Below are positions 1 through 64,000 of a stretch of DNA of 64,000 nt, one piece after another. The DNA lies in the NCBI GenBank assembly GCA_017304945.1, contig JAFKLG010000057.1, positions 124,001 through 188,000 on the forward strand. The letters are read 5' to 3'. Position 1 is the first letter of the stretch. Each line of letters begins with the position of its first letter. Both the position numbers and the translations under genes were made by a program. The DNA comes from Rhodospirillales bacterium. GTDB lineage: Bacteria > Pseudomonadota > Alphaproteobacteria > Acetobacterales > Acetobacteraceae. Below the pieces are notes generated by a model. That model was not told the DNA's origin, made no database searches, and saw nothing but the letters and a program-made list of their open reading frames with translations.

Positions 1-1
1 G

Positions 2-355
2 GGCGATATCGGCCATGCGATCCAGAGCTTCGTCGAGGGGCATCGGTTCAGCGTGGTGCGCGATTTCTGCGGCCATGGGATCGGCCGCCGCTTCCATGAG
101 GCGCCGAACGTGCTGCATTTCGGCCGTCCGGGGGAGGGACCGGTGCTGCGTCCCGGCATGTTCTTCACGATCGAGCCGATGGTGAACGCCGGCCGACCCG
201 AGGTGAAGATCCTGGACGATGGCTGGACCGCGGTCACGCGCGACCGCTCGTTGTCCGCCCAGTTCGAGCACATGATCGGGGTGACCGACGACGGGTGCGA
301 GATCTTCACGCTCTCCCCGGCCGGGCTCGACCGCCCACCCTTCGGCGTTAGCTGA
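2..355 (+). CDS. map: methionine aminopeptidase, type I (C-terminal part, cut by window start)
   Basis: This is the C-terminal ~117 residues of a type I methionine aminopeptidase, which removes the initiator Met from nascent proteins using two divalent metal ions. The frame is open from base 2, so the gene begins upstream of the window. Visible signatures are [11 protein letters not shown], containing a metal-site His, then FTIEPMV with the conserved metal-ligand Glu, and the QFEHM segment with the second ligand Glu close to the C-terminus. Spacing between these motifs is normal for the family, so the visible part looks intact. radC follows about 115 bp downstream on the same strand, an arrangement often seen in alphaproteobacteria. 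Confidence 0.95.
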
Positions 356-471
356 TCGTTGACCCGGCCGGCCTAGCCTGAGCGGGTCCCCGAACGGCGC
401 TTCGGGGATCGCGCGTCGGGTTGGGCGGGGTTGCCGCGCGCGGGATCTCACCGGCCCCGACGAGAGGCGGC

Positions 472-1323
472 ATGGCGAAGCGGAGGTCGACGGCCGGCGT
501 CGCCGAGGCGCTGCCCTTGCTGGAATACGCACGCGCTGTGCGGGACCTCGCGCCCGCAACATCCCCGAACGCCGCGCCCCGGGCCTCCGCGCCTCCCGAC
601 GCAGCCGCTCCACACGCCGCGACGATGGAACCGGTCGACGCCCAGGCCGCCGCGCTGGGGGCCGATGGCCACCGCGCCCGCATGCGCAGCCGCCTGCTCA
701 CCGCCGGTCCGGACGCGCTGAACGCGCAGGACCTGCTGGAAATGCTGCTGTTCCTCGCCCTGCCCCGGCGCGATACGAAGCCGATTGCCCGCGCCCTGCT
801 CGCCCGCTTCGGCGGGTTCGCGGCGGTGATCGCCGCCCCGGTCCCCGAACTCCTCGCCGTCGAGGGAATGGGCGAGGCCGCCGCCGCCGCGCTCAAGACC
901 GTGCAGGCGGCGTCGCTCGCCCTGCTGCGCGGCAAGGTGCTGGACCAGCCCCTGCTCAGCTCCTGGGACCGCCTCCTCGACTACCTTCGCGCCGCGCTCG
1001 CGCATGAGCGGGTGGAGCAGACGCGGGTGCTGTTCCTCGATGCCCGCAACCGGCTGGTGGCGGACGAGGTCCAGGGCCAGGGCACCGTCAACCGCGCCAC
1101 CGTCTTCCCGCGCGAGGTCGCCCGTCGCGCCCTCGAACTGCATGCGACCGCCGTCATCCTGGTGCACAACCACCCCAGCGGCGATCCCACCCCCTCCGGC
1201 GACGACCTCACCATGACCCATGCGGTCCGTACCGCACTCGATGCACTCGGCATCACGCTGCACGACCACCTCGTGGTCGGCGCGACGCAGATCGTGAGCT
1301 TCCGCCGCGACGGGCTCCTGTAA
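472..1323 (+). CDS. radC: RadC family protein (JAB/MPN domain)
   Basis: RadC/YicR-type protein of about 283 residues. It has an N-terminal helix-hairpin-helix-like region (about residues 55-130, with the LLEMLLF segment and a G-rich hairpin) followed by a JAB1/MPN metalloprotease-like domain. The JAB motif H-x-H-P-S-G-x3-P-S-x2-D is complete at H232, H234 and D245, so the predicted Zn site is intact. The family's historic link to DNA repair is weak and its biochemical role is unsettled. The frame stays open up to a TTG at 421, but the ATG at 472 is preceded by AGAGGCGG at good spacing and is preferred. The first ~60 residues are Ala/Pro-rich and poorly conserved, so an even later start (ATG at 625) is possible. 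Confidence 0.9.
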   Translation: MAKRRSTAGVAEALPLLEYARAVRDLAPATSPNAAPRASAPPDAAAPHAATMEPVDAQAAALGADGHRARMRSRLLTAGPDALNAQDLLEMLLFLALPRRDTKPIARALLARFGGFAAVIAAPVPELLAVEGMGEAAAAALKTVQAASLALLRGKVLDQPLLSSWDRLLDYLRAALAHERVEQTRVLFLDARNRLVADEVQGQGTVNRATVFPREVARRALELHATAVILVHNHPSGDPTPSGDDLTMTHAVRTALDALGITLHDHLVVGATQIVSFRRDGLL

Positions 1324-1372
1324 TCACCAGCAGCGTCCGATCGGTCACGCGCCACCGCTCCCCTTGCACCGC

Positions 1373-1393
1373 CCCGGATCAGTCCAATCCGGG
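1373..1393 (+). terminator. hairpin after radC
   Basis: A perfect 7-bp inverted repeat (CCCGGAT / ATCCGGG with a 7-nt loop) lies 50 bp after the radC stop and before the transaminase gene. There is no T-tract, so it could be a transcript-end stem or a Rho-independent terminator of weak form. Confidence 0.35.
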
Positions 1394-1455
1394 AAGCCCT
1401 GGCAAACCAAGCGAAACCACGGCACGCTCGCGCGGTCTAGCCCAGGAGCCGCCCC

Positions 1456-2373
1456 ATGACCGCCTCTCCCTTCGCCGCTGGTGCGGCCTACATGCACGGT
1501 CGCTTCGTGCCGATCGCCGAAGCGACCATCCCGATCACCGAGTGGGGCTATCGCCGCTCCGACGTCACCTACGACGTGGTCAGTGTCTGGAATGGCCAGT
1601 TCTTCAAGCTCGACGACCATCTGAAGCGCTTCAAGGCGTCGATGGACCACTTTCGCCTGCAGCCGAAGGAGTCAATCGAGGACCTCCGCGGCATCCTCCA
1701 CAAGCTCGTCGCGATGACCGGCCTGCAGGAAGCCTATGTCGCGATGGACTGCCTGCGTGGCTCGCCGCCCGCCGGCATGCCGCGCCACCCCCGCTACGCG
1801 CAGAACCACATCATGGCCTACGTCGTGCCGTATGTGTGGCTGATGCCCAAGGAGGTGATCGAGCGCGGCGCGCACATGATCGTCGCCTCCACCCCGCGCA
1901 TTCCGGAAGCCAGCGTCAACCCGCGCGCCAAGAACTTCCACTGGGCGGACATGACCCAGGCCCTGTTCGAGGCCCAGGACAAGGGCGCCGACAACCCGAT
2001 CCTGCTCGACGCCGACGGCAACGTCACCGAAGGCCCGGGCTTCAACGTCTTCGCCGTCACCAACGGCCGCGTCGCCACGCCGGATCGCGGCGTGCTGGAA
2101 GGCATCACCCGTCTTGCCGTCATCCAGCTCTGCGAGAAACTCGACATCCCCTGCGAGGTGCGCCCGGTCCCGGTCGATGAGCTGCGCAATGCGGACGAGA
2201 TCTTCATCTCCTCCACCGCCGGCGGCGTCATGGGAGTCACCCGCCTCGACCAGCGGATCCTCGGCAACGACCGGCCGGGGCCGATGACGGCCAATCTGCA
2301 CGATGCCTATTGGCGCGCGCGGCGAGAGGGGTGGTGCGGCGAGCGCGTTTCCTACACCGAGGTTGCGGCCTGA
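1456..2373 (+). CDS. class IV aminotransferase, (R)-amine transaminase-like
   Basis: Fold-type IV PLP aminotransferase of 305 residues, in the family of branched-chain aminotransferase, D-amino acid transaminase and (R)-selective amine transaminase. The catalytic Lys is K159 in RAKNFHW. The PLP-binding segment reads VTEGPGFNVF and is followed by GVLEGITR; both closely resemble characterised (R)-amine transaminases rather than BCATs, as does TYDVVSVWNG near the N-terminus. The expected reaction is transfer of an amino group between an (R)-amine or D-amino acid and a 2-oxo acid. Substrate assignment is inferred from motif resemblance only; a branched-chain role cannot be excluded. It starts at ATG with a GGAG-type site about 10 bp upstream and stands apart from radC. 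Confidence 0.85.
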   Translation: MTASPFAAGAAYMHGRFVPIAEATIPITEWGYRRSDVTYDVVSVWNGQFFKLDDHLKRFKASMDHFRLQPKESIEDLRGILHKLVAMTGLQEAYVAMDCLRGSPPAGMPRHPRYAQNHIMAYVVPYVWLMPKEVIERGAHMIVASTPRIPEASVNPRAKNFHWADMTQALFEAQDKGADNPILLDADGNVTEGPGFNVFAVTNGRVATPDRGVLEGITRLAVIQLCEKLDIPCEVRPVPVDELRNADEIFISSTAGGVMGVTRLDQRILGNDRPGPMTANLHDAYWRARREGWCGERVSYTEVAA

Positions 2374-2387
2374 GGGAACGTCGGGCT

Positions 2388-2456
2388 CCGGGGCGCTGCC
2401 CCGGTCCCCGCCAGGGGCGCTGCCCCTGGACCCCGCTAAGGGCCGACGGCCCTTAG
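2388..2456. repeat. three consecutive GC-rich palindromes
   Basis: Three back-to-back perfect hairpins fill most of the 136-bp gap: 2388-2404 (CCGGGGC-gct-GCCCCGG), 2411-2429 (CCAGGGGC-gct-GCCCCTGG) and 2436-2456 (9-bp arms CTAAGGGCC / GGCCCTTAG with a GAC loop). The first two share the core GGGGC-gct-GCCCC. They look like a composite repeat or transcript-end structure between the transaminase and the monooxygenase, just 54 bp before the latter's start codon. Confidence 0.7.
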
Positions 2457-2509
2457 GATCCCCTCCGGTTCGCACGAAGCGGCTTCCCCCGCAGCCGAGG
2501 AGAGCCCCG

Positions 2510-4441
2510 ATGACTGACCCAGTCCTGATCGTGGGGGCCGGCCCGGTTGGCCTGACACTCAGCTCCGAACTTGCGCGCTACGGCGTCCCCGTCCGAGTTG
2601 TGGACAAGGCCGCCGCGCGGACGGACAAGTCGAAGGCGCTGGTGCTCTGGAGCCGCACGCTCGAACTGCTCGATCGCGGCGGGGCAGGCGGCGCGGCCCC
2701 GTTCGTCGCGTCCGGGCAGCGCATGCTGGCCGTCAATTTCGTCGCCGGCGACAAGGTCGTGGGCCGCGTCGCGATGGACGACGTCCGCAGCCCCTACCCG
2801 TTTGGGCTGATCCTGCCGCAGTCGGACACCGAGCGGCTGCTGGAGGAGCGGCTCGCCGGCCAGGGCGTCAGCGTCGAACGCAACGTCGAGATGCTGTCCT
2901 TCACCCGCCGCGACGACGGCGTGAACGCCCTGCTCCGGCATGCCGACGGGCGCGAGGAAGCGGTGGCCGCCGGATGGCTCGTCGGCTGCGACGGCGCGCA
3001 CAGCGCAGTGCGCCGGCAGCTCGGCGCCACCTTCTCGGGCGAGACGCTGGACAGCGACTGGATGCTCGCGGACGTCCACATGCAGGGCTACCCGCGCCCG
3101 GACAGCGAGGCGACGATCTACTGGCACCGGGACGGCGTGTTCATCGTGTTCCCGATCTCGCCGGGCCGCTACCGCCTGCTGGCCGACTTGCCGTCCTCCG
3201 GCGCCGCGCAGGCGCCGACCCCGACGCTGCAGCAGGTGCAGGCGCTCGCCGACCGGCGCGGGCCGAGCGGCTTGGTGGTCTCCGACCCGCTGTGGCTGTC
3301 GGGCTTCCGCATCAACGGGCGCAAGGTGAGCGAGTACCGCTGGGGCCGGGTGTTCCTGGCCGGCGACGCCGCGCACATCCATTCCCCGGCCGGCGGCCAG
3401 GGCATGAACACGGGCATGCAGGATGCGATGAACCTGGCCTGGAAGCTCGCCTTGGTCGGGCACGGCACCTGCGCCGACGGCCTGCTCGACAGCTACTCCC
3501 CCGAACGGAGCCAGGTGGGCGACCAGGTGCTGGAAGCGGCGGCACGGCTGACGGCGATCGGCACCCTCAAGAACCCGCTGGCCCAGGGGCTGCGCAACCT
3601 GGTCGGCCATACGATGCTGGGCTTCTCGGCCGTTCAGAATGCGGTAGCCGACAAGATGACGGAGGTGACGATCGGCTACCCCGACAGCCCCCTCAACGGG
3701 CCCGGCCTGTCGGTTGGGCCGAAGCCGGGGGAGCGTGTGGAGCCCGTCGCGGGCGAGCCTGCGGTCGGCGCGGGAAACCGGCCGCTTTTCGCCCTGTTCG
3801 CGGCTGCCGGCCCGGATACCGCCGACCTGCTCCGCCAGTTCGACGATCTGCTCGACCCGCGAGTGAGAGCGCCCTTCCGTGCGGACGGGATCTGGCTGGT
3901 CCGACCGGACGGCTATGTCGCGATGGCGGCGGCGGCGGATGACTGGCGGAAGGTCGCGGCGTATCTCGACCGCCTCCGGGCCGCTCCGACGCCGGCCGCG
4001 GCCACCGGACCGGATGACGGCGAGACGATCGAGATGGGCAGCCTGCGGCTGCGCTTCCTCCGGACCAAGGACCAGACGAAGGGCAGTCTGGACGTCTTCG
4101 AGATGACGGTGCAGCCGAACGGGCGCATGCCGGTGCCGCACTATCATGAGACGTGGGACGAAACGATCTATGGGCTGGCCGGAACCACGACCTGGCGTAT
4201 CGACGGCCGGGACATGACGGTCGGTCCTGGACAGACGGTGTTCATCCCGCGCGGCACGGTGCACGGCTTCCGCAACGAGACCGGAGCGCCCGCCTCCTGC
4301 CTGTGCGTGCTGACCCCAGGCGTGCTCGGCCCGGACTACTTCCGGGAGATCGCCGCGCTGTTGGCCGGGGGCGCTCCAGATCCCGCGGCGATGAAGCAGG
4401 TGATGCTGCGACACGGCCTGGTGCCATGCGAAGGCGGCTGA
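2510..4441 (+). CDS. FAD-dependent aromatic monooxygenase fused to a C-terminal cupin domain
   Basis: A 643-residue two-part protein. Residues 1-about 510 are a PheA/TfdB-type flavoprotein hydroxylase (PF01494). The dinucleotide-binding motif G9-x-G11-x-x-G14 sits at the N-terminus, the second FAD motif GDAAH is at 285-289 followed by PAGGQGMN, and a degenerate thioredoxin-like region follows. Residues about 515-640 form a single cupin: the first motif has H544, H546 and E551 and the second has H585 in PRGTVHG, so a full metal-binding set is present. The hydroxylase would use NAD(P)H and O2 on a phenolic or related ring; the cupin could bind a metal or act on the product. The ATG at 2510 follows GAGGAGAG. 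The frame extends to 2303, but that part crosses the hairpin block and the upstream gene. The substrate is unknown. Confidence 0.88.
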   Translation: MTDPVLIVGAGPVGLTLSSELARYGVPVRVVDKAAARTDKSKALVLWSRTLELLDRGGAGGAAPFVASGQRMLAVNFVAGDKVVGRVAMDDVRSPYPFGLILPQSDTERLLEERLAGQGVSVERNVEMLSFTRRDDGVNALLRHADGREEAVAAGWLVGCDGAHSAVRRQLGATFSGETLDSDWMLADVHMQGYPRPDSEATIYWHRDGVFIVFPISPGRYRLLADLPSSGAAQAPTPTLQQVQALADRRGPSGLVVSDPLWLSGFRINGRKVSEYRWGRVFLAGDAAHIHSPAGGQGMNTGMQDAMNLAWKLALVGHGTCADGLLDSYSPERSQVGDQVLEAAARLTAIGTLKNPLAQGLRNLVGHTMLGFSAVQNAVADKMTEVTIGYPDSPLNGPGLSVGPKPGERVEPVAGEPAVGAGNRPLFALFAAAGPDTADLLRQFDDLLDPRVRAPFRADGIWLVRPDGYVAMAAAADDWRKVAAYLDRLRAAPTPAAATGPDDGETIEMGSLRLRFLRTKDQTKGSLDVFEMTVQPNGRMPVPHYHETWDETIYGLAGTTTWRIDGRDMTVGPGQTVFIPRGTVHGFRNETGAPASCLCVLTPGVLGPDYFREIAALLAGGAPDPAAMKQVMLRHGLVPCEGG

Positions 4442-4452
4442 CGCCTCCAGAG

Positions 4453-4476
4453 CCAGGGCCCTGGCACGGGCCCTGG
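4453..4476. terminator. bidirectional hairpin between convergent genes
   Basis: 8-bp inverted repeat CCAGGGCC / GGCCCTGG with an 8-nt loop, lying between the convergent monooxygenase-cupin and radical SAM genes. There is no T-run on either side; the call rests on position and symmetry. Confidence 0.4.
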
Positions 4477-4546
4477 GCCGTCTGCCTCGGCTGATGGCGG
4501 CAACGGGCGCTCGGCGCCTCGACCGTTGCCCGCTGCTCCCCCGGCC

Positions 4547-5728
4547 TCAGAACAGCGACATCTGCGCCGCCGCCTTGTCACCGGCGCCGGCTGGCACGGC
4601 GAACTGCGAGCAGTCGAGACCGGAGCGGGCTTCGTCGAGCCCCCACTGGCGCGCGGCGCGGCTGAAGCGACGGAGCAGGAGGTCGGCGTAGACGCCTTGG
4701 CCCGAGAAGCGATGGCCGTAACGGGGGTCGTTCAGGTTGCCGGCGCGGGTTTCCCGGATCAGGCTCAGCACGTGTCGTGCCCGGTCGGGGAAATGGGTGT
4801 GCAGCCAGTCCTCGAACATCTGCCGCAGTTCATGCGGCAGGCGGAGCAGGATGTAGGCGCCGTGGCGGGCCCCGGCGCGGGCACCGGCCTCCACGATCTT
4901 CTCGAGTTCGGCGTCGTTCAGGCCGGGGATCATCGGGGCGGCCATCACGCCCACCGGCACGCCGGCGCGGGTGAGTTCGGCGACGGCGTGCAGCCGGCGC
5001 GCGGGGGTGGCGGCGCGGGGTTCCATCAGCCGCGCGAGCCGCGCGTCGAGCGTGGTGACCGAGACGTAGACGCGCGCGAGGTTGCGTTTCGCCATGCGCG
5101 ACAGGATGTCGAGGTCGCGCAACACGCCGGCGGACTTGGTGACGATGCTGACCGGGTGATTGTAGCGGTCCAGCACCTCGAGCACGGCGCGGGTGAGTTT
5201 CAGGGTGCGTTCCACCGGCTGGTAGGGGTCGGTGTTGGACCCGAGCGCGAGGGTGCGTGCGGTGTAGCCGGGCTTGCGCAGTTCCTTTTCGAGGAGGTCG
5301 GCGATCTCGGGCTTGAAGATCAGCTTGGTCTCGAAATCGAGGCCGGGGGAGTAGCCGAGATAGGCGTGGGTCGGGCGGGCGTAGCAGTAGATGCAGCCGT
5401 GCTCGCAGCCGCGATAGGCATTGAGCGCGCGGTCGAAGCCGATATCGGGGGAGCTGTTCCAGCTGATCGCGGACTTGGTCGAGTCCTTGGTCAGGGTGGT
5501 GGCGAGCGTCGGCAACTCCCCGAATTCGCTGGTCAGCGTCTCCCACCCGTCGTCGAAGGGGCTTGCGCTCTGGGCGTCGAAGCGGACGGCCGGGTTGGTC
5601 GTGGCGCCGCGTCCGTGGCGCGCCAGCCGCGGCATGAGGGAGGGGGGCGGCGGTTCGGGTGCGCCGGCCCGCTCCAGCGCGGCCAGGGCGTCGGCGTCGT
5701 GGCTGGCGTCTGCCTGCTGCTTCCGCAT
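4547..5728 (-). CDS. radical SAM protein, PA0069/SplB-like family
   Basis: A 393-residue radical SAM protein of the PA0069 family, related to spore photoproduct lyase. The [4Fe-4S] ligands are C108, C112 and C115 in CEHGCIYCYA, and the following RPTHAYLG segment is typical of this family. The function of the family is not established; its relation to SplB suggests a nucleic-acid substrate. The ATG at 5728 follows AAGGGGAACAG and is preferred over the longer frame to 5812, which would overlap the promoter. A GAAC-N7-GAAC box lies 55 bp upstream, next to a TTGACC -35-like element, which suggests LexA control and a DNA-damage role (inference). The gene sits downstream of nusG on the same strand, where ribosomal protein genes are usually found. 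Confidence 0.88.
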   Translation of the reverse strand: MRKQQADASHDADALAALERAGAPEPPPPSLMPRLARHGRGATTNPAVRFDAQSASPFDDGWETLTSEFGELPTLATTLTKDSTKSAISWNSSPDIGFDRALNAYRGCEHGCIYCYARPTHAYLGYSPGLDFETKLIFKPEIADLLEKELRKPGYTARTLALGSNTDPYQPVERTLKLTRAVLEVLDRYNHPVSIVTKSAGVLRDLDILSRMAKRNLARVYVSVTTLDARLARLMEPRAATPARRLHAVAELTRAGVPVGVMAAPMIPGLNDAELEKIVEAGARAGARHGAYILLRLPHELRQMFEDWLHTHFPDRARHVLSLIRETRAGNLNDPRYGHRFSGQGVYADLLLRRFSRAARQWGLDEARSGLDCSQFAVPAGAGDKAAAQMSLF

Positions 5729-5776
5729 ATCTGTTCCCCTTCCGTTCGACCGAAACGTGGCACCGCCTCGGGCGCC

Positions 5777-5797
5777 GGTCAAGAACAGAGAGAGAAC
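5777..5797 (-). promoter_or_regulatory. predicted LexA (SOS) box with adjacent -35 element
   Basis: 5783-5797 reads GAAC-AGAGAGA-GAAC, equal to GTTC-N7-GTTC on the minus strand. This is the LexA operator form known from alphaproteobacteria. Immediately next to it, at 5777-5782, is TTGACC on the minus strand, a good -35 element, so bound LexA would overlap RNA polymerase. The target is the radical SAM gene starting at 5728. Confidence 0.65.
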
Positions 5798-6089
5798 ATC
5801 AGATTCGGCCAACGTGAATCCGGCGCCATGCCGGAGTCGGATGGCGTGAACCAGGCTTGAACCGGCTGCGCGAGGAGTGTCCTCGGTCAGGAGGGCCGAG
5901 CGGCCGGGGGGTACTGGAGAGGTGCTGCGGGCGGGCGTGCCGCTTCGACTCGGCGGTGAGCGTCGTGCTCAGACGCTGCGGCGCGATCGTGCCGACCCGA
6001 ATCGGCACGCGATCGTCGGCGGCGCCGGGCGGGTGAGGCGCCGCATGTGCGGGGTGCGATCCGGCGGCCGCGTGGCCGCCGGCGTGGTC
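5798..6089. other. non-coding gap after nusG with two strong hairpins
   Basis: No convincing gene lies here. Two hairpins are present: 6061-6082 (9-bp arms CCGGCGGCC / GGCCGCCGG with a 4-nt loop), directly after the nusG stop, and 5988-6009 (CGTGCCGA / TCGGCACG with a 6-nt loop). Both are candidates for ending nusG transcription. The rest is GC-rich unstructured sequence leading to the LexA-type box. Confidence 0.5.
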
Positions 6090-6620
6090 TCAGACCTTCT
6101 CGACCTGACCGAACTCGAGTTCCACCGGGGTGGAGCGGCCGAAGATGGAGACGCTGACCTTGAGCCGGCCCTTCTCCTCGTCGACTTCCTCGACGGTGCC
6201 GTTGAAGCTGGTGAACGGACCGTCGGCGACGCGGACCTGCTCGCCCACCTCGAACAGCACGGCGGGGCGGGGGCGTTCGACGCCTTCCTGGGACTGCTTG
6301 AGGATGCGTTCGGCCTCGGCCTCGCTGATCGGGCTGGGGCGGGTCTTGGAGCCGAGGAAGCCCGTGACCTTCGGCGTGTCCTTCACGAGGTGCCAGGCGT
6401 CGTCGGTGAGCTCCATCTTCACCAGCACGTAGCCGGGGAAGAACTTGTGCTCGGCGCTGACTTTCTGGCCGCGGCGCATCTCGACCACGTTCTCGGAGGG
6501 GACGAGCACCTCGTCGAACAGATCCTCGAGCCCCTTCTGTGCCGCCTGTTCCTTGATTTGCTGGGCGATCTTCTTCTCGAAGCCCGAGTAGACGTGCACC
6601 ACGTACCAGCGCTTGGCCAT
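6090..6620 (-). CDS. nusG: transcription termination/antitermination factor NusG
   Basis: A 176-residue NusG, the elongation factor that binds the RNA polymerase clamp and links it to Rho or the ribosome. The N-terminal NGN domain begins [13 protein letters not shown] and contains PGYVLV; the KOW domain is at about residues 120-155 ([13 protein letters not shown]). Length is typical. It follows secE by 8 bp, and secE-nusG are certainly co-transcribed. The usual next gene, rplK, is absent; a radical SAM gene follows after a 361-bp gap instead. Confidence 0.97.
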
Positions 6621-6628
6621 ACCGCTCC

Positions 6629-6823
6629 TCAGATCCCCATGCCGAACAGGGCGCGCACGCCGAGGCCGACCACCTGGTCGACCACGAAGAAGAAGATAGC
6701 GGCGACGGTGGCCATGGCGAAGACCAGACCGGTGGTGACCAGCGTCTCCTTACGGGTCGGCCAGGTGACCTTGCTCACCTCGGCCTTAACCTCGCGCACG
6801 AATTTCGCCGGATCCACCGCCAC
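6629..6823 (-). CDS. secE: preprotein translocase subunit SecE
   Basis: Small SecE of the short, single-membrane-segment type (64 residues from the GTG at 6823). SecE clamps SecY in the inner-membrane translocon. The cytosolic amphipathic helix contains the conserved K-V-x-W-P-T-R-x-E segment, followed by one transmembrane helix (about residues 30-52). The frame could begin at a TTG at 6832, but AGGGG lies directly beside that codon and at correct distance from the GTG at 6823. tRNA-Trp lies just upstream, the usual tRNA-Trp-secE-nusG order. Confidence 0.93.
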
Positions 6824-6895
6824 GCCGTTCAACCCCTGTATCCCGTTCCAGAAAGCGCGGCCTTGCGGACGCGGTCACGTCCCGCGCCCCGTCGT

Positions 6896-6972
6896 TGGCA
6901 GGGGTGGAGGGTCTCGAACCCCCAGCCTCCGGTTTTGGAGACCGGCGCTCTAGCCAATTGAGCTACACCCCT
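6896..6972 (-). tRNA. tRNA-Trp (CCA anticodon)
   Basis: Complete cloverleaf of 77 nt including an encoded 3' CCA. The acceptor stem pairs AGGGGTG with CACCCCT, the anticodon loop is CTCCAAA (anticodon CCA) on a CCGGT/ACCGG stem, and the T-loop is GGTTCGAGA. It lies immediately upstream of secE. Confidence 0.97.
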
Positions 6973-7147
6973 GCAGGCCGACGGGCAGCCGGTCGTGCCG
7001 GCAGCGCTCGCGCAGGGGGCGTAGAAAGGCCGCGCACGGGCTTGTGTCAAGTGCCGGTTGAGCGGAAGCAGGCGACCCCGCGCGTCCGTGCGCGCGGGGT
7101 ATGCGCTCTGAGGCGTTTTGGGCGATGACCCGATTGCTTGCGCGAGC

Positions 7148-7221
7148 TGGAGCGGGTGACGGGAATCGAACCCGCACAACCAGCTTGGAAGGCTGGGGCT
7201 CTACCATTGAGCTACACCCGC
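7148..7221 (-). tRNA. tRNA-Gly (TCC anticodon)
   Basis: Complete 74-nt tRNA with an encoded CCA. The acceptor stem pairs GCGGGTG with CACCCGC, the anticodon loop is CTTCCAA (anticodon TCC) on a CCAGC/GCTGG stem, and the T-loop is GGTTCGATT. It precedes tRNA-Trp by about 175 bp on the same strand; no tuf gene lies between. Confidence 0.97.
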
Positions 7222-7270
7222 GCGGTCGCGATTGTATCGGTGCGGTCGCGCCGGCGCAAATGCGCCTGGG

Positions 7271-7582
7271 TCAGATCGAGGCGGGGATGAGCTGTTCGAG
7301 GGCTTCGGCGACGGAGTCGAAGCGCCGGGTCCGGCCCATCATGGGCTGCACCACGATGCCGCTGGCGGAACGCCACATCATCCACCGGCGGAAGGCGCTG
7401 TTCGGCGGGTAGAAGGCCAACACCTCTTCGTACTCGTCGCCGTCGGTGCAGCCATCCAGTTCCACGATCAGGCGCAGTCCGTGAAACTCGGCCCATCCCT
7501 GGGCCATGAACAGGTCCGGGAGATCGAACGCCAATCCGGTTGGCAATATCCGAGCGGGTTGGGACGAGTTGATGTCGAACAT
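7271..7582 (-). CDS. hypothetical protein (103 aa)
   Basis: Unrecognised soluble protein of 103 residues. It is acidic in its middle (LDGCTDGDEYEEV) and Trp/Met-rich afterwards, with no membrane segment or signal peptide and no family motif I can name. A clear GAGGAAAG ribosome site lies about 11 bp before the ATG, and codon use has the high GC3 of neighbouring genes, so it looks real. The upstream region carries a pair of matching palindromes (7623-7663), which suggests specific transcriptional control. It is the first gene upstream of tRNA-Gly but is probably transcribed separately. Confidence 0.65.
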   Translation of the reverse strand: MFDINSSQPARILPTGLAFDLPDLFMAQGWAEFHGLRLIVELDGCTDGDEYEEVLAFYPPNSAFRRWMMWRSASGIVVQPMMGRTRRFDSVAEALEQLIPASI

Positions 7583-7622
7583 GGGCGATGTCTTTCCTCA
7601 GATGCGGCACCCTGCCGATCCA

Positions 7623-7663
7623 TCACGGCGCCGTGAGGAGCAATGCACTCACGGCTCCGTGAG
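7623..7663. promoter_or_regulatory. two matching palindromes, candidate tandem operator
   Basis: TCACGGCGCCGTGA at 7623-7636 and CTCACGGCTCCGTGAG at 7648-7663 are perfect dyads sharing TCACGG-N2-CCGTGA, with centres 26 bp apart. They lie 41-81 bp upstream of the 103-aa gene, a normal operator position. The regulator is not identifiable. Confidence 0.5.
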
Positions 7664-7952
7664 GGGCAAGTATTGTTATTGAGATTTGTTGTGATGTTAA
7701 ACCGAGAACGAGTTCGTTCTCAATCCGCATCTCGCAACGGTTTGCCACTGGTTTGGTTCACAACGATGAACTTGTGAGTAGGTTGCGATTTCCAAATTGT
7801 TCTGGAGTCGCCGAAAATCTGCATCACCATCTACGGAAGCCGGGCGTTCCGGACGCTGTGGAGTGCCGAAGACAGCGACTCGCCTTCAAGAACCTTGCGT
7901 GAATTTCACTGATTTGTTATCCAGGGGCATCACGAACGCGAGAGATGCCGTC
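7664..7952. promoter_or_regulatory. AT-richer divergent promoter region with an 18-bp palindrome
   Basis: This stretch is clearly lower in GC than its surroundings and lies between two divergent small genes. It contains a perfect dyad GAGAACGA-gt-TCGTTCTC at 7704-7721. No gene is supported before 7953, though the frame of the next gene stays open back to 7797. Confidence 0.4.
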
Positions 7953-8174
7953 ATGGTCCGGTTCGGCACGCCTCAGAGTAAATCCGCGTCGGAGCAAACC
8001 AGCCTCGGTCGGCCCGCGGCCGAACGGTTTGGCGGAGCGTCGAGCGCGCCGTTCGGGCTTCGGCCGGCCCGCCGCCCCGAACCCATCCGCGCGGCGCGCG
8101 GCGTCACCTTCGGCATCATGCTGTCACTGCCGGTCTGGGCGGGTGCCGTCGCGCTGGTCTGGGCAACCCTGTAG
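7953..8174 (+). CDS. small single-pass membrane protein, function unknown
   Basis: Predicted 73-residue protein. The N-terminal ~48 residues are Arg/Pro/Ala-rich; one strongly hydrophobic helix follows (about residues 50-72, GIMLSLPVWAGAVALVWA) and ends at the stop. GC3 is high from about 7950 onward, like coding DNA here, but not before. The ATG at 7953 follows GAGAGA at reasonable spacing; GTG 7899 is an alternative with a weaker site. No family is recognised. It could be a C-tail-anchored small protein or a spurious frame. Confidence 0.4.
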   Translation: MVRFGTPQSKSASEQTSLGRPAAERFGGASSAPFGLRPARRPEPIRAARGVTFGIMLSLPVWAGAVALVWATL

Positions 8175-8300
8175 AGAACCGCGGCGCAGAAACCGGCGCG
8201 CAAGACGCCCCTGGAGCCGCCGGCCCGGCAGACGTGTCACGCTTGTGAGCATCCGGCCCGGTGACCTAATGTCCGGCCCGCACCACACACGGGCCTCGCG

Positions 8301-9668
8301 ATGAATGATCTTTCCCCGGCAGGCGTCTCCCTGCTCGATGCCGACAAGCGGCACCTGATCCATCCGCTCCATCACCCGAAGGATCACGCGCAGCCGAAGC
8401 TGTTCGTGTCGGGCAAGGGCGAGATGCTGCACACCGCCGACGGCAAGTCCTACATCGACGGCCTCTCCTGCCTGTGGAACGTCAATGTGGGCCACGGCCG
8501 CAAGGAGATCGCGGTCGCGGCCGGGAAGCAGATGGAGACGCTCGCCTACGCGTCCGCCTATGCCGGGTTCTCCAACGAGCCGGCGATCCGGCTCGCCGAA
8601 CGCCTGGTCGGCCTCGCCTACGACAACATGGCGGCCGCCTACTTCACCACCGGCGGCGCCGAATCGAACGAGAGCGCCTTCAAGTTCGCCCGCTACTACT
8701 GGAAGCGGATGGGCAAGCCGGAGAAGGTCAAGATCATCTCGCGCCGCTATGGCTATCACGGCGTCACCTTCGCCGCGATGAGCGCGACCAGCCTGCCCGG
8801 CTACCAGAAGATGTTCGGCCCGATGGTGCCGGACTTCCACCAAGTGGCGCCGCCCTACCCGTATCGCTGGACCGGCAACGGCGACGCCGGGATCGGCGCG
8901 GCCGAGGCGGTGGAGGAAGCCATCCTCGCCCACGGCGCCGACACCGTCGCGGCGGTGATCGCCGAACCGGTGATGGGCGCGGGCGGCGTGATCGTCCCGC
9001 CGGCCACCTATTGGCCTGCCTTGCGCCAGGTCTGCGACAAGTACGGCGTGCTGCTGATTGCCGACGAGGTCATCACCGGCTTCGGCCGCACCGGCCGCTG
9101 GTTCGCACTCGGCCATTGGGGCGTCGAGCCCGATCTGATGTCCTTCGCCAAGGGCGTCACCTCCGGCTACCTGCCGCTGGGCGGGGTGATCGTCTCCAAG
9201 CGCGTGCACCAGGCGATCGAGGACGCGCCGCCGGAGGAGAAGTTCATGCACGCGGCGACCTATTCGGGCCATCCGGCCTGCTGCGCCGCGGCGCTCGCCA
9301 ATCTCGACATCATCGAGCAGGACGGGCTGGTGGAGCGGGCCGCGACGGTGGGCAAGAAGCTCGCCGCCGGCCTCGAGACGCTGCGCAGCCTGCCGGTGGT
9401 GGGCGACGTGCGCGGGATCGGCATGCTGGGCGGCGTCGAACTGGTGAAGGACCAGGCCTCTCGCACCCCGGAAGCCGGGCTGGGCGGCAAGGTCGTCGCG
9501 CAATGCGCGCAGCGTGGCCTGATCATCCGCCAGCGCGGCGCCAGCGACGGCCCGCCGGCCAGCGGCGACACGCTGTGCTTCGCCCCGCCGCTGATGACCC
9601 CCGAGGCGACGATCGACCGCATGGTGCAGATCGTCGGCGAGTCGATCGAGGCGGCGCTCGCCGCCTGA
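8301..9668 (+). CDS. class III aminotransferase (omega-amino acid/amine:pyruvate type)
   Basis: A 455-residue fold-type I PLP aminotransferase of class III. The Schiff-base lysine is K284 in SFAKGVTSGY. The DEVITGFGRTG block carries the PLP-contacting Asp, and TGGAESNE holds the phosphate-binding turn. Length and the N-terminal LHHP element fit the omega-amino acid/(S)-amine:pyruvate group. The likely reaction moves an amino group from beta-alanine, a polyamine or another amine to pyruvate; the exact donor cannot be read from sequence. It stands alone on its strand, with 256 bp to ligD. Confidence 0.9.
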   Translation: MNDLSPAGVSLLDADKRHLIHPLHHPKDHAQPKLFVSGKGEMLHTADGKSYIDGLSCLWNVNVGHGRKEIAVAAGKQMETLAYASAYAGFSNEPAIRLAERLVGLAYDNMAAAYFTTGGAESNESAFKFARYYWKRMGKPEKVKIISRRYGYHGVTFAAMSATSLPGYQKMFGPMVPDFHQVAPPYPYRWTGNGDAGIGAAEAVEEAILAHGADTVAAVIAEPVMGAGGVIVPPATYWPALRQVCDKYGVLLIADEVITGFGRTGRWFALGHWGVEPDLMSFAKGVTSGYLPLGGVIVSKRVHQAIEDAPPEEKFMHAATYSGHPACCAAALANLDIIEQDGLVERAATVGKKLAAGLETLRSLPVVGDVRGIGMLGGVELVKDQASRTPEAGLGGKVVAQCAQRGLIIRQRGASDGPPASGDTLCFAPPLMTPEATIDRMVQIVGESIEAALAA

Positions 9669-9924
9669 GCTTCGGCCGGCCCTGGCGCGATCGGCTCCGT
9701 CCGATCCGCCAGCGTCGGCGCGAACGTTCGAGACAGAGAGGGCGTCCTCGGTCCGCGGGTGGGCGAGGCGCCCCCGACCTCCCCGCGTGACGTGGGCAAT
9801 GCCGGTCGCCGTCACGCGTCTCGCGCAACAGTGACGGCATTCCAGCGGGGCCGCGCTCGCCAGGATTGCAAACTCCCGGCCTCGCCGCGCATTCCAGACC
9901 CGTTCCGCTGGAACGAGGACCGAC

Positions 9925-12900
9925 ATGCCGCGCCAGAGCACTGCGACCCCGCCCGGGAAGTCCGCCCCGAATTCGCGTCGTACCGGGAAGGGCACCTCCA
10001 TCATCGTCGGGGCACGCGCCAGGACCCGCGCCAAATCCGAGGCTGCCCAGCCGCCGTCACGCGACACCTCGATCGAGACCTACCGGAGCAAGCGCGACTT
10101 CACCGTCACCGCCGAACCCGCCCCGCGCTATCCGAAACCCAGCGCCGACGCCCCGATGTTCGTCGTGCAGAAGCACCAGGCGCATCGCGCCGGCCTGCAC
10201 TGGGATTTCCGTCTCGAGCATGGCGGCGTGCTGTGGAGCTGGGCGGTGCGCAAGGGCCCGTCGCTCGATCCGCACGACAAGCGCATCGCCGCCCATGTCG
10301 AGGATCACCCGATCGACTACGCCGACTTCCAGGGCCGCATCCCCGACGGCCAGTATGGCGCCGGCACGGTCGAGACCTGGGATCGCGGCACCTGGCTGCC
10401 GCTGGTCGACCCCGAAGCGGGCATGCGCGACGGCGAGATCAAGTTCGTACTCGACGGGCAGCGGCTCAAAGGCAAGTTCACCCTGGTGCGGCTTCGTCCG
10501 CGGCCCAACGAGCGCCGGTCACAGGACAACTGGCTGCTGATCAAGGGCCATGACGAGGAGGAGCGCGCCGGCGCCGATGCCACCGCGCTGGAATCCGCGA
10601 TCCCGTTCCGGCGTGCGTCCGCGAAGGCCGGCGAACCGCGCGCAAAGGGAGAGGCGGCCCAGGAGACGGATCCAGGGACGGCGAAGCCGCCCGCGACGAC
10701 AGCCGCCCCCGCCAAGCGCCGCTCGCGTTCGAGGAAATCGGCCGCCGCGGAGGACGATCCCCCTGCGGAGGGCGCGATACGCGGGCGATTGCCCGAAACG
10801 CAGGCCCCGCAGCTCGCGGAACTCACGGACGAGGTTCCTGAGGGCGACGCGTGGCTGGCGGAAATCAAGTTCGACGGCTACCGGCTGCTCGTGTTCGTCG
10901 AGAAGGGTGCCGCGCGCGTCGTCACCCGCAACGGCCATGACTGGACCGATCGGCTGCCCGCGGTGGCCCGTGCCGCCGCGGCCCTGCCGGTCGAGGCGGC
11001 CCTGCTCGACGGTGAGCTGGTCGCGCTCGATGCCAAGGGCGTTTCGAGCTTCCCCGCACTGCAGGCCGCGCTGTCGGCGGGGCGGGACGAGACGCTCTTG
11101 CTCTACGTGTTCGACCTGCTGCACCTGGATGGCTGGGATCTCCGACCCTGCCCGCTGACGGAACGCAAGCGCGTCCTGGCGACGCTCGACTTCGGGGACG
11201 GGATGCTGCGCTACAGCGACCACCATCTCGGCGAGGCTGCGCAGATGCGCCAGGCCGCCTGCCGCATGAAGCTCGAAGGCATCATCTGCAAGCAGGCCGA
11301 CGCGCCGTACCGGCCCGGCCGCGGTCATGGCTGGCTCAAGGTGAAATGCCAGGGCCGCGAGGAGTTCGTCGTGCTCGGCTGGACGCCCCCGGCCGGCAGT
11401 CGCACCGGCTTCGGCGCCCTGCATGTCGGCTACTGGGATCCCCAGGGCGGATTGCACTACGCGGGCGGGGTCGGGACCGGCTTCTCGGACGACGCGCTGA
11501 CGCGTCTCGGCGAACGGCTCGCGCCGCTCGCCTCCGATCCGCCGAGCGGGTTGCTGGTCGCCGGTGACCCGCTGGATTCCTCGATCCACTGGGTGCGGCC
11601 GGAACTGGTGGTGGAGGTGCAGTTCATCGCCTGGACCGACGCTGGCCGTATCCGCCATGCCGTGTACCTTGGCCTGCGGGAGGACAAGCCAGCTCATGAG
11701 GTCGTCCGCGAGATCGCAAACCCCGAAACGGCTCGCCAGGCAATCCGCCCCAAGCCACCGCGCGGCGCGCGCGAGAAGGCGCGACCGGTGATCGCCGTGC
11801 CGCCGCGCCGGCGTGGGGCCGCCGCGAAGGCGCCAGCCCCGGCGGATCCCTCCCCCGTCGCTGCAGCGGATCCGGGCAGCCCGCAGCCGGAGACCGGTCG
11901 CCGCGCGCCCCGGAAAGCCGCGTCGTCAGGGCGGGCGGCGCCCAAGCCGGCGGGCGCCGGCGCCGAAGCGCCGTCACGCGCGGCCGCGACCAAGGCCCAG
12001 GAAGCCGACCCCGACCCTCCCGCCTCGGCGCAGCGCCGCAGCCGCATCGTCACCGCGCGAAAGCCCAAGTCGCGATCCGTGACGCTGGAAGGGATCACGA
12101 TCTCCCATCCTGACCGGGAGCTGTGGCCGGGGATCACCAAGCAGCACCTCGCCGAATACTGGATCGCGGTCGCCGACCATGCGCTGCCCGGCCTCGCGCA
12201 CCGCCCGCTCGCGGTGGTCCGGTGCCCGGAAGGCGTCGCGGGTGAGCACTTCTTCCAGAAGCACGCCCACGGCAGCATGCCCGCCGGCATCCGTGAGGGC
12301 AGCGCGGACGGTGCGCCGTTCCTCGCGATCGACGACCTCGCTGGCCTGGTCGCCATGGCGCAGGTCTCCGCCGTGGAGCTGCACGCCTGGGGCGCCAGCG
12401 AGGCCGATCCGCTGCATCCCGACCAGATCGTCTTCGACCTCGACCCGGGGGAGGGCGTCGCATTCCCGGAGGTCGTCGACGCCGCCCACGACGTCCGCGG
12501 GCGCCTGGAGCGCCTGGGCCTCACCGGCTTCTGCCGCACGACGGGTGGCAAAGGCCTGCACATCGTGGTGCCGCTGAAGCCGCAGGCGGATTGGGGCGTC
12601 GTCAAGCCGTTCTGCCGCGCCTTCGCCGAGGCGATGGGGCAGGAGGCACCGGACCGCTACCTCTCCACCATGAAGAAGGCGGACCGACGCGGCCGCATCC
12701 TGGTCGACTGGCTGCGCAACGGGCTTGGCGCCACGGCGGTGGCATCCTTCTGTCCCCGCGCACGGCCAGGGGCAGGGGTCGCAACGCCCCTGGGCTGGGA
12801 CGAAGTCACACGAACGCTCGACCCCGCTTCGCTCAACCTCCACACCGTGCCGGTGCGACTGGCACGCCAACGCATCGACCCGTGGCGCGAATTCGAGTCT

Positions 12901-13014
12901 TCCCGGCGATCCCTCCCGACTCCGTCCGGCGCCAGTGGGACGGCCAGCGGCAAGGGAGTGGCGCCGGCCGGCAAGGCGCGGATCGTCCGTGCGGCCGCAC
13001 CGAAGCGACGCTGA
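9925..13014 (+). CDS. ligD: LigD, multifunctional NHEJ DNA ligase (PE-ligase-polymerase)
   Basis: A 1029-residue LigD for bacterial non-homologous end joining. The domain order is a 3'-phosphoesterase (about 55-205, with the HWDFRLE motif), an ATP-dependent ligase (about 290-595, nucleotidyl lysine K315 in EIKFDGYR), a low-complexity Ala/Pro linker (about 610-715), and an archaeo-eukaryotic primase-type polymerase (about 720-1000; metal-binding D838 and D840 in FDLDP). Two Ala/Pro/Lys-rich linkers separate the catalytic units. The partner gene ku is not in this window. The start is the ATG after GAGGAC. A strong terminator hairpin follows 107 bp downstream. Confidence 0.96.
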   Translation: MPRQSTATPPGKSAPNSRRTGKGTSIIVGARARTRAKSEAAQPPSRDTSIETYRSKRDFTVTAEPAPRYPKPSADAPMFVVQKHQAHRAGLHWDFRLEHGGVLWSWAVRKGPSLDPHDKRIAAHVEDHPIDYADFQGRIPDGQYGAGTVETWDRGTWLPLVDPEAGMRDGEIKFVLDGQRLKGKFTLVRLRPRPNERRSQDNWLLIKGHDEEERAGADATALESAIPFRRASAKAGEPRAKGEAAQETDPGTAKPPATTAAPAKRRSRSRKSAAAEDDPPAEGAIRGRLPETQAPQLAELTDEVPEGDAWLAEIKFDGYRLLVFVEKGAARVVTRNGHDWTDRLPAVARAAAALPVEAALLDGELVALDAKGVSSFPALQAALSAGRDETLLLYVFDLLHLDGWDLRPCPLTERKRVLATLDFGDGMLRYSDHHLGEAAQMRQAACRMKLEGIICKQADAPYRPGRGHGWLKVKCQGREEFVVLGWTPPAGSRTGFGALHVGYWDPQGGLHYAGGVGTGFSDDALTRLGERLAPLASDPPSGLLVAGDPLDSSIHWVRPELVVEVQFIAWTDAGRIRHAVYLGLREDKPAHEVVREIANPETARQAIRPKPPRGAREKARPVIAVPPRRRGAAAKAPAPADPSPVAAADPGSPQPETGRRAPRKAASSGRAAPKPAGAGAEAPSRAAATKAQEADPDPPASAQRRSRIVTARKPKSRSVTLEGITISHPDRELWPGITKQHLAEYWIAVADHALPGLAHRPLAVVRCPEGVAGEHFFQKHAHGSMPAGIREGSADGAPFLAIDDLAGLVAMAQVSAVELHAWGASEADPLHPDQIVFDLDPGEGVAFPEVVDAAHDVRGRLERLGLTGFCRTTGGKGLHIVVPLKPQADWGVVKPFCRAFAEAMGQEAPDRYLSTMKKADRRGRILVDWLRNGLGATAVASFCPRARPGAGVATPLGWDEVTRTLDPASLNLHTVPVRLARQRIDPWREFESSRRSLPTPSGASGTASGKGVAPAGKARIVRAAAPKRR

Positions 13015-13120
13015 ATGCGCGCGGAACCGTGACCTTGAATCGGCGTCCATGTACCCAATCTCTGCGGCGCGGCGGATGGCGATTTGCTGTCTTGCTGCGT
13101 GACGTTTCCCCCCCAAACTT

Positions 13121-13151
13121 GGCGGTGTCTTCGGACACCGCCTTCTTTGTT
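13121..13151 (+). terminator. Rho-independent terminator after ligD
   Basis: Perfect 9-bp stem GGCGGTGTC / GACACCGCC closed by a TTCG tetraloop, followed by the T-rich run TTCTTTGTT. This is the best intrinsic terminator in the window. Confidence 0.88.
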
Positions 13152-13288
13152 TGTGGCTGAACGTTAAACGGTCGATGATTAATTGTTAATGTTTCACCCT
13201 GCACCTGGGGCGCCCCCAACCGGACGGGGCATCCGGGCCGGGGTCTGCCGCGCGCGCGCGCTGGTGTAGGCTGGGCACGGAGGTGCCC
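13152..13288 (+). promoter_or_regulatory. AT-rich promoter region for the VOC-mnmE pair
   Basis: This region follows the ligD terminator. It includes a short AT-rich dyad ATTAA-ttg-TTAAT at 13178-13190, unusual in this GC-rich sequence. It is the probable promoter region for the two downstream genes; no confident -35/-10 pair can be assigned. Confidence 0.4.
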
Positions 13289-14131
13289 ATGTCACTGGTT
13301 CTGCCCGTTCCGACCTTCGATCATGTCGTGGTGAATGCCCGCGATCGGCTCGACGCCGCGGCCGACACCTACCGGCGTCTCGGCTTCACGCTGACGCCGC
13401 GCGGCTATCACACGTTGGGCTCGATGAACCATCTCGCGATCTTCGGCACCGACTACCTGGAGCTGATCGCCGTGCGTCCCGGCGACGCCAGCCGGCCGGA
13501 GGTCATGGCGGCCCGCGAAGGACTGAACGGGCTCGTCTTCGGCATGGAGGACGCGGCGAGAACGGAAGCGGTGCTGCGGGAAGCTGGCGTGCCCGTCTCC
13601 CCCTTCATGCAGTTCTCGCGTCCGGTCGAGCTGCCGAGCGGCGCCGAGGATGCGGCGTTCCGCACCGTTCATCTCGCACCCGGCAGCGTGCCGGCCGGGC
13701 GCGTCTATTTCTGCCAGCACCTCACGCGCCATCTGGTCTGGCGTGACGAATGGCGCCACCACGCCAACGGCACGGTCGGGGTTGCCGGGGCGGTGATCGC
13801 CGCCGCCGATCCGGCCCCGCTCGCGGCGCTGTTCGGCCGCATGTTCGGTGCGGCCGCGGTGCATCCGGTGGCGGGCGGGTTCCGCGTCGTCGTCGGCCTG
13901 GCGACCCTCGACCTGCTGACCGAAACGGCGGCGCGCGACGTGTTCGGCGCCGGAACGCCGGCTGACGACGGGCGCGAGAGCTTCATGGCGGGGCTGGTCC
14001 TCCGCACCACGTCCCTGGACCGCGCCGCCCAGGCGTTCGCGGCGGGCGGCGTGACGGCGGCGTCTCACGCGGGCCGGCTGGTCGTGCCGGCGGAGGCGGC
14101 GTTCGGGGCCGCGCTCGCATTCCAGGACTGA
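13289..14131 (+). CDS. VOC (glyoxalase-like) family protein
   Basis: A 280-residue protein of the vicinal oxygen chelate superfamily, closest in feel to the glyoxalase-like domain PF13468. The N-terminus FDHVVVNARDRLDAAADTY matches the start of a VOC beta-alpha-beta module, and Y-L-E-L-I-A gives a typical metal-ligand Glu strand. Two modules seem present (about 5-125 and 155-275). The substrate is unknown. The ATG at 13289 is preceded by GGAGG; a GTG at 13283 lies inside that ribosome site and is rejected. mnmE begins 5 bp after its stop, so the two are likely co-transcribed. Confidence 0.85.
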   Translation: MSLVLPVPTFDHVVVNARDRLDAAADTYRRLGFTLTPRGYHTLGSMNHLAIFGTDYLELIAVRPGDASRPEVMAAREGLNGLVFGMEDAARTEAVLREAGVPVSPFMQFSRPVELPSGAEDAAFRTVHLAPGSVPAGRVYFCQHLTRHLVWRDEWRHHANGTVGVAGAVIAAADPAPLAALFGRMFGAAAVHPVAGGFRVVVGLATLDLLTETAARDVFGAGTPADDGRESFMAGLVLRTTSLDRAAQAFAAGGVTAASHAGRLVVPAEAAFGAALAFQD

Positions 14132-14136
14132 CACAA

Positions 14137-15633
14137 GTGCGGGTGCTCGCCGACGGGTCCGTTGCCGCGTCCGACGGTGCAAGTGCGCCGCGCAGCGATG
14201 CGAGCGCAGCCGGCGCCGCCCCCGAGGACACGATCTTCGCGCTCGCCTCGGGGGCCGGGCGGGCGGCGATCGCGGTGATGCGGATCAGCGGTCCCGCCAC
14301 ACCTCGCCTGCTCGAAACCTTGTGTGCGGGCAGGTTGCCGCCGCCACGGCAGGCCGCGCTGCGCCGCTTGACCGGCGCGGACGGGGCGGTGCTGGACCAT
14401 GCGCTGACGCTCTGGCTTCCCGGTCCCGGCAGCTACACCGGGGAGGACTCGGCGGAACTCCACCTGCATGGCGGCCGCGCGGTGATCGAGGGTGTGGCGG
14501 GCGAACTCGCGCGCCTGGGTGCACGCCCGGCCGACCCCGGAGAATTCACCCGCCGCGCGTTCCTGAACGGGCGGATGGATCTGGTGGAGGCCGAAGCGGT
14601 CCATGACCTCGTCGCGGCCGAGACCGAGGCGCAGCGCCGCCAGGCCCTGCGCCAGCTCGAGGGCGAGCTGGGCACGCTCTACCGTGGCTGGGCCGATACG
14701 CTGCGGACGCTGCTCGCCCAGCAGGAGGCGCTGATCGACTTCCCGGACGAGGATCTCCCGCCCGAGGTCGAAGCCGCGATGCTCGGCGCCATGCACAACC
14801 TCGCAACCGAGATTGCCGCCCATCTGGACGACGATCGCCGCGGGGAGCGGCTGCGCGAGGGCCTGTGCTTCGCCATTGCCGGGCCACCCAACGTGGGGAA
14901 GTCCTCGCTGCTGAACGCGTTGGCCGCGCGCGACGTGGCGATCGTGTCCGCCCAGCCGGGCACCACGCGGGACGCGCTGGAGACGAGGGTCGTGTTGGGC
15001 GGTGTTCCCGTCACGCTCGTCGACACCGCGGGGCTGCGCGAGACCACCGACGCGATCGAGGCCGAGGGCGTCCGCCGCGCTCGCCTGCGCGCGGCCGAGG
15101 CCGATCTGGTGATCGCGGTGACCGCGTTCGGCGTCGATACGGTACCCGAGACGGCGACGGAGCCGGACGGCCCGGCCGTGCGGCATCTGCGGGTCGTCAA
15201 CAAGGCGGACCTCCTCGACGCGCGAGCGGCGGCCACGCCGATCACGGCGCTTCCCCCTGGGCCGCTCTCCGCTGCGACACCGCCGCACGGGGAGCTCCCG
15301 GAGCTGGGATCGCTGGCGGACGCGGAGCCAGAGGAGGCGCTGCTGGTCTCGGTGATGACCGGGGCTGGGCTGGACGCGCTACGCGACCGTTTGGCGGCCG
15401 AGGCGCGATCCCTCACCGAAAGCGAAGGACCGCCCCCACTCACCCGCGCGCGTCACCGCGCCGCGTTGCGGGCCGCCCACACGCACCTGGTGGCGGCCGA
15501 GGCGGCGGCATGGCCGGAGCTGCGCGGGGAAGACCTGCGCCTTGCCTTGCGCGCGCTCGGCCGCATCACCGGGCAGGTCGGCGTCGAGGACATCCTCGAC
15601 ACGCTGTTCGCCCAGTTCTGCATCGGAAAGTGA
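14137..15633 (+). CDS. mnmE: tRNA uridine-5-carboxymethylaminomethyl modification GTPase MnmE
   Basis: MnmE (TrmE), which with MnmG modifies the wobble uridine of several tRNAs. The N-terminal tetrahydrofolate-binding domain starts at DTIFALASG (about residue 31), the helical domain follows, and the inserted G domain has G1 at 249-256 (GPPNVGKS), DTAG as G3 and NKAD as G4. The C-terminal C-I-G-K is present with C495. The GTG start gives ~30 extra N-terminal residues compared with typical MnmE; I see no better start nearer the conserved region. The gene overlaps nothing and ends at the repeat block. Confidence 0.95.
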   Translation: MRVLADGSVAASDGASAPRSDASAAGAAPEDTIFALASGAGRAAIAVMRISGPATPRLLETLCAGRLPPPRQAALRRLTGADGAVLDHALTLWLPGPGSYTGEDSAELHLHGGRAVIEGVAGELARLGARPADPGEFTRRAFLNGRMDLVEAEAVHDLVAAETEAQRRQALRQLEGELGTLYRGWADTLRTLLAQQEALIDFPDEDLPPEVEAAMLGAMHNLATEIAAHLDDDRRGERLREGLCFAIAGPPNVGKSSLLNALAARDVAIVSAQPGTTRDALETRVVLGGVPVTLVDTAGLRETTDAIEAEGVRRARLRAAEADLVIAVTAFGVDTVPETATEPDGPAVRHLRVVNKADLLDARAAATPITALPPGPLSAATPPHGELPELGSLADAEPEEALLVSVMTGAGLDALRDRLAAEARSLTESEGPPPLTRARHRAALRAAHTHLVAAEAAAWPELRGEDLRLALRALGRITGQVGVEDILDTLFAQFCIGK

Positions 15634-15711
15634 CCCAGGCGCACGAGCGGCGTCGCTCACCGCGTCATGCGCGGCGCCGGCCGTGCGTTCACCCCTTTGG
15701 GGGGCGCCGAA

Positions 15712-15746
15712 CGTCGTGGATGGCCGGCCTTCGCCGGCCATGACAC
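15712..15746. repeat. 35-bp dispersed palindromic element, copy 1
   Basis: A 35-bp element containing GGATGGCCGGC and GCCGGCCATGACAC around a CTTC turn. It is base-for-base identical to 21428-21462 and inverted, with a different loop, at 57081-57115. It begins 79 bp after the mnmE stop. Confidence 0.8.
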
Positions 15747-15818
15747 AGGTGGGGGCGCCCATGACACGGTGGGGGCGCCCATGACACGGTGGGGGCGCCC
15801 GTGACACAGTCGGCGCCC
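15740..15818. repeat. 20-bp tandem repeat array (four units)
   Basis: Two exact 20-bp units at 15761-15780 and 15781-15800 share the core ATGACACGGTGGGGGCGCC. A 21-bp variant precedes them (15740-15760) and a degenerate 18-bp copy follows (15801-15818). The first unit grows out of the right end of the 35-bp palindromic element. The array ends 14 bp before the monooxygenase stop codon. Confidence 0.85.
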
Positions 15819-15831
15819 ATCGCGTGTGGCG

Positions 15832-17352
15832 TCAGCCGTAGACGAAGGCCTTGTCCGCGAGGTCGATCTTCGGGAACTCGTCCTTCTCGTTCCAGTAATC
15901 CTGGGTGTGCGCCCACTCGTCCTTCTCGCCGCGCTTGGGCAGCAGGTGCATGCCGCGCATCATGTAGCCCGGATTGAAGTTCTCCTCGTCGATCCACGGC
16001 AGGATCTTCATGTCCTGGTCCTCGTCGCGCAGGCGCACGGTGACACTGCGCCGCCCGTTCGCCTTCATGTCCGCCAGCAGGCGGCAGACGAAGTCGCCCA
16101 CCAGGTCGGCGCGCAACGTCCAGCTCGCGCGGAAATAGCCGAACACCCAGACGAGATTCGGCACGCCGGTGAACATCATGCCGCGATAGGTCACGGTGTC
16201 GGCGAAGTTCAGCGGCTCCCCGTCGATGGTGAAGGCGATATCGCCCATCACGCACAGGTCGAAGCCGGTGGCGGTGACGATGATATCCGCGTCCAGCGTC
16301 TTGCCGGACTTGAGCAGCAGGCCGGTTTCGGTGAAGCGCTCGATCTCGTCGGTGACGACCGAGGCCTTGCCGGAGGCGATGCCCGTGAAGAGGTCGGCGT
16401 CGGGCACGAAGGCGAGGCGCTGGCGCCAGGGCCGGTAGCGCGGCGTGAAATGCGTGTCCACGTCGTAGTCCGGGCCGAGCAGGGAGCGGATGTTGTCGAT
16501 CAGCTCCTGGCGGACCTTTTCGGGCTCCTGGAAGGTGCGGCGGGTGAAGGCGTCCTGCTCGAACAGGATCTTGCGGCGGACGATCTCGTGGATCCACACC
16601 TCGTCGACCTGCAGGCGGCGCAGCTCCTCGGCGAGTTCGATCGCATTGCGGCCGGTGCGGAAATAGGTGGGCGAGCGCTGCAGCATGGTGACGTGGCCGA
16701 CGCCGTTCTGCGCCATCGCCGGCACCACGGTGGCCGCGGTCGCGCCGGAGCCGATCACGATCACCTTCTTGCCGGTGTAGTCGAGGTCCTCGGGCCAGGT
16801 TTGCGGATGCACGATGCGGCCCTTGTAGTCCGCCATGCCGTCCCACTGCGGCGTATAGCCCTGGTCATGCCGGTAGTAGCCCTGGCACATGTAGAGGAAG
16901 TTCGCGGTGAAGCGGACATGCTCGTCGGTGTCGGTGCGCCGCGCGTCGATGGTCCACTGCTTGTCCTCGCTGGACCATTGCGCCGTCAGGATCTTGTGGT
17001 GGTAGCGGATATGGCGGGCGATGTCGTTCTCCTCGATCACCTCGCCCATGTAGCGGCGGATCTCCTCGGCGGTCGCGATCGGCGCGCCACGCCAGGGTTT
17101 GAACCGGTAGCCGAAGGTGTGCAGGTCGCTGTCGGAGCGGATGCCCGGATATTTGTGCGTCCACCACGTCCCGCCGAACGTGTCCTGCATCTCGAGCACG
17201 ACGTAGCTGGTGCCGGGGCATTGGGTCTGCAGGTGATAGGCGCCGCCGACGCCGGAAATGCCGGCTCCCACGATCAGCACGTCGAAATGTTCGGTGGATA
17301 CGGGGTCCGACCCGGTCGGGGTGGCGCGGGACAGGATGGCTGCGTCGTTCAT
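15832..17352 (-). CDS. Baeyer-Villiger-type flavin monooxygenase (EthA-like)
   Basis: A 506-residue class B flavoprotein monooxygenase using FAD and NADPH. The FAD Rossmann motif is G29-x-G31-x-x-G34. The Baeyer-Villiger fingerprint reads YKGRIVHPQTWP (F replaced by Y at its first position), and the second nucleotide motif is IGSGATAAT. Length and the GTWWTHKYPG segment place it with EthA/EtaA-like enzymes acting on ketones or thiocarbonyls. The ATG at 17352 is chosen because the longer frame to 17532 runs back through the promoter into the upstream cyclase gene. The promoter holds repeated GGTA half-sites of TetR-operator style. Confidence 0.92.
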   Translation of the reverse strand: MNDAAILSRATPTGSDPVSTEHFDVLIVGAGISGVGGAYHLQTQCPGTSYVVLEMQDTFGGTWWTHKYPGIRSDSDLHTFGYRFKPWRGAPIATAEEIRRYMGEVIEENDIARHIRYHHKILTAQWSSEDKQWTIDARRTDTDEHVRFTANFLYMCQGYYRHDQGYTPQWDGMADYKGRIVHPQTWPEDLDYTGKKVIVIGSGATAATVVPAMAQNGVGHVTMLQRSPTYFRTGRNAIELAEELRRLQVDEVWIHEIVRRKILFEQDAFTRRTFQEPEKVRQELIDNIRSLLGPDYDVDTHFTPRYRPWRQRLAFVPDADLFTGIASGKASVVTDEIERFTETGLLLKSGKTLDADIIVTATGFDLCVMGDIAFTIDGEPLNFADTVTYRGMMFTGVPNLVWVFGYFRASWTLRADLVGDFVCRLLADMKANGRRSVTVRLRDEDQDMKILPWIDEENFNPGYMMRGMHLLPKRGEKDEWAHTQDYWNEKDEFPKIDLADKAFVYG

Positions 17353-17389
17353 GCGGGCTCTGCTCTCGTCTAAGGCGGCGGGTCCGCCG

Positions 17390-17439
17390 GGTAGAGCTGC
17401 CTTACCACAGGAGGCTACCTTCTGGTAGAGTTCCTTACC
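17390..17439 (-). promoter_or_regulatory. repeated GGTA(A/G)-N-CTACC sites upstream of the monooxygenase
   Basis: On the minus strand two near-identical 16-17-bp sites occur, GGTAAGGAACTCTACC (17424-17439) and GGTAAGGCAGCTCTACC (17390-17406), spaced 33-34 bp apart. Between them is a dyad CTACC-N4-GGTAG (17415-17428) that overlaps the first. They lie 38-87 bp upstream of the monooxygenase start, a normal repressor position. A TetR-type regulator is plausible, but none is encoded nearby. Confidence 0.5.
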
Positions 17440-17485
17440 TATCGGCTCGGCCGCGTCCCGCTCGGGCGCGGCCGCCGCCCCGCCC

Positions 17486-18175
17486 TCAGTCGAACAGCGC
17501 CACCGCGCGGATCGGGCTTGCGGTGCCGCCACGGATCTTCAGCGGGAAGCCGATGAACCGGAACCGGCCGCGGCCGACCAGCTTGTCCAGGTTCGCGAGG
17601 CCTTCCATGTGCGTGATCCCGCGTTCCGCACAGGCCATGTGGGCCTGGAAGTTGAGTTCGCCCTCCGGCGCCGGGCTGATCGCCTCCACCCCGAACATGC
17701 CGATGCCCCGATCGGCCAGCCAGTGCACGCTCTCCAGCGCCAGGCCGGGAAAGTCGTGCAGGTAGCCGGGCTTGCCGAGCAGCCGGTCATTGGTGCCCAT
17801 GTGGATCAGTACCGTGTCGCCGGGACGGATGTCCTGCTCGGACTTCGCCAGCGCCGCCTCCATCTCCGGCACCGTCGCGGCGTGCTTCAGCGGCACATGC
17901 GACAGGTCGAGGCAGATCGCCGAGGTGTAGAACTTCTCGAGCGGCATCTCGTCGATCGAGGCGGCCCCGGGCCGCGGGTCGAAATGCACCGGCGCGTCGA
18001 CATGCGTACCGGCATGGTCCGAGAAGGCGATCGACAGCGCCTTCGAGGTGAACGTGGTGTTGCCGGCCACCTTCTTCTCCGAGTGGTCGCCCCAGACCGT
18101 CATCACCACCGGCGGGTGCGATGGATGCACCTGGGTGCGGTGAAACAGCTCACGCGAGAGATCGATCAGTTCCAT
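17486..18175 (-). CDS. cyclase-family metal-dependent hydrolase
   Basis: A 229-residue member of the cyclase family (PF04199; kynurenine formamidase and isatin hydrolase relatives). The metal-binding signature HAGTHVDAPVHF spans 54-65, with H54, H58 and D60 as expected ligands. Members hydrolyse amide or lactam bonds using Zn or Mn; the substrate here is unknown. The ATG follows GAGAGGAC. It is 33 bp downstream of the G3E GTPase gene on the same strand, so the two may be co-transcribed, raising the chance that the GTPase serves this metalloenzyme (inference). Confidence 0.88.
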   Translation of the reverse strand: MELIDLSRELFHRTQVHPSHPPVVMTVWGDHSEKKVAGNTTFTSKALSIAFSDHAGTHVDAPVHFDPRPGAASIDEMPLEKFYTSAICLDLSHVPLKHAATVPEMEAALAKSEQDIRPGDTVLIHMGTNDRLLGKPGYLHDFPGLALESVHWLADRGIGMFGVEAISPAPEGELNFQAHMACAERGITHMEGLANLDKLVGRGRFRFIGFPLKIRGGTASPIRAVALFD

Positions 18176-18208
18176 GCTTGGGTCCTCTCATGGGGGGCCA
18201 GCGGGCGC

Positions 18209-19192
18209 TCAGGGAATGTCCGCCGTGTCGCGCACCTCCGCCACGATGGCGTCCAGCAGCCGCGCCGGGAAGTGGCGGGGGACTCCCTGGACGATGAACA
18301 CCAGGCGCGTGCGACGATCGGCGTCCGGCCAGGCCGGCAGGAAGACCGGCGGGGCGAAGACGTGCTGCACCCCGTGCACCAGCGCGGGCTGGTCCGGCAT
18401 CTCCGCCAGGTCCACGAGCCCCTTCACGCGCAACAGCCGGCCGCCACAATGTTCGGCCAAGGCCTCCAACAGGAAGGTCAGCGCGAGCGCGGGCAGCGGC
18501 TCCTCGCGCTCCAGCACGAAGCTCTCGATGCCGGTGGCGTGGCGGGCGGCGAACGGGTCGCGGCCGTCGCGCTCGGGCAGCCGCGCCAGGCGCAGGGCAC
18601 GGGCGACGGGATCGGCGCCGGCGAACAGCGCCGCGGGACCGACATGGTCGACGACCCCCACGCTCGGGTTCAACGCCGCGAGTTCCGCGGAGAGGTCCGC
18701 CGAGGCTGGTGCCAGGTCGGTCTTGCTCAGGACCAGGACGTCCGCCAGCGCGACCTGCCGGCGCGCCTCCGGATGCCGCAGCAGCGTCGCCGCCCCGAAC
18801 ACCGTGTCCACCACGGTCAGCAGCGTGTCCGGAACGTGATGGTCGGTGATCGCCGGGTCGGTCATCAGCGCGTGCAGGATCGGGGCCGGATCGGCGAGAC
18901 CCGAGGTCTCGATCAGCACGCGGTCGTAGTCAGCGCTCCCGGCGGCACGGCGAGCCTGCAGGTCGAGCAGGGTTTCGGTCAGGTCGGAGCGGACCGCGCA
19001 GCACAGGCAGCCGGTGGTGAGCGCGAGCAGCTTCTCGTCGGAGCGGGCGATCAGGCTGTGATCGAGCCCGATTTCACCGAACTCGTTGACGATCACCGCG
19101 GTGCGGGCGAAGCCGGGGTCGCGCAGGATGCGGCCGATCAGGGTCGTCTTGCCGCTGCCCAGGAAGCCGGTGACGATCGAGACGGGGATCAT
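18209..19192 (-). CDS. CobW/G3E-family GTPase metallochaperone
   Basis: A 327-residue G3E P-loop GTPase. Walker A is GFLGSGKTT (9-17), the metal-binding C-x-C-C motif is C62, C64 and C65, and the ETSG and SKTD segments provide the other nucleotide contacts. The CobW C-terminal domain occupies about 225-320. Family members deliver Zn, Co or other metals to client enzymes. The client is not stated by the sequence; the neighbouring cyclase-family hydrolase is a candidate. The start is the ATG at 19192; the ribosome site is weak. Confidence 0.92.
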   Translation of the reverse strand: MIPVSIVTGFLGSGKTTLIGRILRDPGFARTAVIVNEFGEIGLDHSLIARSDEKLLALTTGCLCCAVRSDLTETLLDLQARRAAGSADYDRVLIETSGLADPAPILHALMTDPAITDHHVPDTLLTVVDTVFGAATLLRHPEARRQVALADVLVLSKTDLAPASADLSAELAALNPSVGVVDHVGPAALFAGADPVARALRLARLPERDGRDPFAARHATGIESFVLEREEPLPALALTFLLEALAEHCGGRLLRVKGLVDLAEMPDQPALVHGVQHVFAPPVFLPAWPDADRRTRLVFIVQGVPRHFPARLLDAIVAEVRDTADIP

Positions 19193-19290
19193 CGCACCGG
19201 TCTAGCCCGGACCGCGCACCCCGTCATCGCGTTTGCGATTTCGTGACGCTTGGACACTACAATCGCGCCGGACGTAGTGGAGCCGCGATC

Positions 19291-20364
19291 ATGGCCAGAC
19301 GGAACGACAGCAACGGGGAGGCGGCTTTCGACCCGGCGCCGCCGATCCAGACGGACTCTCCCCCGCCGCCTTCCTCGGCGTCGCGCGGACCGGCGCCGGC
19401 ACTCGCGCCGGCTTCCGTCGCGGCGGGCCCGATCCTGGCGGCGGTCAAGTCGCCCGGGATGGACACGAGTTCGGGCGCCGCGCATGCCGCCCATCTGCGC
19501 CACGATCCCGCGGCGATCCGCCGTTTGTTCGAGACGGGCGAGTATCCATACAAGACACCGATGCGAACGGGTCCGTATGAGGACCACATGTGCGAGCTTC
19601 AGCGCGAGTTGCTGAAGGCACAGAAATGGATCGCCGACACCGGGGAGCGCGTGGTCCTGCTGTTCGAGGGTCGCGACGCCGCGGGCAAGGGCGGCACGAT
19701 CAAGCGCTACATGGAGCACCTCAACCCCCGCAGCGCGCGGGTGGTGGCGCTGCAGAAGCCGACCGAACGCGAGCGCACCCAGTGGTTCTTCCAGCGCTAC
19801 GTGACGCAGTTGCCGTCGGGTGGCGAGATGGTCCTGTTCGACCGCTCCTGGTACAACCGAGCGGGGGTGGAGCGGGTGATGGGGTTCTGCACCCCGCACG
19901 AATACCTCGAATTCATGCGGCAATGTCCCGAACTGGAGCGGATGCTGGTGCGATCGGGCGTCCGGCTGTTCAAGTACTGGTTCTCGGTGAGCCGGGAGGA
20001 GCAGCGGCGTCGCTTCCAGGCACGCGAGACCGATCCGCTGAAGCAGTGGAAACTCTCCCCGATCGACCGTGCCTCGCTCGACAAGTGGGACGAGTACACC
20101 GAGGCCAAGGAGGCGATGTTCTTCTACACCGACACCGCCGACGCGCCCTGGACCATCGTGAAGTCGGACGACAAGAAGCGGGCGCGCCTGGCCTGCATGC
20201 AGCATTTCCTGTCCTCCTTGCCCTATGACGCCAAGGATCGGAGTATCGTGACCGGGCCCGATCCGCTGATCGTGGGATCGTCGGCGCATGTGATCGGCGC
20301 CGACCTGCACATCATCGGCAAGACCGTGCATCCGTCGCTGAAGCGGGGCCGGGCGGAGGCGTGA
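19291..20364 (+). CDS. ppk2: polyphosphate kinase 2 family protein
   Basis: A 357-residue PPK2, which phosphorylates nucleoside mono- or diphosphates from polyphosphate (or the reverse). Walker A is GRDAAGKGG (127-135, K133). DRSWYNRAGVERVMGF contains the Walker B Asp and the lid-module arginines. The N-terminal ~65 residues are Pro/Ala-rich and nonconserved. The frame stays open to a GTG at 19243, but the ATG at 19291 has a GGAG site and is nearer the conserved region. ADP-versus-AMP preference cannot be settled by eye. Confidence 0.92.
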   Translation: MARRNDSNGEAAFDPAPPIQTDSPPPPSSASRGPAPALAPASVAAGPILAAVKSPGMDTSSGAAHAAHLRHDPAAIRRLFETGEYPYKTPMRTGPYEDHMCELQRELLKAQKWIADTGERVVLLFEGRDAAGKGGTIKRYMEHLNPRSARVVALQKPTERERTQWFFQRYVTQLPSGGEMVLFDRSWYNRAGVERVMGFCTPHEYLEFMRQCPELERMLVRSGVRLFKYWFSVSREEQRRRFQARETDPLKQWKLSPIDRASLDKWDEYTEAKEAMFFYTDTADAPWTIVKSDDKKRARLACMQHFLSSLPYDAKDRSIVTGPDPLIVGSSAHVIGADLHIIGKTVHPSLKRGRAEA

Positions 20365-20462
20365 GCGGCTGAGCACTGGACCGCCGTTCCCGGTCGCAAT
20401 CGGATCGCGGCCGCCGGGTGTGGGCATGCGAAGACGACGCACGTAGACCATGGGGGACGAGC

Positions 20463-21095
20463 ATGGACGCGGTGACCACCGACCACCTGATCCGGGACGA
20501 GGCCGGGCTGGACGCGCTGTATGGGGAGATCCCGCCTGGCGCGATCGCCAAGGAGGTGGATCACATCCATCCGCATTACCGCGCGATGATCGAGGCCTCG
20601 CCCTTCATGGTGCTGGGAACAAGCGGGCCGGAGGGGCTGGACTGCACGCCGCGCGGCGACCCGGTGGGATCCTTCGTGCAGGTGGTGGACGCGCACACGC
20701 TGCTGATCCCGGACCGGCGCGGCAACAACCGGGTGGACAGCCTGCGCAACATCGTGCGCGACCCGCGTGTGGCGCTGCTGTTCCTGATTCCCGGGGTCGG
20801 TGAGACGGTGCGGGTGAACGGGCGCGCGGTGATCTCGGTCGATCCGGCACTGCTGGCGCGCTTCGAGCACCGGGGCACGCTGCCCAAGGCGGTGATCGTG
20901 GTGACCGCGGAGCGGGTCTATTTCCAGTGCCCGAAAGCGCTGGTGCGGTCGGAGCTGTGGAACCCCGAGAAGCACATCTCCCGCAAGGCGCTGCCGAGCA
21001 CCGGGACGATGCTGGCGGACATCACGGCCGGGAAGGTGGGCGGGGTCGAGTACGACAAGGCGTATCCCGAGCGACTGCGGACGACGCTGTACTAG
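20463..21095 (+). CDS. pyridoxamine 5'-phosphate oxidase-like FMN-binding protein (DR2398/MSMEG_1061 type)
   Basis: A 210-residue split-barrel flavoprotein of the family often annotated as pyridoxamine 5'-phosphate oxidase-like, FMN-binding (DR2398 type). Features are the PFMVLGTSGPEGLDCTPRGD strand-turn, the DRRGNNRVDSLRNI FMN-phosphate region, and a conserved C-terminal part (SELWNPEKH). True pyridoxamine phosphate oxidase activity is doubtful for this branch; the substrate is unknown. The ATG follows a GGGGGA site. It is 98 bp after ppk2 on the same strand. Confidence 0.82.
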   Translation: MDAVTTDHLIRDEAGLDALYGEIPPGAIAKEVDHIHPHYRAMIEASPFMVLGTSGPEGLDCTPRGDPVGSFVQVVDAHTLLIPDRRGNNRVDSLRNIVRDPRVALLFLIPGVGETVRVNGRAVISVDPALLARFEHRGTLPKAVIVVTAERVYFQCPKALVRSELWNPEKHISRKALPSTGTMLADITAGKVGGVEYDKAYPERLRTTLY

Positions 21096-21114
21096 CGCGG
21101 GGGGCGTGGCGGGG

Positions 21115-21408
21115 TCATCCGGCCCCCACCCTCAGACGCGCGCCCCGTGTCGCGCCGAGCGCATTGCGAAGGGCGCTCAGGAGCGCCACGACCGAGAGTA
21201 TTGCGCGCGGCGGTCGGCCGGCGGCGGCGCGCTCGGGTGTCTGCAGGAACCAGCGAGCGGGGCGGAGATCGGGCGGCGCGGGGGCCGCGTGGTAGGTGCC
21301 GTCCGCGGTACGGATCGCCACGCCGGTGCCGTCGATCGTGGTTGCGGCCTCCGTTTCCCATAGCAGGAGGGAATCTCGCAGGAGGGCGCGAAGGTCGGCC
21401 GGCGTCAT
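21115..21408 (-). CDS. hypothetical protein (97 aa)
   Basis: Unrecognised 97-residue protein: an amphipathic N-terminal helix (ADLRALLRDSLLLWE), a beta-rich middle (GTGVAIRTADGTYH) and a C-terminal helix (AILSVVALLSALRNAL). It converges with the preceding gene with a gap of only 19 bp. The ATG at 21408 has no clear ribosome site. The frame remains open for 68 more codons upstream, but that part is the 60-bp minisatellite and is open in several frames, so it is not counted as coding. Confidence 0.5.
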   Translation of the reverse strand: MTPADLRALLRDSLLLWETEAATTIDGTGVAIRTADGTYHAAPAPPDLRPARWFLQTPERAAAGRPPRAILSVVALLSALRNALGATRGARLRVGAG

Positions 21409-21420
21409 GTGCGCGCCGGG

Positions 21421-21660
21421 GGAGTGACGTCGTGGATGGCCGGCCTTCGCCGGCCATGACACGGGGGGTGGGGTCCGCGTCCGCGGTGGCCTGGAGAGTA
21501 GGGCCTGCGCCGGCCATGACAGGGAGGGTGGGGTGCGCGTCCGCCATGGCACGCGGGACGCAGCTCTCCCCGGCCATGACACGGGGGGTGGGGTGCGCGT
21601 CCGCCATGGCACGCGGGACGCAGCTCTCCCCGGCTATGACACGCGGGGCGGGGCCTGCGT
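21421..21660. repeat. 60-bp minisatellite, four units
   Basis: Four tandem units with an exact 60-bp period: 21421-21480, 21481-21540, 21541-21600 and 21601-21660. Units 2 and 3 share an identical tail (GGGTGCGCGT), units 3 and 4 are almost identical, and all four keep CGGC(C/T)ATGAC. Unit 1 contains the 35-bp palindromic element (21428-21462). Because 60 is divisible by 3, several frames stay open across it with 20-residue repeats; I regard it as non-coding. Confidence 0.9.
21428..21462. repeat. 35-bp dispersed palindromic element, copy 2
   Basis: Identical over all 35 bp to 15712-15746. It sits at the left end of the 60-bp minisatellite and appears to have seeded it, just as copy 1 adjoins the 20-bp array. 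Confidence 0.85.
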
Positions 21661-21697
21661 CCGCTTCGACACCGGGACTGCGGCAGCGGCGCCTGGT

Positions 21698-23125
21698 TCA
21701 CAGCAGCGGCGCGGCGACGATGTCCGAGGCGATCTTGCGATGCTGCCACTGCCCGTCCGACCGAGCGCCCTTATAGGTGCCGTTCTCCACGACGATCTTG
21801 CCGCGCAGCATGGTCAGGCAGGGCCACGCCTCCATCTTGCGGCCTTCCCAGGGCGAGTAGTCCGCCTCATGCAGCTCCGCCGCCTTGATCACGCGCTTGT
21901 CCGCGGGGTCGAGCACGACGATGTCGGCATCCGAGCCCGCGGCCAGCGCGCCCTTCTTCGGATACAGCCCCATGATCTTCGCCGCATTGGTGGAGACCAG
22001 GTCGACGAACCGGCTCAGCGAATAGCCGCGCTGGCCGACCATCTCGGTGTACATCAGTGACACGCGCGGCTCGACGCCGGCATTGCCGCCGGTCGTATCG
22101 TCGATCCGGACGCCCTGCAGCTTCTTCGCCAGCGTGCAGCAGATCTCGTCGGTGGCGACGCAGTTGATCGAGCCGTCCAGCGTGCCGGCCCAGAGTTCCC
22201 TGTGATCCTCGGCGAACTTCAGCGACGGGTAGGTGTGATAGATCTGGCCGTTCGGGCGTTTGTAGTCCTCGGCCGAGTAGAGCATGTACTGGTGCAGGCT
22301 CTCGCCGTAGATCGGCACGCCGCGCCGCCGCGCCTCGCGGATGGCCTGCACGCCGGTGCCGGCCGAGACATGCATCATGTAGAGCGCCGCGCCCACCTTC
22401 TCCGCCAGCCGGATCACCCGCCGGAAGGAAATGTCCTCGGACAGCGTGTTGTGGACTTCCGCCATGTTGGCGAAGCCGGTCCGTCCTTCGCGGATCAGCT
22501 TGCCGTACATGTGCATGACGATGTCGTTGTCTTCGGAGTGGATGACGCCGAGCCCGCCGGTGGCTGCGAGGACCTGGAAGATTTCCCAGATGTCGCCGAA
22601 ATCGACCATCCGGCCCTTGCGGGAGGGCGTGATGTCGGTCGTGAAGATCTTCACCGTGGCGAAGCCGGCCTGGATCGCCTCGGCGATCTGTGGCGGCAGG
22701 TCGATCGGCAGCGCGCCTTCCACCATGATGTGCTGCGCGTAGTCGCAGGGGCAGAGGCCCTTCCAGTCGCGTTCGCGCAGCTCGATCGCCTGCTGCACCG
22801 TCGCGGCCTGGTTGGCGCGGGTGAAGTCGATCATGGTCGTGGTGCCGCCATGCAGCGCGGCCAGGCCCACCACCTCGGGCGGATCGGTCTCGGTCGGCGC
22901 CGCGTCCCCCGGGCTCGGCAGGTGCCACTTGCAATGGACGTGCGGGTCGATGCCGCCCGGGATGACGATCTTGCCGCTCGCGTCGATCAGCCGCGCGCCC
23001 TCGGGAACGGGGAAGGCGCCCGGCGCGGCCAGCGCCACGATCTTCTCACCAGCGACCAGGATGTCATAGGCGCCGACGCCCTGCGGCGTGACCACCGTAT
23101 CGCCGCGCACCACCAGATCGACCAT
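21698..23125 (-). CDS. dihydropyrimidinase / D-hydantoinase
   Basis: A 475-residue amidohydrolase of the dihydropyrimidinase/hydantoinase family, a binuclear Zn enzyme opening dihydropyrimidine or hydantoin rings to N-carbamoyl products. The metal ligands H62 and H64 (HVH) are followed by the carboxylated Lys in VKIFTT, the HSED region, and ATDEICC containing the catalytic Asp. Length is normal. No carbamoylase is adjacent, although an N-methylhydantoinase pair lies at the far right of the window. The ATG follows GGGGAG. The minisatellite begins just beyond its 3' end. Confidence 0.92.
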   Translation of the reverse strand: MVDLVVRGDTVVTPQGVGAYDILVAGEKIVALAAPGAFPVPEGARLIDASGKIVIPGGIDPHVHCKWHLPSPGDAAPTETDPPEVVGLAALHGGTTTMIDFTRANQAATVQQAIELRERDWKGLCPCDYAQHIMVEGALPIDLPPQIAEAIQAGFATVKIFTTDITPSRKGRMVDFGDIWEIFQVLAATGGLGVIHSEDNDIVMHMYGKLIREGRTGFANMAEVHNTLSEDISFRRVIRLAEKVGAALYMMHVSAGTGVQAIREARRRGVPIYGESLHQYMLYSAEDYKRPNGQIYHTYPSLKFAEDHRELWAGTLDGSINCVATDEICCTLAKKLQGVRIDDTTGGNAGVEPRVSLMYTEMVGQRGYSLSRFVDLVSTNAAKIMGLYPKKGALAAGSDADIVVLDPADKRVIKAAELHEADYSPWEGRKMEAWPCLTMLRGKIVVENGTYKGARSDGQWQHRKIASDIVAAPLL

Positions 23126-23185
23126 GCAAGCTCCCCCGTCCCGACGGCGGGTATCGTCCTGCCGGCACGCGCCGGTGGCAAGGGC

Positions 23186-24052
23186 TCAGCCGGTCGCGCC
23201 GATCCCGTCCAGCGCCCGCAGCGCTTCTGGTGGCAGCACCAGGTCCGCGGCAGCCAGGTTCTCCCGCAGATGCGCGACCGAGGACGTGCCTGGGATCGGC
23301 AGGATGTTGGGCGCGCGCTGCAGCAGCCAGGCGAGCGCCACCTGCATCGGCGTCGCGCCCAGCCCCTGCGCGACCTCCGACAGGGTGGAGGATTGCAGCG
23401 GCGTGAACCCGCCCAGCGGGAAGAAGGGCACGTAGGCGATGCCGGCCTCGGCAAGCGAGTCGATCAGGGCATCGTCGCTTCGGTGGGTCAGGTTGTACTG
23501 GTTCTGCACGCACACGATCTCGCAGAGGCGCCGCCCCTCCGCGATCTGGGTGGGAGTGACGTGGCTCAATCCGACGTGGCGCACCTTGCCCTGGCGCTGC
23601 AGCTCCGCCAGCACCGTGAGCGGCGCCTCGAGGGAGCCTTCGGCCGGCGCATGCACGTCGAACATCAGCCGCAGGTTCACCACCTCGAGCACGTCCACCC
23701 CGAGATTGCGCAGGTTGTCCTCCACCGCGCGGGTCAGTTCCTCGGGCGAGAAGGCAGGCAGCCAGGAGGCGTCGCTGCCGCGCCGCGCGCCGATCTTGGT
23801 GACGATGACGAGGTCGTCGGGGTAGGGCGCCAGCGCCTCGCGGATGAGCTGGTTGGTGACGTGCGGGCCGTAGAAGTCGCTGGTGTCGATGTGGTCGACG
23901 CCGTGCGCGACCGCTTCCCGCAGCACGGTGATGGCGGCGGCGCGGTCCCGCGGCGGGCCGAACACGCCGGGGCCGGCGAGCTGCATGGCGCCATAGCCCA
24001 GCCGCTTCACGGGTCGGGTGCCGAGGGAAAAGCTGCCGGCGGTCTGGCTCAT
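23186..24052 (-). CDS. aldo/keto reductase
   Basis: A 288-residue NAD(P)H-dependent aldo/keto reductase with a TIM-barrel fold. The catalytic residues of the family are visible as D56 and Y61 (DTSDFYG) and K86 (VTKIG). The C-terminal IPGTSS and LRENLAAADL match the NADP-binding end. The substrate is unknown. It lies 60 bp upstream of the hydantoinase on the same strand, and the two may be co-transcribed. Confidence 0.92.
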   Translation of the reverse strand: MSQTAGSFSLGTRPVKRLGYGAMQLAGPGVFGPPRDRAAAITVLREAVAHGVDHIDTSDFYGPHVTNQLIREALAPYPDDLVIVTKIGARRGSDASWLPAFSPEELTRAVEDNLRNLGVDVLEVVNLRLMFDVHAPAEGSLEAPLTVLAELQRQGKVRHVGLSHVTPTQIAEGRRLCEIVCVQNQYNLTHRSDDALIDSLAEAGIAYVPFFPLGGFTPLQSSTLSEVAQGLGATPMQVALAWLLQRAPNILPIPGTSSVAHLRENLAAADLVLPPEALRALDGIGATG

Positions 24053-24163
24053 GGCGCGAAGGTCCTGTCTGGATCAGAGCCTGAGATAGGTGGCCCGCCC
24101 GGGGGCGAAAGGGGCGCGTCGCTCCCGGCAATGACACGCCCGTCGGGCCTGCTATAAGGTCGA

Positions 24164-25048
24164 ATGCCACCCCGTGAAGACCCGATTCGCGGCATCGTGC
24201 TCGCGGTCGGGGCGACGATGCAGTTCGCGATCGCGGACACCACCGCCAAGTTCCTCAGCACCAGCCTGCCGATCGTCGAGATCGCCTGGATCCGCTACGT
24301 GATCTTCGTCGTGGTCGGCTTGGCGCTGGTACGGCCCGCCTCGGTCGCCGCGCTGCGCACGCGCGATCCCGGCTGGCAGGTGCTGCGCGGGTTCTGCGTC
24401 GTCGGGTCCTCCGTGCTGTTCGTCTACGGCATCCGCAGCATGACCATGGCGCAGGCGACCACCATCAGCTTCCTCTCGCCGCTCGTCGTGACCGTGCTCT
24501 CCATCCCCCTGCTCGGAGAGGTGGTGGGGGTGCGCCGCTGGGCCGCGGTCGCCGCCGGCATGGTGGGCATGCTGATCGTGGTGCGGCCCGGCGCGGGCAG
24601 CTTCGATCCGGCCGCCCTGTTCGGGGTCGCCTCCTCCTGCTGCTGGGCGATCGCGCTGATCATCACCCGCAAGTTGGCGGGCCGTGACACGCCGGGCGTC
24701 ACGGTGCTCTGGTCGGCGAGCGTCGGCACCGCGGTGCTCACCGTGCTGCTCCCGTTCGAGGCGGTGTGGCCGGAGTGGTGGCAGATCGGGCTGGCCGGGC
24801 TGCTGGGGGTGCTGTCCGCCGGTGGGCAGTTCATGGTGGTGCTGGCGCACCAGCACGCAACGGCCTCGATGCTGGCGCCGTTCTTCTACGTGCAGTTGCT
24901 GTGGGTGATCGTCAGCGGCTGGCTGGTGTTCGGCAACCTGCCGGATCGCTGGACGCTGGTCGGCGCCGGCGTGATCGTCTCGAGCGGGCTCTACACCGCG
25001 CATCGGGAGCGGATCCGCCGCCGCGCCGCGCTTCGCGCCGGAACATGA
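24164..25048 (+). CDS. EamA/DMT-family transporter
   Basis: A 294-residue inner-membrane transporter with two EamA repeats (about 10-145 and 155-280), ten predicted transmembrane helices and the usual E-I-A-W-I-R and P-L-x-V-T-V-L-S-I-P signatures. DMT exporters carry metabolites, amino acids or nucleotides; the cargo is not evident. The ATG follows AAGG in the AT-rich hexamer TATAAG, and the promoter probably lies in the short gap to the divergent aldo/keto reductase. Confidence 0.9.
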   Translation: MPPREDPIRGIVLAVGATMQFAIADTTAKFLSTSLPIVEIAWIRYVIFVVVGLALVRPASVAALRTRDPGWQVLRGFCVVGSSVLFVYGIRSMTMAQATTISFLSPLVVTVLSIPLLGEVVGVRRWAAVAAGMVGMLIVVRPGAGSFDPAALFGVASSCCWAIALIITRKLAGRDTPGVTVLWSASVGTAVLTVLLPFEAVWPEWWQIGLAGLLGVLSAGGQFMVVLAHQHATASMLAPFFYVQLLWVIVSGWLVFGNLPDRWTLVGAGVIVSSGLYTAHRERIRRRAALRAGT

Positions 25049-25172
25049 GCACGACCGGAGCCTGACCCGGCACCGCCGGCCGATTCCCAGAGGGGGCGTG
25101 CAAATCCGGCGCAAACCGGCTACCCAGCGCGGCTTCGAGCGGGTTCATCGCGACCAGACCCTGGAGTGACGC

Positions 25173-26897
<1,725 letters not shown>

Positions 26898-26927
26898 GAC
26901 GCGAAGCGGGTCGACGCGGCTGCGGGA

Positions 26928-28442
26928 TCAGCCGCGTCGACCCCAGCCGCAGGCGAGCCCCACGATCACCACGGCGGCCGGCAGCACCGCCGCGAGCGCG
27001 AAGGTGCCGCCGAAGCCGGCGAGGAACGCGTCCCCGGCCGGCAGGCCGGACCCGGTCCGCAGCGACTGGAACAGCAGCATCAGCAGCGTCGCGCCGGTCA
27101 CCACGCCTACGGTGCGCGTCATCATGACCAGGCTGCCGGCAACCCCCCGGTCATGCCGTGGCAGCGCGCCGGTGACGATGTCGAAATACGCGACCTGAAA
27201 CAGGCCGAGGCCGGCCCCCTGCACCGCCATGCCGGCGATCATGAAGAGAAGATCCTGTCGACCGCCGGCCCAGGCGATGGCGACCTGGCCAATTCCCATG
27301 GCGGCAGCCCCGGCCACGGCCAGTGCGCGTGGCGTGACGCGGCCCGCGAGCCGGCCGGCCAGCGGCGAAGCCGCCATCAAGCCGAGATTCGAGGCGGTCA
27401 GCACGAGCCCCATCTCGGTGGGGCCGAGGCCGCCAAACCGGTCGAGATAGAACGGCACCAGCAGCATCACCGAGAACCCGGCGAGGTTCAGCGCGATATG
27501 GGCCAGATTGACGAGGGTGAAGTCGCGGTCCCGGAACAGGTCGAGATCGATCACCGGCGCCGAACATTGCCGCTCCCATCGAACGAACCCGATCGCGGCG
27601 CCGAGGCAAACCACGCCAAGTCCGACGGCCTTGATGGTGTCGGCGCGGAGCTGGTTGAGGCCGAGCAGCAGCGCCGCCACCGCACAGACGAGCAGCGCCG
27701 CCCCGATTGCGTCGAAACGCGCGGCGGAGGCGCTGGCGGCGGGACGCGGTAGCCACCAGGCGAGCAGGAACGCGGCGAGGCTGATCGGTGCGCGGGCCCA
27801 GAACACCGCCGGCCACCCCCATTCCGCGACGAGCGGGCCGCCGCAGGCGGATCCCAGCACGCCGCCAATGCCAAAGATCATGGTGTACCAGGCGAGGATT
27901 CGAGTCCGCTGCGACTCGGGGAACAGCAGTGTCGCCAGGGCTGGCCCGCAGGACAGCGCCATCGCGGCGCCTACGCCCTGCAGCACGCGGCCGGCCAGCA
28001 GGGTCGCGAATCCCGGAGCAGCGCCGCAGGCAACGAAACCGATTGTGGAGCAGGCGGTGCCCGCCAGGAAAATCCGCCGGTGTCCGACGAGGTCGCCGAT
28101 CCGGCCGAACACCAGCATCAGTGCGGCATAGGTCAGCGTATAGGCGATGACGACCCACTGGATGTCCGGGATCGGCAGCGCGAGGGAGCGGACGATATCG
28201 GGGAAGGCGACGTTCACCGCGGAATCGAACGGCACGACGAGCGTGCCGAGGAACACGATCAGCAGGCCGAACGTGGCGGCTCGCGTGTCGGGAACGGAGA
28301 GGTCCGACGCAGGCAATGGGGCAGGGATCGCTGCCGCGGAAGGATCCGCAGCCTGCGCCGCGGGGGCAAGCCTGTCTGGCGTTGGCCTGACGGGCGTTGG
28401 CCTGTCCGGGGTCGGCCTGACGGGCGGGCCGGGGCGCGTCAT
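26928..28442 (-). CDS. MFS drug/metabolite exporter (DHA2-like)
   Basis: A 504-residue major facilitator with about 12-14 transmembrane helices. Motif A reads GRIGDLVGHRR, motif B LLAGRVLQGVG and motif C GGVLGSACGGPL, as in EmrB/QacA-type drug:H+ antiporters. The first ~50 residues are a soluble Pro-rich tail with the five-residue repeat (V/D)RPTP four times in a row. It starts 34 bp after the HU stop on the same strand. The substrate is unknown. Confidence 0.9.
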   Translation of the reverse strand: MTRPGPPVRPTPDRPTPVRPTPDRLAPAAQAADPSAAAIPAPLPASDLSVPDTRAATFGLLIVFLGTLVVPFDSAVNVAFPDIVRSLALPIPDIQWVVIAYTLTYAALMLVFGRIGDLVGHRRIFLAGTACSTIGFVACGAAPGFATLLAGRVLQGVGAAMALSCGPALATLLFPESQRTRILAWYTMIFGIGGVLGSACGGPLVAEWGWPAVFWARAPISLAAFLLAWWLPRPAASASAARFDAIGAALLVCAVAALLLGLNQLRADTIKAVGLGVVCLGAAIGFVRWERQCSAPVIDLDLFRDRDFTLVNLAHIALNLAGFSVMLLVPFYLDRFGGLGPTEMGLVLTASNLGLMAASPLAGRLAGRVTPRALAVAGAAAMGIGQVAIAWAGGRQDLLFMIAGMAVQGAGLGLFQVAYFDIVTGALPRHDRGVAGSLVMMTRTVGVVTGATLLMLLFQSLRTGSGLPAGDAFLAGFGGTFALAAVLPAAVVIVGLACGWGRRG

Positions 28443-28476
28443 GCGCCGCCGGCCGCCACGAGTCGGGTTGCTGCGG

Positions 28477-28746
28477 TCAGACCGCCTTCTTCAGCGTGGG
28501 AGAGGCCTTGAAGCGCACGGTCTTGCCGGCCTTCACCTTGATCGCCTCGCCGGTGCGCGGGTTCAGCCCCTTGCGCGCCTTCGTCTTCTTCACCGTGAAC
28601 GTTCCGAAGCTCGGCAGCGTAAACTTGCCGGCCTTCTTCAGCTCTTTGACGATCGCCTCCATCACCGCACCAGCGGCGCGATTGGCAGCGGCACCGGTCA
28701 GTTCGGCCGAATCCTGGATGACCTGAGCGATGAAGGCTTTCGACAT
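28477..28746 (-). CDS. hup: HU-family DNA-binding protein
   Basis: An 89-residue HU/IHF-family nucleoid protein that bends DNA as a dimer. The conserved core is GKFTLPSFGTFTVKK, the beta-arm contains GLNPRTGEAIKV, and the C-terminus is KTVRFKASPTLKKAV. The ATG has an AAGGAG site at good spacing. About 275 bp of non-coding sequence upstream, with AT-rich patches, probably holds its promoter. Confidence 0.95.
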   Translation of the reverse strand: MSKAFIAQVIQDSAELTGAAANRAAGAVMEAIVKELKKAGKFTLPSFGTFTVKKTKARKGLNPRTGEAIKVKAGKTVRFKASPTLKKAV

Positions 28747-28989
28747 GCTTGCTCCTTGCAGGTTGCGCGGCGTGATCGAGGAGGTGCGCGGCAGGGCGGC
28801 ACGAAGCCGTCCCAGACCTATCGCATGCCCCTCGACAGGATGTGGGTCCGACCGCGGCGCACCACGAATCGCCGCGTCGTTGCAACGGTTTTAGCGACGC
28901 GTCCGGGCTTCCGCCAGCCCTTCTGCAAGTTTTTGCGTTTGTCGCGGAATGCCGCGCCCGGTCGTTGAAGAACCGGTGCGGGGCGGCGC

Positions 28990-29012
28990 GGTGCCCGCGA
29001 CATGCGGGCACC
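28990..29012 (-). terminator. hairpin after the aldehyde dehydrogenase
   Basis: Perfect 9-bp stem GGTGCCCGC / GCGGGCACC with a 5-nt loop, 11 bp beyond the stop codon. There is no T-run, so it is a transcript-end stem or 3' stabiliser rather than a proven terminator. Confidence 0.45.
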
Positions 29013-29022
29013 GGCCTCGGCC

Positions 29023-30456
29023 TCAAAGGCCTGCTTGCGAGACGAACTTCGTGTTCAGGTACGCCTCGATCGCCTCGAGCCCGCCCTCCGATCCGTAGCC
29101 CGAATCCTTCACGCCACCGAACGGGACTTCCGGCAGCGCCAGGCCGTGATGGTTGATCGACATCATGCCCGACTCGACCGCCGCGGCGATCGCCGTCGCC
29201 GTCTTGGCCGACCGCGTATAGGCGTAGGAGGCCAGCCCGAACGGCAGCCGGTTCGCCTCGGCCACCACGTCGTCGAAGCTCGAGAACGGGGCGATCACCG
29301 CCAGCGGACCGAACGGCTCCTCGTTCATCACGCGCGCCTCACGGGGAACGTCGGTCAGCACGGTGGGCTCGAAGAAGTTGCCCTTGTTGCCGATCCGGTT
29401 GCCGCCCAACTGCACCTTGCCGCCATGCTTCACCGCATCGGTGATGAAGCCTTCCATCGCGGTGACCCGGCGCGGGTTGGCCAGCGGGCCCATCGTCGTG
29501 CCCTGCTCGAGCCCGTCGCCCACCTTCACCTTCTTGGCGTGCTCGACGAACTGTTCGACGAACTGGCCATAGACCTTCTCCTGCACCAGGAAGCGGGTGG
29601 GGGAGATGCAGACCTGGCCGGCATTGCGGAACTTGTTGGCCGCCAGCAGCTTGCTCGCCACGTTCACGTCGGCGTCGTCGAACACGATCGCCGGGGCGTG
29701 GCCGCCCAGCTCCATGGTCACTCGCTTCATGTGCAGGCCCGCGAGCCCGGCGAGCTGCTTGCCGATCGCGGTCGAGCCGGTGAACGAGATCTTGCGGATC
29801 ACCGGGTGCGGGATGAGGTATTCCGAGATCTCGGCCGGCACGCCGTAGACCAGGTTGATCACGCCCTTCGGAACGCCGGCATCCACGAAGCAGCGGATCA
29901 GTTCGGCGGGGGAGGCCGGGGTCTCCTCGGGCGCCTTGACGATGATGGAGCAGCCCGCGGCCAGCGCGGCGGACAGCTTGCGCACCACCTGGTTGATCGG
30001 GAAGTTCCACGGCGTGAAGGCGGCGACCGGGCCGACCGGCTCCTTGATCACGAGCTGGTAGATGCCATCCGCGCGGGCCGGCACGATGCGGCCATAGGCG
30101 CGACGGGCCTCCTCGGCGAACCAGTCGATCACGTCGGCGGCCGCCATGGTCTCGCCCTTCGCCTCGACCAGCGGCTTGCCCTGTTCCATCGTCATCAGCC
30201 GCGCGATCTCGTCGGCGCGGGAGCGCAGCAGGTCGGCGGCCTTGCGCATCAGCTTGGAGCGATCGTAGGCCGACACCTTGCGCCAGGTCGCGAACCCTTT
30301 CTCGGCTGCCTCCAGCGCACGATCGAGATCGCTGCGATCGGCATGTGCCACGGTCCCGATCGGCTCGCCCGTGGCGGGATTGACGACGGTCAGCGTGCGG
30401 CCGCCGGACGCCTTGGTCCAGGCGCCGTCGATCAGCAACTCGACATTCGGATACAT
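29023..30456 (-). CDS. NAD(P)-dependent aldehyde dehydrogenase, succinate-semialdehyde type
   Basis: A 477-residue aldehyde dehydrogenase. The catalytic Cys is C283 ([11 protein letters not shown]), the general base is E249 ([10 protein letters not shown]), and the cofactor segment is [12 protein letters not shown]. Overall resemblance is to succinate-semialdehyde/glutarate-semialdehyde dehydrogenases (GabD). The N-P-x-T-G-E and [10 protein letters not shown] segments are typical of that group. The start is the ATG after AAGGAGAG. The RraA-like gene lies 39 bp upstream, suggesting an operon in carboxylic-acid degradation. Confidence 0.9.
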
Positions 30457-30495
30457 AGGACTCTCCTTGGCAGTCGGGTGCAGCCGGCGAGGGGT

Positions 30496-31161
30496 CTACA
30501 ACACGCCGTGCCGGGCGAAAACTGCCCGCAGGCTGTCGCCTGCCTCGAGCTCCGCGCGGGTGGTGTCCTCGGCCTGGATCTTGTCCAATGCGGCGCGGAA
30601 CACCTCCTCCGCCCGCGCTGCCGGCACCACGACAACGCCATCGACGTCACCGAGGATCCAATCGCCCGGTGCAATTCGGCTGCCCGCCACGGTCACGGCG
30701 ACGTCCTTCTCCACCATTTCGGCACGGTTGCGCGTGTCGAGCGGACCGATGCCGCCATGGAACACCGGGAACTTCATGGCGCGGATGCGGGCGACGTCAC
30801 GCACCAGCCCGTCCGTCACGCAGCCGGCGGCACCACGCACCCGCGACGCGGTGGAGAGCAGCTCGCCCCACGGTGCGACCCAATCCGTCGGCCCATCGCA
30901 GGCGAGCACGGGGACCTCCCCCGGTTGCAGGCTGTCGATCAGGTCCATCTCGAGTTCGTACGGATTGTGGTCCGCCGAACTGAGGGTTGCCCGCGCGTAT
31001 TGGCCGGTGCGGGCACGCCCGAACAGCACGAGCGTGTCGTCGAGCGGGCGCACGAAGGGGCGGAGGGCCTGGTGCATGAGGCCGAACCCGTCGAGCACGT
31101 CGGACAGCACCGGCGTGTAGAGCAGGCGAGCAAGGTCCTCGGGGGGCGGCAAGTTGGGCAT
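30496..31161 (-). CDS. RraA-like / 4-hydroxy-4-methyl-2-oxoglutarate aldolase family protein
   Basis: A 221-residue protein of the RraA-like family (PF03737), which includes HMG/CHA aldolases, oxaloacetate decarboxylases and the RNase E inhibitor RraA. WGELLSTASRVRGAAGCVTDG and VRD supply the Arg-Asp active site of the aldolase branch, and D-V-D-G-V-V-V-V-P is the conserved C-terminal strand. Because the metal-binding residues are present, enzymatic action on a keto-diacid is more likely than RNase E regulation. The ATG follows GAGGAGACAG. A pathway link to the adjacent dehydrogenase is inferred. Confidence 0.85.
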   Translation of the reverse strand: MPNLPPPEDLARLLYTPVLSDVLDGFGLMHQALRPFVRPLDDTLVLFGRARTGQYARATLSSADHNPYELEMDLIDSLQPGEVPVLACDGPTDWVAPWGELLSTASRVRGAAGCVTDGLVRDVARIRAMKFPVFHGGIGPLDTRNRAEMVEKDVAVTVAGSRIAPGDWILGDVDGVVVVPAARAEEVFRAALDKIQAEDTTRAELEAGDSLRAVFARHGVL

Positions 31162-31224
31162 GGCTGTCTCCTCAGTCGCCGTATGAAACGGCGAGGGGCC
31201 GAGGAGGTCCAGGGGGGCGGCTGA

Positions 31225-33348
31225 CTACCGCCCCAGCGCCACCAGCCGCTCCAGCGCGTCCGCGTCCGCGAGCGCCGCGGCGCGCTCCGCCGGCGTCAGG
31301 GAGGCCCAGCCTTCCTCCAGCGTCTCGGCCTCGGCCAGCTTGGCGCGTGCGAGCAGGGGGGGCACCTCGATCGGATCGATGCGCGGGCGGCGCGGCGGCG
31401 GCAGCATCGCGCGATGGGCGGCGAGCAACGCCGGATCGCGCAGCAGGCGGTGCACGCCGTCGAGCTCCGGCGTTTCCGGTGCCGCGCGTTGCAGCGCCGT
31501 TGCGCGCGCGAGTTCGGCGGGCGGCGTGACTTCCTCGGGAATGCGCAGCAGGCCGACGCGCCGCAGCGCAAGCCCGACGCTCCGCTGCCCGGTCAGCGCG
31601 GCGAGCGGGATCGCGAAGGCGAGGCCCAGGATCACCGGCGTCATCCACAGCGCGAGCGAGGGCGACACCACCCAGGCGATGCCGCCCAGCACCACGCCCA
31701 GCAGGGTGTGGCGGCGATAGGCGCGCGCGGTCTCCCGCAGCGGGATCGACCCGTCGTCTCGCCGCTGCGCGTTCCAGCCGGAATCGCGACCGAGCAGGAT
31801 GGCGACCACGTCGATGGATTGCGTGAGCATGACGACGGGAGCGAGCAGACCGGCGACGATCGTCTCCAGGATCACGCTCAGCAGGAGGCGGATCGTGCCA
31901 CCGCAGCCGCGCCGGTCGGGACCGCGCAGCAGCACGGCGAAGGTGCCGAGCAGCTTGGGGATCAGCAGCAGGGCCATGGTGCCGATGAACACCCACATGG
32001 CGCGCACGGGGTCGATGACCGGCCATTGCGGGAACAGCGCCTTCCCGGCGGGGAAGTAGTCGGGCGTGATGAAGCGTGCCTGCAAGGAGATCAGGATGCC
32101 GCACAGCAGGAACATCAGCCACAGCGGCGCGGTGATGTAGGAGCCGATGCCGGTGAGCAGATGCAGGCGGCTGACCCAGTGCAGCCCGCGTGCCGGCAGC
32201 ACGGCGGCATGCTGCAGGTTGCCCTGGCACCAGCGACGGTCGCGGACGGCGAGGTCGGTGAGCGAGGGCGGGCTTTCCTCATAGCTGCCGCGCAAGGCCG
32301 GGAGCATGTGCACGGCCCAGCCGCCGCGCCGGATCAGCGCCGCCTCGACGAAATCGTGGCTCATGATGTGGCCGCCGAACGGTTTGCGGCCGCGCAGTTC
32401 GGGCAAGCCGCCGTTCTCGGCGAAGGCCTGGGTGCGGATCAACGCGTTGTGGCCCCAGTAGTTGCCCTCCGCCCCGTGCCACCAGGCGATGCCGTGCGCG
32501 ATCAGCGGGCCGTACACCCGGCCGGCGAATTGCTGCATACGGGCGAACAGGGTGGTCCCGCCGGCGATGATCGGCAGGGTCTGTACGAGCCCCACGTCGG
32601 GATGCGCTTCCATCGTCGCGACGAGCTGCAGCAGGGTGTCCCCTGCCATCACGCTGTCCGCGTCGAGGATCAGGAACTGGGGATAGGCGCCGCCGAAGCG
32701 CATGACCCAGTCGGCGATGTTGCCCGCCTTGCGCGCGGTGTTCTTGGCGCGCCGTCGGTAGTAGAGGCGCGGCGTGTCGCCGATCGCGGCGCGCAGTCGC
32801 AGATACGCGGCTTCCTCTTCGATCCACACGTCGGGATTGGTGGTGTCGCTCAGGATGAAGATGTCGAACCGATCGGCCGCCCCGGTCTGCTGAACCGACT
32901 CGGCGATCGCCTGCAGTCCTGCCATGACCCGGTGCGGAGATTCGTTGTAGGTCGGCATCAGCAGCGCGGTGCGGGTGGTCGGTGCTGCGTCGTGCAGCAG
33001 GCGTGATCGCCGGTGGGAGATGAGTGACGCGAACCCGGCGAGCGCCGAGGTGAAGGACAGCGCGATCCACGCGAACAGCGTGAGGAACAGCGCGAGCATG
33101 ACGATGGCGAGCGGCGTCGGGCCGTTCACGGCCAGCACGCGATACATCTCCTCGCCACCGAACGCGGTGAGGGCGATCGCGGACCCGATCACCAGGAAGC
33201 GCCGCAGGCCGATCGCGCGTGGGCTCGACGGCAGGCGTCCCCGGCGGGGCGGGGCGGCGCGGAGCGACTGCGTCGGCATCGGCAGCGGTGCCGGATCCGG
33301 CAACGCGCGGCGTTCGACCGGCGGTGCGGTGGTCAGGCCGGTGTCCAT
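31225..33348 (-). CDS. opgH: glucans biosynthesis glucosyltransferase H
   Basis: A 707-residue inner-membrane GT2 glycosyltransferase that builds the beta-glucan backbone of osmoregulated periplasmic glucans from UDP-glucose. Catalytic motifs are LDADS (DxD) and the QGNLQH (QxxRW-like) block; SHDFVEAAL is the acidic active-site element. About seven membrane segments flank the catalytic domain. Its start codon overlaps the end of opgG by 16 bp, so the two are translationally coupled. Confidence 0.95.
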   Translation of the reverse strand: MDTGLTTAPPVERRALPDPAPLPMPTQSLRAAPPRRGRLPSSPRAIGLRRFLVIGSAIALTAFGGEEMYRVLAVNGPTPLAIVMLALFLTLFAWIALSFTSALAGFASLISHRRSRLLHDAAPTTRTALLMPTYNESPHRVMAGLQAIAESVQQTGAADRFDIFILSDTTNPDVWIEEEAAYLRLRAAIGDTPRLYYRRRAKNTARKAGNIADWVMRFGGAYPQFLILDADSVMAGDTLLQLVATMEAHPDVGLVQTLPIIAGGTTLFARMQQFAGRVYGPLIAHGIAWWHGAEGNYWGHNALIRTQAFAENGGLPELRGRKPFGGHIMSHDFVEAALIRRGGWAVHMLPALRGSYEESPPSLTDLAVRDRRWCQGNLQHAAVLPARGLHWVSRLHLLTGIGSYITAPLWLMFLLCGILISLQARFITPDYFPAGKALFPQWPVIDPVRAMWVFIGTMALLLIPKLLGTFAVLLRGPDRRGCGGTIRLLLSVILETIVAGLLAPVVMLTQSIDVVAILLGRDSGWNAQRRDDGSIPLRETARAYRRHTLLGVVLGGIAWVVSPSLALWMTPVILGLAFAIPLAALTGQRSVGLALRRVGLLRIPEEVTPPAELARATALQRAAPETPELDGVHRLLRDPALLAAHRAMLPPPRRPRIDPIEVPPLLARAKLAEAETLEEGWASLTPAERAAALADADALERLVALGR

Positions 33349-34871
33349 CGGTAGACCCAGGTCTCGGTCAGCGGCTTGTCCGCGTCCATCAGGCGCGCAT
33401 GGAGTTCCACGATCTTCTCGCCGGCCGGGTCATACTCGATGCTGATGCGCCAGCCGCTGATGTCGGGATTGGGTTCGGTGACCGCGTTGACGATCTTGCC
33501 CTTGTCGCAGCCGACGTCCAGCGCGGGCGGATCACCCTTCCAGTCCTGCAGCGCTGGCCCGACGAAGTCGATCACGAACTGCCGGTGCCCGCCGTCCAGC
33601 GACTGCCCGCAACGGGTCTGCATCACGCGGCCGAGTTTCACGTCGCCGGGAGCGGCCCAGCACCAATGGAGGCGGTAGTTGAGGAGATACTCGCCTTTGG
33701 CCTTCAACGGATCCTTCGGACGCCAGAACCCCACGACATTATCGTTCACCTCCTTGTCGCTCGGGATCTCCACGAGCTGCACCGCACCCTGGCCCCAATC
33801 CCCGATCGGCTCCACCCAGAGCGACGGGCGCTTTTCGTAGCGGGCCTCGAGATCCTGGTAGTCGTCGAACTTGCGGGCGCGCTGCATGAAGCCGAAGCCG
33901 CGCGGGCTGCTGTCGACGAAGGCGCTGATCTGCAGCTCCCGCGGATTGGCGATCGGCCGCCAGATGCGTTCGCTCCGGCCGGTCTGCAACTCGAGTCCGT
34001 TCGAATCGTGCACCGCGGCGCGCCAGTCGTCGAAGCCCTGGCGGTCGGATGGCGCGAACAGGAACATGGAGGTCAGGGGCGCGAAGCCGGCCTGCGGAAT
34101 GTCGGTCCGAGGGAAGATGGCCGATTCCGTGTCGAACACCGTGTCCTGCCCCGGCCTGATCGTGAACTTGTACGCCGCCGCCGCGCTTGGACTGTCCAGC
34201 AGCGCGTGCACGACAATCAGGTCTGCCCCGGGCGAGGGTCGTTCCAACCAGAACGACTTGAACAGCGGGAACTCCTCGCCGGCGCGGTCGGCGGTCTTGA
34301 TCGACAGGCCCCGCGCGGACAGCCCGTAGCCCTGGCCCTTGGCGACGGCACGAAAATAGCTGGCGCCCAGGAAGGCGCAGACCTCATCGAAGTAGTCGGC
34401 CCGGTTCAGCGGAAAGTGCAGCCGGAAGCCGGCAAAGCCCAGGTCGCCCGACGGGGCGGCAACCTTGTCCCACACGAACATCGACGTGGCGTAGCGGATC
34501 GGCCGCGCCTGGCCGTCTGCAACTTCGTAGATGTCGACGCGGTCCTTGTAGAGGTAGCCGCGGTGGAAGAACTCCGCGGTGAACTTCACGCCCTCTGTGC
34601 CGCGCCACAACGCCTGGTTCGGGTCGAAGCGGATCGCGCGATAGGCGGAGTAGTCGATATCCTTCAACCCGTCCGGCAAGCTGGTGTCGGGCGCCTTGTA
34701 GGCCGACTGCGCCAACTGACGGGCGAGATTGCGAACCGTCGCGCCATCGAACGGGGTCGCGTCCGGCGCATCGGCCTTTGCCGCCGCAACGGCCGTGTTC
34801 AGCGGATGCACCAGTGGAGATGCGGCAAGCGGGAACGCGGCACTGGCGCGCAGCAGGTCGCGGCGTAACAC
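33333..34871 (-). CDS. opgG: periplasmic glucans biosynthesis protein (OpgG/OpgD family)
   Basis: A 512-residue periplasmic partner of OpgH needed for osmoregulated periplasmic glucan formation. The GTG at 34871 is preceded by GAGGAGG at ideal spacing, so I prefer it over the longer frame to 34934. From this start the N-terminus is LRRDLLRASAAF followed by a hydrophobic stretch, a twin-arginine-type signal. That feature recalls OpgD, whereas the gene order with opgH recalls OpgG; the two are paralogues. The body matches the MdoG domain (PF04349), with FDGATVRNLA and the WVEPIGDWG region conserved. Confidence 0.93.
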   Translation of the reverse strand: MLRRDLLRASAAFPLAASPLVHPLNTAVAAAKADAPDATPFDGATVRNLARQLAQSAYKAPDTSLPDGLKDIDYSAYRAIRFDPNQALWRGTEGVKFTAEFFHRGYLYKDRVDIYEVADGQARPIRYATSMFVWDKVAAPSGDLGFAGFRLHFPLNRADYFDEVCAFLGASYFRAVAKGQGYGLSARGLSIKTADRAGEEFPLFKSFWLERPSPGADLIVVHALLDSPSAAAAYKFTIRPGQDTVFDTESAIFPRTDIPQAGFAPLTSMFLFAPSDRQGFDDWRAAVHDSNGLELQTGRSERIWRPIANPRELQISAFVDSSPRGFGFMQRARKFDDYQDLEARYEKRPSLWVEPIGDWGQGAVQLVEIPSDKEVNDNVVGFWRPKDPLKAKGEYLLNYRLHWCWAAPGDVKLGRVMQTRCGQSLDGGHRQFVIDFVGPALQDWKGDPPALDVGCDKGKIVNAVTEPNPDISGWRISIEYDPAGEKIVELHARLMDADKPLTETWVYRWTPA

Positions 34872-34961
34872 TCGAGCCTCCTCGTGGGCGGGATGCCGGT
34901 GTTCAACGCCGCGAACCGCGCCGAAATATGGCATTGCTCTGCACGTTGGCGTGACGGGTGG

Positions 34962-35216
34962 TCAGGCCGTTCGGCGGAATGCCATCCGGTAGATCGCAAG
35001 GATGATGATGGCTCCGATCACGGCGCCGATGAAGCCCGCCTTCTGGTCGGGGCCATACCAGCCGACGGCATGTCCCAGCCAGGTCGCGACGAGCGCTCCA
35101 AAAATGCCCAGCAGGATCGTGATGATGAATCCGCCGGGGTCGCGACCCGGCATGATGAGCTTGGCGACGATACCGGCGAGCAGGCCGATGATGATGGCGC
35201 CGATGAAGGACAGCAT
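34962..35216 (-). CDS. GlsB/YeaQ/YmgE-family stress-response membrane protein
   Basis: An 84-residue membrane protein with three hydrophobic helices and the family's G-x-I-A-x-x-I-M-P-G-x-D-P-G-G pattern (GIVAKLIMPGRDPGG). The family belongs to transglycosylase-associated proteins and is often induced by general stress. A GGGGA site precedes the ATG. It stands between opgG and the alpha/beta hydrolase, separated from both by about 90-100 bp. Confidence 0.92.
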   Translation of the reverse strand: MLSFIGAIIIGLLAGIVAKLIMPGRDPGGFIITILLGIFGALVATWLGHAVGWYGPDQKAGFIGAVIGAIIILAIYRMAFRRTA

Positions 35217-35317
35217 GGATGATGATCCCCTGAGGAGAAACGATGGGGTTTTAGCGCGCGAGCGATGCGGCGGATCCGTCGTTCCCGGGGTTGTGAGCGA
35301 AACGGCCCGACTTCGCC

Positions 35318-37315
35318 TCAGAGATGGACCTCATGGCGGGGGCGCCCCCAATCGGCAGCCGCCTCGGCCGCGCGCGCAACGTCCTCCTCGAGCAGCAGGC
35401 GTTGCGTCACGAGGAAACGCGCCGCGGTGACGATGGCGGCCACGTAGGCGGCTTTGTCCTCATACCGCTCGAGGATCGCCGGGCGTGGATCGCCGGTCGC
35501 GATCCGCTCGCTGGTCGTGTCGGGGAAGGGGATCGTGCTGCCCTCGAACCGCCATTGCACGCCGTGACCGTGACCGCGCGCACGCAGGTTCCAGCCGGTA
35601 TGGGTTGCGAGCGGCACCGCAACCATCGGCACGCGGACACCGGCCACCTCGTTGCCGTCGTCGTCGACCGTGGGCACGAACACGGGGTAGCGATCGCCGG
35701 TCGGTACCGGCGGCTCGTGCAGGATGCCGCGCTCAGCCTCGGGTCCGTAGTCGAGTCGCGGCAGCGGGTTGGGTTCGCTTGGCACGGCGACGCCGGGAAT
35801 GGCGGGAAACTGTGCGCGCCACTCCTCATAGGTCACCAGCGTGCCGCTGGCGCGGGTCGGGATGCGGCTGTCGGGCGGGGGCGTGCCGTCGGTCGCCCAC
35901 GCGTCCATCGCGTCGAGCATCGCACGGAAGAGCGCGGAGGTCGCGACGACGTTGGACGCCTGCTGGCCGATCCCGTGTTGCGGGCCGGACAGCAGCGGGT
36001 CGGCGGAGTGCTGCGAACTCGCCCAGGCATAGATGCGCACGGTCGGCGGCTGTGGGAGGTCGTTGCCTTGCGTATCGGTGTGCACGAGGGAGCCGCGCCG
36101 TACCCAGTATTCCGTGGCCGTCTGCGTGTGGAACACCAGCGGGTCCGTCTCCGGCCGCTTCAGGATCGCATCGCTTCGTCCGGTCAGGTGATCGGTCGAG
36201 TGGGCGTATGCGAATGGAAACGCGTCGGCGACGTTGAAATGGTCCTCGTAGTGCTGTCCGCCCGAGACGATCGGGGTCGCGAACCGGTGGTTGAGCCACT
36301 TGCGGCCGGCACCGGCGACATGCGGCATCACGCCATCGAACACGCGCTTTCCGGCCGCATCCGCGTTGTAGCCCCGGTAGACGAAGTCGCGCAGGCAGCG
36401 GCCGGTCTGTGAACGGCCCCAGGCATAGGCTCGCTCGAGACCGGGCAGCGGATTGCCGCTGCTCTGGTCGTTGCGCAGGAAACTGATGAAGTCGCGGACC
36501 GCGACGTGGCCCAGCCCCATCGGTTTGGGATCGCGCGCCGTGTAGAGCAGTTCGTAGATCCAGCCGGACTGAAAGCCTGCCGGATAGTGAATGAACTGGT
36601 CGGACGGCATCAGCGCCTGTTCGGCGAGCTTGGTCTCGGCACCGAGGCCGGATGCCTCGACCGAGAAGCTCCAATCCTCGGGCGGGATCGTCTCGGGCGC
36701 ATCGTAGGGATAGCGGCGGCGCGTCAGCAGCGCGTCGCGGGTGTCGCGCGACACGGTCGGGTAGGAATGGGCGGCGATGCGACCGCTCAACGGCATGCAG
36801 CGAACCGGTGGCCCATCCACGATGATTTCGGTGCGCACGCGGCCGGTGATCGGGCCGTCGCGGCCGACCGCCGTGGGCAGATCGAGGATCATGCGGCCGT
36901 TGCCGGGCAGCAGGTCGCCTTCCCAGGCGAGCCAGGCCACCGCGTAGCCGCGCCGCATCAGAAACCCGTTGCCGGCCTGCGCCAGGGTCAGCGGCTGATT
37001 GCTGTGCGGCGCATCGTTGAAGAACTGCAAGGCCCGCTTGTGACCCCGATTGCCGTAGTCGTAGAGGACCCGACGGTTCCAGCGGGAGGCGTCGAGCGGC
37101 TTCAGCAGCATGAAGTCGGCCGCGAACCGCACCAGGCCATCGGAGTCGCGCGGCACCTTCTCGAGGTCCACCACGTCGGCTTGCGCGGGCGCGAGGGGAT
37201 CGACCGCGAACAGCGCGCGGCCGGAGAGTCGCTCATAGGCGCCGGCATCCCCGAACGCGTGACCGTCAGCGAATCGGCGGCGGTCGGCGATGACGAGTTC
37301 GATCAGGTTGGTCAT
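35318..37315 (-). CDS. alpha/beta hydrolase domain-containing protein (PF20091 type)
   Basis: A 665-residue protein of the alpha/beta-hydrolase domain family PF20091. RAYAWGRSQTGRCLRDFVY carries the nucleophile elbow G-x-S-x-T-G with a Ser, and WLNHRFATP and GHGHG contribute the remaining conserved blocks. No signal peptide is seen from this start. The ATG at 37315 follows GGGGGT. The frame extends far upstream to 38011, but that part runs through the anti-sigma gene on the same strand and is not coding. The family has no characterised physiological substrate. Confidence 0.85.
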   Translation of the reverse strand: MTNLIELVIADRRRFADGHAFGDAGAYERLSGRALFAVDPLAPAQADVVDLEKVPRDSDGLVRFAADFMLLKPLDASRWNRRVLYDYGNRGHKRALQFFNDAPHSNQPLTLAQAGNGFLMRRGYAVAWLAWEGDLLPGNGRMILDLPTAVGRDGPITGRVRTEIIVDGPPVRCMPLSGRIAAHSYPTVSRDTRDALLTRRRYPYDAPETIPPEDWSFSVEASGLGAETKLAEQALMPSDQFIHYPAGFQSGWIYELLYTARDPKPMGLGHVAVRDFISFLRNDQSSGNPLPGLERAYAWGRSQTGRCLRDFVYRGYNADAAGKRVFDGVMPHVAGAGRKWLNHRFATPIVSGGQHYEDHFNVADAFPFAYAHSTDHLTGRSDAILKRPETDPLVFHTQTATEYWVRRGSLVHTDTQGNDLPQPPTVRIYAWASSQHSADPLLSGPQHGIGQQASNVVATSALFRAMLDAMDAWATDGTPPPDSRIPTRASGTLVTYEEWRAQFPAIPGVAVPSEPNPLPRLDYGPEAERGILHEPPVPTGDRYPVFVPTVDDDGNEVAGVRVPMVAVPLATHTGWNLRARGHGHGVQWRFEGSTIPFPDTTSERIATGDPRPAILERYEDKAAYVAAIVTAARFLVTQRLLLEEDVARAAEAAADWGRPRHEVHL

Positions 37316-37368
37316 GCATACCCCCGGCCCGAGTGTGCGCCGGCCGCTTCGGGGGCGGCAAGCTGGCG

Positions 37369-38142
37369 TCACCCGTCGAGCGCGCGCCGTACCCGGTCGG
37401 CGAGATGGCGCAGCTTGTCGGCCGGCATCGGCGCGACGACAGCGGTGTTCAGGCCATGTTCGGTCCAGACGCAACTGTCGAGGGAGCGGCCGCTGATCGT
37501 CACCGGCGCGGAGGAGCGCGGATCGCCGGTGGGTTGCACGAAGATCGTCATGCGCATGCCGCTCGCGTCCTGATACATGAACATGCCAGCGGGCCCATGT
37601 GCGGTCGCGGCGAGGCGACCGCCCATGAACTGGAACCCCTCGGCCGCGAGGTCCGGGGGCGCGACCGGATGGTTCATGCGGTTCGAGACCCAGCGGGCCA
37701 GATCGTCCCGCTGGTCGGCGCCCAGTTCGGTCGGGCGACGGCGGTCGGCGGCATAGACCGCGTGGTTCGCCATGGCCTCCTGCGCCAGGGCACGCATGCC
37801 GTTCGAGGCCGCCACGCGTCCGCGCAGCAGCCAACCGCCTGCGCCGCCCACGCCGAAGGCAAGCACCACGGCTGCGGCGATGGATGCCCAGGCGAGGGAC
37901 GGACGAGCGCGGCGTTCCTGCAGCACGGCCGCCACGGTGAGCCGCTGTGGCACGGGTTCGGCCGCAAGGTCGGCGAAGGCGGCCCGCAACGCGGCCCGTT
38001 GCGATCGCCACGCGGCAACCCGCGCGGCATCGGCGGGGTCGGTCGCGAGATGTGCTTCCACCGCGGCACGCTGCTGCGCGCTCGCCTGGTCATCCACCAC
38101 CGCGTGCAGGTCGGCCTCGGACGGGCGAGGGGCGTCGCTCAC
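37369..38142 (-). CDS. anti-sigma factor (ECF partner)
   Basis: A 257-residue membrane anti-sigma factor. The N-terminal cytoplasmic sigma-binding helix bundle (about 1-80) has LHAVVDDQASAQQRAAVEAHL in the position of a zinc-binding anti-sigma domain but lacks the usual H-x3-C-x2-C motif. A single transmembrane helix spans about 84-103, followed by a periplasmic domain. The GTG start overlaps the sigma factor stop (GTGA), so production is coupled to that of the sigma factor. Confidence 0.85.
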   Translation of the reverse strand: MSDAPRPSEADLHAVVDDQASAQQRAAVEAHLATDPADAARVAAWRSQRAALRAAFADLAAEPVPQRLTVAAVLQERRARPSLAWASIAAAVVLAFGVGGAGGWLLRGRVAASNGMRALAQEAMANHAVYAADRRRPTELGADQRDDLARWVSNRMNHPVAPPDLAAEGFQFMGGRLAATAHGPAGMFMYQDASGMRMTIFVQPTGDPRSSAPVTISGRSLDSCVWTEHGLNTAVVAPMPADKLRHLADRVRRALDG

Positions 38143-38654
38143 GTGACCCTCCGTAACACCGGCCGCTCACCCTCGGTGAGCTGGCGCAATCTCTCCCGCG
38201 CGCGGGAGAGGCGGGACATGACGGTACCGATCGGCACGTCCAGCACGGCGGCGGCTTGCGCGTAGGAGAGATCCTCGACGGACACCAGCAGCAGCACGCT
38301 GCGCTGTTCGTCGGAGAGCTGCGCGAGCGCCCGCATCAGGTCGCGCCATTGCAGCCGCGCGTCCTGCGCGGGCCCGCCGACATGCGCCTCCTCATGCCGC
38401 TCTTCCAGCGGCTCCGGGCTGGGGCGTGCGCGTTTGCGGCGAAGCTGACTGACGAACACGTTGTGCATGATGGTGAACAGCCACGCCCTGAGATCCGCCT
38501 CGTCGCGACGTGTGTGCAGCTTGTCGAGCGCCCGCACGACGCAGTCATGAACGAGGTCGTCGGCATCGTCCCGGTTCCGCAGCAGCGCGATCGCATAGCG
38601 CCGCAGCGACGGCAGGCAGGCCTCGATGCGGCTCAGCATGTTCGGGTCCGTCAC
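38139..38654 (-). CDS. RNA polymerase ECF sigma factor
   Basis: A 171-residue group IV sigma factor. Region 2 contains DADDLVHDCVVRAL and WLFTIMHNVF; region 4 contains LSYAQAAAVLDVPIGTVMSRLSRAR, a standard helix-turn-helix. The partner anti-sigma gene overlaps its 3' end. The frame is open to an ATG at 38720, but a promoter-like GGGAATAA-N15-CGTCT just upstream (38731-38758) would start transcription almost on that codon, so I place the start at the GTG at 38654; ATG 38639 is also possible. Autoregulation is inferred from this element. Confidence 0.88.
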   Translation of the reverse strand: MTDPNMLSRIEACLPSLRRYAIALLRNRDDADDLVHDCVVRALDKLHTRRDEADLRAWLFTIMHNVFVSQLRRKRARPSPEPLEERHEEAHVGGPAQDARLQWRDLMRALAQLSDEQRSVLLLVSVEDLSYAQAAAVLDVPIGTVMSRLSRARERLRQLTEGERPVLRRVT

Positions 38655-38730
38655 GGGCGGGACCGGATCAGGCTGCCGGAGTTTGGGATGTGTGCTGCGC
38701 TGGGTCGCTCCACGCCTCATTCCCCGATGC

Positions 38731-38758
38731 AGACGCGGGAGAGCCCGAGGTTATTCCC
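38731..38758 (-). promoter_or_regulatory. candidate ECF-type promoter of the sigma/anti-sigma operon
   Basis: On the minus strand, GGGAATAA (38751-38758) and CGTCT (38731-38735) are separated by 15 bp. This G-rich/AA -35 and CGTC -10 pattern is characteristic of ECF promoters and differs from sigma-70 elements. It lies directly upstream of the sigma gene, as expected for self-activation. Confidence 0.5.
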
Positions 38759-38835
38759 CCGTCAGACCCGGCGCCAGGGGCCGCGCTCGGGCGGCAGCCT
38801 GGCGGGCGCTTGCGCGCGTCGCTCCGACGTGGCGG

Positions 38836-40167
38836 TCAGCGCCGCCCCTCGGGGAACAGCGCCACGCGCACGGTTGCGAGCAGGATCAGCAGATCGAGCG
38901 AGAGGCTGCGGTGCTTCACGTAGTAGAGGTCGTAGGCGAATTTCTCACGCGTATCCGCGACCGCCGGTCCCCAGGGAATGTTCACCTGGGCCCAGCCGGT
39001 CAGCCCTGGGCGCACCACGCTGCGATGCCAGTAGATTGGAATCACGCGGGTGAGCTGGGCGACGAATTGCGGCCGCTCCGGGTGGGGGCCGACCATGCTC
39101 ATGTCGCCGCGCAGCACGTTGAGCAGCTCCGGCAGCTCATCCAGTTGCAGCGGGCGGATGGCGCGACCGACGCGGGTCGACAGCGGATCCGCCGGCTGTG
39201 CCGCACCCGGCCGCCCCGCCTCGGGGTGGTGCCGCATGCAGCGGAACTTCAGCAGCATGAAGGGCACGCCGGCGCGCCCGGTGCGCTGCTCGCGATAGAG
39301 CACCGGTCCCGGACTCTCGAGCTTGATGAGCGCAGCGATCAACAGCACGAGCGGCAGCGTGAGCAACAGCAGCAGGCTGCTCACGACGAGGTCGATCGCC
39401 CGCTTGGCGAACGCGCCCAACCGCGAGGTGTGGAATCCGTCGCTGGTCAGCATGCGCTCCGGCGTGAGGCTCTGGATGTCGATGCGGCCGAGATGTGCTT
39501 CGTAGAATGCCGCATCGTCGAGCACGCGGATGCCGTTGACCTTGCCTTCGATCAGCCGGTGCCCCTCCTCGCAGGCGTCGAAGGGGCAGGCGAGCACGAC
39601 AGCCCATATGCGCTGCTCGCGCAGCGCCTCCATGGTGAGGCAATACGGATCGCTGCTTGCCCGCACCGGCTCCCACTGGCGGTAGCGGCGTCCGCGCAGG
39701 ATCTCGCGCAGACGATCGGCGCGCTCCCCATGCCCGACCACAAGCACACGGCGGGTGAGAGCGGTGCGATCGCGCGCAAACCGCACCAGGCCGCGAAGCG
39801 AGATGGCGCAGACGCACAGAAGGGCCAGCATCCCCACGAGCCAGGTCGCCATGCGCAGACCGTCCGGCAGCAGAGATCCGGTGGCGCCGCCGCCTCCGGC
39901 GGCAGGGCGGAGCAGGGAAGGGCCGCCGAACACTGTCTCGGCGCGGAACATGTTCCAGGGTCGGTAGAGACTCCAGGCCGCCCCTGCCGCCGCGAGACCC
40001 AGGGTCAGCAGCGCTGCCCAGCGCATTCCGTCCACCAGGGTGAGATGGCCTCCGTTGTCCCGTTGCCCTACGAGCGTGGCGCTGAGCAGCAGGATGAGAA
40101 TTGCGAAGCCAGCCCCGGCGAGCAGGACCGTCTCGAAGCTGAGCTGGCGAAGGAGGGACTCCGGCAC
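38836..40167 (-). CDS. undecaprenyl-phosphate sugar phosphotransferase (exopolysaccharide initiation)
   Basis: A 443-residue polyisoprenyl-phosphate hexose-1-phosphate transferase. The N-terminus has about three to four membrane helices; a CoA-binding-like domain spans about 135-235; and the C-terminal bacterial sugar transferase domain (PF02397, about 250-440) begins KRAIDLVVSS and has the conserved KFRCM, DELPELLNVL, GDMSMVGPHPERP and RPGLTGWAQ blocks. It links the first sugar-phosphate to undecaprenyl phosphate in surface polysaccharide assembly. No flippase or polymerase is adjacent; YdcF and sugar-epimerase genes lie upstream on the same strand. Confidence 0.93.
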   Translation of the reverse strand: MPESLLRQLSFETVLLAGAGFAILILLLSATLVGQRDNGGHLTLVDGMRWAALLTLGLAAAGAAWSLYRPWNMFRAETVFGGPSLLRPAAGGGGATGSLLPDGLRMATWLVGMLALLCVCAISLRGLVRFARDRTALTRRVLVVGHGERADRLREILRGRRYRQWEPVRASSDPYCLTMEALREQRIWAVVLACPFDACEEGHRLIEGKVNGIRVLDDAAFYEAHLGRIDIQSLTPERMLTSDGFHTSRLGAFAKRAIDLVVSSLLLLLTLPLVLLIAALIKLESPGPVLYREQRTGRAGVPFMLLKFRCMRHHPEAGRPGAAQPADPLSTRVGRAIRPLQLDELPELLNVLRGDMSMVGPHPERPQFVAQLTRVIPIYWHRSVVRPGLTGWAQVNIPWGPAVADTREKFAYDLYYVKHRSLSLDLLILLATVRVALFPEGRR

Positions 40168-40628
40168 TCGGCCGACCTCACGGAAAGTTGCAGGACGAAG
40201 GGGGAGGAAGAAATCCCTCCTCGGGTTGCATCGTAATCGCGAACCGCGCGTCGGCGCTCACGGAAAGAAGCATCAAAGGTCCTGAATGTGCAAAACATCC
40301 ACGAATTTATCTCGGCCCGAGATAGAGGGTCAATGCACACAGGAAACGGGTTGCGCGCATAGTTGCGTATTCAGCGCGAATCGCGTGCACGAGTTCGCGT
40401 CCTGGTTTATCTCCCAGGCGAGTCGTTCGCTTTGTCTTGCGATCCGATAAACCGAGATCAACTCGAGACGGGCGCTTCCTGTGCAGGCATCTTTCTGCCT
40501 GTCGGGCACGTCGCATGTGGAAGTCCCACCCTGCCTGACGCGCTCTCTGATCGCGTCGTCCTGGTGTGCAGGTTCGGTCGCGGCCATCGCTCCGACCCAC
40601 GCTCGACCCCTTGCAACCATGAAGAACC
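40168..40628. other. AT-richer non-coding region upstream of the sugar transferase
   Basis: About 460 bp with noticeably lower GC than its flanks and no convincing gene (a 96-codon minus-strand frame was rejected on codon use). It contains a perfect dyad TATCTCGG-c-CCGAGATA at 40308-40324, and the half-site CCGAGAT recurs at 40452-40458. This is probably the promoter and leader region of the sugar transferase, possibly with an operator. Confidence 0.45.
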
Positions 40629-40641
40629 GCCCCCTGGGGGC
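40629..40641 (-). terminator. short C/G hairpin after ydcF
   Basis: GCCCC-ctg-GGGGC followed on the minus strand by GGTTCTTC, immediately beyond the YdcF stop. The stem is short and the T-run partial, so confidence is low. Confidence 0.35.
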
Positions 40642-40646
40642 AAGCC

Positions 40647-41387
40647 TCAGCGCAGGCGATACCAGGCGAGGCCGATCCATTCGTGCAACGCCCAGTAGGA
40701 GGCATGCCAGGCGGCGATGCGCGGCAGCAGGTCGCTCCAACGCGGCGGACCATCGTCATCGAGCGGTGTCGGCGCCGCGGTCGCGAGCAGCCCGGCGCGG
40801 TCGAACGCCACCAGCGCCCGCCGCATGTGCCACGCATGGGTCACCACGTAGACCGACCGGATTCCGGCCGCATGTAGGATCCGCGCGCTCTCCTGTGCAT
40901 TGGCCCAGGTGTCGGGTGAGTCCGGCTCCACCCAGCGCACCGGCACGTCGTCGTCCTGCGTCAGGCTCTCCGCCATCAGCGTGCCGACGGCGGGTTGCCC
41001 GCGTTGCGTGACGCCACCGCTGACCAGCACGGGCAGTGCGGTCGCGCGGGCGAGGCGTGCCGCGGCGCGCAGCCGCTCGCGCGTGAGAGGGCCCACCTCG
41101 GCCCCCGCCGCGGATCCGCCAGTGCGGGTGATCTCGGCGCCGAGCACGACGATGGCGCGTGGAGGGGCGTCGGCGGGAGGAGTGGTGGGAAGATCGGTTT
41201 CCAGGCTGGCGAGCAGCGGCCGCGAAACCAGCGGCAGCGACAGCGCCAGCAGCAAGATGAGGCAGGTGACCGGCAGGCTGCGCGCGAGCCGATGCCCGCG
41301 CGGCAAGAGCAGCAGCGCGGCCAGCGCGAGGGTCGCCAGCCCGATCGGCGGCATCAGCAGGCTGAGCAGCACCGTCTTCAGGATCAA
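40647..41387 (-). CDS. YdcF/ElyC/SanA-family membrane protein (DUF218)
   Basis: A 246-residue DUF218 protein with two N-terminal membrane helices (about 5-28 and 38-58) and a periplasmic Rossmann-like domain: VVLGAEITR, VSGGVTQRGQPAVGTLMAE and YVVTHAWHMRRAL are the family blocks. Homologues act in envelope maintenance, with ElyC linked to peptidoglycan precursor or lipid-carrier metabolism. The start is a TTG 9 bp after the epimerase stop, so the two genes are coupled; an ATG at residue 12 would remove half of the first helix. Confidence 0.87.
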   Translation of the reverse strand: MILKTVLLSLLMPPIGLATLALAALLLLPRGHRLARSLPVTCLILLLALSLPLVSRPLLASLETDLPTTPPADAPPRAIVVLGAEITRTGGSAAGAEVGPLTRERLRAAARLARATALPVLVSGGVTQRGQPAVGTLMAESLTQDDDVPVRWVEPDSPDTWANAQESARILHAAGIRSVYVVTHAWHMRRALVAFDRAGLLATAAPTPLDDDGPPRWSDLLPRIAAWHASYWALHEWIGLAWYRLR

Positions 41388-41396
41388 GTGGCGATC

Positions 41397-42320
41397 TTAC
41401 CGGTTCGGCGGCGTCAGCACGTCCTGCAGCCCTTGCCGCAGCGGCCTTGGGTCACCGAGGCCCAGCATTGCCCGGGCCCGCGCCATGCTGCCGACCGAGT
41501 GGCGGATCTCGCCCACACGGGGCGCGGCATGGTGGATGCCCAGGGGCTTGCCGGCCTGGTCGGCCACCAGCTTCGCGAGCGCGAGGATGGAGGTCGGTTG
41601 GCCGGTGCAGAGATTGGCCACGCTGGCCTCGGCCGGGTGCAGCGCCATCGCCGCGAGCAGCCCGGCCACTACGTCGCTCACATGGATGAAGTCGCGGGTC
41701 TGACCGCCGTCGCCGAAGATCTCGATCGCGTCGCCGCGTGGTAGCCGATCGCAGAAGATCGAGATCACGCCGGAGTAGGGGGAGCGCGGGTCCTGCCGGG
41801 ACCCGTAGACGTTGAAGAAGCGCAGCCCCACCGTGGGAATCCCGTGCACCTGGGTCGCCACGCGTGCATGCAGTTCACAGCCAAGTTTGTCCGCGCCATA
41901 GGCGGAGAGCGGTCGAAGCGGCAGATCCTCGGTGATCGGCAGCGTTGGGCAATCGCCGTATACCGCGGCCGACGACGCATAGACGACCGGCACGCGCCGT
42001 CCGGTTCGGCGCAGTGCGTCGAAGACCCCGATCGTGCCGGTCAGGTTCGCGCGATGCGTCCCCAGCCAGTCGGTCAGGCCACGCGCGACCGAGGCGATCG
42101 CGGCGAGGTGGAAGCAGCCGTCCACGTCCTCGACGGCCGCTTCCACTGCCGGTGGATCGGCGATGTCGCCCAGCTGGAACTCGATCCCGTCCGGCAGGTT
42201 GGCGCGGTGTCCGCTGGAGAGATCGTCGAGCACGCGCACCGTGTCGCCGCGCGCCAGCAGGGCGTCGCAGAGATGCGACCCGATGAAGCCCGCGCCGCCG
42301 GTGACGAGGTAGCGCGCCAT
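41397..42320 (-). CDS. NAD-dependent sugar epimerase/dehydratase
   Basis: A 307-residue extended SDR related to UDP-glucose 4-epimerase. The NAD motif GGAGFIG is at 8-14, the catalytic Ser at 116-117 and Y-x3-K at Y141 and K145. FFNVYGSRQDP and GDGGQTRDFIHVSDV are the nucleotide-sugar signatures. It likely epimerises or dehydrates a UDP- or GDP-sugar for surface polysaccharide. The ATG at 42320 lies 7 bp after the stop of the upstream alcohol dehydrogenase; the longer frame lies inside that gene. Confidence 0.92.
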   Translation of the reverse strand: MARYLVTGGAGFIGSHLCDALLARGDTVRVLDDLSSGHRANLPDGIEFQLGDIADPPAVEAAVEDVDGCFHLAAIASVARGLTDWLGTHRANLTGTIGVFDALRRTGRRVPVVYASSAAVYGDCPTLPITEDLPLRPLSAYGADKLGCELHARVATQVHGIPTVGLRFFNVYGSRQDPRSPYSGVISIFCDRLPRGDAIEIFGDGGQTRDFIHVSDVVAGLLAAMALHPAEASVANLCTGQPTSILALAKLVADQAGKPLGIHHAAPRVGEIRHSVGSMARARAMLGLGDPRPLRQGLQDVLTPPNR

Positions 42321-42327
42321 CGAATGG

Positions 42328-43461
42328 TCAGGCCGCGTGAGGCAGCAGCACCTGGCGCAGGACGGCGCCGTCTGCGAGCAGATCGAACCCCTGGTTGATC
42401 TGGTCGAAGGTGATGGTGCTGGAGCGCAGTTTCTGCACCGGCAGCTTGCCGCGCTGGTAGAGCCCGATGTAGCGCGGGATGTCCCGCTTCGGCACGCAGC
42501 TTCCCATGTAGCTGCCGCGGATCGACTTCTCGTCGCTGACCAGTGCCCCGTGCAGGTAGGAGAACTGTGCGGTGCTGGCGGGCAGGCCGGCGCTGACGAT
42601 CGTGCCGCCGCGAGCGGCGATCGCATAGGCGAGGTTCATGGCAGGGATTGCACCCGCCGTCTCGATCACCGTCTCTACGCCGCCATCGGTGGCATCCCGG
42701 ATCTCCTGCACCACGTCGGCATTGCCGGCGAGGAACGTGTCGGTGGCGCCGAGTTCACGCGCCAGCCGCAGCTTCTCGGCGTTGAGGTCGACCGCGACGA
42801 TGCGCTCCGCCCCGGCCACGACGCCCGCCATCAAGGCGTTCATGCCGACGCCGCCCAGCCCGACCACCGCCATGGTCGAGCCCGGCTGCACCTGGGCGGT
42901 GTTGAGCACGGCGCCCACGCCGGTGACCACCGCGCAGCCGAAGATCGTCGCATCCTCCAGCGGCATCTCGTCCGGAATCTTGATCAGCGCATTCTGGGCG
43001 ACCACGGCGTATTGCGCGAACACGGACAGGCCGCTGTAGTGGTAGAGCGGGTCGCCGTTGATCGACAGCCGCCGCGCGCCCGACACCAGCGTGCCCGCCG
43101 TCCGAGCCCCGAGCGCACTCTGGCAGAGGCTGGGGCGGCCCTGGTTGCAGTAGCGGCAATCGCCGCAGGAACTGACGAACACACTGACCACGTGGTCGCC
43201 AGGCTTCAGCGCAGTGACGCCGGGACCCACCGCCTCCACGATGCCCGCGGCCTCATGGCCGGGGATGGTCGGAAGCTTGCGCGGGCGCAGGTTCTCGATG
43301 GTCGAAAGGTCGGAGTGGCACAGCCCCGCGCCGATCACCTTGTACAGGACCTCTCCAGGGCCGGGCGGATCGAGATCGACGGTCTCGATCGTCATCGGCA
43401 TCGACTGGACATAGGGGCGGGGCTTTCCCTGCTCCCGCAACACCGCCGCCTTCATGCGCAT
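42328..43461 (-). CDS. Zn-dependent alcohol dehydrogenase (class III-like MDR)
   Basis: A 377-residue medium-chain dehydrogenase. Catalytic Zn ligands are C48, H69 and E70 and the distal Cys; structural Zn cysteines are C99, C102, C105 and C113. The nucleotide motif is GLGGVGMNA. The 20-plus-residue insertion and overall length match the branch often annotated as mycothiol/formaldehyde or Rxyl_3153-type dehydrogenases; the substrate is uncertain. The ATG is preceded by GGGAGA. It is the first gene of a tight run with the epimerase and YdcF genes. Confidence 0.9.
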   Translation of the reverse strand: MRMKAAVLREQGKPRPYVQSMPMTIETVDLDPPGPGEVLYKVIGAGLCHSDLSTIENLRPRKLPTIPGHEAAGIVEAVGPGVTALKPGDHVVSVFVSSCGDCRYCNQGRPSLCQSALGARTAGTLVSGARRLSINGDPLYHYSGLSVFAQYAVVAQNALIKIPDEMPLEDATIFGCAVVTGVGAVLNTAQVQPGSTMAVVGLGGVGMNALMAGVVAGAERIVAVDLNAEKLRLARELGATDTFLAGNADVVQEIRDATDGGVETVIETAGAIPAMNLAYAIAARGGTIVSAGLPASTAQFSYLHGALVSDEKSIRGSYMGSCVPKRDIPRYIGLYQRGKLPVQKLRSSTITFDQINQGFDLLADGAVLRQVLLPHAA

Positions 43462-43579
43462 CGTCAGTTCTCCCGCTTGGGGGCACTTTCATCACACCCG
43501 CACTGCCGGGAGCAAGCCGGCGCGGGTCGACCCGGGCCAGGTGGCTGTTACCTTCCGACCTCGCATCGATGCCGCCGCA

Positions 43580-44056
43580 TCACAGTGCTCCGTTCTCCGG
43601 CCCGAAACGGTTCGGGCCACGCGTGCCGCGGGTGCAGTGCCAGACCAGCAGGACGAGCCAACCCACCACCGGGACGAGGTATAGCAGCAGCCACCATGCG
43701 GAACGGTCGATATCGTGCAGGCGGCGTGCCGCGACCGCCAATGCCGGGAGCAGGAGTGCCAAGGAGGCGAGTGGACCCACCAGCCCGGGCGGCGTCGTCT
43801 CCAGGGCATGATCGATCATGTTGGCCGCGAGCTGCACCAGGATCTCGAACAGCACGAACCACCAGTATTCGGCCCGCGGCGCGCGTCCCGCAAAGCTCGC
43901 GTACTTGCGCAGACAGATCTGGATCGAGATCCCGAAGCTGCGCGGGATCCCGTCGCCGCGCGATGACCCGGAGCACGGCGCGCCACAGGCGGGACAGAAC
44001 TGGGCCGTCGGCGGCAATGGCGTTCCGCATGCCTGGCAGATCGTCGTGTCGCTCAT
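43580..44056 (-). CDS. DUF805 membrane protein with N-terminal zinc ribbon
   Basis: A 158-residue protein. The N-terminus carries a zinc ribbon C-x2-C-G ... C-x2-C-G (CQACGTP and CPACGAP). After a short linker comes a DUF805 domain with the conserved GRAPRAEYWWF start, three to four hydrophobic helices, and RRLHDIDRSAWW. DUF805 is a widespread inner-membrane domain of unknown function, related to YhaH/YhaI. The ATG at 44056 follows AAGGGGGG. Confidence 0.88.
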   Translation of the reverse strand: MSDTTICQACGTPLPPTAQFCPACGAPCSGSSRGDGIPRSFGISIQICLRKYASFAGRAPRAEYWWFVLFEILVQLAANMIDHALETTPPGLVGPLASLALLLPALAVAARRLHDIDRSAWWLLLYLVPVVGWLVLLVWHCTRGTRGPNRFGPENGAL

Positions 44057-44274
44057 GCCAGTGCCCCCCTTCGTCCTGCTGCCCACGCGACCGCCTGCCC
44101 TGGTGTCACGCCATCCTCGATCTTGTCGCCATTGCAGACCGATCCGCAAGCGACGCGAGTGCGTCCGAGGCAGCCGCGCGCGGCGCCGCGTCCTTGCGCC
44201 TGCGGTGTTTCGCTCTAGCCTTCCGGGCAGAAGGCGATGGGGCAGAACGCTCGCGCCGACGAAGGGGAACGGTC

Positions 44275-45084
44275 ATGGGGAAGCTGGACGGCAAGGTTGC
44301 ATTGGTGACGGGGGCAGGGCGCGGCCTCGGGCGGGCGTATGCGCTGCGGCTCGCAGGCCTCGGCGCCAAGATCGCCGTCTCCGACATCGACCTGCGCTCC
44401 TACGAGGAGTTCGACGCGGAACGGCAGGCGATGACCGCCGAGAGCACCGTTGCCGAGATCGAGGCGATGGGTGGGGAGGCGATCGGGATCCAATGCGATG
44501 TCGCCGATCCGGCGGCCGTCGACGCGATGGTCGGTCAGGTGATGCAACGCTGGGGGCGGCTCGACATCCTGGTCGCCAATGCCGGCGGCGGCCGCGGACG
44601 GCCGATGGACACCACCGCCACGCAGCTGGACCCGGCGCTGCTTCAGCTCGTGGTCGGGATGAACCTGTATGGGACGGTCTATTGCTGCAATGCGGTCGGC
44701 CCGATCATGAAGCAGCAGCGCTACGGCAAGATCGTCACGGTCAGTTCGGTTGCCGGGCTCAGCCCGTCGCGGGACGGTGGCTATGCGCATTACGGGGCCG
44801 CGAAGGCCGCGATCCTGCACTACACGCGCTACCTCGCGCAGGAACTCGGCCCGTACGGTATCACCGCCAACTGCATCGCCCCCGGCACCATCCAGACCGG
44901 GCGCATCATGTCGACGGTGATCCCCGGGAGCATCGGCGGCAATCAGGACCGCTCCGAACGCGTGGCCCTCCGTCGGCTCGGAACGGTGGAGGATTGCGCC
45001 AAGGTGGTGGAGTTCTTCACCACCGACCTTTCCGACTACGTCACCGGGCAGGTGATCGCGATCGACGGTGGGATGATGCGCTGA
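44275..45084 (+). CDS. SDR-family oxidoreductase
   Basis: A 269-residue classical short-chain dehydrogenase. The cofactor motif is TGAGRGLG (12-19), NAG is followed by GGRGRP, and the catalytic triad is S158, Y173 and K177. The variable substrate loop and the DGGMMR C-terminus are intact. It catalyses NAD(P)-linked oxidation/reduction of a hydroxyl or keto group; the substrate is unknown. The ATG at 44275 follows AAGGGGAACGG; the longer frame upstream lies over the divergent ADH and DUF805 genes and is not coding. Confidence 0.9.
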   Translation: MGKLDGKVALVTGAGRGLGRAYALRLAGLGAKIAVSDIDLRSYEEFDAERQAMTAESTVAEIEAMGGEAIGIQCDVADPAAVDAMVGQVMQRWGRLDILVANAGGGRGRPMDTTATQLDPALLQLVVGMNLYGTVYCCNAVGPIMKQQRYGKIVTVSSVAGLSPSRDGGYAHYGAAKAAILHYTRYLAQELGPYGITANCIAPGTIQTGRIMSTVIPGSIGGNQDRSERVALRRLGTVEDCAKVVEFFTTDLSDYVTGQVIAIDGGMMR

Positions 45085-45154
45085 GCGGACCCGTCGCCGG
45101 GGGCTGACGGGGGAACCGATCGGTCCGTTGCAGACGCTTGGAGGGGCGGGCTTC

Positions 45155-46495
45155 TCACGCAGCCTTCACGCCTTCGATGAACGTGGACACGACCTGCGTG
45201 CCGCGTGCGATCTGTTCCGACACCTCGCCCGCCACGCGTTCCATTTCCGATGCCGCGTCGCCGGTCAGCGCCGCGGCGTCACGGACCCGCCCGATCGAGT
45301 CGCCGACCGTACGCATGCTCTCGAGCGCGCCTTCGATGCAGTTCGCGATTTCCTTCGCCGCGGCATTCTGCTCCTCGACCGCTGCCCCGACCACGCCGGT
45401 AACGGTGCTGACCTCGGCAATCGTCTCGGTGATCGCGGTGATCGCCGTGACGGCTTCCTGCGTGGTCGCCTGGATCTGCCCGATCTGCGAGGAGATTTCG
45501 CCGGTCGCCCGCGCGGTCTGGGTCGCGAGGCCCTTGACCTCCGAGGCGACGACGGCGAATCCCTTGCCGGCCTCCCCGGCGCGTGCCGCCTCGATCGTGG
45601 CATTCAGTGCCAGCAGGTTGGTCTGGCCGGCGATCTCGGCGATCAGGTTCACCACCTCCCCGATCTTCTGCGCGGCGCCTGCGAGGGCCTGCACGATCAC
45701 ATCCGTCCGGTTCGCCTGCGCCACCGCGCGCTGGGTGATCTCACCGGCGCGCTTGATCTGTTCGCCGATCGCCAAGGTTGAGGCGGTGAGTTCCTCGGTG
45801 GCACTCGCGACGATCTGGACGCTGCCGTTGGTGGATTGAGCCGCCACCGCCGCCGCGCTGCCGTCCCCCGCGGTGCCGGCCGCCTGCACCGCCATCGACG
45901 CCGCCGTCGCGTGCAGTTCGGTGGCCGCCGCGGCGATGACTTGCATCATCTCCCCGGCTTCGCTCGCGAACTGGGTCGTCAGGTTCGCGACACGCATCGA
46001 ACGGGCCTGCGCCGCTTCGGCCATGCTGCCGTCCATATAGACGGACAGCGCGACGTCCATGTCGAGGAACGCGGCCGCCATCACCGCGCTCTCCATCCGG
46101 CGCTGCGCCGCTGGGGAGAAGCGGTGCACGCGGCGGATGATGGCCGTGAACTGCGGCAGGACGAAGTTGTAGCCGCCAATGTACCAGCGCGGCTCGAGCC
46201 CGATGCGGACATGCGCGCGACCCACGCGCCGTACGCTCGCGAAGTAGTCGTCGTCGAAGCGGCCGGAGAACAGCCGCTCCCAATGCTGGCTCTGCGCCGG
46301 CTTGAGACGGGCTAGGTGCGGGCCGACGAGGGTTGCCAGGGCCGGCACGGACGAGACGTGCTGATAGAACGCGTCAAGAATACGTGGAAGTTGCGGGGCA
46401 GCGTGACGCCAGAACGCGGCCAGGCGCGGCCGCGCATCGTCGGTCAGGCCGAGAAACAACAATCTGCGATGATCGACGTCATCAATCGCCGACAT
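45155..46495 (-). CDS. globin-coupled methyl-accepting chemotaxis protein
   Basis: A 446-residue cytoplasmic chemoreceptor of the globin-coupled sensor (HemAT) type. Residues about 10-165 form a protoglobin domain with the proximal haem His at H95 ([18 protein letters not shown]). The C-terminal MCP signalling domain has the hairpin tip with [21 protein letters not shown] and [13 protein letters not shown]. There are no membrane helices. It should sense O2, NO or CO and signal to CheA; no other che genes lie in the window. The ATG at 46495 follows GAGG. Confidence 0.93.
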
Positions 46496-46590
46496 GGCAC
46501 GCCTCAGTGGTGAGGAGCGCAGCATGCGGCAACGTCGCTAACGAGCCGTAAACGCACGGACCGGCCCGTTCCGGCCTCCCGCGCGGCAGC

Positions 46591-47520
46591 CTACTGCGGC
46601 TGGCTCTTCTTGTGAGCGAGCAGCGCCATCAGCCGACGGTCCCTCCATTCCTGCCGGATGGCCTGCATGTTCGCCGGCAGCTCCGTCCGGCGGGCAGCGT
46701 GCAGCCGCTCGATCAGCGCGGCGTCCCAGTGCAGCGGCTGCATCTGCTCCTGCATCGTCTCGTAGAGCGGCCCGTACCGAGTGCAGTAGTCGGCGAGGCC
46801 GTTCGGGGCGTTCAGGTCGATCGTCTCGAGCGGGCCCATGAAGCTCCAGCGCAGGCCGAGCCCGTCCTTGACCAGCGCGTCGAGGTCGGCCGGGGAGATC
46901 ACATCGTCGGCGAGCAGGCGGAACGCCTCGGCCAGCAGGGCGCCTTGCAGCCGGTTCAGGGCGAAGCCGTCCAGTTCCTTCTTCACGGTCGCGGGGACCT
47001 GCCCGGCTCGGGTCATCAGTTCCCGCGTGCGGTCGACGGTGTCGGCAGTAGTCCAGGGGGCCGGACACAGTTCGACCAGCGGGATCAGGTAGGGCGGATT
47101 GACCGGATGGGCGACCAGGCACCGGCCGCGGCCACGTAGCGCCTCGGTGAAGGCGCTGGCCGGAATGCCGCTGGTGGAGCTGGCGAGCACCGCGTCGGGC
47201 CGCGCCACGCGATCGAGTTCGTCGAACAGGACCTGTTTGACGTCCACCTTCTCGGGGCCGTTCTCCTGCACGTGGTCGGCGGCGTGCACGGCGTCCCAGA
47301 GCGACTTGGCCGGGATGATCCGACGCTGCACGGCGGCGGGCTCGTCACCCAGGAGGCCGGCTGCGGCGAGTTCCGGCAGCCGGTCGGCGATGAAGTCGAT
47401 CGCGGCCTCGACCTGCAGGGGGAACTGGTCCCACAGCGCCACCTCGAATCCGGCGCGTGCGAACACGATGGCCCAGGCGCGGCCGATCAGGCCGGCGCCG
47501 ATGACGGCGACGTTGGTCAT
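46591..47520 (-). CDS. 3-hydroxyacyl-CoA dehydrogenase-type (L-gulonate/carnitine dehydrogenase-like) enzyme
   Basis: A 309-residue NAD-dependent dehydrogenase of the HCDH/lambda-crystallin family. GAGLIGRAWA is the NAD motif near the N-terminus; STSGIPASAF and AHPVNPPYLIPLVE contain the conserved catalytic His region; and the C-terminal HCDH domain includes F-x-x-N-R-L-Q. The closest functional comparisons are L-gulonate 3-dehydrogenase and carnitine 3-dehydrogenase. The substrate is not established. The ATG at 47520 follows GGAAGG. It is divergent from the large NRPS-like gene. Confidence 0.85.
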   Translation of the reverse strand: MTNVAVIGAGLIGRAWAIVFARAGFEVALWDQFPLQVEAAIDFIADRLPELAAAGLLGDEPAAVQRRIIPAKSLWDAVHAADHVQENGPEKVDVKQVLFDELDRVARPDAVLASSTSGIPASAFTEALRGRGRCLVAHPVNPPYLIPLVELCPAPWTTADTVDRTRELMTRAGQVPATVKKELDGFALNRLQGALLAEAFRLLADDVISPADLDALVKDGLGLRWSFMGPLETIDLNAPNGLADYCTRYGPLYETMQEQMQPLHWDAALIERLHAARRTELPANMQAIRQEWRDRRLMALLAHKKSQPQ

Positions 47521-47653
47521 GCGGCTTCCTTCCATGGCGGCCGCACATGACACCCGGAGCCGCCGTGCTGGCAACCGCTCACGTGGCGCCGAGCGCGGGC
47601 GGCCGCCGGGGACGCGAGCAAGCGGGAATAAATGCGGCGACCTATCATTCCGT

Positions 47654-47681
47654 TTGAAATGCGGTCTGGCGGGCTGGTAAT
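47654..47681 (+). promoter_or_regulatory. candidate promoter of the NRPS-like gene
   Basis: TTGAAA at 47654-47659 and GGTAAT at 47676-47681 are separated by 16 bp, a reasonable sigma-70 match in otherwise GC-rich DNA. They lie in the 185-bp divergent gap, 25 bp before the start codon. A ribosome site AAGTAGG sits a few bases before the ATG. Confidence 0.4.
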
Positions 47682-47705
47682 CAGCGCCGAGTCAAGTAGG
47701 TCAAT

Positions 47706-50700
47706 ATGAACGACGCATCACAAAGTGTCGCGCAGCCGACGCCATCGATTGCTGCGATTGGGACTTCGCTGCACTCATCGCTCGCAGCGGTCTTCACGAC
47801 AACCGCCGCGCGTGTTCCCGAGAAAACCGTATTCATCTTCCGCGGCGAACGTCTCAGCTACCGAGAGTTGGATCGCCGTACGGATCGATGGGCGGCGCTG
47901 CTGCGGGATCGTGGCGTCGGGCCCGGCCAGTTCGTCGGCGTCTGGATCGAGCGGTCGATGGAGCTGCATGCCGCGATCCTGGCCATCCTGAAGGTCGGCG
48001 CCGCCTACATCCCGTTCGACCCGGATGCGCCGCGCGACCGGGTCGAGACCAGCCTCGACGACTGCGCCGCCGTGGCGCTGCTGATCGATGCGGCGCATGC
48101 CGAACGGGCGGAGGGACTGGCCACGCCGCGGATCGACGTCGCGACCCTCGATGCGCATCACGGCGAGGGGTTCGTGCCCGTCACGCCGGCGCCGTCGGAT
48201 CCGGCCTATGCGATCTACACCTCGGGCTCGACCGGCAAGCCGAAGGGCATCGCCGTTAGCCACGCCAACATCTGCCACCTGCTCGCGTCCGAGAACAGCG
48301 TGCTGCAGGTGACCGAGGCCGACATCGTCTACCAGGGCTTCTCGCCCGCCTTCGACATGTCGCTCGAGGAGGTGTTCGTCTCCTACCTCGCCGGCGCCAC
48401 GCTGGTGATCGGCCCACCGGAGCTGGTGCGCGCGGCGGACGCGCTGCCTGCGTTCCTGCGGGACGCCGGGGTCACGGTGCTGCATTGCGTGCCGACGCTG
48501 CTCGCCATGCTGACCGAGGACGTGCCGGGGCTGCGGCTGATCAACATGGGCGGCGAGGCCTGTCCCGCGGCGCTGGTCGACCGCTGGTGGCGGCCGGGTC
48601 GCCTGCTGTTCAACACCTACGGTCCGACCGAGACCACCGTCACCGCGACCGGCGCGATCCTGGAGCCGGGCGATCCCATCACCATCGGCCACCCGCTGCC
48701 CGGCTACACCGCCTACATCCTGGACGAGACCACGCTCGCCCCGGTGCCGGACGGGGAGGCGGGCGAGCTGTTCATCGGCGGACCCGGCGTCGCCATCGGC
48801 TATATCGGCCGGCCGGAACTGACCGCCGAGAAGTTCATCGCCAACCCGGTGCCGGAGGCGGCCGCCGCCGACCCCCGCATCTACCGCACCGGCGACAAGG
48901 CGAGCTTCGACGCGCAGAAGCGGATCGTCTTCCACGGCCGGCTCGACGACCAGGTGAAGTTCCGCGGCTACCGGATCGAGACCGGGGAGATCGAGGCGGA
49001 ACTCGGCAAGCTCGACGCGGTGCGCGCCGCCGCCGTGGTGCTGCGGGACGATCCGCACGGCACGCAGCATCTGGTCGCCTTCGTGGTCGGCGCCGAGGAC
49101 CAGCCGGTCGACTCCGGCGCCATCCGGGAGGCGCTGCGTGCGCGGCTGCCGTCCTACATGATCCCGACACTGTTCCAGCCGATCGAAGTCGTCCCCCGCC
49201 TGCCCAGCGGCAAGATCAACCGCAAGGCGCTCCCCGACCTGACCGAGGTGATCGCGATCGACGACAGCCGCGCGGTGGAGCCGCCGGCGACCCCGCTGGA
49301 GGCGGCGCTGCTCGAGTCCTGGCAGGCGCAGGTCCCGCATGTCCGGGTGGGCGTGACCGACGATTTCTTCCTCGACCTCGGCGGTCACTCGCTGCTGGCG
49401 GCGGGGCTCGTCTCCCGCCTGCGTGCCGACCCGCGCTTCCGCCGCGTGTCGATCCAGGACCTCTACACGCATCGCACCATCCGCGCCCTCGCCGCGACGC
49501 TGGACCAGCCCGCTGAACAGGCGGTGCACAAGCCCGCATTCGCGCCGGTGCAGCCGCTGCGGCATGCGCTGTGCGGCATCGCGCAGGCGGTGCTGCTGAT
49601 CCCGATCTACGGGCTGGTGGCGCTGCTCTACATCGTGCCGTACCTGGTGTTCTCGGCGCTGATGGAGTTCGAGCACGGGTTGCCGCTGTCCTTGCTCGGC
49701 ACGCTGGTCGCCTTCGTCGCCACGCCGCCGCTGATCACCGGCATTGCCATCGCGCTGAAATGGCTGGTGATCGGCCGCTTCCGCGAGGGCTCCTACCCGC
49801 TCTGGGGCAGCTACTACCTGCGCTGGTGGTTCGTCACCCGCCTGCTCAACGTCGTCCCCGCCGGCTTCATGGCCGACACCCCCGCCCAGGCCGTCTACGC
49901 CCGCCTGCTGGGCGCACGGGTCGGCCGCGAGGCGCATCTCGGGTCCGTCACGATGGGTGCGCCGGACTTGGTCTCGATCGGCGCCGGCACCGCGATCGGC
50001 AACGAGGTCCGCCTCGCCAACGCCACCGTGGAAGGCGGCCGCCTGGTGATCGGCCGCATCACGATCGGCGCCGACGCCTATATCGGGTCCCGCTGCGTCG
50101 TCGAGGGCGGCACCGAGATCGGCGATCGCGGTGAGCTCGACAACCTTTCCGCGCTGACCCATGCGAGCCGCATCCCGGCCAACGAGATCTGGCGCGGCTC
50201 TCCCGCGTCGTTCCACGCCAAGGCGACGCCGCCGACGACGGCACCGGTTCCGGAACAGAGCGGCCGCCCCGGATTCGACGTGGCGTTGTGCCTGCTGATG
50301 CTGATCTTCCCGGTCGCCGCCTTCGCGCCGCTGATGCCCGGCATGGTCATCTTCGACCAGATCTATGACGAACGGTGGGACGTCGCGATCCCGCTGTTCG
50401 TGCTGATCCCGCTGATCGCGGTGCTCTACACCACCCTGATGCTGGGCGAGATCGTCGTCCTGCGCTGGGCCCTGATCGGCCGCGTGCAGCCGGGATCGCA
50501 TCCGGTCCGCTCCGGCTTCTTCCTGCGCAAATGGTTCGTCGATCACCTGATGGACCTGGCGCTGGCCGCGGTGCACCCGATCTACGCGACGCTCTACGTC
50601 GTCCCGTGGCTGCGTGCCCTCGGCATGCGCATCGGTCGGCGCGCCGAAGTGTCCACCGCGACCGCCATCACCCACGACCTGGTGGAGATCGGGGAGGAGG

Positions 50701-51659
50701 CGTTCATCGCCGATGGCGTGATGCTGGGCGACGCGGAGATCCGTCGCGGCGTGCTGACCCTGCGGCACACCGTGGTCGGGCGGCGCAGCTTCGTCGGCAA
50801 TTCCGGCTTCCTGCCGGACGGCAGCACGATCCCCGACGATTGCCTGGTGGGCTGCCTCTCGCTGCCGCCGGACGCACCACTCGCCCCCGGCCAGACCTGC
50901 CTCGGCACGCCGTCCTTCATCCTGCCGCGGCGGCAGAGCTTCCTCGACCACGACAACCGGCTGACCTTCCGGCCGGGGGTGGCACGCATCGTGGCCCGCC
51001 TCACCGTGGAGGGGCTGCGCATCCTGGCGCCCACCATCCTGTTCGTCACCTTCCTCGGCTACGCGATGGAGGCGTTCGACCAGGTCTACGACCACCACGG
51101 GTTGTTCGTCTCATACCTGGCGGTGCCGTTCATCTACGTGCTGATCGTCGGCCTGCCCTCGCTCCTGGTGGTCGCGGCGCTCAAATGGCTGCTGGTCGGG
51201 CGCTACAAGCCGGCCGAAGTGCCGATGTGGACGCCATTCGTCTGGCTCAGCGAGGCGGTGACCGCGGTCTACGAGGCGGTGACCGTGCCGATGCTGCTGG
51301 AGCCGCTGCGCGGCACGCCCTTCCTGCCCTGGGCCTGGCGCCTGTTCGGGGTTCAGGTCGGCCGACGCGTCTATGCCGATACGACCGACATCACCGAGTT
51401 CGACATGGTGCGGATCGACGACGACGCCGCGCTGGAGGAGGCGAGCGGCCCGCAGACCCATCTGTTCGAAGACCGGGTGATGAAGATCGGCCCCGTCCAT
51501 CTCGGCCCGCGCAGCACGATCGGGACAAACGCGATCGTCCTCTATGGCGCGACCATCGGGGCGGATGCGGCGATCGGCTCGCTGTCGCTGGTGATGAAGG
51601 GAGAGGCCATTCCGGAGGGCACGGTCTGGGCGGGTTCACCGGCGCGCGCACGTGGCTGA
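47706..51659 (+). CDS. single-module membrane NRPS-like synthetase (epsilon-poly-L-lysine synthetase/TIGR02353 type)
   Basis: A 1317-residue protein in one frame. An adenylation domain (about 25-520) has YTSGSTGKPKG at 171-181, NTYGPTE at 303, YRTGD at 393 and the active-site lysine K503. A carrier domain (about 540-610) has the phosphopantetheine Ser S562 in LGGHSLL. There is no condensation or thioesterase domain. The remaining ~700 residues alternate pairs of transmembrane helices with three left-handed beta-helix (hexapeptide) domains at about 740-835, 975-1055 and 1215-1310. This is the plan of Streptomyces Pls, which polymerises lysine through its three tandem domains, and of the family TIGR02353. 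By hand alignment to GrsA the specificity residues read D-M-E-H-I-M-T-V-T-K. The product is not known. A basic-amino-acid antiporter-type gene follows. Confidence 0.93.
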   Translation: MNDASQSVAQPTPSIAAIGTSLHSSLAAVFTTTAARVPEKTVFIFRGERLSYRELDRRTDRWAALLRDRGVGPGQFVGVWIERSMELHAAILAILKVGAAYIPFDPDAPRDRVETSLDDCAAVALLIDAAHAERAEGLATPRIDVATLDAHHGEGFVPVTPAPSDPAYAIYTSGSTGKPKGIAVSHANICHLLASENSVLQVTEADIVYQGFSPAFDMSLEEVFVSYLAGATLVIGPPELVRAADALPAFLRDAGVTVLHCVPTLLAMLTEDVPGLRLINMGGEACPAALVDRWWRPGRLLFNTYGPTETTVTATGAILEPGDPITIGHPLPGYTAYILDETTLAPVPDGEAGELFIGGPGVAIGYIGRPELTAEKFIANPVPEAAAADPRIYRTGDKASFDAQKRIVFHGRLDDQVKFRGYRIETGEIEAELGKLDAVRAAAVVLRDDPHGTQHLVAFVVGAEDQPVDSGAIREALRARLPSYMIPTLFQPIEVVPRLPSGKINRKALPDLTEVIAIDDSRAVEPPATPLEAALLESWQAQVPHVRVGVTDDFFLDLGGHSLLAAGLVSRLRADPRFRRVSIQDLYTHRTIRALAATLDQPAEQAVHKPAFAPVQPLRHALCGIAQAVLLIPIYGLVALLYIVPYLVFSALMEFEHGLPLSLLGTLVAFVATPPLITGIAIALKWLVIGRFREGSYPLWGSYYLRWWFVTRLLNVVPAGFMADTPAQAVYARLLGARVGREAHLGSVTMGAPDLVSIGAGTAIGNEVRLANATVEGGRLVIGRITIGADAYIGSRCVVEGGTEIGDRGELDNLSALTHASRIPANEIWRGSPASFHAKATPPTTAPVPEQSGRPGFDVALCLLMLIFPVAAFAPLMPGMVIFDQIYDERWDVAIPLFVLIPLIAVLYTTLMLGEIVVLRWALIGRVQPGSHPVRSGFFLRKWFVDHLMDLALAAVHPIYATLYVVPWLRALGMRIGRRAEVSTATAITHDLVEIGEEAFIADGVMLGDAEIRRGVLTLRHTVVGRRSFVGNSGFLPDGSTIPDDCLVGCLSLPPDAPLAPGQTCLGTPSFILPRRQSFLDHDNRLTFRPGVARIVARLTVEGLRILAPTILFVTFLGYAMEAFDQVYDHHGLFVSYLAVPFIYVLIVGLPSLLVVAALKWLLVGRYKPAEVPMWTPFVWLSEAVTAVYEAVTVPMLLEPLRGTPFLPWAWRLFGVQVGRRVYADTTDITEFDMVRIDDDAALEEASGPQTHLFEDRVMKIGPVHLGPRSTIGTNAIVLYGATIGADAAIGSLSLVMKGEAIPEGTVWAGSPARARG

Positions 51660-51747
51660 TCGCGCCGTCGCGGCGACGATCCCGCGTGCCGCCGCGGGTT
51701 CGGCCGGCGTCGGCGCATCCGGCGCCGGTGACACGCCGGGTGCCGCG

Positions 51748-53193
51748 ATGTCCGAGGTCGCCGCCGCGGCCGGGTCCGGCGGAACGCTCTCGCTGACGGC
51801 ACTCACCGCGCTGGTCGTGGGCTCGATGATCGGCGGCGGCATCTTCTCCCTGCCGCAGGCCTTCGCGCGCAGCAGTGGCGTGCTGGGGTCCGTGGTGGCC
51901 TGGGTGATCGCCGGCGCCGGGATGCTCACGCTCGCGCTGGTGTTCCAGACCCTGTCGCGCCGCCGCCCCGACCTGGACGCCGGCGTCTACGCCTATGCGG
52001 AGGCGGGATTCGGCCCCTATCCGGGCTTCCTCTCCGCCCTCGGCTACTGGGCGAGCGCCTGCCTCGGCAACGTCTCCTTCCTGCTGCTCGGGGTGTCCAC
52101 CCTGGGCGGGGTCGTCCCGGTCCTCGGCGAAGGGGACACGCCGGCCGCGGCCTTGCTCGCCTCCGCGATCCTGTGGGGCTTCCACTTCATGCTGCTGCGC
52201 GGGGTGAAGGAGGCGGCGGCCATCAACACCGTCGTCACCATCGCCAAGGTGGTGCCGATCCTGGTCTTCCTCGTGGTCGCCGGCGCCGCCCTGCGGGCCG
52301 ACCTGTTCACCGCCAATGTCTGGGGCGGCGTCATGCCCTCCTGGTCCGCCCTGGGCGAGCAGGTGCGCGGCACCTTGCTGATCACCGTGTTCGTGTTCAT
52401 CGGCATCGAGGGCGCCAGCGTCTACTCGCGCTACGCCCGCCGCCGCCGCGACGTGGGCGTCGCGACGGTGCTGGGCTTCGCGGGCGTGCTGGCGCTGCTC
52501 ACGCTGGTGACGTTGCTGCCCTTCGGCATCCTGTCGCGAGCGGAGATCGCCGGGCTGCACAACCCGTCCATGGCCGGCATCCTGGGTGCGATCCTCGGTC
52601 CTTGGGGCAGCGCCTTCGTCGGCCTCGGCGTGCTGGTCTCGGTGCTGGGCGCGTTCCTGTCCTGGTCGCTGCTGGCGGCCGAGGTGCTGTCCACCGCCGC
52701 ACGCCAGGGCACCATGCCCCGCTTCCTCGCGCGGGAGACCGCGAACGGCGCGCCGGCGGCCGCGCTCTGGCTCACCAACGGCGCGGTGCAGGTCTTCCTG
52801 CTGGTCACGCTGCTGGGCGAGTCCGCCCTGCGCCTCGCCATGGAGCTGACCAGCGGCATGAGCCTCGTGCCCTATCTGCTGGTCGCCGCCTTCGGCCTGC
52901 AGCTCGCCTGGCGCGGCGAGACCTACGCCACGGATCCGCGCGCGCGCCGGCTCGACTTCGCGCTGGCGGCCGTGGCAACGCTGTATGCCGGGTTCCTGAT
53001 CCTGTTCGGCGGCCCGAAATACGTGCTGCTCTCGGCAATCCTCTACGCCCCCGGCACGCTCCTGTTCCTGATGGCCCGCCGCGAGCGCAGCCTGCCGGCC
53101 TTCACCCGCATGGAACGCGGCCTCGCCGGGATCGTCTGCCTCGCGGCGATCGGTGCCGCCCTGGCCCTTGCGACCGGGGCGCTACCGCTGTAG
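51748..53193 (+). CDS. APC-family basic amino acid/polyamine antiporter
   Basis: An amino acid permease of about 481 residues (from 51748) with about 12 transmembrane helices. VVGSMIGGGIFSLPQAF is the APC helix-1 motif. FVFIGIEGASVYSRYARRRRDVGVAT is the conserved helix-6/loop seen in arginine/ornithine and lysine/cadaverine antiporters (APA group). The frame stays open to a GTG at 51652 that overlaps the NRPS-like stop codon; I choose ATG 51748 because the longer form adds a low-complexity Ala/Gly tail, but translational coupling through the GTG is possible. It likely moves a cationic amino acid, perhaps as substrate supply for, or exchange with, the upstream synthetase (inference). Confidence 0.88.
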   Translation: MSEVAAAAGSGGTLSLTALTALVVGSMIGGGIFSLPQAFARSSGVLGSVVAWVIAGAGMLTLALVFQTLSRRRPDLDAGVYAYAEAGFGPYPGFLSALGYWASACLGNVSFLLLGVSTLGGVVPVLGEGDTPAAALLASAILWGFHFMLLRGVKEAAAINTVVTIAKVVPILVFLVVAGAALRADLFTANVWGGVMPSWSALGEQVRGTLLITVFVFIGIEGASVYSRYARRRRDVGVATVLGFAGVLALLTLVTLLPFGILSRAEIAGLHNPSMAGILGAILGPWGSAFVGLGVLVSVLGAFLSWSLLAAEVLSTAARQGTMPRFLARETANGAPAAALWLTNGAVQVFLLVTLLGESALRLAMELTSGMSLVPYLLVAAFGLQLAWRGETYATDPRARRLDFALAAVATLYAGFLILFGGPKYVLLSAILYAPGTLLFLMARRERSLPAFTRMERGLAGIVCLAAIGAALALATGALPL

Positions 53194-53224
53194 CGCAGGA
53201 CGGAGCAGGAGCGGGGAGGGGACC

Positions 53225-54214
53225 ATGCCGAAAGTGGCCGTGCTGGACGACTGGCAGGACGTGGCGCGTTCCAGTGCCGACTGGGCGCCGCTCGAGGCGC
53301 GGGCGGAGGTCGTGTTCTTCCCCGATGCCTTCGCCAGCGAGGACGAGGCCGCGGCCAAGCTCGCGGACTTCGACATCGTGCTGTCGATGCGGGAGCGCAC
53401 GCCGCTGCCGGGCAGCCTGATCCGACGCCTGCCCAAGCTGCGCATGCTGGGCATGACCGGCGCCCGCAACCTCTCGCTCGACACCCCGGCCTGCACCGAA
53501 CGCGGCGTGGTGGTCTGCAGCACCCAGGGCGGCTCCTACACCGACTCAGCCACCGCCGAACTCGCGCTCGGCCTGCTGCTCGCCTCCGCGCGGGGCATCC
53601 CGGCCGCGGACGCCAGCATGCATTCGGGCGGCTTCCAGCGTGGCGTGCCGGTCGGTTTCGCGCTGGCCGGCAAGACCATGGGCGTGGTCGGGCTCGGCAA
53701 GCTGGGCGCCTACATGGCGAGCTACTGCCTGGCCCTGCGCATGGAGGTGCTGGCCTGGAGCCAGAACCTGACCGACGCGCGCGCCGCCGAGGTCGGGGTC
53801 ACCAAGGTCTCGAAGGAGGAGCTGTTCGAGCGCTCCGACGCGATCAGCATCCATCTCGTGCTGTCGGACCGGTCGCGCGGGCTGGTCGGCGCCGCCGACA
53901 TCGCGCGGATGAAGCGGGGGGCGGTCCTGATCAACACCTCCCGCGGACCGATCATCGACGAGGCGGCGATGGTCGCCGCGCTCCAGGACGGGCGGATCGC
54001 CGCGGCGCTCGACGTGTTCGACCGCGAGCCGCTGCCCGCCGACCACCCGCTGCGTCACACGCCGAACACCGTGCTGACCCCGCATCTGGGCTATGGCGTG
54101 CGGGAGACCTGGGCGACGTTCTACCCGCAGAGCGTCGAGAACGCGCTGGCGTTCCTGGACGGCAAGCCGGTGCGCGTCACCAACCCGGAGGCGCTTGGGA
54201 AGGCGGCGTCGTAG
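53225..54214 (+). CDS. D-2-hydroxyacid dehydrogenase family protein
   Basis: A 329-residue NAD-dependent dehydrogenase of the D-isomer-specific 2-hydroxyacid family. The cofactor motif is GLGKLGAYMA, the substrate Arg lies in NTSRGPIID, the catalytic Glu in FDREPLP and the catalytic His in TPHLGYG. It interconverts a D-2-hydroxy acid and a 2-oxo acid; the substrate is unknown. The start at 53225 follows GGAGGGG. The gap after the permease is only 31 bp, so it is probably the third gene of the same transcript. Confidence 0.9.
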   Translation: MPKVAVLDDWQDVARSSADWAPLEARAEVVFFPDAFASEDEAAAKLADFDIVLSMRERTPLPGSLIRRLPKLRMLGMTGARNLSLDTPACTERGVVVCSTQGGSYTDSATAELALGLLLASARGIPAADASMHSGGFQRGVPVGFALAGKTMGVVGLGKLGAYMASYCLALRMEVLAWSQNLTDARAAEVGVTKVSKEELFERSDAISIHLVLSDRSRGLVGAADIARMKRGAVLINTSRGPIIDEAAMVAALQDGRIAAALDVFDREPLPADHPLRHTPNTVLTPHLGYGVRETWATFYPQSVENALAFLDGKPVRVTNPEALGKAAS

Positions 54215-54249
54215 GGAGGGCGCAAACAAGCCCCCGCTTGACCCAATTC

Positions 54250-54261
54250 TACCGCGCGGTA
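54250..54261. promoter_or_regulatory. palindrome TACCGCGCGGTA in the alcohol dehydrogenase promoter
   Basis: Perfect 12-bp dyad lying 37-48 bp before the start codon. TTGACC at 54238-54243 and TATCCA at 54260-54265 (16-bp spacing) give a possible promoter with the dyad between its elements. It is a plausible TetR-type operator. Confidence 0.4.
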
Positions 54262-54297
54262 TCCATCGCCCTTGAACGAACCGACGAGGAGACATCC

Positions 54298-55368
54298 ATG
54301 CGCGCCTGGGCCGTGGTCGAGAACGGAAAGCCTCTGCAGGAAATCGAACTGCCCACGCCGGAGCCCAAGGGCACAGAGGTGCTGCTGGAGGTCACCCATT
54401 GCGGGGTCTGCCACTCCGACCTGCACATCTGGGAAGGCTATTACGACATCGGCGGCGGCCAGAAGATGTCGCTGGTGGATCGCGGCGTCACCCTGCCGCT
54501 CGCCATGGGCCACGAGATCGTCGCCCGTGTCGTGAAGCTCGGTCCCGAGGCCACCGGCGTCAAACCCGGCGACCTGCGCATCGTCTATCCCTGGCTCGGC
54601 TGCGGCAAATGCGAGAAGTGCCTCGCCGAGGAAGACAACATGTGCACCGTCGCGGCGCGCAGCCTCGGCGTCTATCAGAACGGCGGCTACGGCAGCCACG
54701 TCATCGCGCCGCACCCGCGCCACCTGGTCGATCCCGGCACGCTCGATCCCGCGGTCGCGGCGACCTACGCCTGCTCCGGCATCACGGTCTATTCGGCGAT
54801 CAAGAAGACCTTCCCGCTGCCGCCGCACGAGCCGATCGTGCTGGTCGGCGCCGGCGGCCTCGGGCTCAACGCGATCGCCATCCTGAAGGCGCTCAAGCAC
54901 CAGAACATCATCTCCGTCGACGTCAGCGCCGAGAAGCGTGACGCGGCCCTGAAGGCCGGTGCCCACAAGGCGGTCGACGGCAGCGGCGACGGCGCCGAGG
55001 TGACCAAGCGGATCGTCGAGGCCGCGGGCGGACCCGTGCTCGCCGTGATCGACCTGGTGAACGGCACCGCCACCGCCCGCTTCGCCTTCGGCGCGCTGCG
55101 CAAGGGCGGCAAGCTGGTCCAGGTCGGGCTGTTCGGCGGCGAACTGATGCTGCCGCTGCCGATCATGGCCATCCGCGCGCTGACCGTGCAGGGCAGCTAT
55201 GTGGGCAACCCGAAGGAGTTGCGGGAGCTGGTCAAGCTCGCCCAGGACGGGGAGCTGGCTGCGCTGCCGGTCGCGACCGTGCCGCAGAATCAGGCATATG
55301 ACGCACTGATGCGCCTGCGCGACGGCAAGGTCACGGGCCGCGTGGTGCTCAAGGCCGAGGCGGCCTGA
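54298..55368 (+). CDS. Zn-dependent alcohol dehydrogenase
   Basis: A 356-residue MDR alcohol dehydrogenase. Catalytic Zn residues are C38 (CHSD) and the GHE block, and structural Zn is held by the GCGKCEKCLAEEDNMC cysteines. The nucleotide motif is GAGGLGLNA. Its closest family feel is NAD(P)-dependent alcohol/aryl-alcohol dehydrogenases. The ATG at 54298 follows GAGGAGA. The promoter upstream contains a 12-bp palindrome, so it may be transcribed separately from the dehydrogenase gene in front. Confidence 0.92.
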   Translation: MRAWAVVENGKPLQEIELPTPEPKGTEVLLEVTHCGVCHSDLHIWEGYYDIGGGQKMSLVDRGVTLPLAMGHEIVARVVKLGPEATGVKPGDLRIVYPWLGCGKCEKCLAEEDNMCTVAARSLGVYQNGGYGSHVIAPHPRHLVDPGTLDPAVAATYACSGITVYSAIKKTFPLPPHEPIVLVGAGGLGLNAIAILKALKHQNIISVDVSAEKRDAALKAGAHKAVDGSGDGAEVTKRIVEAAGGPVLAVIDLVNGTATARFAFGALRKGGKLVQVGLFGGELMLPLPIMAIRALTVQGSYVGNPKELRELVKLAQDGELAALPVATVPQNQAYDALMRLRDGKVTGRVVLKAEAA

Positions 55369-55421
55369 TCCCTCCCGTCGGCGGCCGCGCCCGAGCGGGC
55401 AGGGCCGCCGACGCCGAGCGC

Positions 55422-55682
55422 TCAGTGCACCGTCAGGAGGGTGAGCGCGTGTTCGGCCGCGAGGTCGACCGCCTGGTCGATGTCGTCCACTTCCGCCACC
55501 GTGCTGCCGTCGGCGGCAAGGATGGCGCAGCCTCGCGGCAGACCGGGAGCCTCCTCCTCCCGCAGATAGCCCAGCCGGAGCATTCCGAACTGGCGAAACT
55601 CCATTGGGGTCAGGTCGCGCAGATCCTCTAGTCGGTCATGGTTGACGAGGAGCGCCACCCCTTGCGTCCTGTTCTCTGTCAT
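55422..55682 (-). CDS. DUF1150-like small protein
   Basis: An 86-residue protein. LRDLTPMEFRQFGMLRLGYLRE, CAILAADGSTVAEVDD and a C-terminus ending ALTLLTVH match the alphaproteobacterial DUF1150 pattern (an AADG turn with a V-x-V-H-like end). Its function is unknown; in other genomes DUF1150 genes often neighbour small heat-shock proteins, but none is here. The ATG at 55682 follows GGAGG at good spacing; the longer frame to 55799 runs through a probable operator. Confidence 0.7.
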   Translation of the reverse strand: MTENRTQGVALLVNHDRLEDLRDLTPMEFRQFGMLRLGYLREEEAPGLPRGCAILAADGSTVAEVDDIDQAVDLAAEHALTLLTVH

Positions 55683-55764
55683 CCTGCCTCCACCAGCGAT
55701 GTCGTTCCCGAACGCCGGATCGTTCGGCCGCATCGTCACCCTGACCCAAGCAAACGACATGCCT

Positions 55765-55786
55765 GTTTCAACGATGCGGTTGAAAC
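55765..55786. promoter_or_regulatory. dyad GTTTCAAC-N6-GTTGAAAC in a divergent promoter
   Basis: Perfect inverted repeat with 8-bp arms and a 6-bp centre, between the divergent DUF1150-like gene (starts 55682) and the MDR oxidoreductase (starts 55918). It has the size of a dimeric regulator site; the regulator is unknown. Confidence 0.5.
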
Positions 55787-55917
55787 GTGAAGTTCGCACT
55801 GACGGGTATCTTGCACGGCGAGTTCGGTATCCCCTGCCGGCCAGCCATGGACCTGTCCCACCGCAGCGCTTTCACGCAGACTGAGCCACCTGCGCAATCA
55901 CGCTCGGAGATCCGCCG

Positions 55918-56940
55918 ATGTCGCATGTTTCCACCGTTCGCCGCTCGATCGTCCTGAAGCGGCGCCCTCCTGGCGAACCCTCGCCCGCCGATTTCAGCAT
56001 CGTCGAGGACGCGATCCCGACCCCGTTGGAGGGTCAGGTCGTTACGCGCACCATCTGGCTGTCGATCGACCCCTACATGCGCGGACGGCTGCGTGAGCAG
56101 CAGACCTATGCCGCCGCGGTGCAGATCGGGGAGGTCATGACCGGCGAGACGGTCGGCGAGGTGATCGCCTCCGCCCATCCCGATTTCGCGGTGGGCGACG
56201 TGGTCGTCGGCGCGCGCGGGTGGCAGACGCATTCGGTCACGCCCGGCGCCCAACTGGTCAAGATTCCGACCGGAGGCGCGCCGCTCTCGGCGTATCTCGG
56301 GATCCTCGGCATGCCGGGCGCGACGGCCTATGCCGGCATCACCGAGATCTGCAAGCCGCAAGCGGGTGAGACGGTGGTGATCTCCGCCGCGTCGGGCGCG
56401 GTCGGGTCGGTCGCAGGGCAGCTTGCGAAGCGCGCCGGCGCCCGCGTGGTCGGGATCGCCGGCGGGTCCGAGAAATGCCTCTGGGTGCAGGACACGCTGG
56501 GCTTCGACGATTGCGTCGACCACCGCAGCATGGATCTGCGGCGTGAGCTGCTCGCGGCCTGCCCGAACGGCATCGACGCCTATTTCGAGAATGTCGGCGG
56601 CGAGGTGCAGCACGCCGTGTTCGAGCAGCTCAACGCCTTCGCCCGCGTGGCGATGTGCGGCATGGTCTCGCAGTACAACGCGACGAAGCTCCCGCCGGGG
56701 CCGAACCTGGGGTTCGTCGTGGGCAAGCGCATCCTGATCCAGGGGTTCATCGTCTCCGACCGCCCGGAGCGGATGGTGGATTGGCGTCGGATTGCCGCGC
56801 CGCTGGTTGCGGATGGTAGCCTGATCTACCGGGAGGACGTCATCGACGGGCTCGACAACGCCCCCGAGGCGCTCACCGGCATCCTGGCGGGCCACAACTT
56901 CGGAAAGATGCTGGTTCGCGTCGGCCCCGAACCGACGTAG
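55918..56940 (+). CDS. NADP-dependent zinc-free MDR oxidoreductase (CurA/PTGR type)
   Basis: A 340-residue medium-chain reductase without Zn-ligand cysteines. It begins with SIVLKRRPPGEPS and has SIDPYMRGRL, the NADP motif AASGAVGSVAGQLAK and YFENVGG; this is the YncB/CurA/prostaglandin-reductase group. It reduces activated carbon-carbon double bonds of enones or enals with NADPH. The ATG follows CGGAGAT. A 22-bp dyad in the shared promoter with the DUF1150-like gene suggests inducible expression. Confidence 0.92.
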   Translation: MSHVSTVRRSIVLKRRPPGEPSPADFSIVEDAIPTPLEGQVVTRTIWLSIDPYMRGRLREQQTYAAAVQIGEVMTGETVGEVIASAHPDFAVGDVVVGARGWQTHSVTPGAQLVKIPTGGAPLSAYLGILGMPGATAYAGITEICKPQAGETVVISAASGAVGSVAGQLAKRAGARVVGIAGGSEKCLWVQDTLGFDDCVDHRSMDLRRELLAACPNGIDAYFENVGGEVQHAVFEQLNAFARVAMCGMVSQYNATKLPPGPNLGFVVGKRILIQGFIVSDRPERMVDWRRIAAPLVADGSLIYREDVIDGLDNAPEALTGILAGHNFGKMLVRVGPEPT

Positions 56941-57277
56941 TCGGCGCGGCTGGGGGCGGCGGCCCGGAGGGGCGTGCGGGGAGCGCGCGCCCGTGCCCCC
57001 GGCCCGGTGCCCCCCGCCCGGTGTCCCGACCCGGTGCTCCCGCCCCGGTGTTCCCGACATGGCCGGCCGCCCCGCATTTCCGTCATGGCCGGCCTTGTGC
57101 CGGCCATCCACGACGTCCTGCCGCTCGGAAATCGTGAATGGCCCCCCGGCGGCTCCCATGACGCGGGGGCGCGTCGACACGGGCGTGCGTCGTGCGGCGG
57201 CCATGCCACGAGGTGCGTCAAGAAATGGCCATGACACGGAAGGCGAGGCTCGCCCTCCGCTCCCATGATCCGCGGCG
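56941..57277. repeat. intergenic repeat block with 14-bp tandem units and inverted 35-bp element
   Basis: No gene is supported here, between the MDR oxidoreductase and the convergent LLM gene. CCCGGTG recurs at 57003, 57017, 57030 and 57044, giving four 13-14-bp tandem units. At 57081-57115 lies an inverted, slightly diverged copy of the dispersed palindromic element found at 15.7 and 21.4 kb. GGCCATGACAC, the same family's tail, recurs near 57227. Confidence 0.75.
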
Positions 57278-58120
57278 TTACAGCTTCCGCATCATCTCCG
57301 CCCAGCGGTCGAGGATCGGCAGCACCGTCTCGCCCTTTTCCGCCGGCACGCTGGTGGAGACCCTGGAGATGCCGGCGTCCCGGTAGCGCTTCAGGGTGTC
57401 CAGATCCTCGGGCGCATTGAAGATGGTGATCGGCATGCTGGCCGGATCCTTGCCATCCTCGGCCGGCATGGCGCGGAACTTGGCAACCGAGTCCAGGATG
57501 TCGGCGCCGCGCCCGGCCAGCGGAATCCAGCCGTCGCCGTAGCGCAGCGCACGACGCGCGGCCTGCGGGAACGCGCCACCCAGGATGATCGGCGGATGCG
57601 GCTTCTGCACCGGCTTGGGCCAGGTCATGATCGGGTCGAAGTTCACGAACTCGCCGTGATACTCGGCCTTCGACTTGGTCCAGATCTCCTTCATCGCCTC
57701 GACCCGCTCCCGCACCAGCTTGGCCCGGGTGGCGAACACGGTGCCGTGGTTCTCCATCTCCTCGGCATTCCAGCCGACGCCGATGCCGAACAGGAAGCGG
57801 CCGCCGGACACCTGGTCGATCGAGGCGACGAGCTTGGCGAGCTGGATCGGATCCCGCTGGTTCACCAGGCATACGCCGGTGCCGACCTTCAGCGTCTTGG
57901 TCGCCATCGCCGCCGCGGTCAGCGTCACGAACGGGTCCATCACGTCGTAGTACTGTTTCGGAAGGTCGCCTCCGCCCGGCCATGGCGAGCGCCGCGACGT
58001 CGGGATGTGCGAGTGTTCGGGTGCCCAGACCGATTCGAACCCGCGCTGCTCCAGCGCCTGCGCGAGGTCGGGCGCCGTCATCGAATAGTCGGTGAAGAAC
58101 ATCGAGGCGCCGAAATGCAT
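57278..58120 (-). CDS. LLM-class flavin-dependent oxidoreductase
   Basis: A 280-residue luciferase-like monooxygenase of the TIGR03619/F420-type branch. HFGASMFFTDYSM starts the first barrel strand, SVWAPEHSHIP is a conserved substrate-side segment, and GIGVGWNAEEMENHG is the strong family signature. The bound cofactor could be FMN or F420; no cofactor biosynthesis genes are in the window. The substrate is unknown. It is 56 bp downstream of an alpha/beta-hydrolase gene on the same strand. Confidence 0.9.
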   Translation of the reverse strand: MHFGASMFFTDYSMTAPDLAQALEQRGFESVWAPEHSHIPTSRRSPWPGGGDLPKQYYDVMDPFVTLTAAAMATKTLKVGTGVCLVNQRDPIQLAKLVASIDQVSGGRFLFGIGVGWNAEEMENHGTVFATRAKLVRERVEAMKEIWTKSKAEYHGEFVNFDPIMTWPKPVQKPHPPIILGGAFPQAARRALRYGDGWIPLAGRGADILDSVAKFRAMPAEDGKDPASMPITIFNAPEDLDTLKRYRDAGISRVSTSVPAEKGETVLPILDRWAEMMRKL

Positions 58121-58176
58121 CTGCCCACTCCCCGCGTTGATTGCTGGGAGATGCTAGACCGGCGCCGGTGCCGCGG

Positions 58177-59112
58177 CTAGCGCGCCGCCAGGCAGCCGCG
58201 CAGGGCCTCCAACGCACCGGTCGGGTTGTCGAGCAGCACCGCATGACCCGTGTCCGCGACCCGTGGCGGGAGCACCAGCCCGGGCGCGGCAATCCGCATC
58301 TCGGCAAGGTCCTCGTCGGTCACCGCTGATGCGGTTCCGGACCGCGTCAGGTCGCCGCCAATCAGGTGGGCGCAGCCGAACGGGAGCTGGGCGAGCAATC
58401 CGAACAGGCGATGGGTTGCCAACGTGGCACCGTCGGCCGGATCGAACCCCATGATCTCGCGGCAGATGCGCCGCACGAACGGTCGCTCCCCCGCGGCCTG
58501 CCAGGCGGCGGCGATCCACGCGGCGAGTGCGGGGCGCGTGAGGTGGAAGGGCGTGTCGATCAGCACCACCGAACGGATCGTCTCCGGCCGGAGCCGCCCG
58601 AGCGCGAGCGCGACCAGTCCGCCCAGCGATTCGCCGAACACGGCAATGCGGCCGGCGGCGGCGCGATCGAGCAGCGCCGCGTATTCCGCGGCGAAGCTCT
58701 CGAGCGAGACCACCGGTGGCACACCGCTTGCGCCATGGCCGGGCAGTTCGCAGACGATCAGGTCGGCGACGTCGATCAGCGCCACCGCGCGGGCGGCGGC
58801 GAGCGGAAGGCTCGAGAGCAGCCCCGGCAGGAACAGGGCAGCCGGCTTGCCCGGTCGTGGCGTGGCCGGAATCCGGCACAGGCTGATCCCGACATGCTGG
58901 CCGGGCAGCACCATGCCCCGGCAGGTGAGATCGGGTCGCTGCGTCTGCACGGCCCGTTCGGGGAGCGCGTGATAGGCGGCCATGGCGGCCTCCCGCGCGC
59001 CCGACGAGAGCAGGGCGTTGATGCGCCGCATCTCCGCTTCCAGCGCCGGCAGCGCAGCCGCCAGCGCGGCCTGCGTGCTGGCGGTATCGCGCGATGGAGG
59101 AGCGGCCGGCAT
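58177..59112 (-). CDS. alpha/beta hydrolase
   Basis: A 311-residue alpha/beta hydrolase with a ~65-residue helical N-terminal extension. The nucleophile elbow is GESLGG, the catalytic Asp is probably in the strand before DLAEMRIAAPG, and the catalytic His is in DTGHAVLLDNP near the C-terminus. FLPGLLSSLPLA provides the oxyanion region. Esterase, lactonase or haloalkane-type activity cannot be distinguished. The start is the ATG at 59112 with a weak ribosome site. Confidence 0.87.
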   Translation of the reverse strand: MPAAPPSRDTASTQAALAAALPALEAEMRRINALLSSGAREAAMAAYHALPERAVQTQRPDLTCRGMVLPGQHVGISLCRIPATPRPGKPAALFLPGLLSSLPLAAARAVALIDVADLIVCELPGHGASGVPPVVSLESFAAEYAALLDRAAAGRIAVFGESLGGLVALALGRLRPETIRSVVLIDTPFHLTRPALAAWIAAAWQAAGERPFVRRICREIMGFDPADGATLATHRLFGLLAQLPFGCAHLIGGDLTRSGTASAVTDEDLAEMRIAAPGLVLPPRVADTGHAVLLDNPTGALEALRGCLAAR

Positions 59113-59168
59113 GTCTCGCGTCGATCCCCAGGAATACCCGCCCGGTGTGCGCGTGGCGGGTTAACCGC

Positions 59169-59216
59169 CAGTGAACGCGTGTGGCTTGAGAACAGTGAAC
59201 GCGGGTGGCTTGAGAA
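59169..59216. repeat. 24-bp tandem duplication before the methyltransferase gene
   Basis: Two adjacent 24-bp units, 59169-59192 and 59193-59216, match at 23 of 24 positions. Each contains CAGTGAACGCG and GTGGCTTGAGAA. They lie 33-80 bp before the chosen methyltransferase start, and the frame of that gene also reads through them (an 8-residue repeat). Confidence 0.8.
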
Positions 59217-59248
59217 GTTGTTCATCTTTGCCGCCCAAGCTGCGCGGC

Positions 59249-60061
59249 ATGGACGGATCCTCACCGCCGCCGCCTTCCACCGGTCGCGACGCCGCATCCT
59301 CCGCGGGTGTACGCGTTGCGCCGCTGTTCTATCGTCTCGATCTGGTGCCCGGGGCGGTGCCGGCGCTGCAGCAACTCGTGGCCGCGGTGGGCGACGTCGC
59401 CGATCCGCGCACACCTTGGTACGTTGGCGACAACCTGATCACCTATGGCCGGAGTTGCGGCTTCCTGACCGATCCGCGCTTCGTCGCCGCCGTCGAGGCT
59501 GCTGCCCCGCGGGACAGCGAACGCGCGATGGCCTGGCGGACCCATACGCTGTGCTGGGCCGCCGAGAATTGCCGCGGCGTCGCCGGCGACTTCGTCGAGT
59601 GCGGCACGTATGAGGGCTACTCGATGGCCGTCGTGCTGCATTTCCTCGGGGGACTGCCCGAGCGGCGATGCTGGCTCTACGACCTGTTCGATCCGACACC
59701 GGGCCCTGGCGTCGGCAAGCGGCTGGAGGCGCATGCCCCCGACCTGTACGACCGCGTCTGTCGACGGTTCGCGCGCTGGCCGAACGTCGCCGTGACGCGC
59801 GGAAAGGTGCCCGAGGTGCTGGCGGCCGGCGCGCCCGACCGCATCGCCTTCCTGCATGTGGACCTCAACAACGCGGCGGCCGAGCTGGGCGCGCTGGAGG
59901 CGCTGTTCGACCGTGTCTCCGCGGGCGGGCTGATCGTGTTCGACGATTACGGCTGGACCGGGTATCGCGCGCAGAAGTCGGCCGAGGATGCGTTCTTCAC
60001 GCGCCGCGGTCTGAGCGTGCTCGAGTTGCCGACCGGCCAGGGGCTGGTGGTGAAGCGGTAG
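59249..60061 (+). CDS. TylF/MycF-family class I methyltransferase
   Basis: A SAM-dependent O-methyltransferase-like protein of about 270 residues, of the TylF/MycF (macrocin O-methyltransferase) family. GDFVECGTYEGYSM is the SAM-binding motif I, HVDLNNAAAE and FDDYGWTGY follow the family pattern, and the metal-binding acidic residues (D-D-Y) are present. Such enzymes methylate sugar hydroxyls on natural products or polysaccharides; the substrate here is unknown. The ATG at 59249 lacks a good ribosome site. The frame opens to GTG 59171, inside a 24-bp tandem duplication, so the true start is uncertain. Confidence 0.82.
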   Translation: MDGSSPPPPSTGRDAASSAGVRVAPLFYRLDLVPGAVPALQQLVAAVGDVADPRTPWYVGDNLITYGRSCGFLTDPRFVAAVEAAAPRDSERAMAWRTHTLCWAAENCRGVAGDFVECGTYEGYSMAVVLHFLGGLPERRCWLYDLFDPTPGPGVGKRLEAHAPDLYDRVCRRFARWPNVAVTRGKVPEVLAAGAPDRIAFLHVDLNNAAAELGALEALFDRVSAGGLIVFDDYGWTGYRAQKSAEDAFFTRRGLSVLELPTGQGLVVKR

Positions 60062-60187
60062 CGCCACGGCGAGGCCTTGGGGACAAGGCGGCGCCACTGC
60101 CCCGAGGCGTACGGGGTCCGCGTGCGTCATCGCCACCAAGCCGCGCGGCGCCCTGAGGGCAACACCGCTACGGCTGGTGCGCGCGGG

Positions 60188-61435
60188 TCAGGCCGCGAGC
60201 TGCGCCTCGCCGCGCTCGTCCAGCAATACGTCGGCCGGGCCGAAGAACTCGTAGCGGATGCGGTCCGCCGCCACTCCCTCCCGCATCAGCCCGTTCACCA
60301 TCGCCCGCAGGAACGGCTTCGGTCCGCACAGATAGAACACTGCATTCGGCGGCGCCTGCGCGGCGAGCCAGGACGGCCCGATCCGCCCGGTCGCGTCGTG
60401 GTCCTGCCCGGTTCGGTCCTCGGCCCGCGGCGCGGTGTAGAACACATGCGTCCGCAGGTTCGGCATGCGTGCGCCCAGTGCGCGGATGTGCGACCCCATC
60501 GCATGGGTGCCGCCATTCCGCGTGCCGTGCACCCACAGCACGGGATGACGCGGCGCCGCCTCCGCGAGCGTCTCCAGCATGCTCACCAGGGGCGTCAGTC
60601 CGACCCCGCCGCTCGCCAGCACCACCGGACCTGGATCCTCGAGATCTAGGAAGAAGTCGCCGGCGGGTGCGGCGACCGGCAGCACCGTGCCCGGCGCGCC
60701 GTGATCGTGCAGCCAGTTTGAGGCCTGGCCAGGGGGCACGCCCGTCGCCGCCTCGCGCTTCACGGTGATGCGGTAGGCGCGGTCGTTCGGCGCGGACGAG
60801 ATCGAATAGTTACGCCGCAGCTTGCCGATCCCCGGCAGGTCGAGCGCGAAGCCCAGATACTGGCCCGGCTTATGGCGCAGCACCGGGCCGCCATCCGTGG
60901 GAACCAGCACGAAGGAGCGGATGGTCGCGCTCTCCTCCTGCACGCTCTCGATGCGGAAGTCGCGCCAGCCGTTCCAGCCGCCGGGGCTTGACGCGAGCGC
61001 GCGGTAGATCGCCGCCTCGCGGCCGATCAGCAACTCGGCCAGGAACCAGTAGGCCTCGGCCCAGGCGGCCAGGATCGCATCGCTCGCGGCGTCACCCAGC
61101 ACGTCCTTGATGGCGCCCAGCAAGGCCTCGGCCACGACGGGGTAGTGCTCCGGCAGGATGTTCAGCGCGACGTGTTTCTGTGCGATCCGTTCGACCGCGC
61201 CGCCCAGCGCGCCGAGATTGTCGATGTTGCGGGCATAGGCGAGCACCGCGCCGGCAAGTGCCTTGGGCTGCGTGCCCGTCTCGCCATGGTGCGACTGGTT
61301 GAACAGGTCGCGGATCGCCTCGTCCTGGAACATCCGCTCATACATCCGGCGCGTGATGGCGAGGCCATGGGTTTCGAGCGCGGGAACGGTGGCCTTGATC
61401 AGGGCGATGGTGGGCGCGGACAACGGCTTCGGCAC
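60188..61435 (-). CDS. hmp: flavohemoglobin (nitric oxide dioxygenase)
   Basis: A 415-residue flavohemoglobin converting NO plus O2 to nitrate. The globin domain is at about 1-140 with the proximal haem His at H88 (AQKHVAL). The FAD-binding domain follows with RNYSISSAP, then the NAD domain with GGVGLTPLVSMLE. Domain order and length are typical. The GTG at 61435 is chosen because GAGGAG lies 7 bp before it; longer frames upstream cross the regulatory region. Two NsrR-like dyads lie 175-232 bp upstream, in keeping with NO induction (inference). Confidence 0.95.
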   Translation of the reverse strand: MPKPLSAPTIALIKATVPALETHGLAITRRMYERMFQDEAIRDLFNQSHHGETGTQPKALAGAVLAYARNIDNLGALGGAVERIAQKHVALNILPEHYPVVAEALLGAIKDVLGDAASDAILAAWAEAYWFLAELLIGREAAIYRALASSPGGWNGWRDFRIESVQEESATIRSFVLVPTDGGPVLRHKPGQYLGFALDLPGIGKLRRNYSISSAPNDRAYRITVKREAATGVPPGQASNWLHDHGAPGTVLPVAAPAGDFFLDLEDPGPVVLASGGVGLTPLVSMLETLAEAAPRHPVLWVHGTRNGGTHAMGSHIRALGARMPNLRTHVFYTAPRAEDRTGQDHDATGRIGPSWLAAQAPPNAVFYLCGPKPFLRAMVNGLMREGVAADRIRYEFFGPADVLLDERGEAQLAA

Positions 61436-61796
61436 GAGCGGCTCCTCTCGATCAGCGAATGGGCGGGAATGCGCCGACAGGGGCGCCGAAACGCGACCGG
61501 CCCGGGCGCGCGGCCAGCGTGCGATCGGCAAACCCCGAAGCGGCGGCAGCGGCCATGCGGGTGGTCTCCAGACAGCCCGCCGCGCGCGGCAGGCGAGAGC
61601 GATCCCAATAGATGTATATTCGGTGCATCTTTCTGCATCCCATGAAGATGCATTGTCAATGCATGTTTGCGTTTGTCCGCCCACGGCCTTGAGGCCCGCG
61701 GGGCGAAGGTGCGTTCCCGCCCCGCATTCGCCGCCCGAAGGTTGACCCGCACCGTCGCGGCCCGTCAGATCGGGGCGCACGGAGCAGGGGCAGGGC
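61436..61796. promoter_or_regulatory. divergent hmp-hyuA regulatory region with two NsrR-like sites
   Basis: The shared gap is 361 bp long and AT-rich in its middle. Site 1 at 61610-61630 is AGATGTA-N7-TGCATCT. Site 2 at 61645-61667 is AAGATGCAT-N5-ATGCATGTT. Both match the ATGYAT/ATRCAT half-sites and spacing known for NsrR, the Rrf2-family NO sensor; their centres are about 36 bp apart. No gene is supported here. Confidence 0.65.
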
Positions 61797-63839
61797 ATGC
61801 GCATCGGGTTCGACGTCGGCGGCACCTTCACCGACTTCACGCTGCACGACACCGACACCGGCGCGCTGCACCACTTCAAGCTGTCCACCACACCCGCCGA
61901 CCCGTCCGAGGCCATTGCGGCCGGCGTCACCGCCATGCTGCGCCGGCACGGGTTCGGCGCCGACGCGCTGCGCTTCATCGGCCACGGCACCACGATCGCG
62001 ACCAACATGGTGATCGAACGGCGCGGGGTGCCCACTGGCCTGATCACCACGCAAGGGTTCCGCGACGTGCTGGAGATCGGCCGGCAGGTGCGCCCGCATC
62101 TCTACGATTACACGGTGCGCACGCCGGAACCGCTGATCCCGCGCGAGCGCCGCCTCGAGGTGCCGGAACGCATCGATGCCGCGGGCACGATCCTGCGTCC
62201 GCTGGATGAAGAGGCGGTCGCGGAGGCCGCCGAGACGCTCGCGGCCCAGAACGTGCAGGCGGTCGCGATCTGCTTCCTGCACGCTTACCTGAACGATGCG
62301 CATGAACGCCGCGCCGCCGAGATCGTCCGCGCGCGCCTGCCCGACGCCTTCGTGTGCACGTCCTCCGAAGTGCTGCCGGAGTTCCGCGAATACGAGCGCT
62401 TCTCCACCGCCGCGATCAACGCGACGATCGGGCCGCGCATGGAGCGCTACCTCGATCGGCTGCTAGGGCGGCTCGCGGGTCTCGGGGCGAGCGTCGCGCC
62501 ATACACGATCCACTCGAATGGCGGGTTGATGTCGGTCGAAACCGTGCGGCGCTACCCGGTGCGCACCTGCCTGTCGGGCCCGGCGGCCGGCGTGGTGGGC
62601 GCGGCCGAGGTGGCGCGCCAGGCCGGCATCCCGGACGTGGTCACCTTCGATGCGGGCGGCACCAGCACGGACGTCTCGTTGATCCAGGATGGGATGCCGG
62701 CCTTCGCCACGGCGCGCCTGGTTGCCGACTACCCGGTGCGCACCCCCATGGTGGACGTGCACGTCATCGGCGCGGGCGGCGGGTCGATCGCCTGGCTCGA
62801 CGATGCCGGGGCGCTCAAGGTCGGCCCGCACAGCGCCGGTGCCGATCCAGGGCCGGTCGCCTATGGCCGCGGCGGCACCGCGCCCACGCTGACCGACGCC
62901 AACATCGTGCTGCACCGGCTCGACCCGGTCGCGCTGCTGGGCGGGCGCATGGCGGTGGACGAGGCGGCGGCCCGACGCGCCATCGAGACCGAGATCGCCC
63001 GTCCGCTCGGCCTCTCGGTCGAAGCCGCCGCACTCGGCATGATCCACATCGCGGTCGCCAACATGAGCCGCGCGATCCGCTCCGTCTCGACCGAGAAGGG
63101 GCATGACGTCGGCGCCTTCGCGCTGTTTCCATATGGCGGCGCCGGTCCGCTGCATGCCGTTCCGGTCGCCATGGAGTGCGGCATCACCCGCGTGCTGGTG
63201 CCGGTGGAGCCCGGCACCCTCTGTGCCCGCGGCATCCTGCTGTCCGACGTCAGCCTGGACCTGGTCCGCAGCGAGATCATGCCGGCAACCGAGGCGGCCT
63301 GGCCGCGCGCCGCCGCGCATCTCGCCGCCATGGAGGACGCCGGCCGAGCGTGGCTGGATGCGGAGCACATCGCGCCCGACCGCCGCCGCTTCGACCGTGT
63401 GATCGAGGCGCGGTACAAGGGCCAGAACCACGAGGTGCAGGTCCGCCTGCCGGACGGGCCGCCCGCCCGCACCGACTTCCTGGACGGTTTCGCCGCCGCG
63501 CATCGCCGCGAATACGGCTACGCGATCGAGGGCCATCCGGTGGAGATCGTGAACTGCCGGCTGAAATCGGTCGGACTGGTCGACCGACCTTCGCCTCGCT
63601 TCACCGGCGGCACCGGCACGCCTCAGCCCAAATCCCGGCGCCGCGTGCATTTCGACGATGGCTGGCACGAGACGCCCATCTACGACCGCGCCACCCTCGC
63701 GGTGGGTGCGACGCTGGCCGGCCCGGCGGTGATCGACGAGATGAGCGCGACCACGGTGCTGCCCGCCGGCTGGACGCTGCGCGTGGATCCCGCCGGCAAC
63801 CTGATCCTGGAGACCGCGCCCAAGGGGACCGCAGCATGA
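61797..63839 (+). CDS. hyuA: hydantoinase/oxoprolinase family protein, subunit A (HyuA)
   Basis: A 680-residue HyuA-type subunit of an ATP-dependent hydantoinase/5-oxoprolinase-like enzyme. The N-terminal ATPase-like fold begins FDVGGTFTDFTL; GHGTTIATNMVIER, SGPAAGVVGAAEVAR, DAGGTSTDVSL and GAGGGSIAWLD are the family blocks. It opens cyclic amides (hydantoins, N-methylhydantoin, 5-oxoproline) together with HyuB, or in the acetone-carboxylase branch carboxylates a ketone; the branch cannot be fixed from sequence by eye. The ATG follows GGAGCAGGGGCAGGG. It overlaps hyuB by 4 bp (ATGA). Confidence 0.93.
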   Translation: MRIGFDVGGTFTDFTLHDTDTGALHHFKLSTTPADPSEAIAAGVTAMLRRHGFGADALRFIGHGTTIATNMVIERRGVPTGLITTQGFRDVLEIGRQVRPHLYDYTVRTPEPLIPRERRLEVPERIDAAGTILRPLDEEAVAEAAETLAAQNVQAVAICFLHAYLNDAHERRAAEIVRARLPDAFVCTSSEVLPEFREYERFSTAAINATIGPRMERYLDRLLGRLAGLGASVAPYTIHSNGGLMSVETVRRYPVRTCLSGPAAGVVGAAEVARQAGIPDVVTFDAGGTSTDVSLIQDGMPAFATARLVADYPVRTPMVDVHVIGAGGGSIAWLDDAGALKVGPHSAGADPGPVAYGRGGTAPTLTDANIVLHRLDPVALLGGRMAVDEAAARRAIETEIARPLGLSVEAAALGMIHIAVANMSRAIRSVSTEKGHDVGAFALFPYGGAGPLHAVPVAMECGITRVLVPVEPGTLCARGILLSDVSLDLVRSEIMPATEAAWPRAAAHLAAMEDAGRAWLDAEHIAPDRRRFDRVIEARYKGQNHEVQVRLPDGPPARTDFLDGFAAAHRREYGYAIEGHPVEIVNCRLKSVGLVDRPSPRFTGGTGTPQPKSRRRVHFDDGWHETPIYDRATLAVGATLAGPAVIDEMSATTVLPAGWTLRVDPAGNLILETAPKGTAA

Positions 63840-64000
63840 CCGCGCTCGCCGATCCGATCGCGATGGAGGTGTTCTCCAACCGCCTGCTCTCGATCACTGA
63901 AGACATGGGCAACACGCTCATCCGCTCCTCCTTTTCGACCAACATCAAGGAGCGGAAGGATTGTTCGGTCGGCCTGTTCGACGCGACGGGTCGGCTGGTG
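63836..64000 (+). CDS. hyuB: hydantoinase B/oxoprolinase family protein, subunit B (cut by window end)
   Basis: The first 55 codons of HyuB, starting at the ATG that overlaps the hyuA stop (ATGA). The N-terminus AMEVFSNRLLSITEDMG and the following RSSFSTNIKERKDCS match the start of the N-methylhydantoinase B family (PF02538). The gene continues past the window edge. Confidence 0.9.
   Translation, partial: MTALADPIAMEVFSNRLLSITEDMGNTLIRSSFSTNIKERKDCSVGLFDATGRLV

Follow-up and report, generated by a model that had tools for sequence, protein, structure and literature searches.

A predicted delta-poly-L-ornithine synthetase of the Pls/PosA family encoded in overlap with an ArcD-type antiporter in an alphaproteobacterial genome

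PosA, the delta-poly-L-ornithine synthetase of Acinetobacter baumannii, is an enzyme whose ornithine specificity, substrate-contact residues and polymer have all been established experimentally (PMC10522769; PDB 8G95-8G98). In its crystal structures the substrate is contacted by Asp217, Met218, Glu221, Thr304 and Ser313, and the chain-length position is held by Met in ornithine enzymes, by Ala in lysine enzymes and by Phe in enzymes for Dap or Dab (PMC10522769). The epsilon-poly-L-lysine synthetase Pls of Streptomyces albulus (A domain, PDB 7WEW) follows the same plan of adenylation (A), carrier and membrane parts, the last with three tandem domains, and carries Ala at the chain-length position (per PMC10522769), in contrast to the Met of the synthetase described here. 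ArcD, the exchanger of the deiminase pathway, takes in arginine and expels ornithine (PMC5300872).

The window analyzed, a stretch of 64,000 nucleotides within an alphaproteobacterial assembly of 5.29 Mb (G000), encodes a protein with the domain order and C-terminal family of PosA in a different lineage. Whereas posA has no obvious cotranscribed neighbor (PMC10522769), here the synthetase gene is overlapped by that of an antiporter. The two genes and the parts of the synthetase are as follows.

47706..51659, plus strand: pls, Pls/PosA-family NRPS-like synthetase, 1317 aa, ATG start; TIGR02353 at 679 bits; A, T and membrane domains
47793..49217, plus strand: adenylation domain, residues ~30-504, from Pfam and alignment to the PosA A domain (PDB 8G95)
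49329..49502, plus strand: carrier (PP-binding) domain, residues 542-599, with the phosphopantetheine site Ser562 in LGGHSL, from Pfam PP-binding
49527..51656, plus strand: predicted C-terminal polymerization domain, residues 608-1317, from AlphaFold2 and Foldseek similarity to hexapeptide acetyltransferases
51453..51476, plus strand: QTHLFEDR loop, residues 1250-1257, candidate catalytic loop, from conservation in 71 homologues; invariant in two further alignments
51652..53193, plus strand: ArcD-type arginine/ornithine antiporter (P0002), 513 aa, GTG start; TIGR00905 above cut-off; member of an arcA-linked clade

A sequence-only reading of the window had placed both ORFs at these positions and had assigned the larger one the Pls plan of A domain, carrier and membrane-bound C-terminus with no thioesterase. 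Profile searches bear this out. Pfam matches comprise AMP-binding (residues 30-366, E 2e-82), AMP-binding_C (428-503), PP-binding (542-599) and Hexapep repeats, with neither a thioesterase nor a canonical condensation domain among them. Residues 626-1313 match TIGR02353 over profile positions 2-695 of 695 at 679.3 bits, against a cut-off of 423.1, and no other protein of the genome exceeds that cut-off. TIGR02353 is the NRPS_term_dom profile, to which NCBI now gives the name 'Pls/PosA family'; it stands for cationic homopoly-amino-acid synthetases, which link their monomers by isopeptide bonds. Ser562 is near-invariant across 71 homologues, and because the genome holds two PF01648 (phosphopantetheinyl-transferase-type) matches, a phosphopantetheinyl transferase is likely to be available to the synthetase. 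By these sequence matches the protein is an additional member of a known family, and its product should be predictable from published work.

The synthetase is 39.6% identical to PosA (locus L119) across 1306 aa and 47% identical in the A domain, and the PosA A domain is also its best solved single-A-domain relative (363 bits over 389 residues); the data section of PMC10522769 identifies PDB 8G95/8G96 as that domain. The substrate code was read via a bridging homologue and then a multiple alignment to the PosA structure (PDB 8G95), giving D217, M218, E221, H260, N280, G282, T304, V312, T313 and K503. The resulting code, D-M-E-H-N-G-T-V-T-K, departs from that of PosA (D-M-E-H-N-G-T-V-S-K) solely in Thr for Ser at 313. 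The contact set is thus D217, M218, E221, T304 and T313, four residues the same and the fifth changed from Ser to Thr; residue 218 is Met, neither Ala nor Phe. The exchange at 313 is conservative and keeps the hydroxyl, and the code residue numbers of the two proteins coincide. The earlier hand alignment had given D-M-E-H-I-M-T-V-T-K; eight of its positions stand, and the Ile and Met at positions 5 and 6 were dismissed, the alignment to PosA placing Asn and Gly there. Since the corrected code is essentially that of a characterized enzyme, the product can be narrowed further than the earlier reading held. A-domain codes are degenerate, as Patel and Gulick point out, and a code alone does not prove a substrate; with the homology to PosA taken into account, we regard ornithine as the likely substrate of the A domain with considerable confidence, and delta-poly-L-ornithine is the predicted product. 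A member of the family would thereby gain a specific predicted product outside Acinetobacter.

A synthetase 92% identical to this one occurs in a sister genome of the same genus, Rhodospirillales bacterium 69-11 (G019), and three proteins from another genus of the same family are 67% identical. In a quick-mode tree of 56 full-length proteins, which has some long branches elsewhere and whose deeper forks are not relied on, these five proteins form a clade of their own, and all of them carry D-M-E-H-N-G. The clade is not nested within the PosA clade; it is the sister of a PosA-like clade plus a clade with DLE codes (SH-aLRT 98-100). Because both sides of the 42-row group contain D-M-E, the code there is probably ancestral and simply retained.

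For residues 608-1317, AlphaFold2 gave a model with pLDDT 88.3 and pTM 0.89, consisting of three repeats, each with a pair of long helices, some short ones and then a beta-rich segment. Foldseek matched the model to left-handed beta-helix (hexapeptide) acetyltransferases (best E 1.8e-4), each match covering part of the model only. The fold agrees with the published PosA model (PMC10522769) and with the proposal, made from the sequence, of three beta-helix domains interspersed with membrane helices; from its family, the domain is predicted to lie in the membrane. Across the 71 homologues, H1252 in the third beta-helix is the one histidine of the C-terminal domain that is near-invariant, accompanied by near-invariant Q1250, E1255 and K1260. 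In maltose and galactoside acetyltransferases the catalytic His sits in a loop ahead of the last coils, which may be a similar position. We hypothesize that H1252 is a catalytic residue.

The antiporter gene overlaps pls by 8 bp (GTGGCTGA), an arrangement also kept in G019. Its product scored 483.6 bits on TIGR00905, the basic amino acid/polyamine antiporter profile (cut-off 409.05), and 532 bits on TIGR03810, the arginine-ornithine antiporter profile, below the cut-off of 591. The three arcA-linked relatives tested (S. meliloti pSymA, G531) were likewise under that cut-off at 542-560 bits, compared with 532-540 for the pls-linked antiporters. Because the score falls below the equivalog cut-off, the name 'ArcD-type' is given by phylogeny and not as a TIGR03810 equivalog. 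In a tree of 24 antiporter homologues the two pls-linked proteins pair within a nine-member clade (bootstrap 100/100), and each of the remaining seven members lies no more than 1.9 kb from arcA, the arginine deiminase gene. Identity to the nearest of these ArcD relatives is ~55-60%, within the same TIGR03810 band, and the residues aligned to the AdiC pocket, including the equivalents of N101, E208 and W293, fall within the range of the arcA-linked homologues. The proposal of an adjoining APA-type antiporter for cationic amino acids thus agrees with both the profile and the tree.

ArcD systems work with arcA, whereas here arcA was undetected and the partner gene encodes a Pls/PosA synthetase. 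Searches by HMM and protein in G000 and by protein in G019 returned no arcA, while the positive controls (G015, G531) were found. With no arginine deiminase detected in either genome, the exchanger appears to stand away from its usual deiminase pathway; it may still act as an exchanger in the manner of ArcD. Arginase gave sub-cut-off matches only in the genome, and we make no claim for it as an ornithine source.

The surroundings of the pair were compared across genomes of the same genus, using the following boundary features.

46591..47574, minus strand: 3-hydroxyacyl-CoA dehydrogenase gene (Pfam 3HCDH), left boundary, outside the unit; in 33 of 33 same-genus genomes
47533..47705, no strand: divergent intergenic region on the left side of pls, in which a remnant (GGCAACCGCT) of the empty-site intergenic sequence persists; aligned to 23 empty-site regions
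53222..54214, plus strand: D-2-hydroxyacid dehydrogenase gene (Pfam 2-Hacid_dh_C), right boundary, outside the unit; in 31 of 33 same-genus genomes

The two flanking genes lie ~100-210 bp apart in 24 of the 33 genomes, an empty site from which 23 intergenic regions were extracted and aligned; in G000 and G019, pls and the antiporter gene lie between them and the spacing is 5.69 kb. In the other genomes the flanks fall on separate contigs (5/33) or one flank match is missing (2/33). The closest Pls relatives (G512, G526, G527) occupy an unrelated aroC site and have no antiporter. Given these empty sites and the location of those relatives, the simplest reading is that the two genes were gained once, as a unit, in the ancestor of the two sister species; repeated loss in all other genomes of the genus is less likely. 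Between G000 and G019 the genes show dN/dS values of 0.12 and 0.16, indicating purifying selection. Foreign base composition was considered as a sign of recent transfer and dismissed, GC and GC3 of both genes being like those of the flanks; the gain therefore dates back some time, or the donor resembled the host in composition. With the empty sites for comparison, the two-gene unit amounts to a natural experiment in gene gain inside one genus.

How general is the pairing? Among ~65 Pls loci retrieved with several kilobases of flank, pls and the antiporter gene occur together in G000 and G019 only, and the retrieved flanks of the remaining loci, that of PosA included, contained no P0002 homologue. 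Since the pair is carried by two sister species alone, the association is, on this sample, one evolutionary event, and since the antiporter is absent from all other Pls loci examined, polymer synthesis in general does not depend on it. The sequence-only reading had made a consistent permease-synthetase linkage one of the marks by which its proposal should be judged; with two of ~65 loci, both from one lineage, a family-wide link was dismissed. What survives is the idea of a cationic-polymer synthetase joined to a cationic amino acid antiporter, narrowed to ornithine for both genes. Pls loci of Sphingomonas and Agrobacterium (e.g. L118, L035) share the code D-M-E-H-N-G-T-V-T-K, yet their partner gene encodes a phosphopantetheinyl transferase, together with a GNAT acetyltransferase in Sphingomonas, and not an antiporter. 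In other clades, aroC, fabI-like and phosphoglycerate-mutase-like genes are conserved neighbors; they look like housekeeping genes and were rejected as substrate-supply partners. The literature searched held no relevant work beyond PMC10522769 on ornithine polymers, Pls-monomer transporters or the beta-helix mechanism, and describes no monomer transporter belonging to a Pls/PosA enzyme. The antiporter is accordingly new as an operon partner, both among the ~65 loci and in that literature: the synthetase family itself is known, and its coupling to an antiporter from the deiminase pathway is what is new.

We propose that the two genes form a unit for a cationic ornithine homopolymer. The enzymatic steps are modeled on PosA and Pls, to which the synthetase is homologous. 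The cytosolic A domain would activate L-ornithine as its adenylate and load it as a thioester onto the phosphopantetheine arm at Ser562. The membrane-anchored C-terminal domain, with its three beta-helices and six predicted helices, would then join the carboxyl to the next delta-amine, repeatedly, and short delta-poly-L-ornithine would be released. The antiporter would carry out ornithine/arginine exchange at the inner membrane and so keep the monomer for, or return it to, the synthetase, serving this enzyme instead of an arginine deiminase pathway that appears absent from the genome. By analogy with what has been proposed for PosA, the polymer is possibly antimicrobial or surface-active. Taken as a whole, we judge this account to be probably right. 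It amounts to a testable extension of the PosA work, a polymer factory that may possess its own monomer gate.

The transporter step is the weak point. An Arg/Orn exchanger trades one cationic amino acid for another, so it would bring no net supply. Its transport substrate and direction are inferred; it could import ornithine for arginine, retrieve ornithine from hydrolyzed polymer or vent ornithine, and export or recycling is an equally plausible function. A bolder version, in which an antiporter of the deiminase pathway was re-purposed as a dedicated monomer gate within a mobile two-gene module and its exchange sets polymer rate or chain length, is offered only tentatively. The antiporter might instead be a passenger, moved along by chance beside a poly-ornithine synthetase and retaining an unrelated role in Arg/Orn exchange. 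The lack of an antiporter at the other Pls loci examined, the solitary posA (PMC10522769) and the single event on which the link rests all favor such a passenger; the joint insertion, the conserved 8-bp overlap, the purifying selection on both genes and the retention of the antiporter beside an ornithine-coded enzyme after loss of its deiminase context speak against it, and we think it unlikely. The pairing offers a genetic handle on the source of the monomer, and on any link between monomer supply and synthesis, in the Pls/PosA family.

Two further alternatives concern the synthetase. PosA weakly activates other diamino acids, and the M218A substitution gives it activity toward lysine (PMC10522769); according to the earlier reading, hydroxyornithine codes may contain D-M-E too. 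A homopolymer of lysine, 2,4-diaminobutyrate, arginine or N-hydroxyornithine is therefore conceivable. Against such a monomer, every contact residue matches PosA apart from Thr in place of Ser, Met occupies position 218 and the relatives of the antiporter are arcA-linked Arg/Orn exchangers, which together make it quite improbable. Still further from our expectation is that no free homopolymer is made, the beta-helix domain acting like an acyltransferase that passes ornithine once or a few times to an acceptor in the membrane or envelope. Its resemblance to hexapeptide acyltransferases and predicted membrane-embedded position would suit this role, but full-length PosA, of the same architecture, releases free 7-12-mers in vitro, and the products of Pls enzymes are 20-35-mers (PMC10522769), so that transfer to an acceptor seems very improbable.

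The ornithine-type code with Thr313 proved to be the commonest among the sampled loci. DMEHNGTVTK accounts for 32 of 69 aligned rows, some of them near-duplicates, from Sphingomonas, Agrobacterium, Aureimonas, Oligoflexus and others. It is followed by DAESIGTVIK and the DLED codes; DAESIGTVIK carries the Ala that is tied to lysine in PMC10522769.

The Pls genes with a substrate code beginning D-L-E lie in a conserved housekeeping neighbourhood, and so do those most closely related to the window's synthetase gene (comparison loci L085-L089 and L108-L113; also L101-L103). Found there are aroC, a phosphoglycerate-mutase-like gene and one of SDR/fabI-like type. One genome of the window's family, G654, carries two Pls genes (loci L104 and L105) that differ in code, DMEHNGTVTK versus DLEDIGSVVK.

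Two rare Pls codes, DSECYGGVTK and DVEANGTGSK, were met in Alphaproteobacteria (loci L115 and L082):

L115, 8542-12621, minus strand, Pls with code DSECYGGVTK
L082, 6970-11022, plus strand, Pls with code DVEANGTGSK

The former is also the code of a Bdellovibrionales enzyme with arginine activity (PMC10522769), and no second occurrence of the latter was found within the analysed Pls set. A Pls with a lysine-type code is carried by L039, a contig labelled as a Klebsiella pneumoniae MAG; in the tree it groups with the Pls of a proteobacterial MAG, and the Klebsiella label is probably wrong.

In Sphingomonas and Agrobacterium loci, the ornithine-coded Pls gene is overlapped by a phosphopantetheinyl-transferase-like gene, which in the Sphingomonas loci is followed by a GNAT acetyltransferase gene. 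Loci with this overlap are:

L118, 6069-11184
L035, 13825-14463
L020, L040 and others

Close to the window synthetase lies a chemoreceptor gene:

45155-46525, minus strand, globin-coupled chemoreceptor with Protoglobin and MCP signalling domains

Two genomes of the window's family, as well as Sinorhizobium meliloti pSymA, have a pair of ArcD-type antiporter genes flanking or preceding arcA:

L116, 5944-10484, two ArcD-type antiporter genes at arcA
L198 and L199, likewise two at arcA
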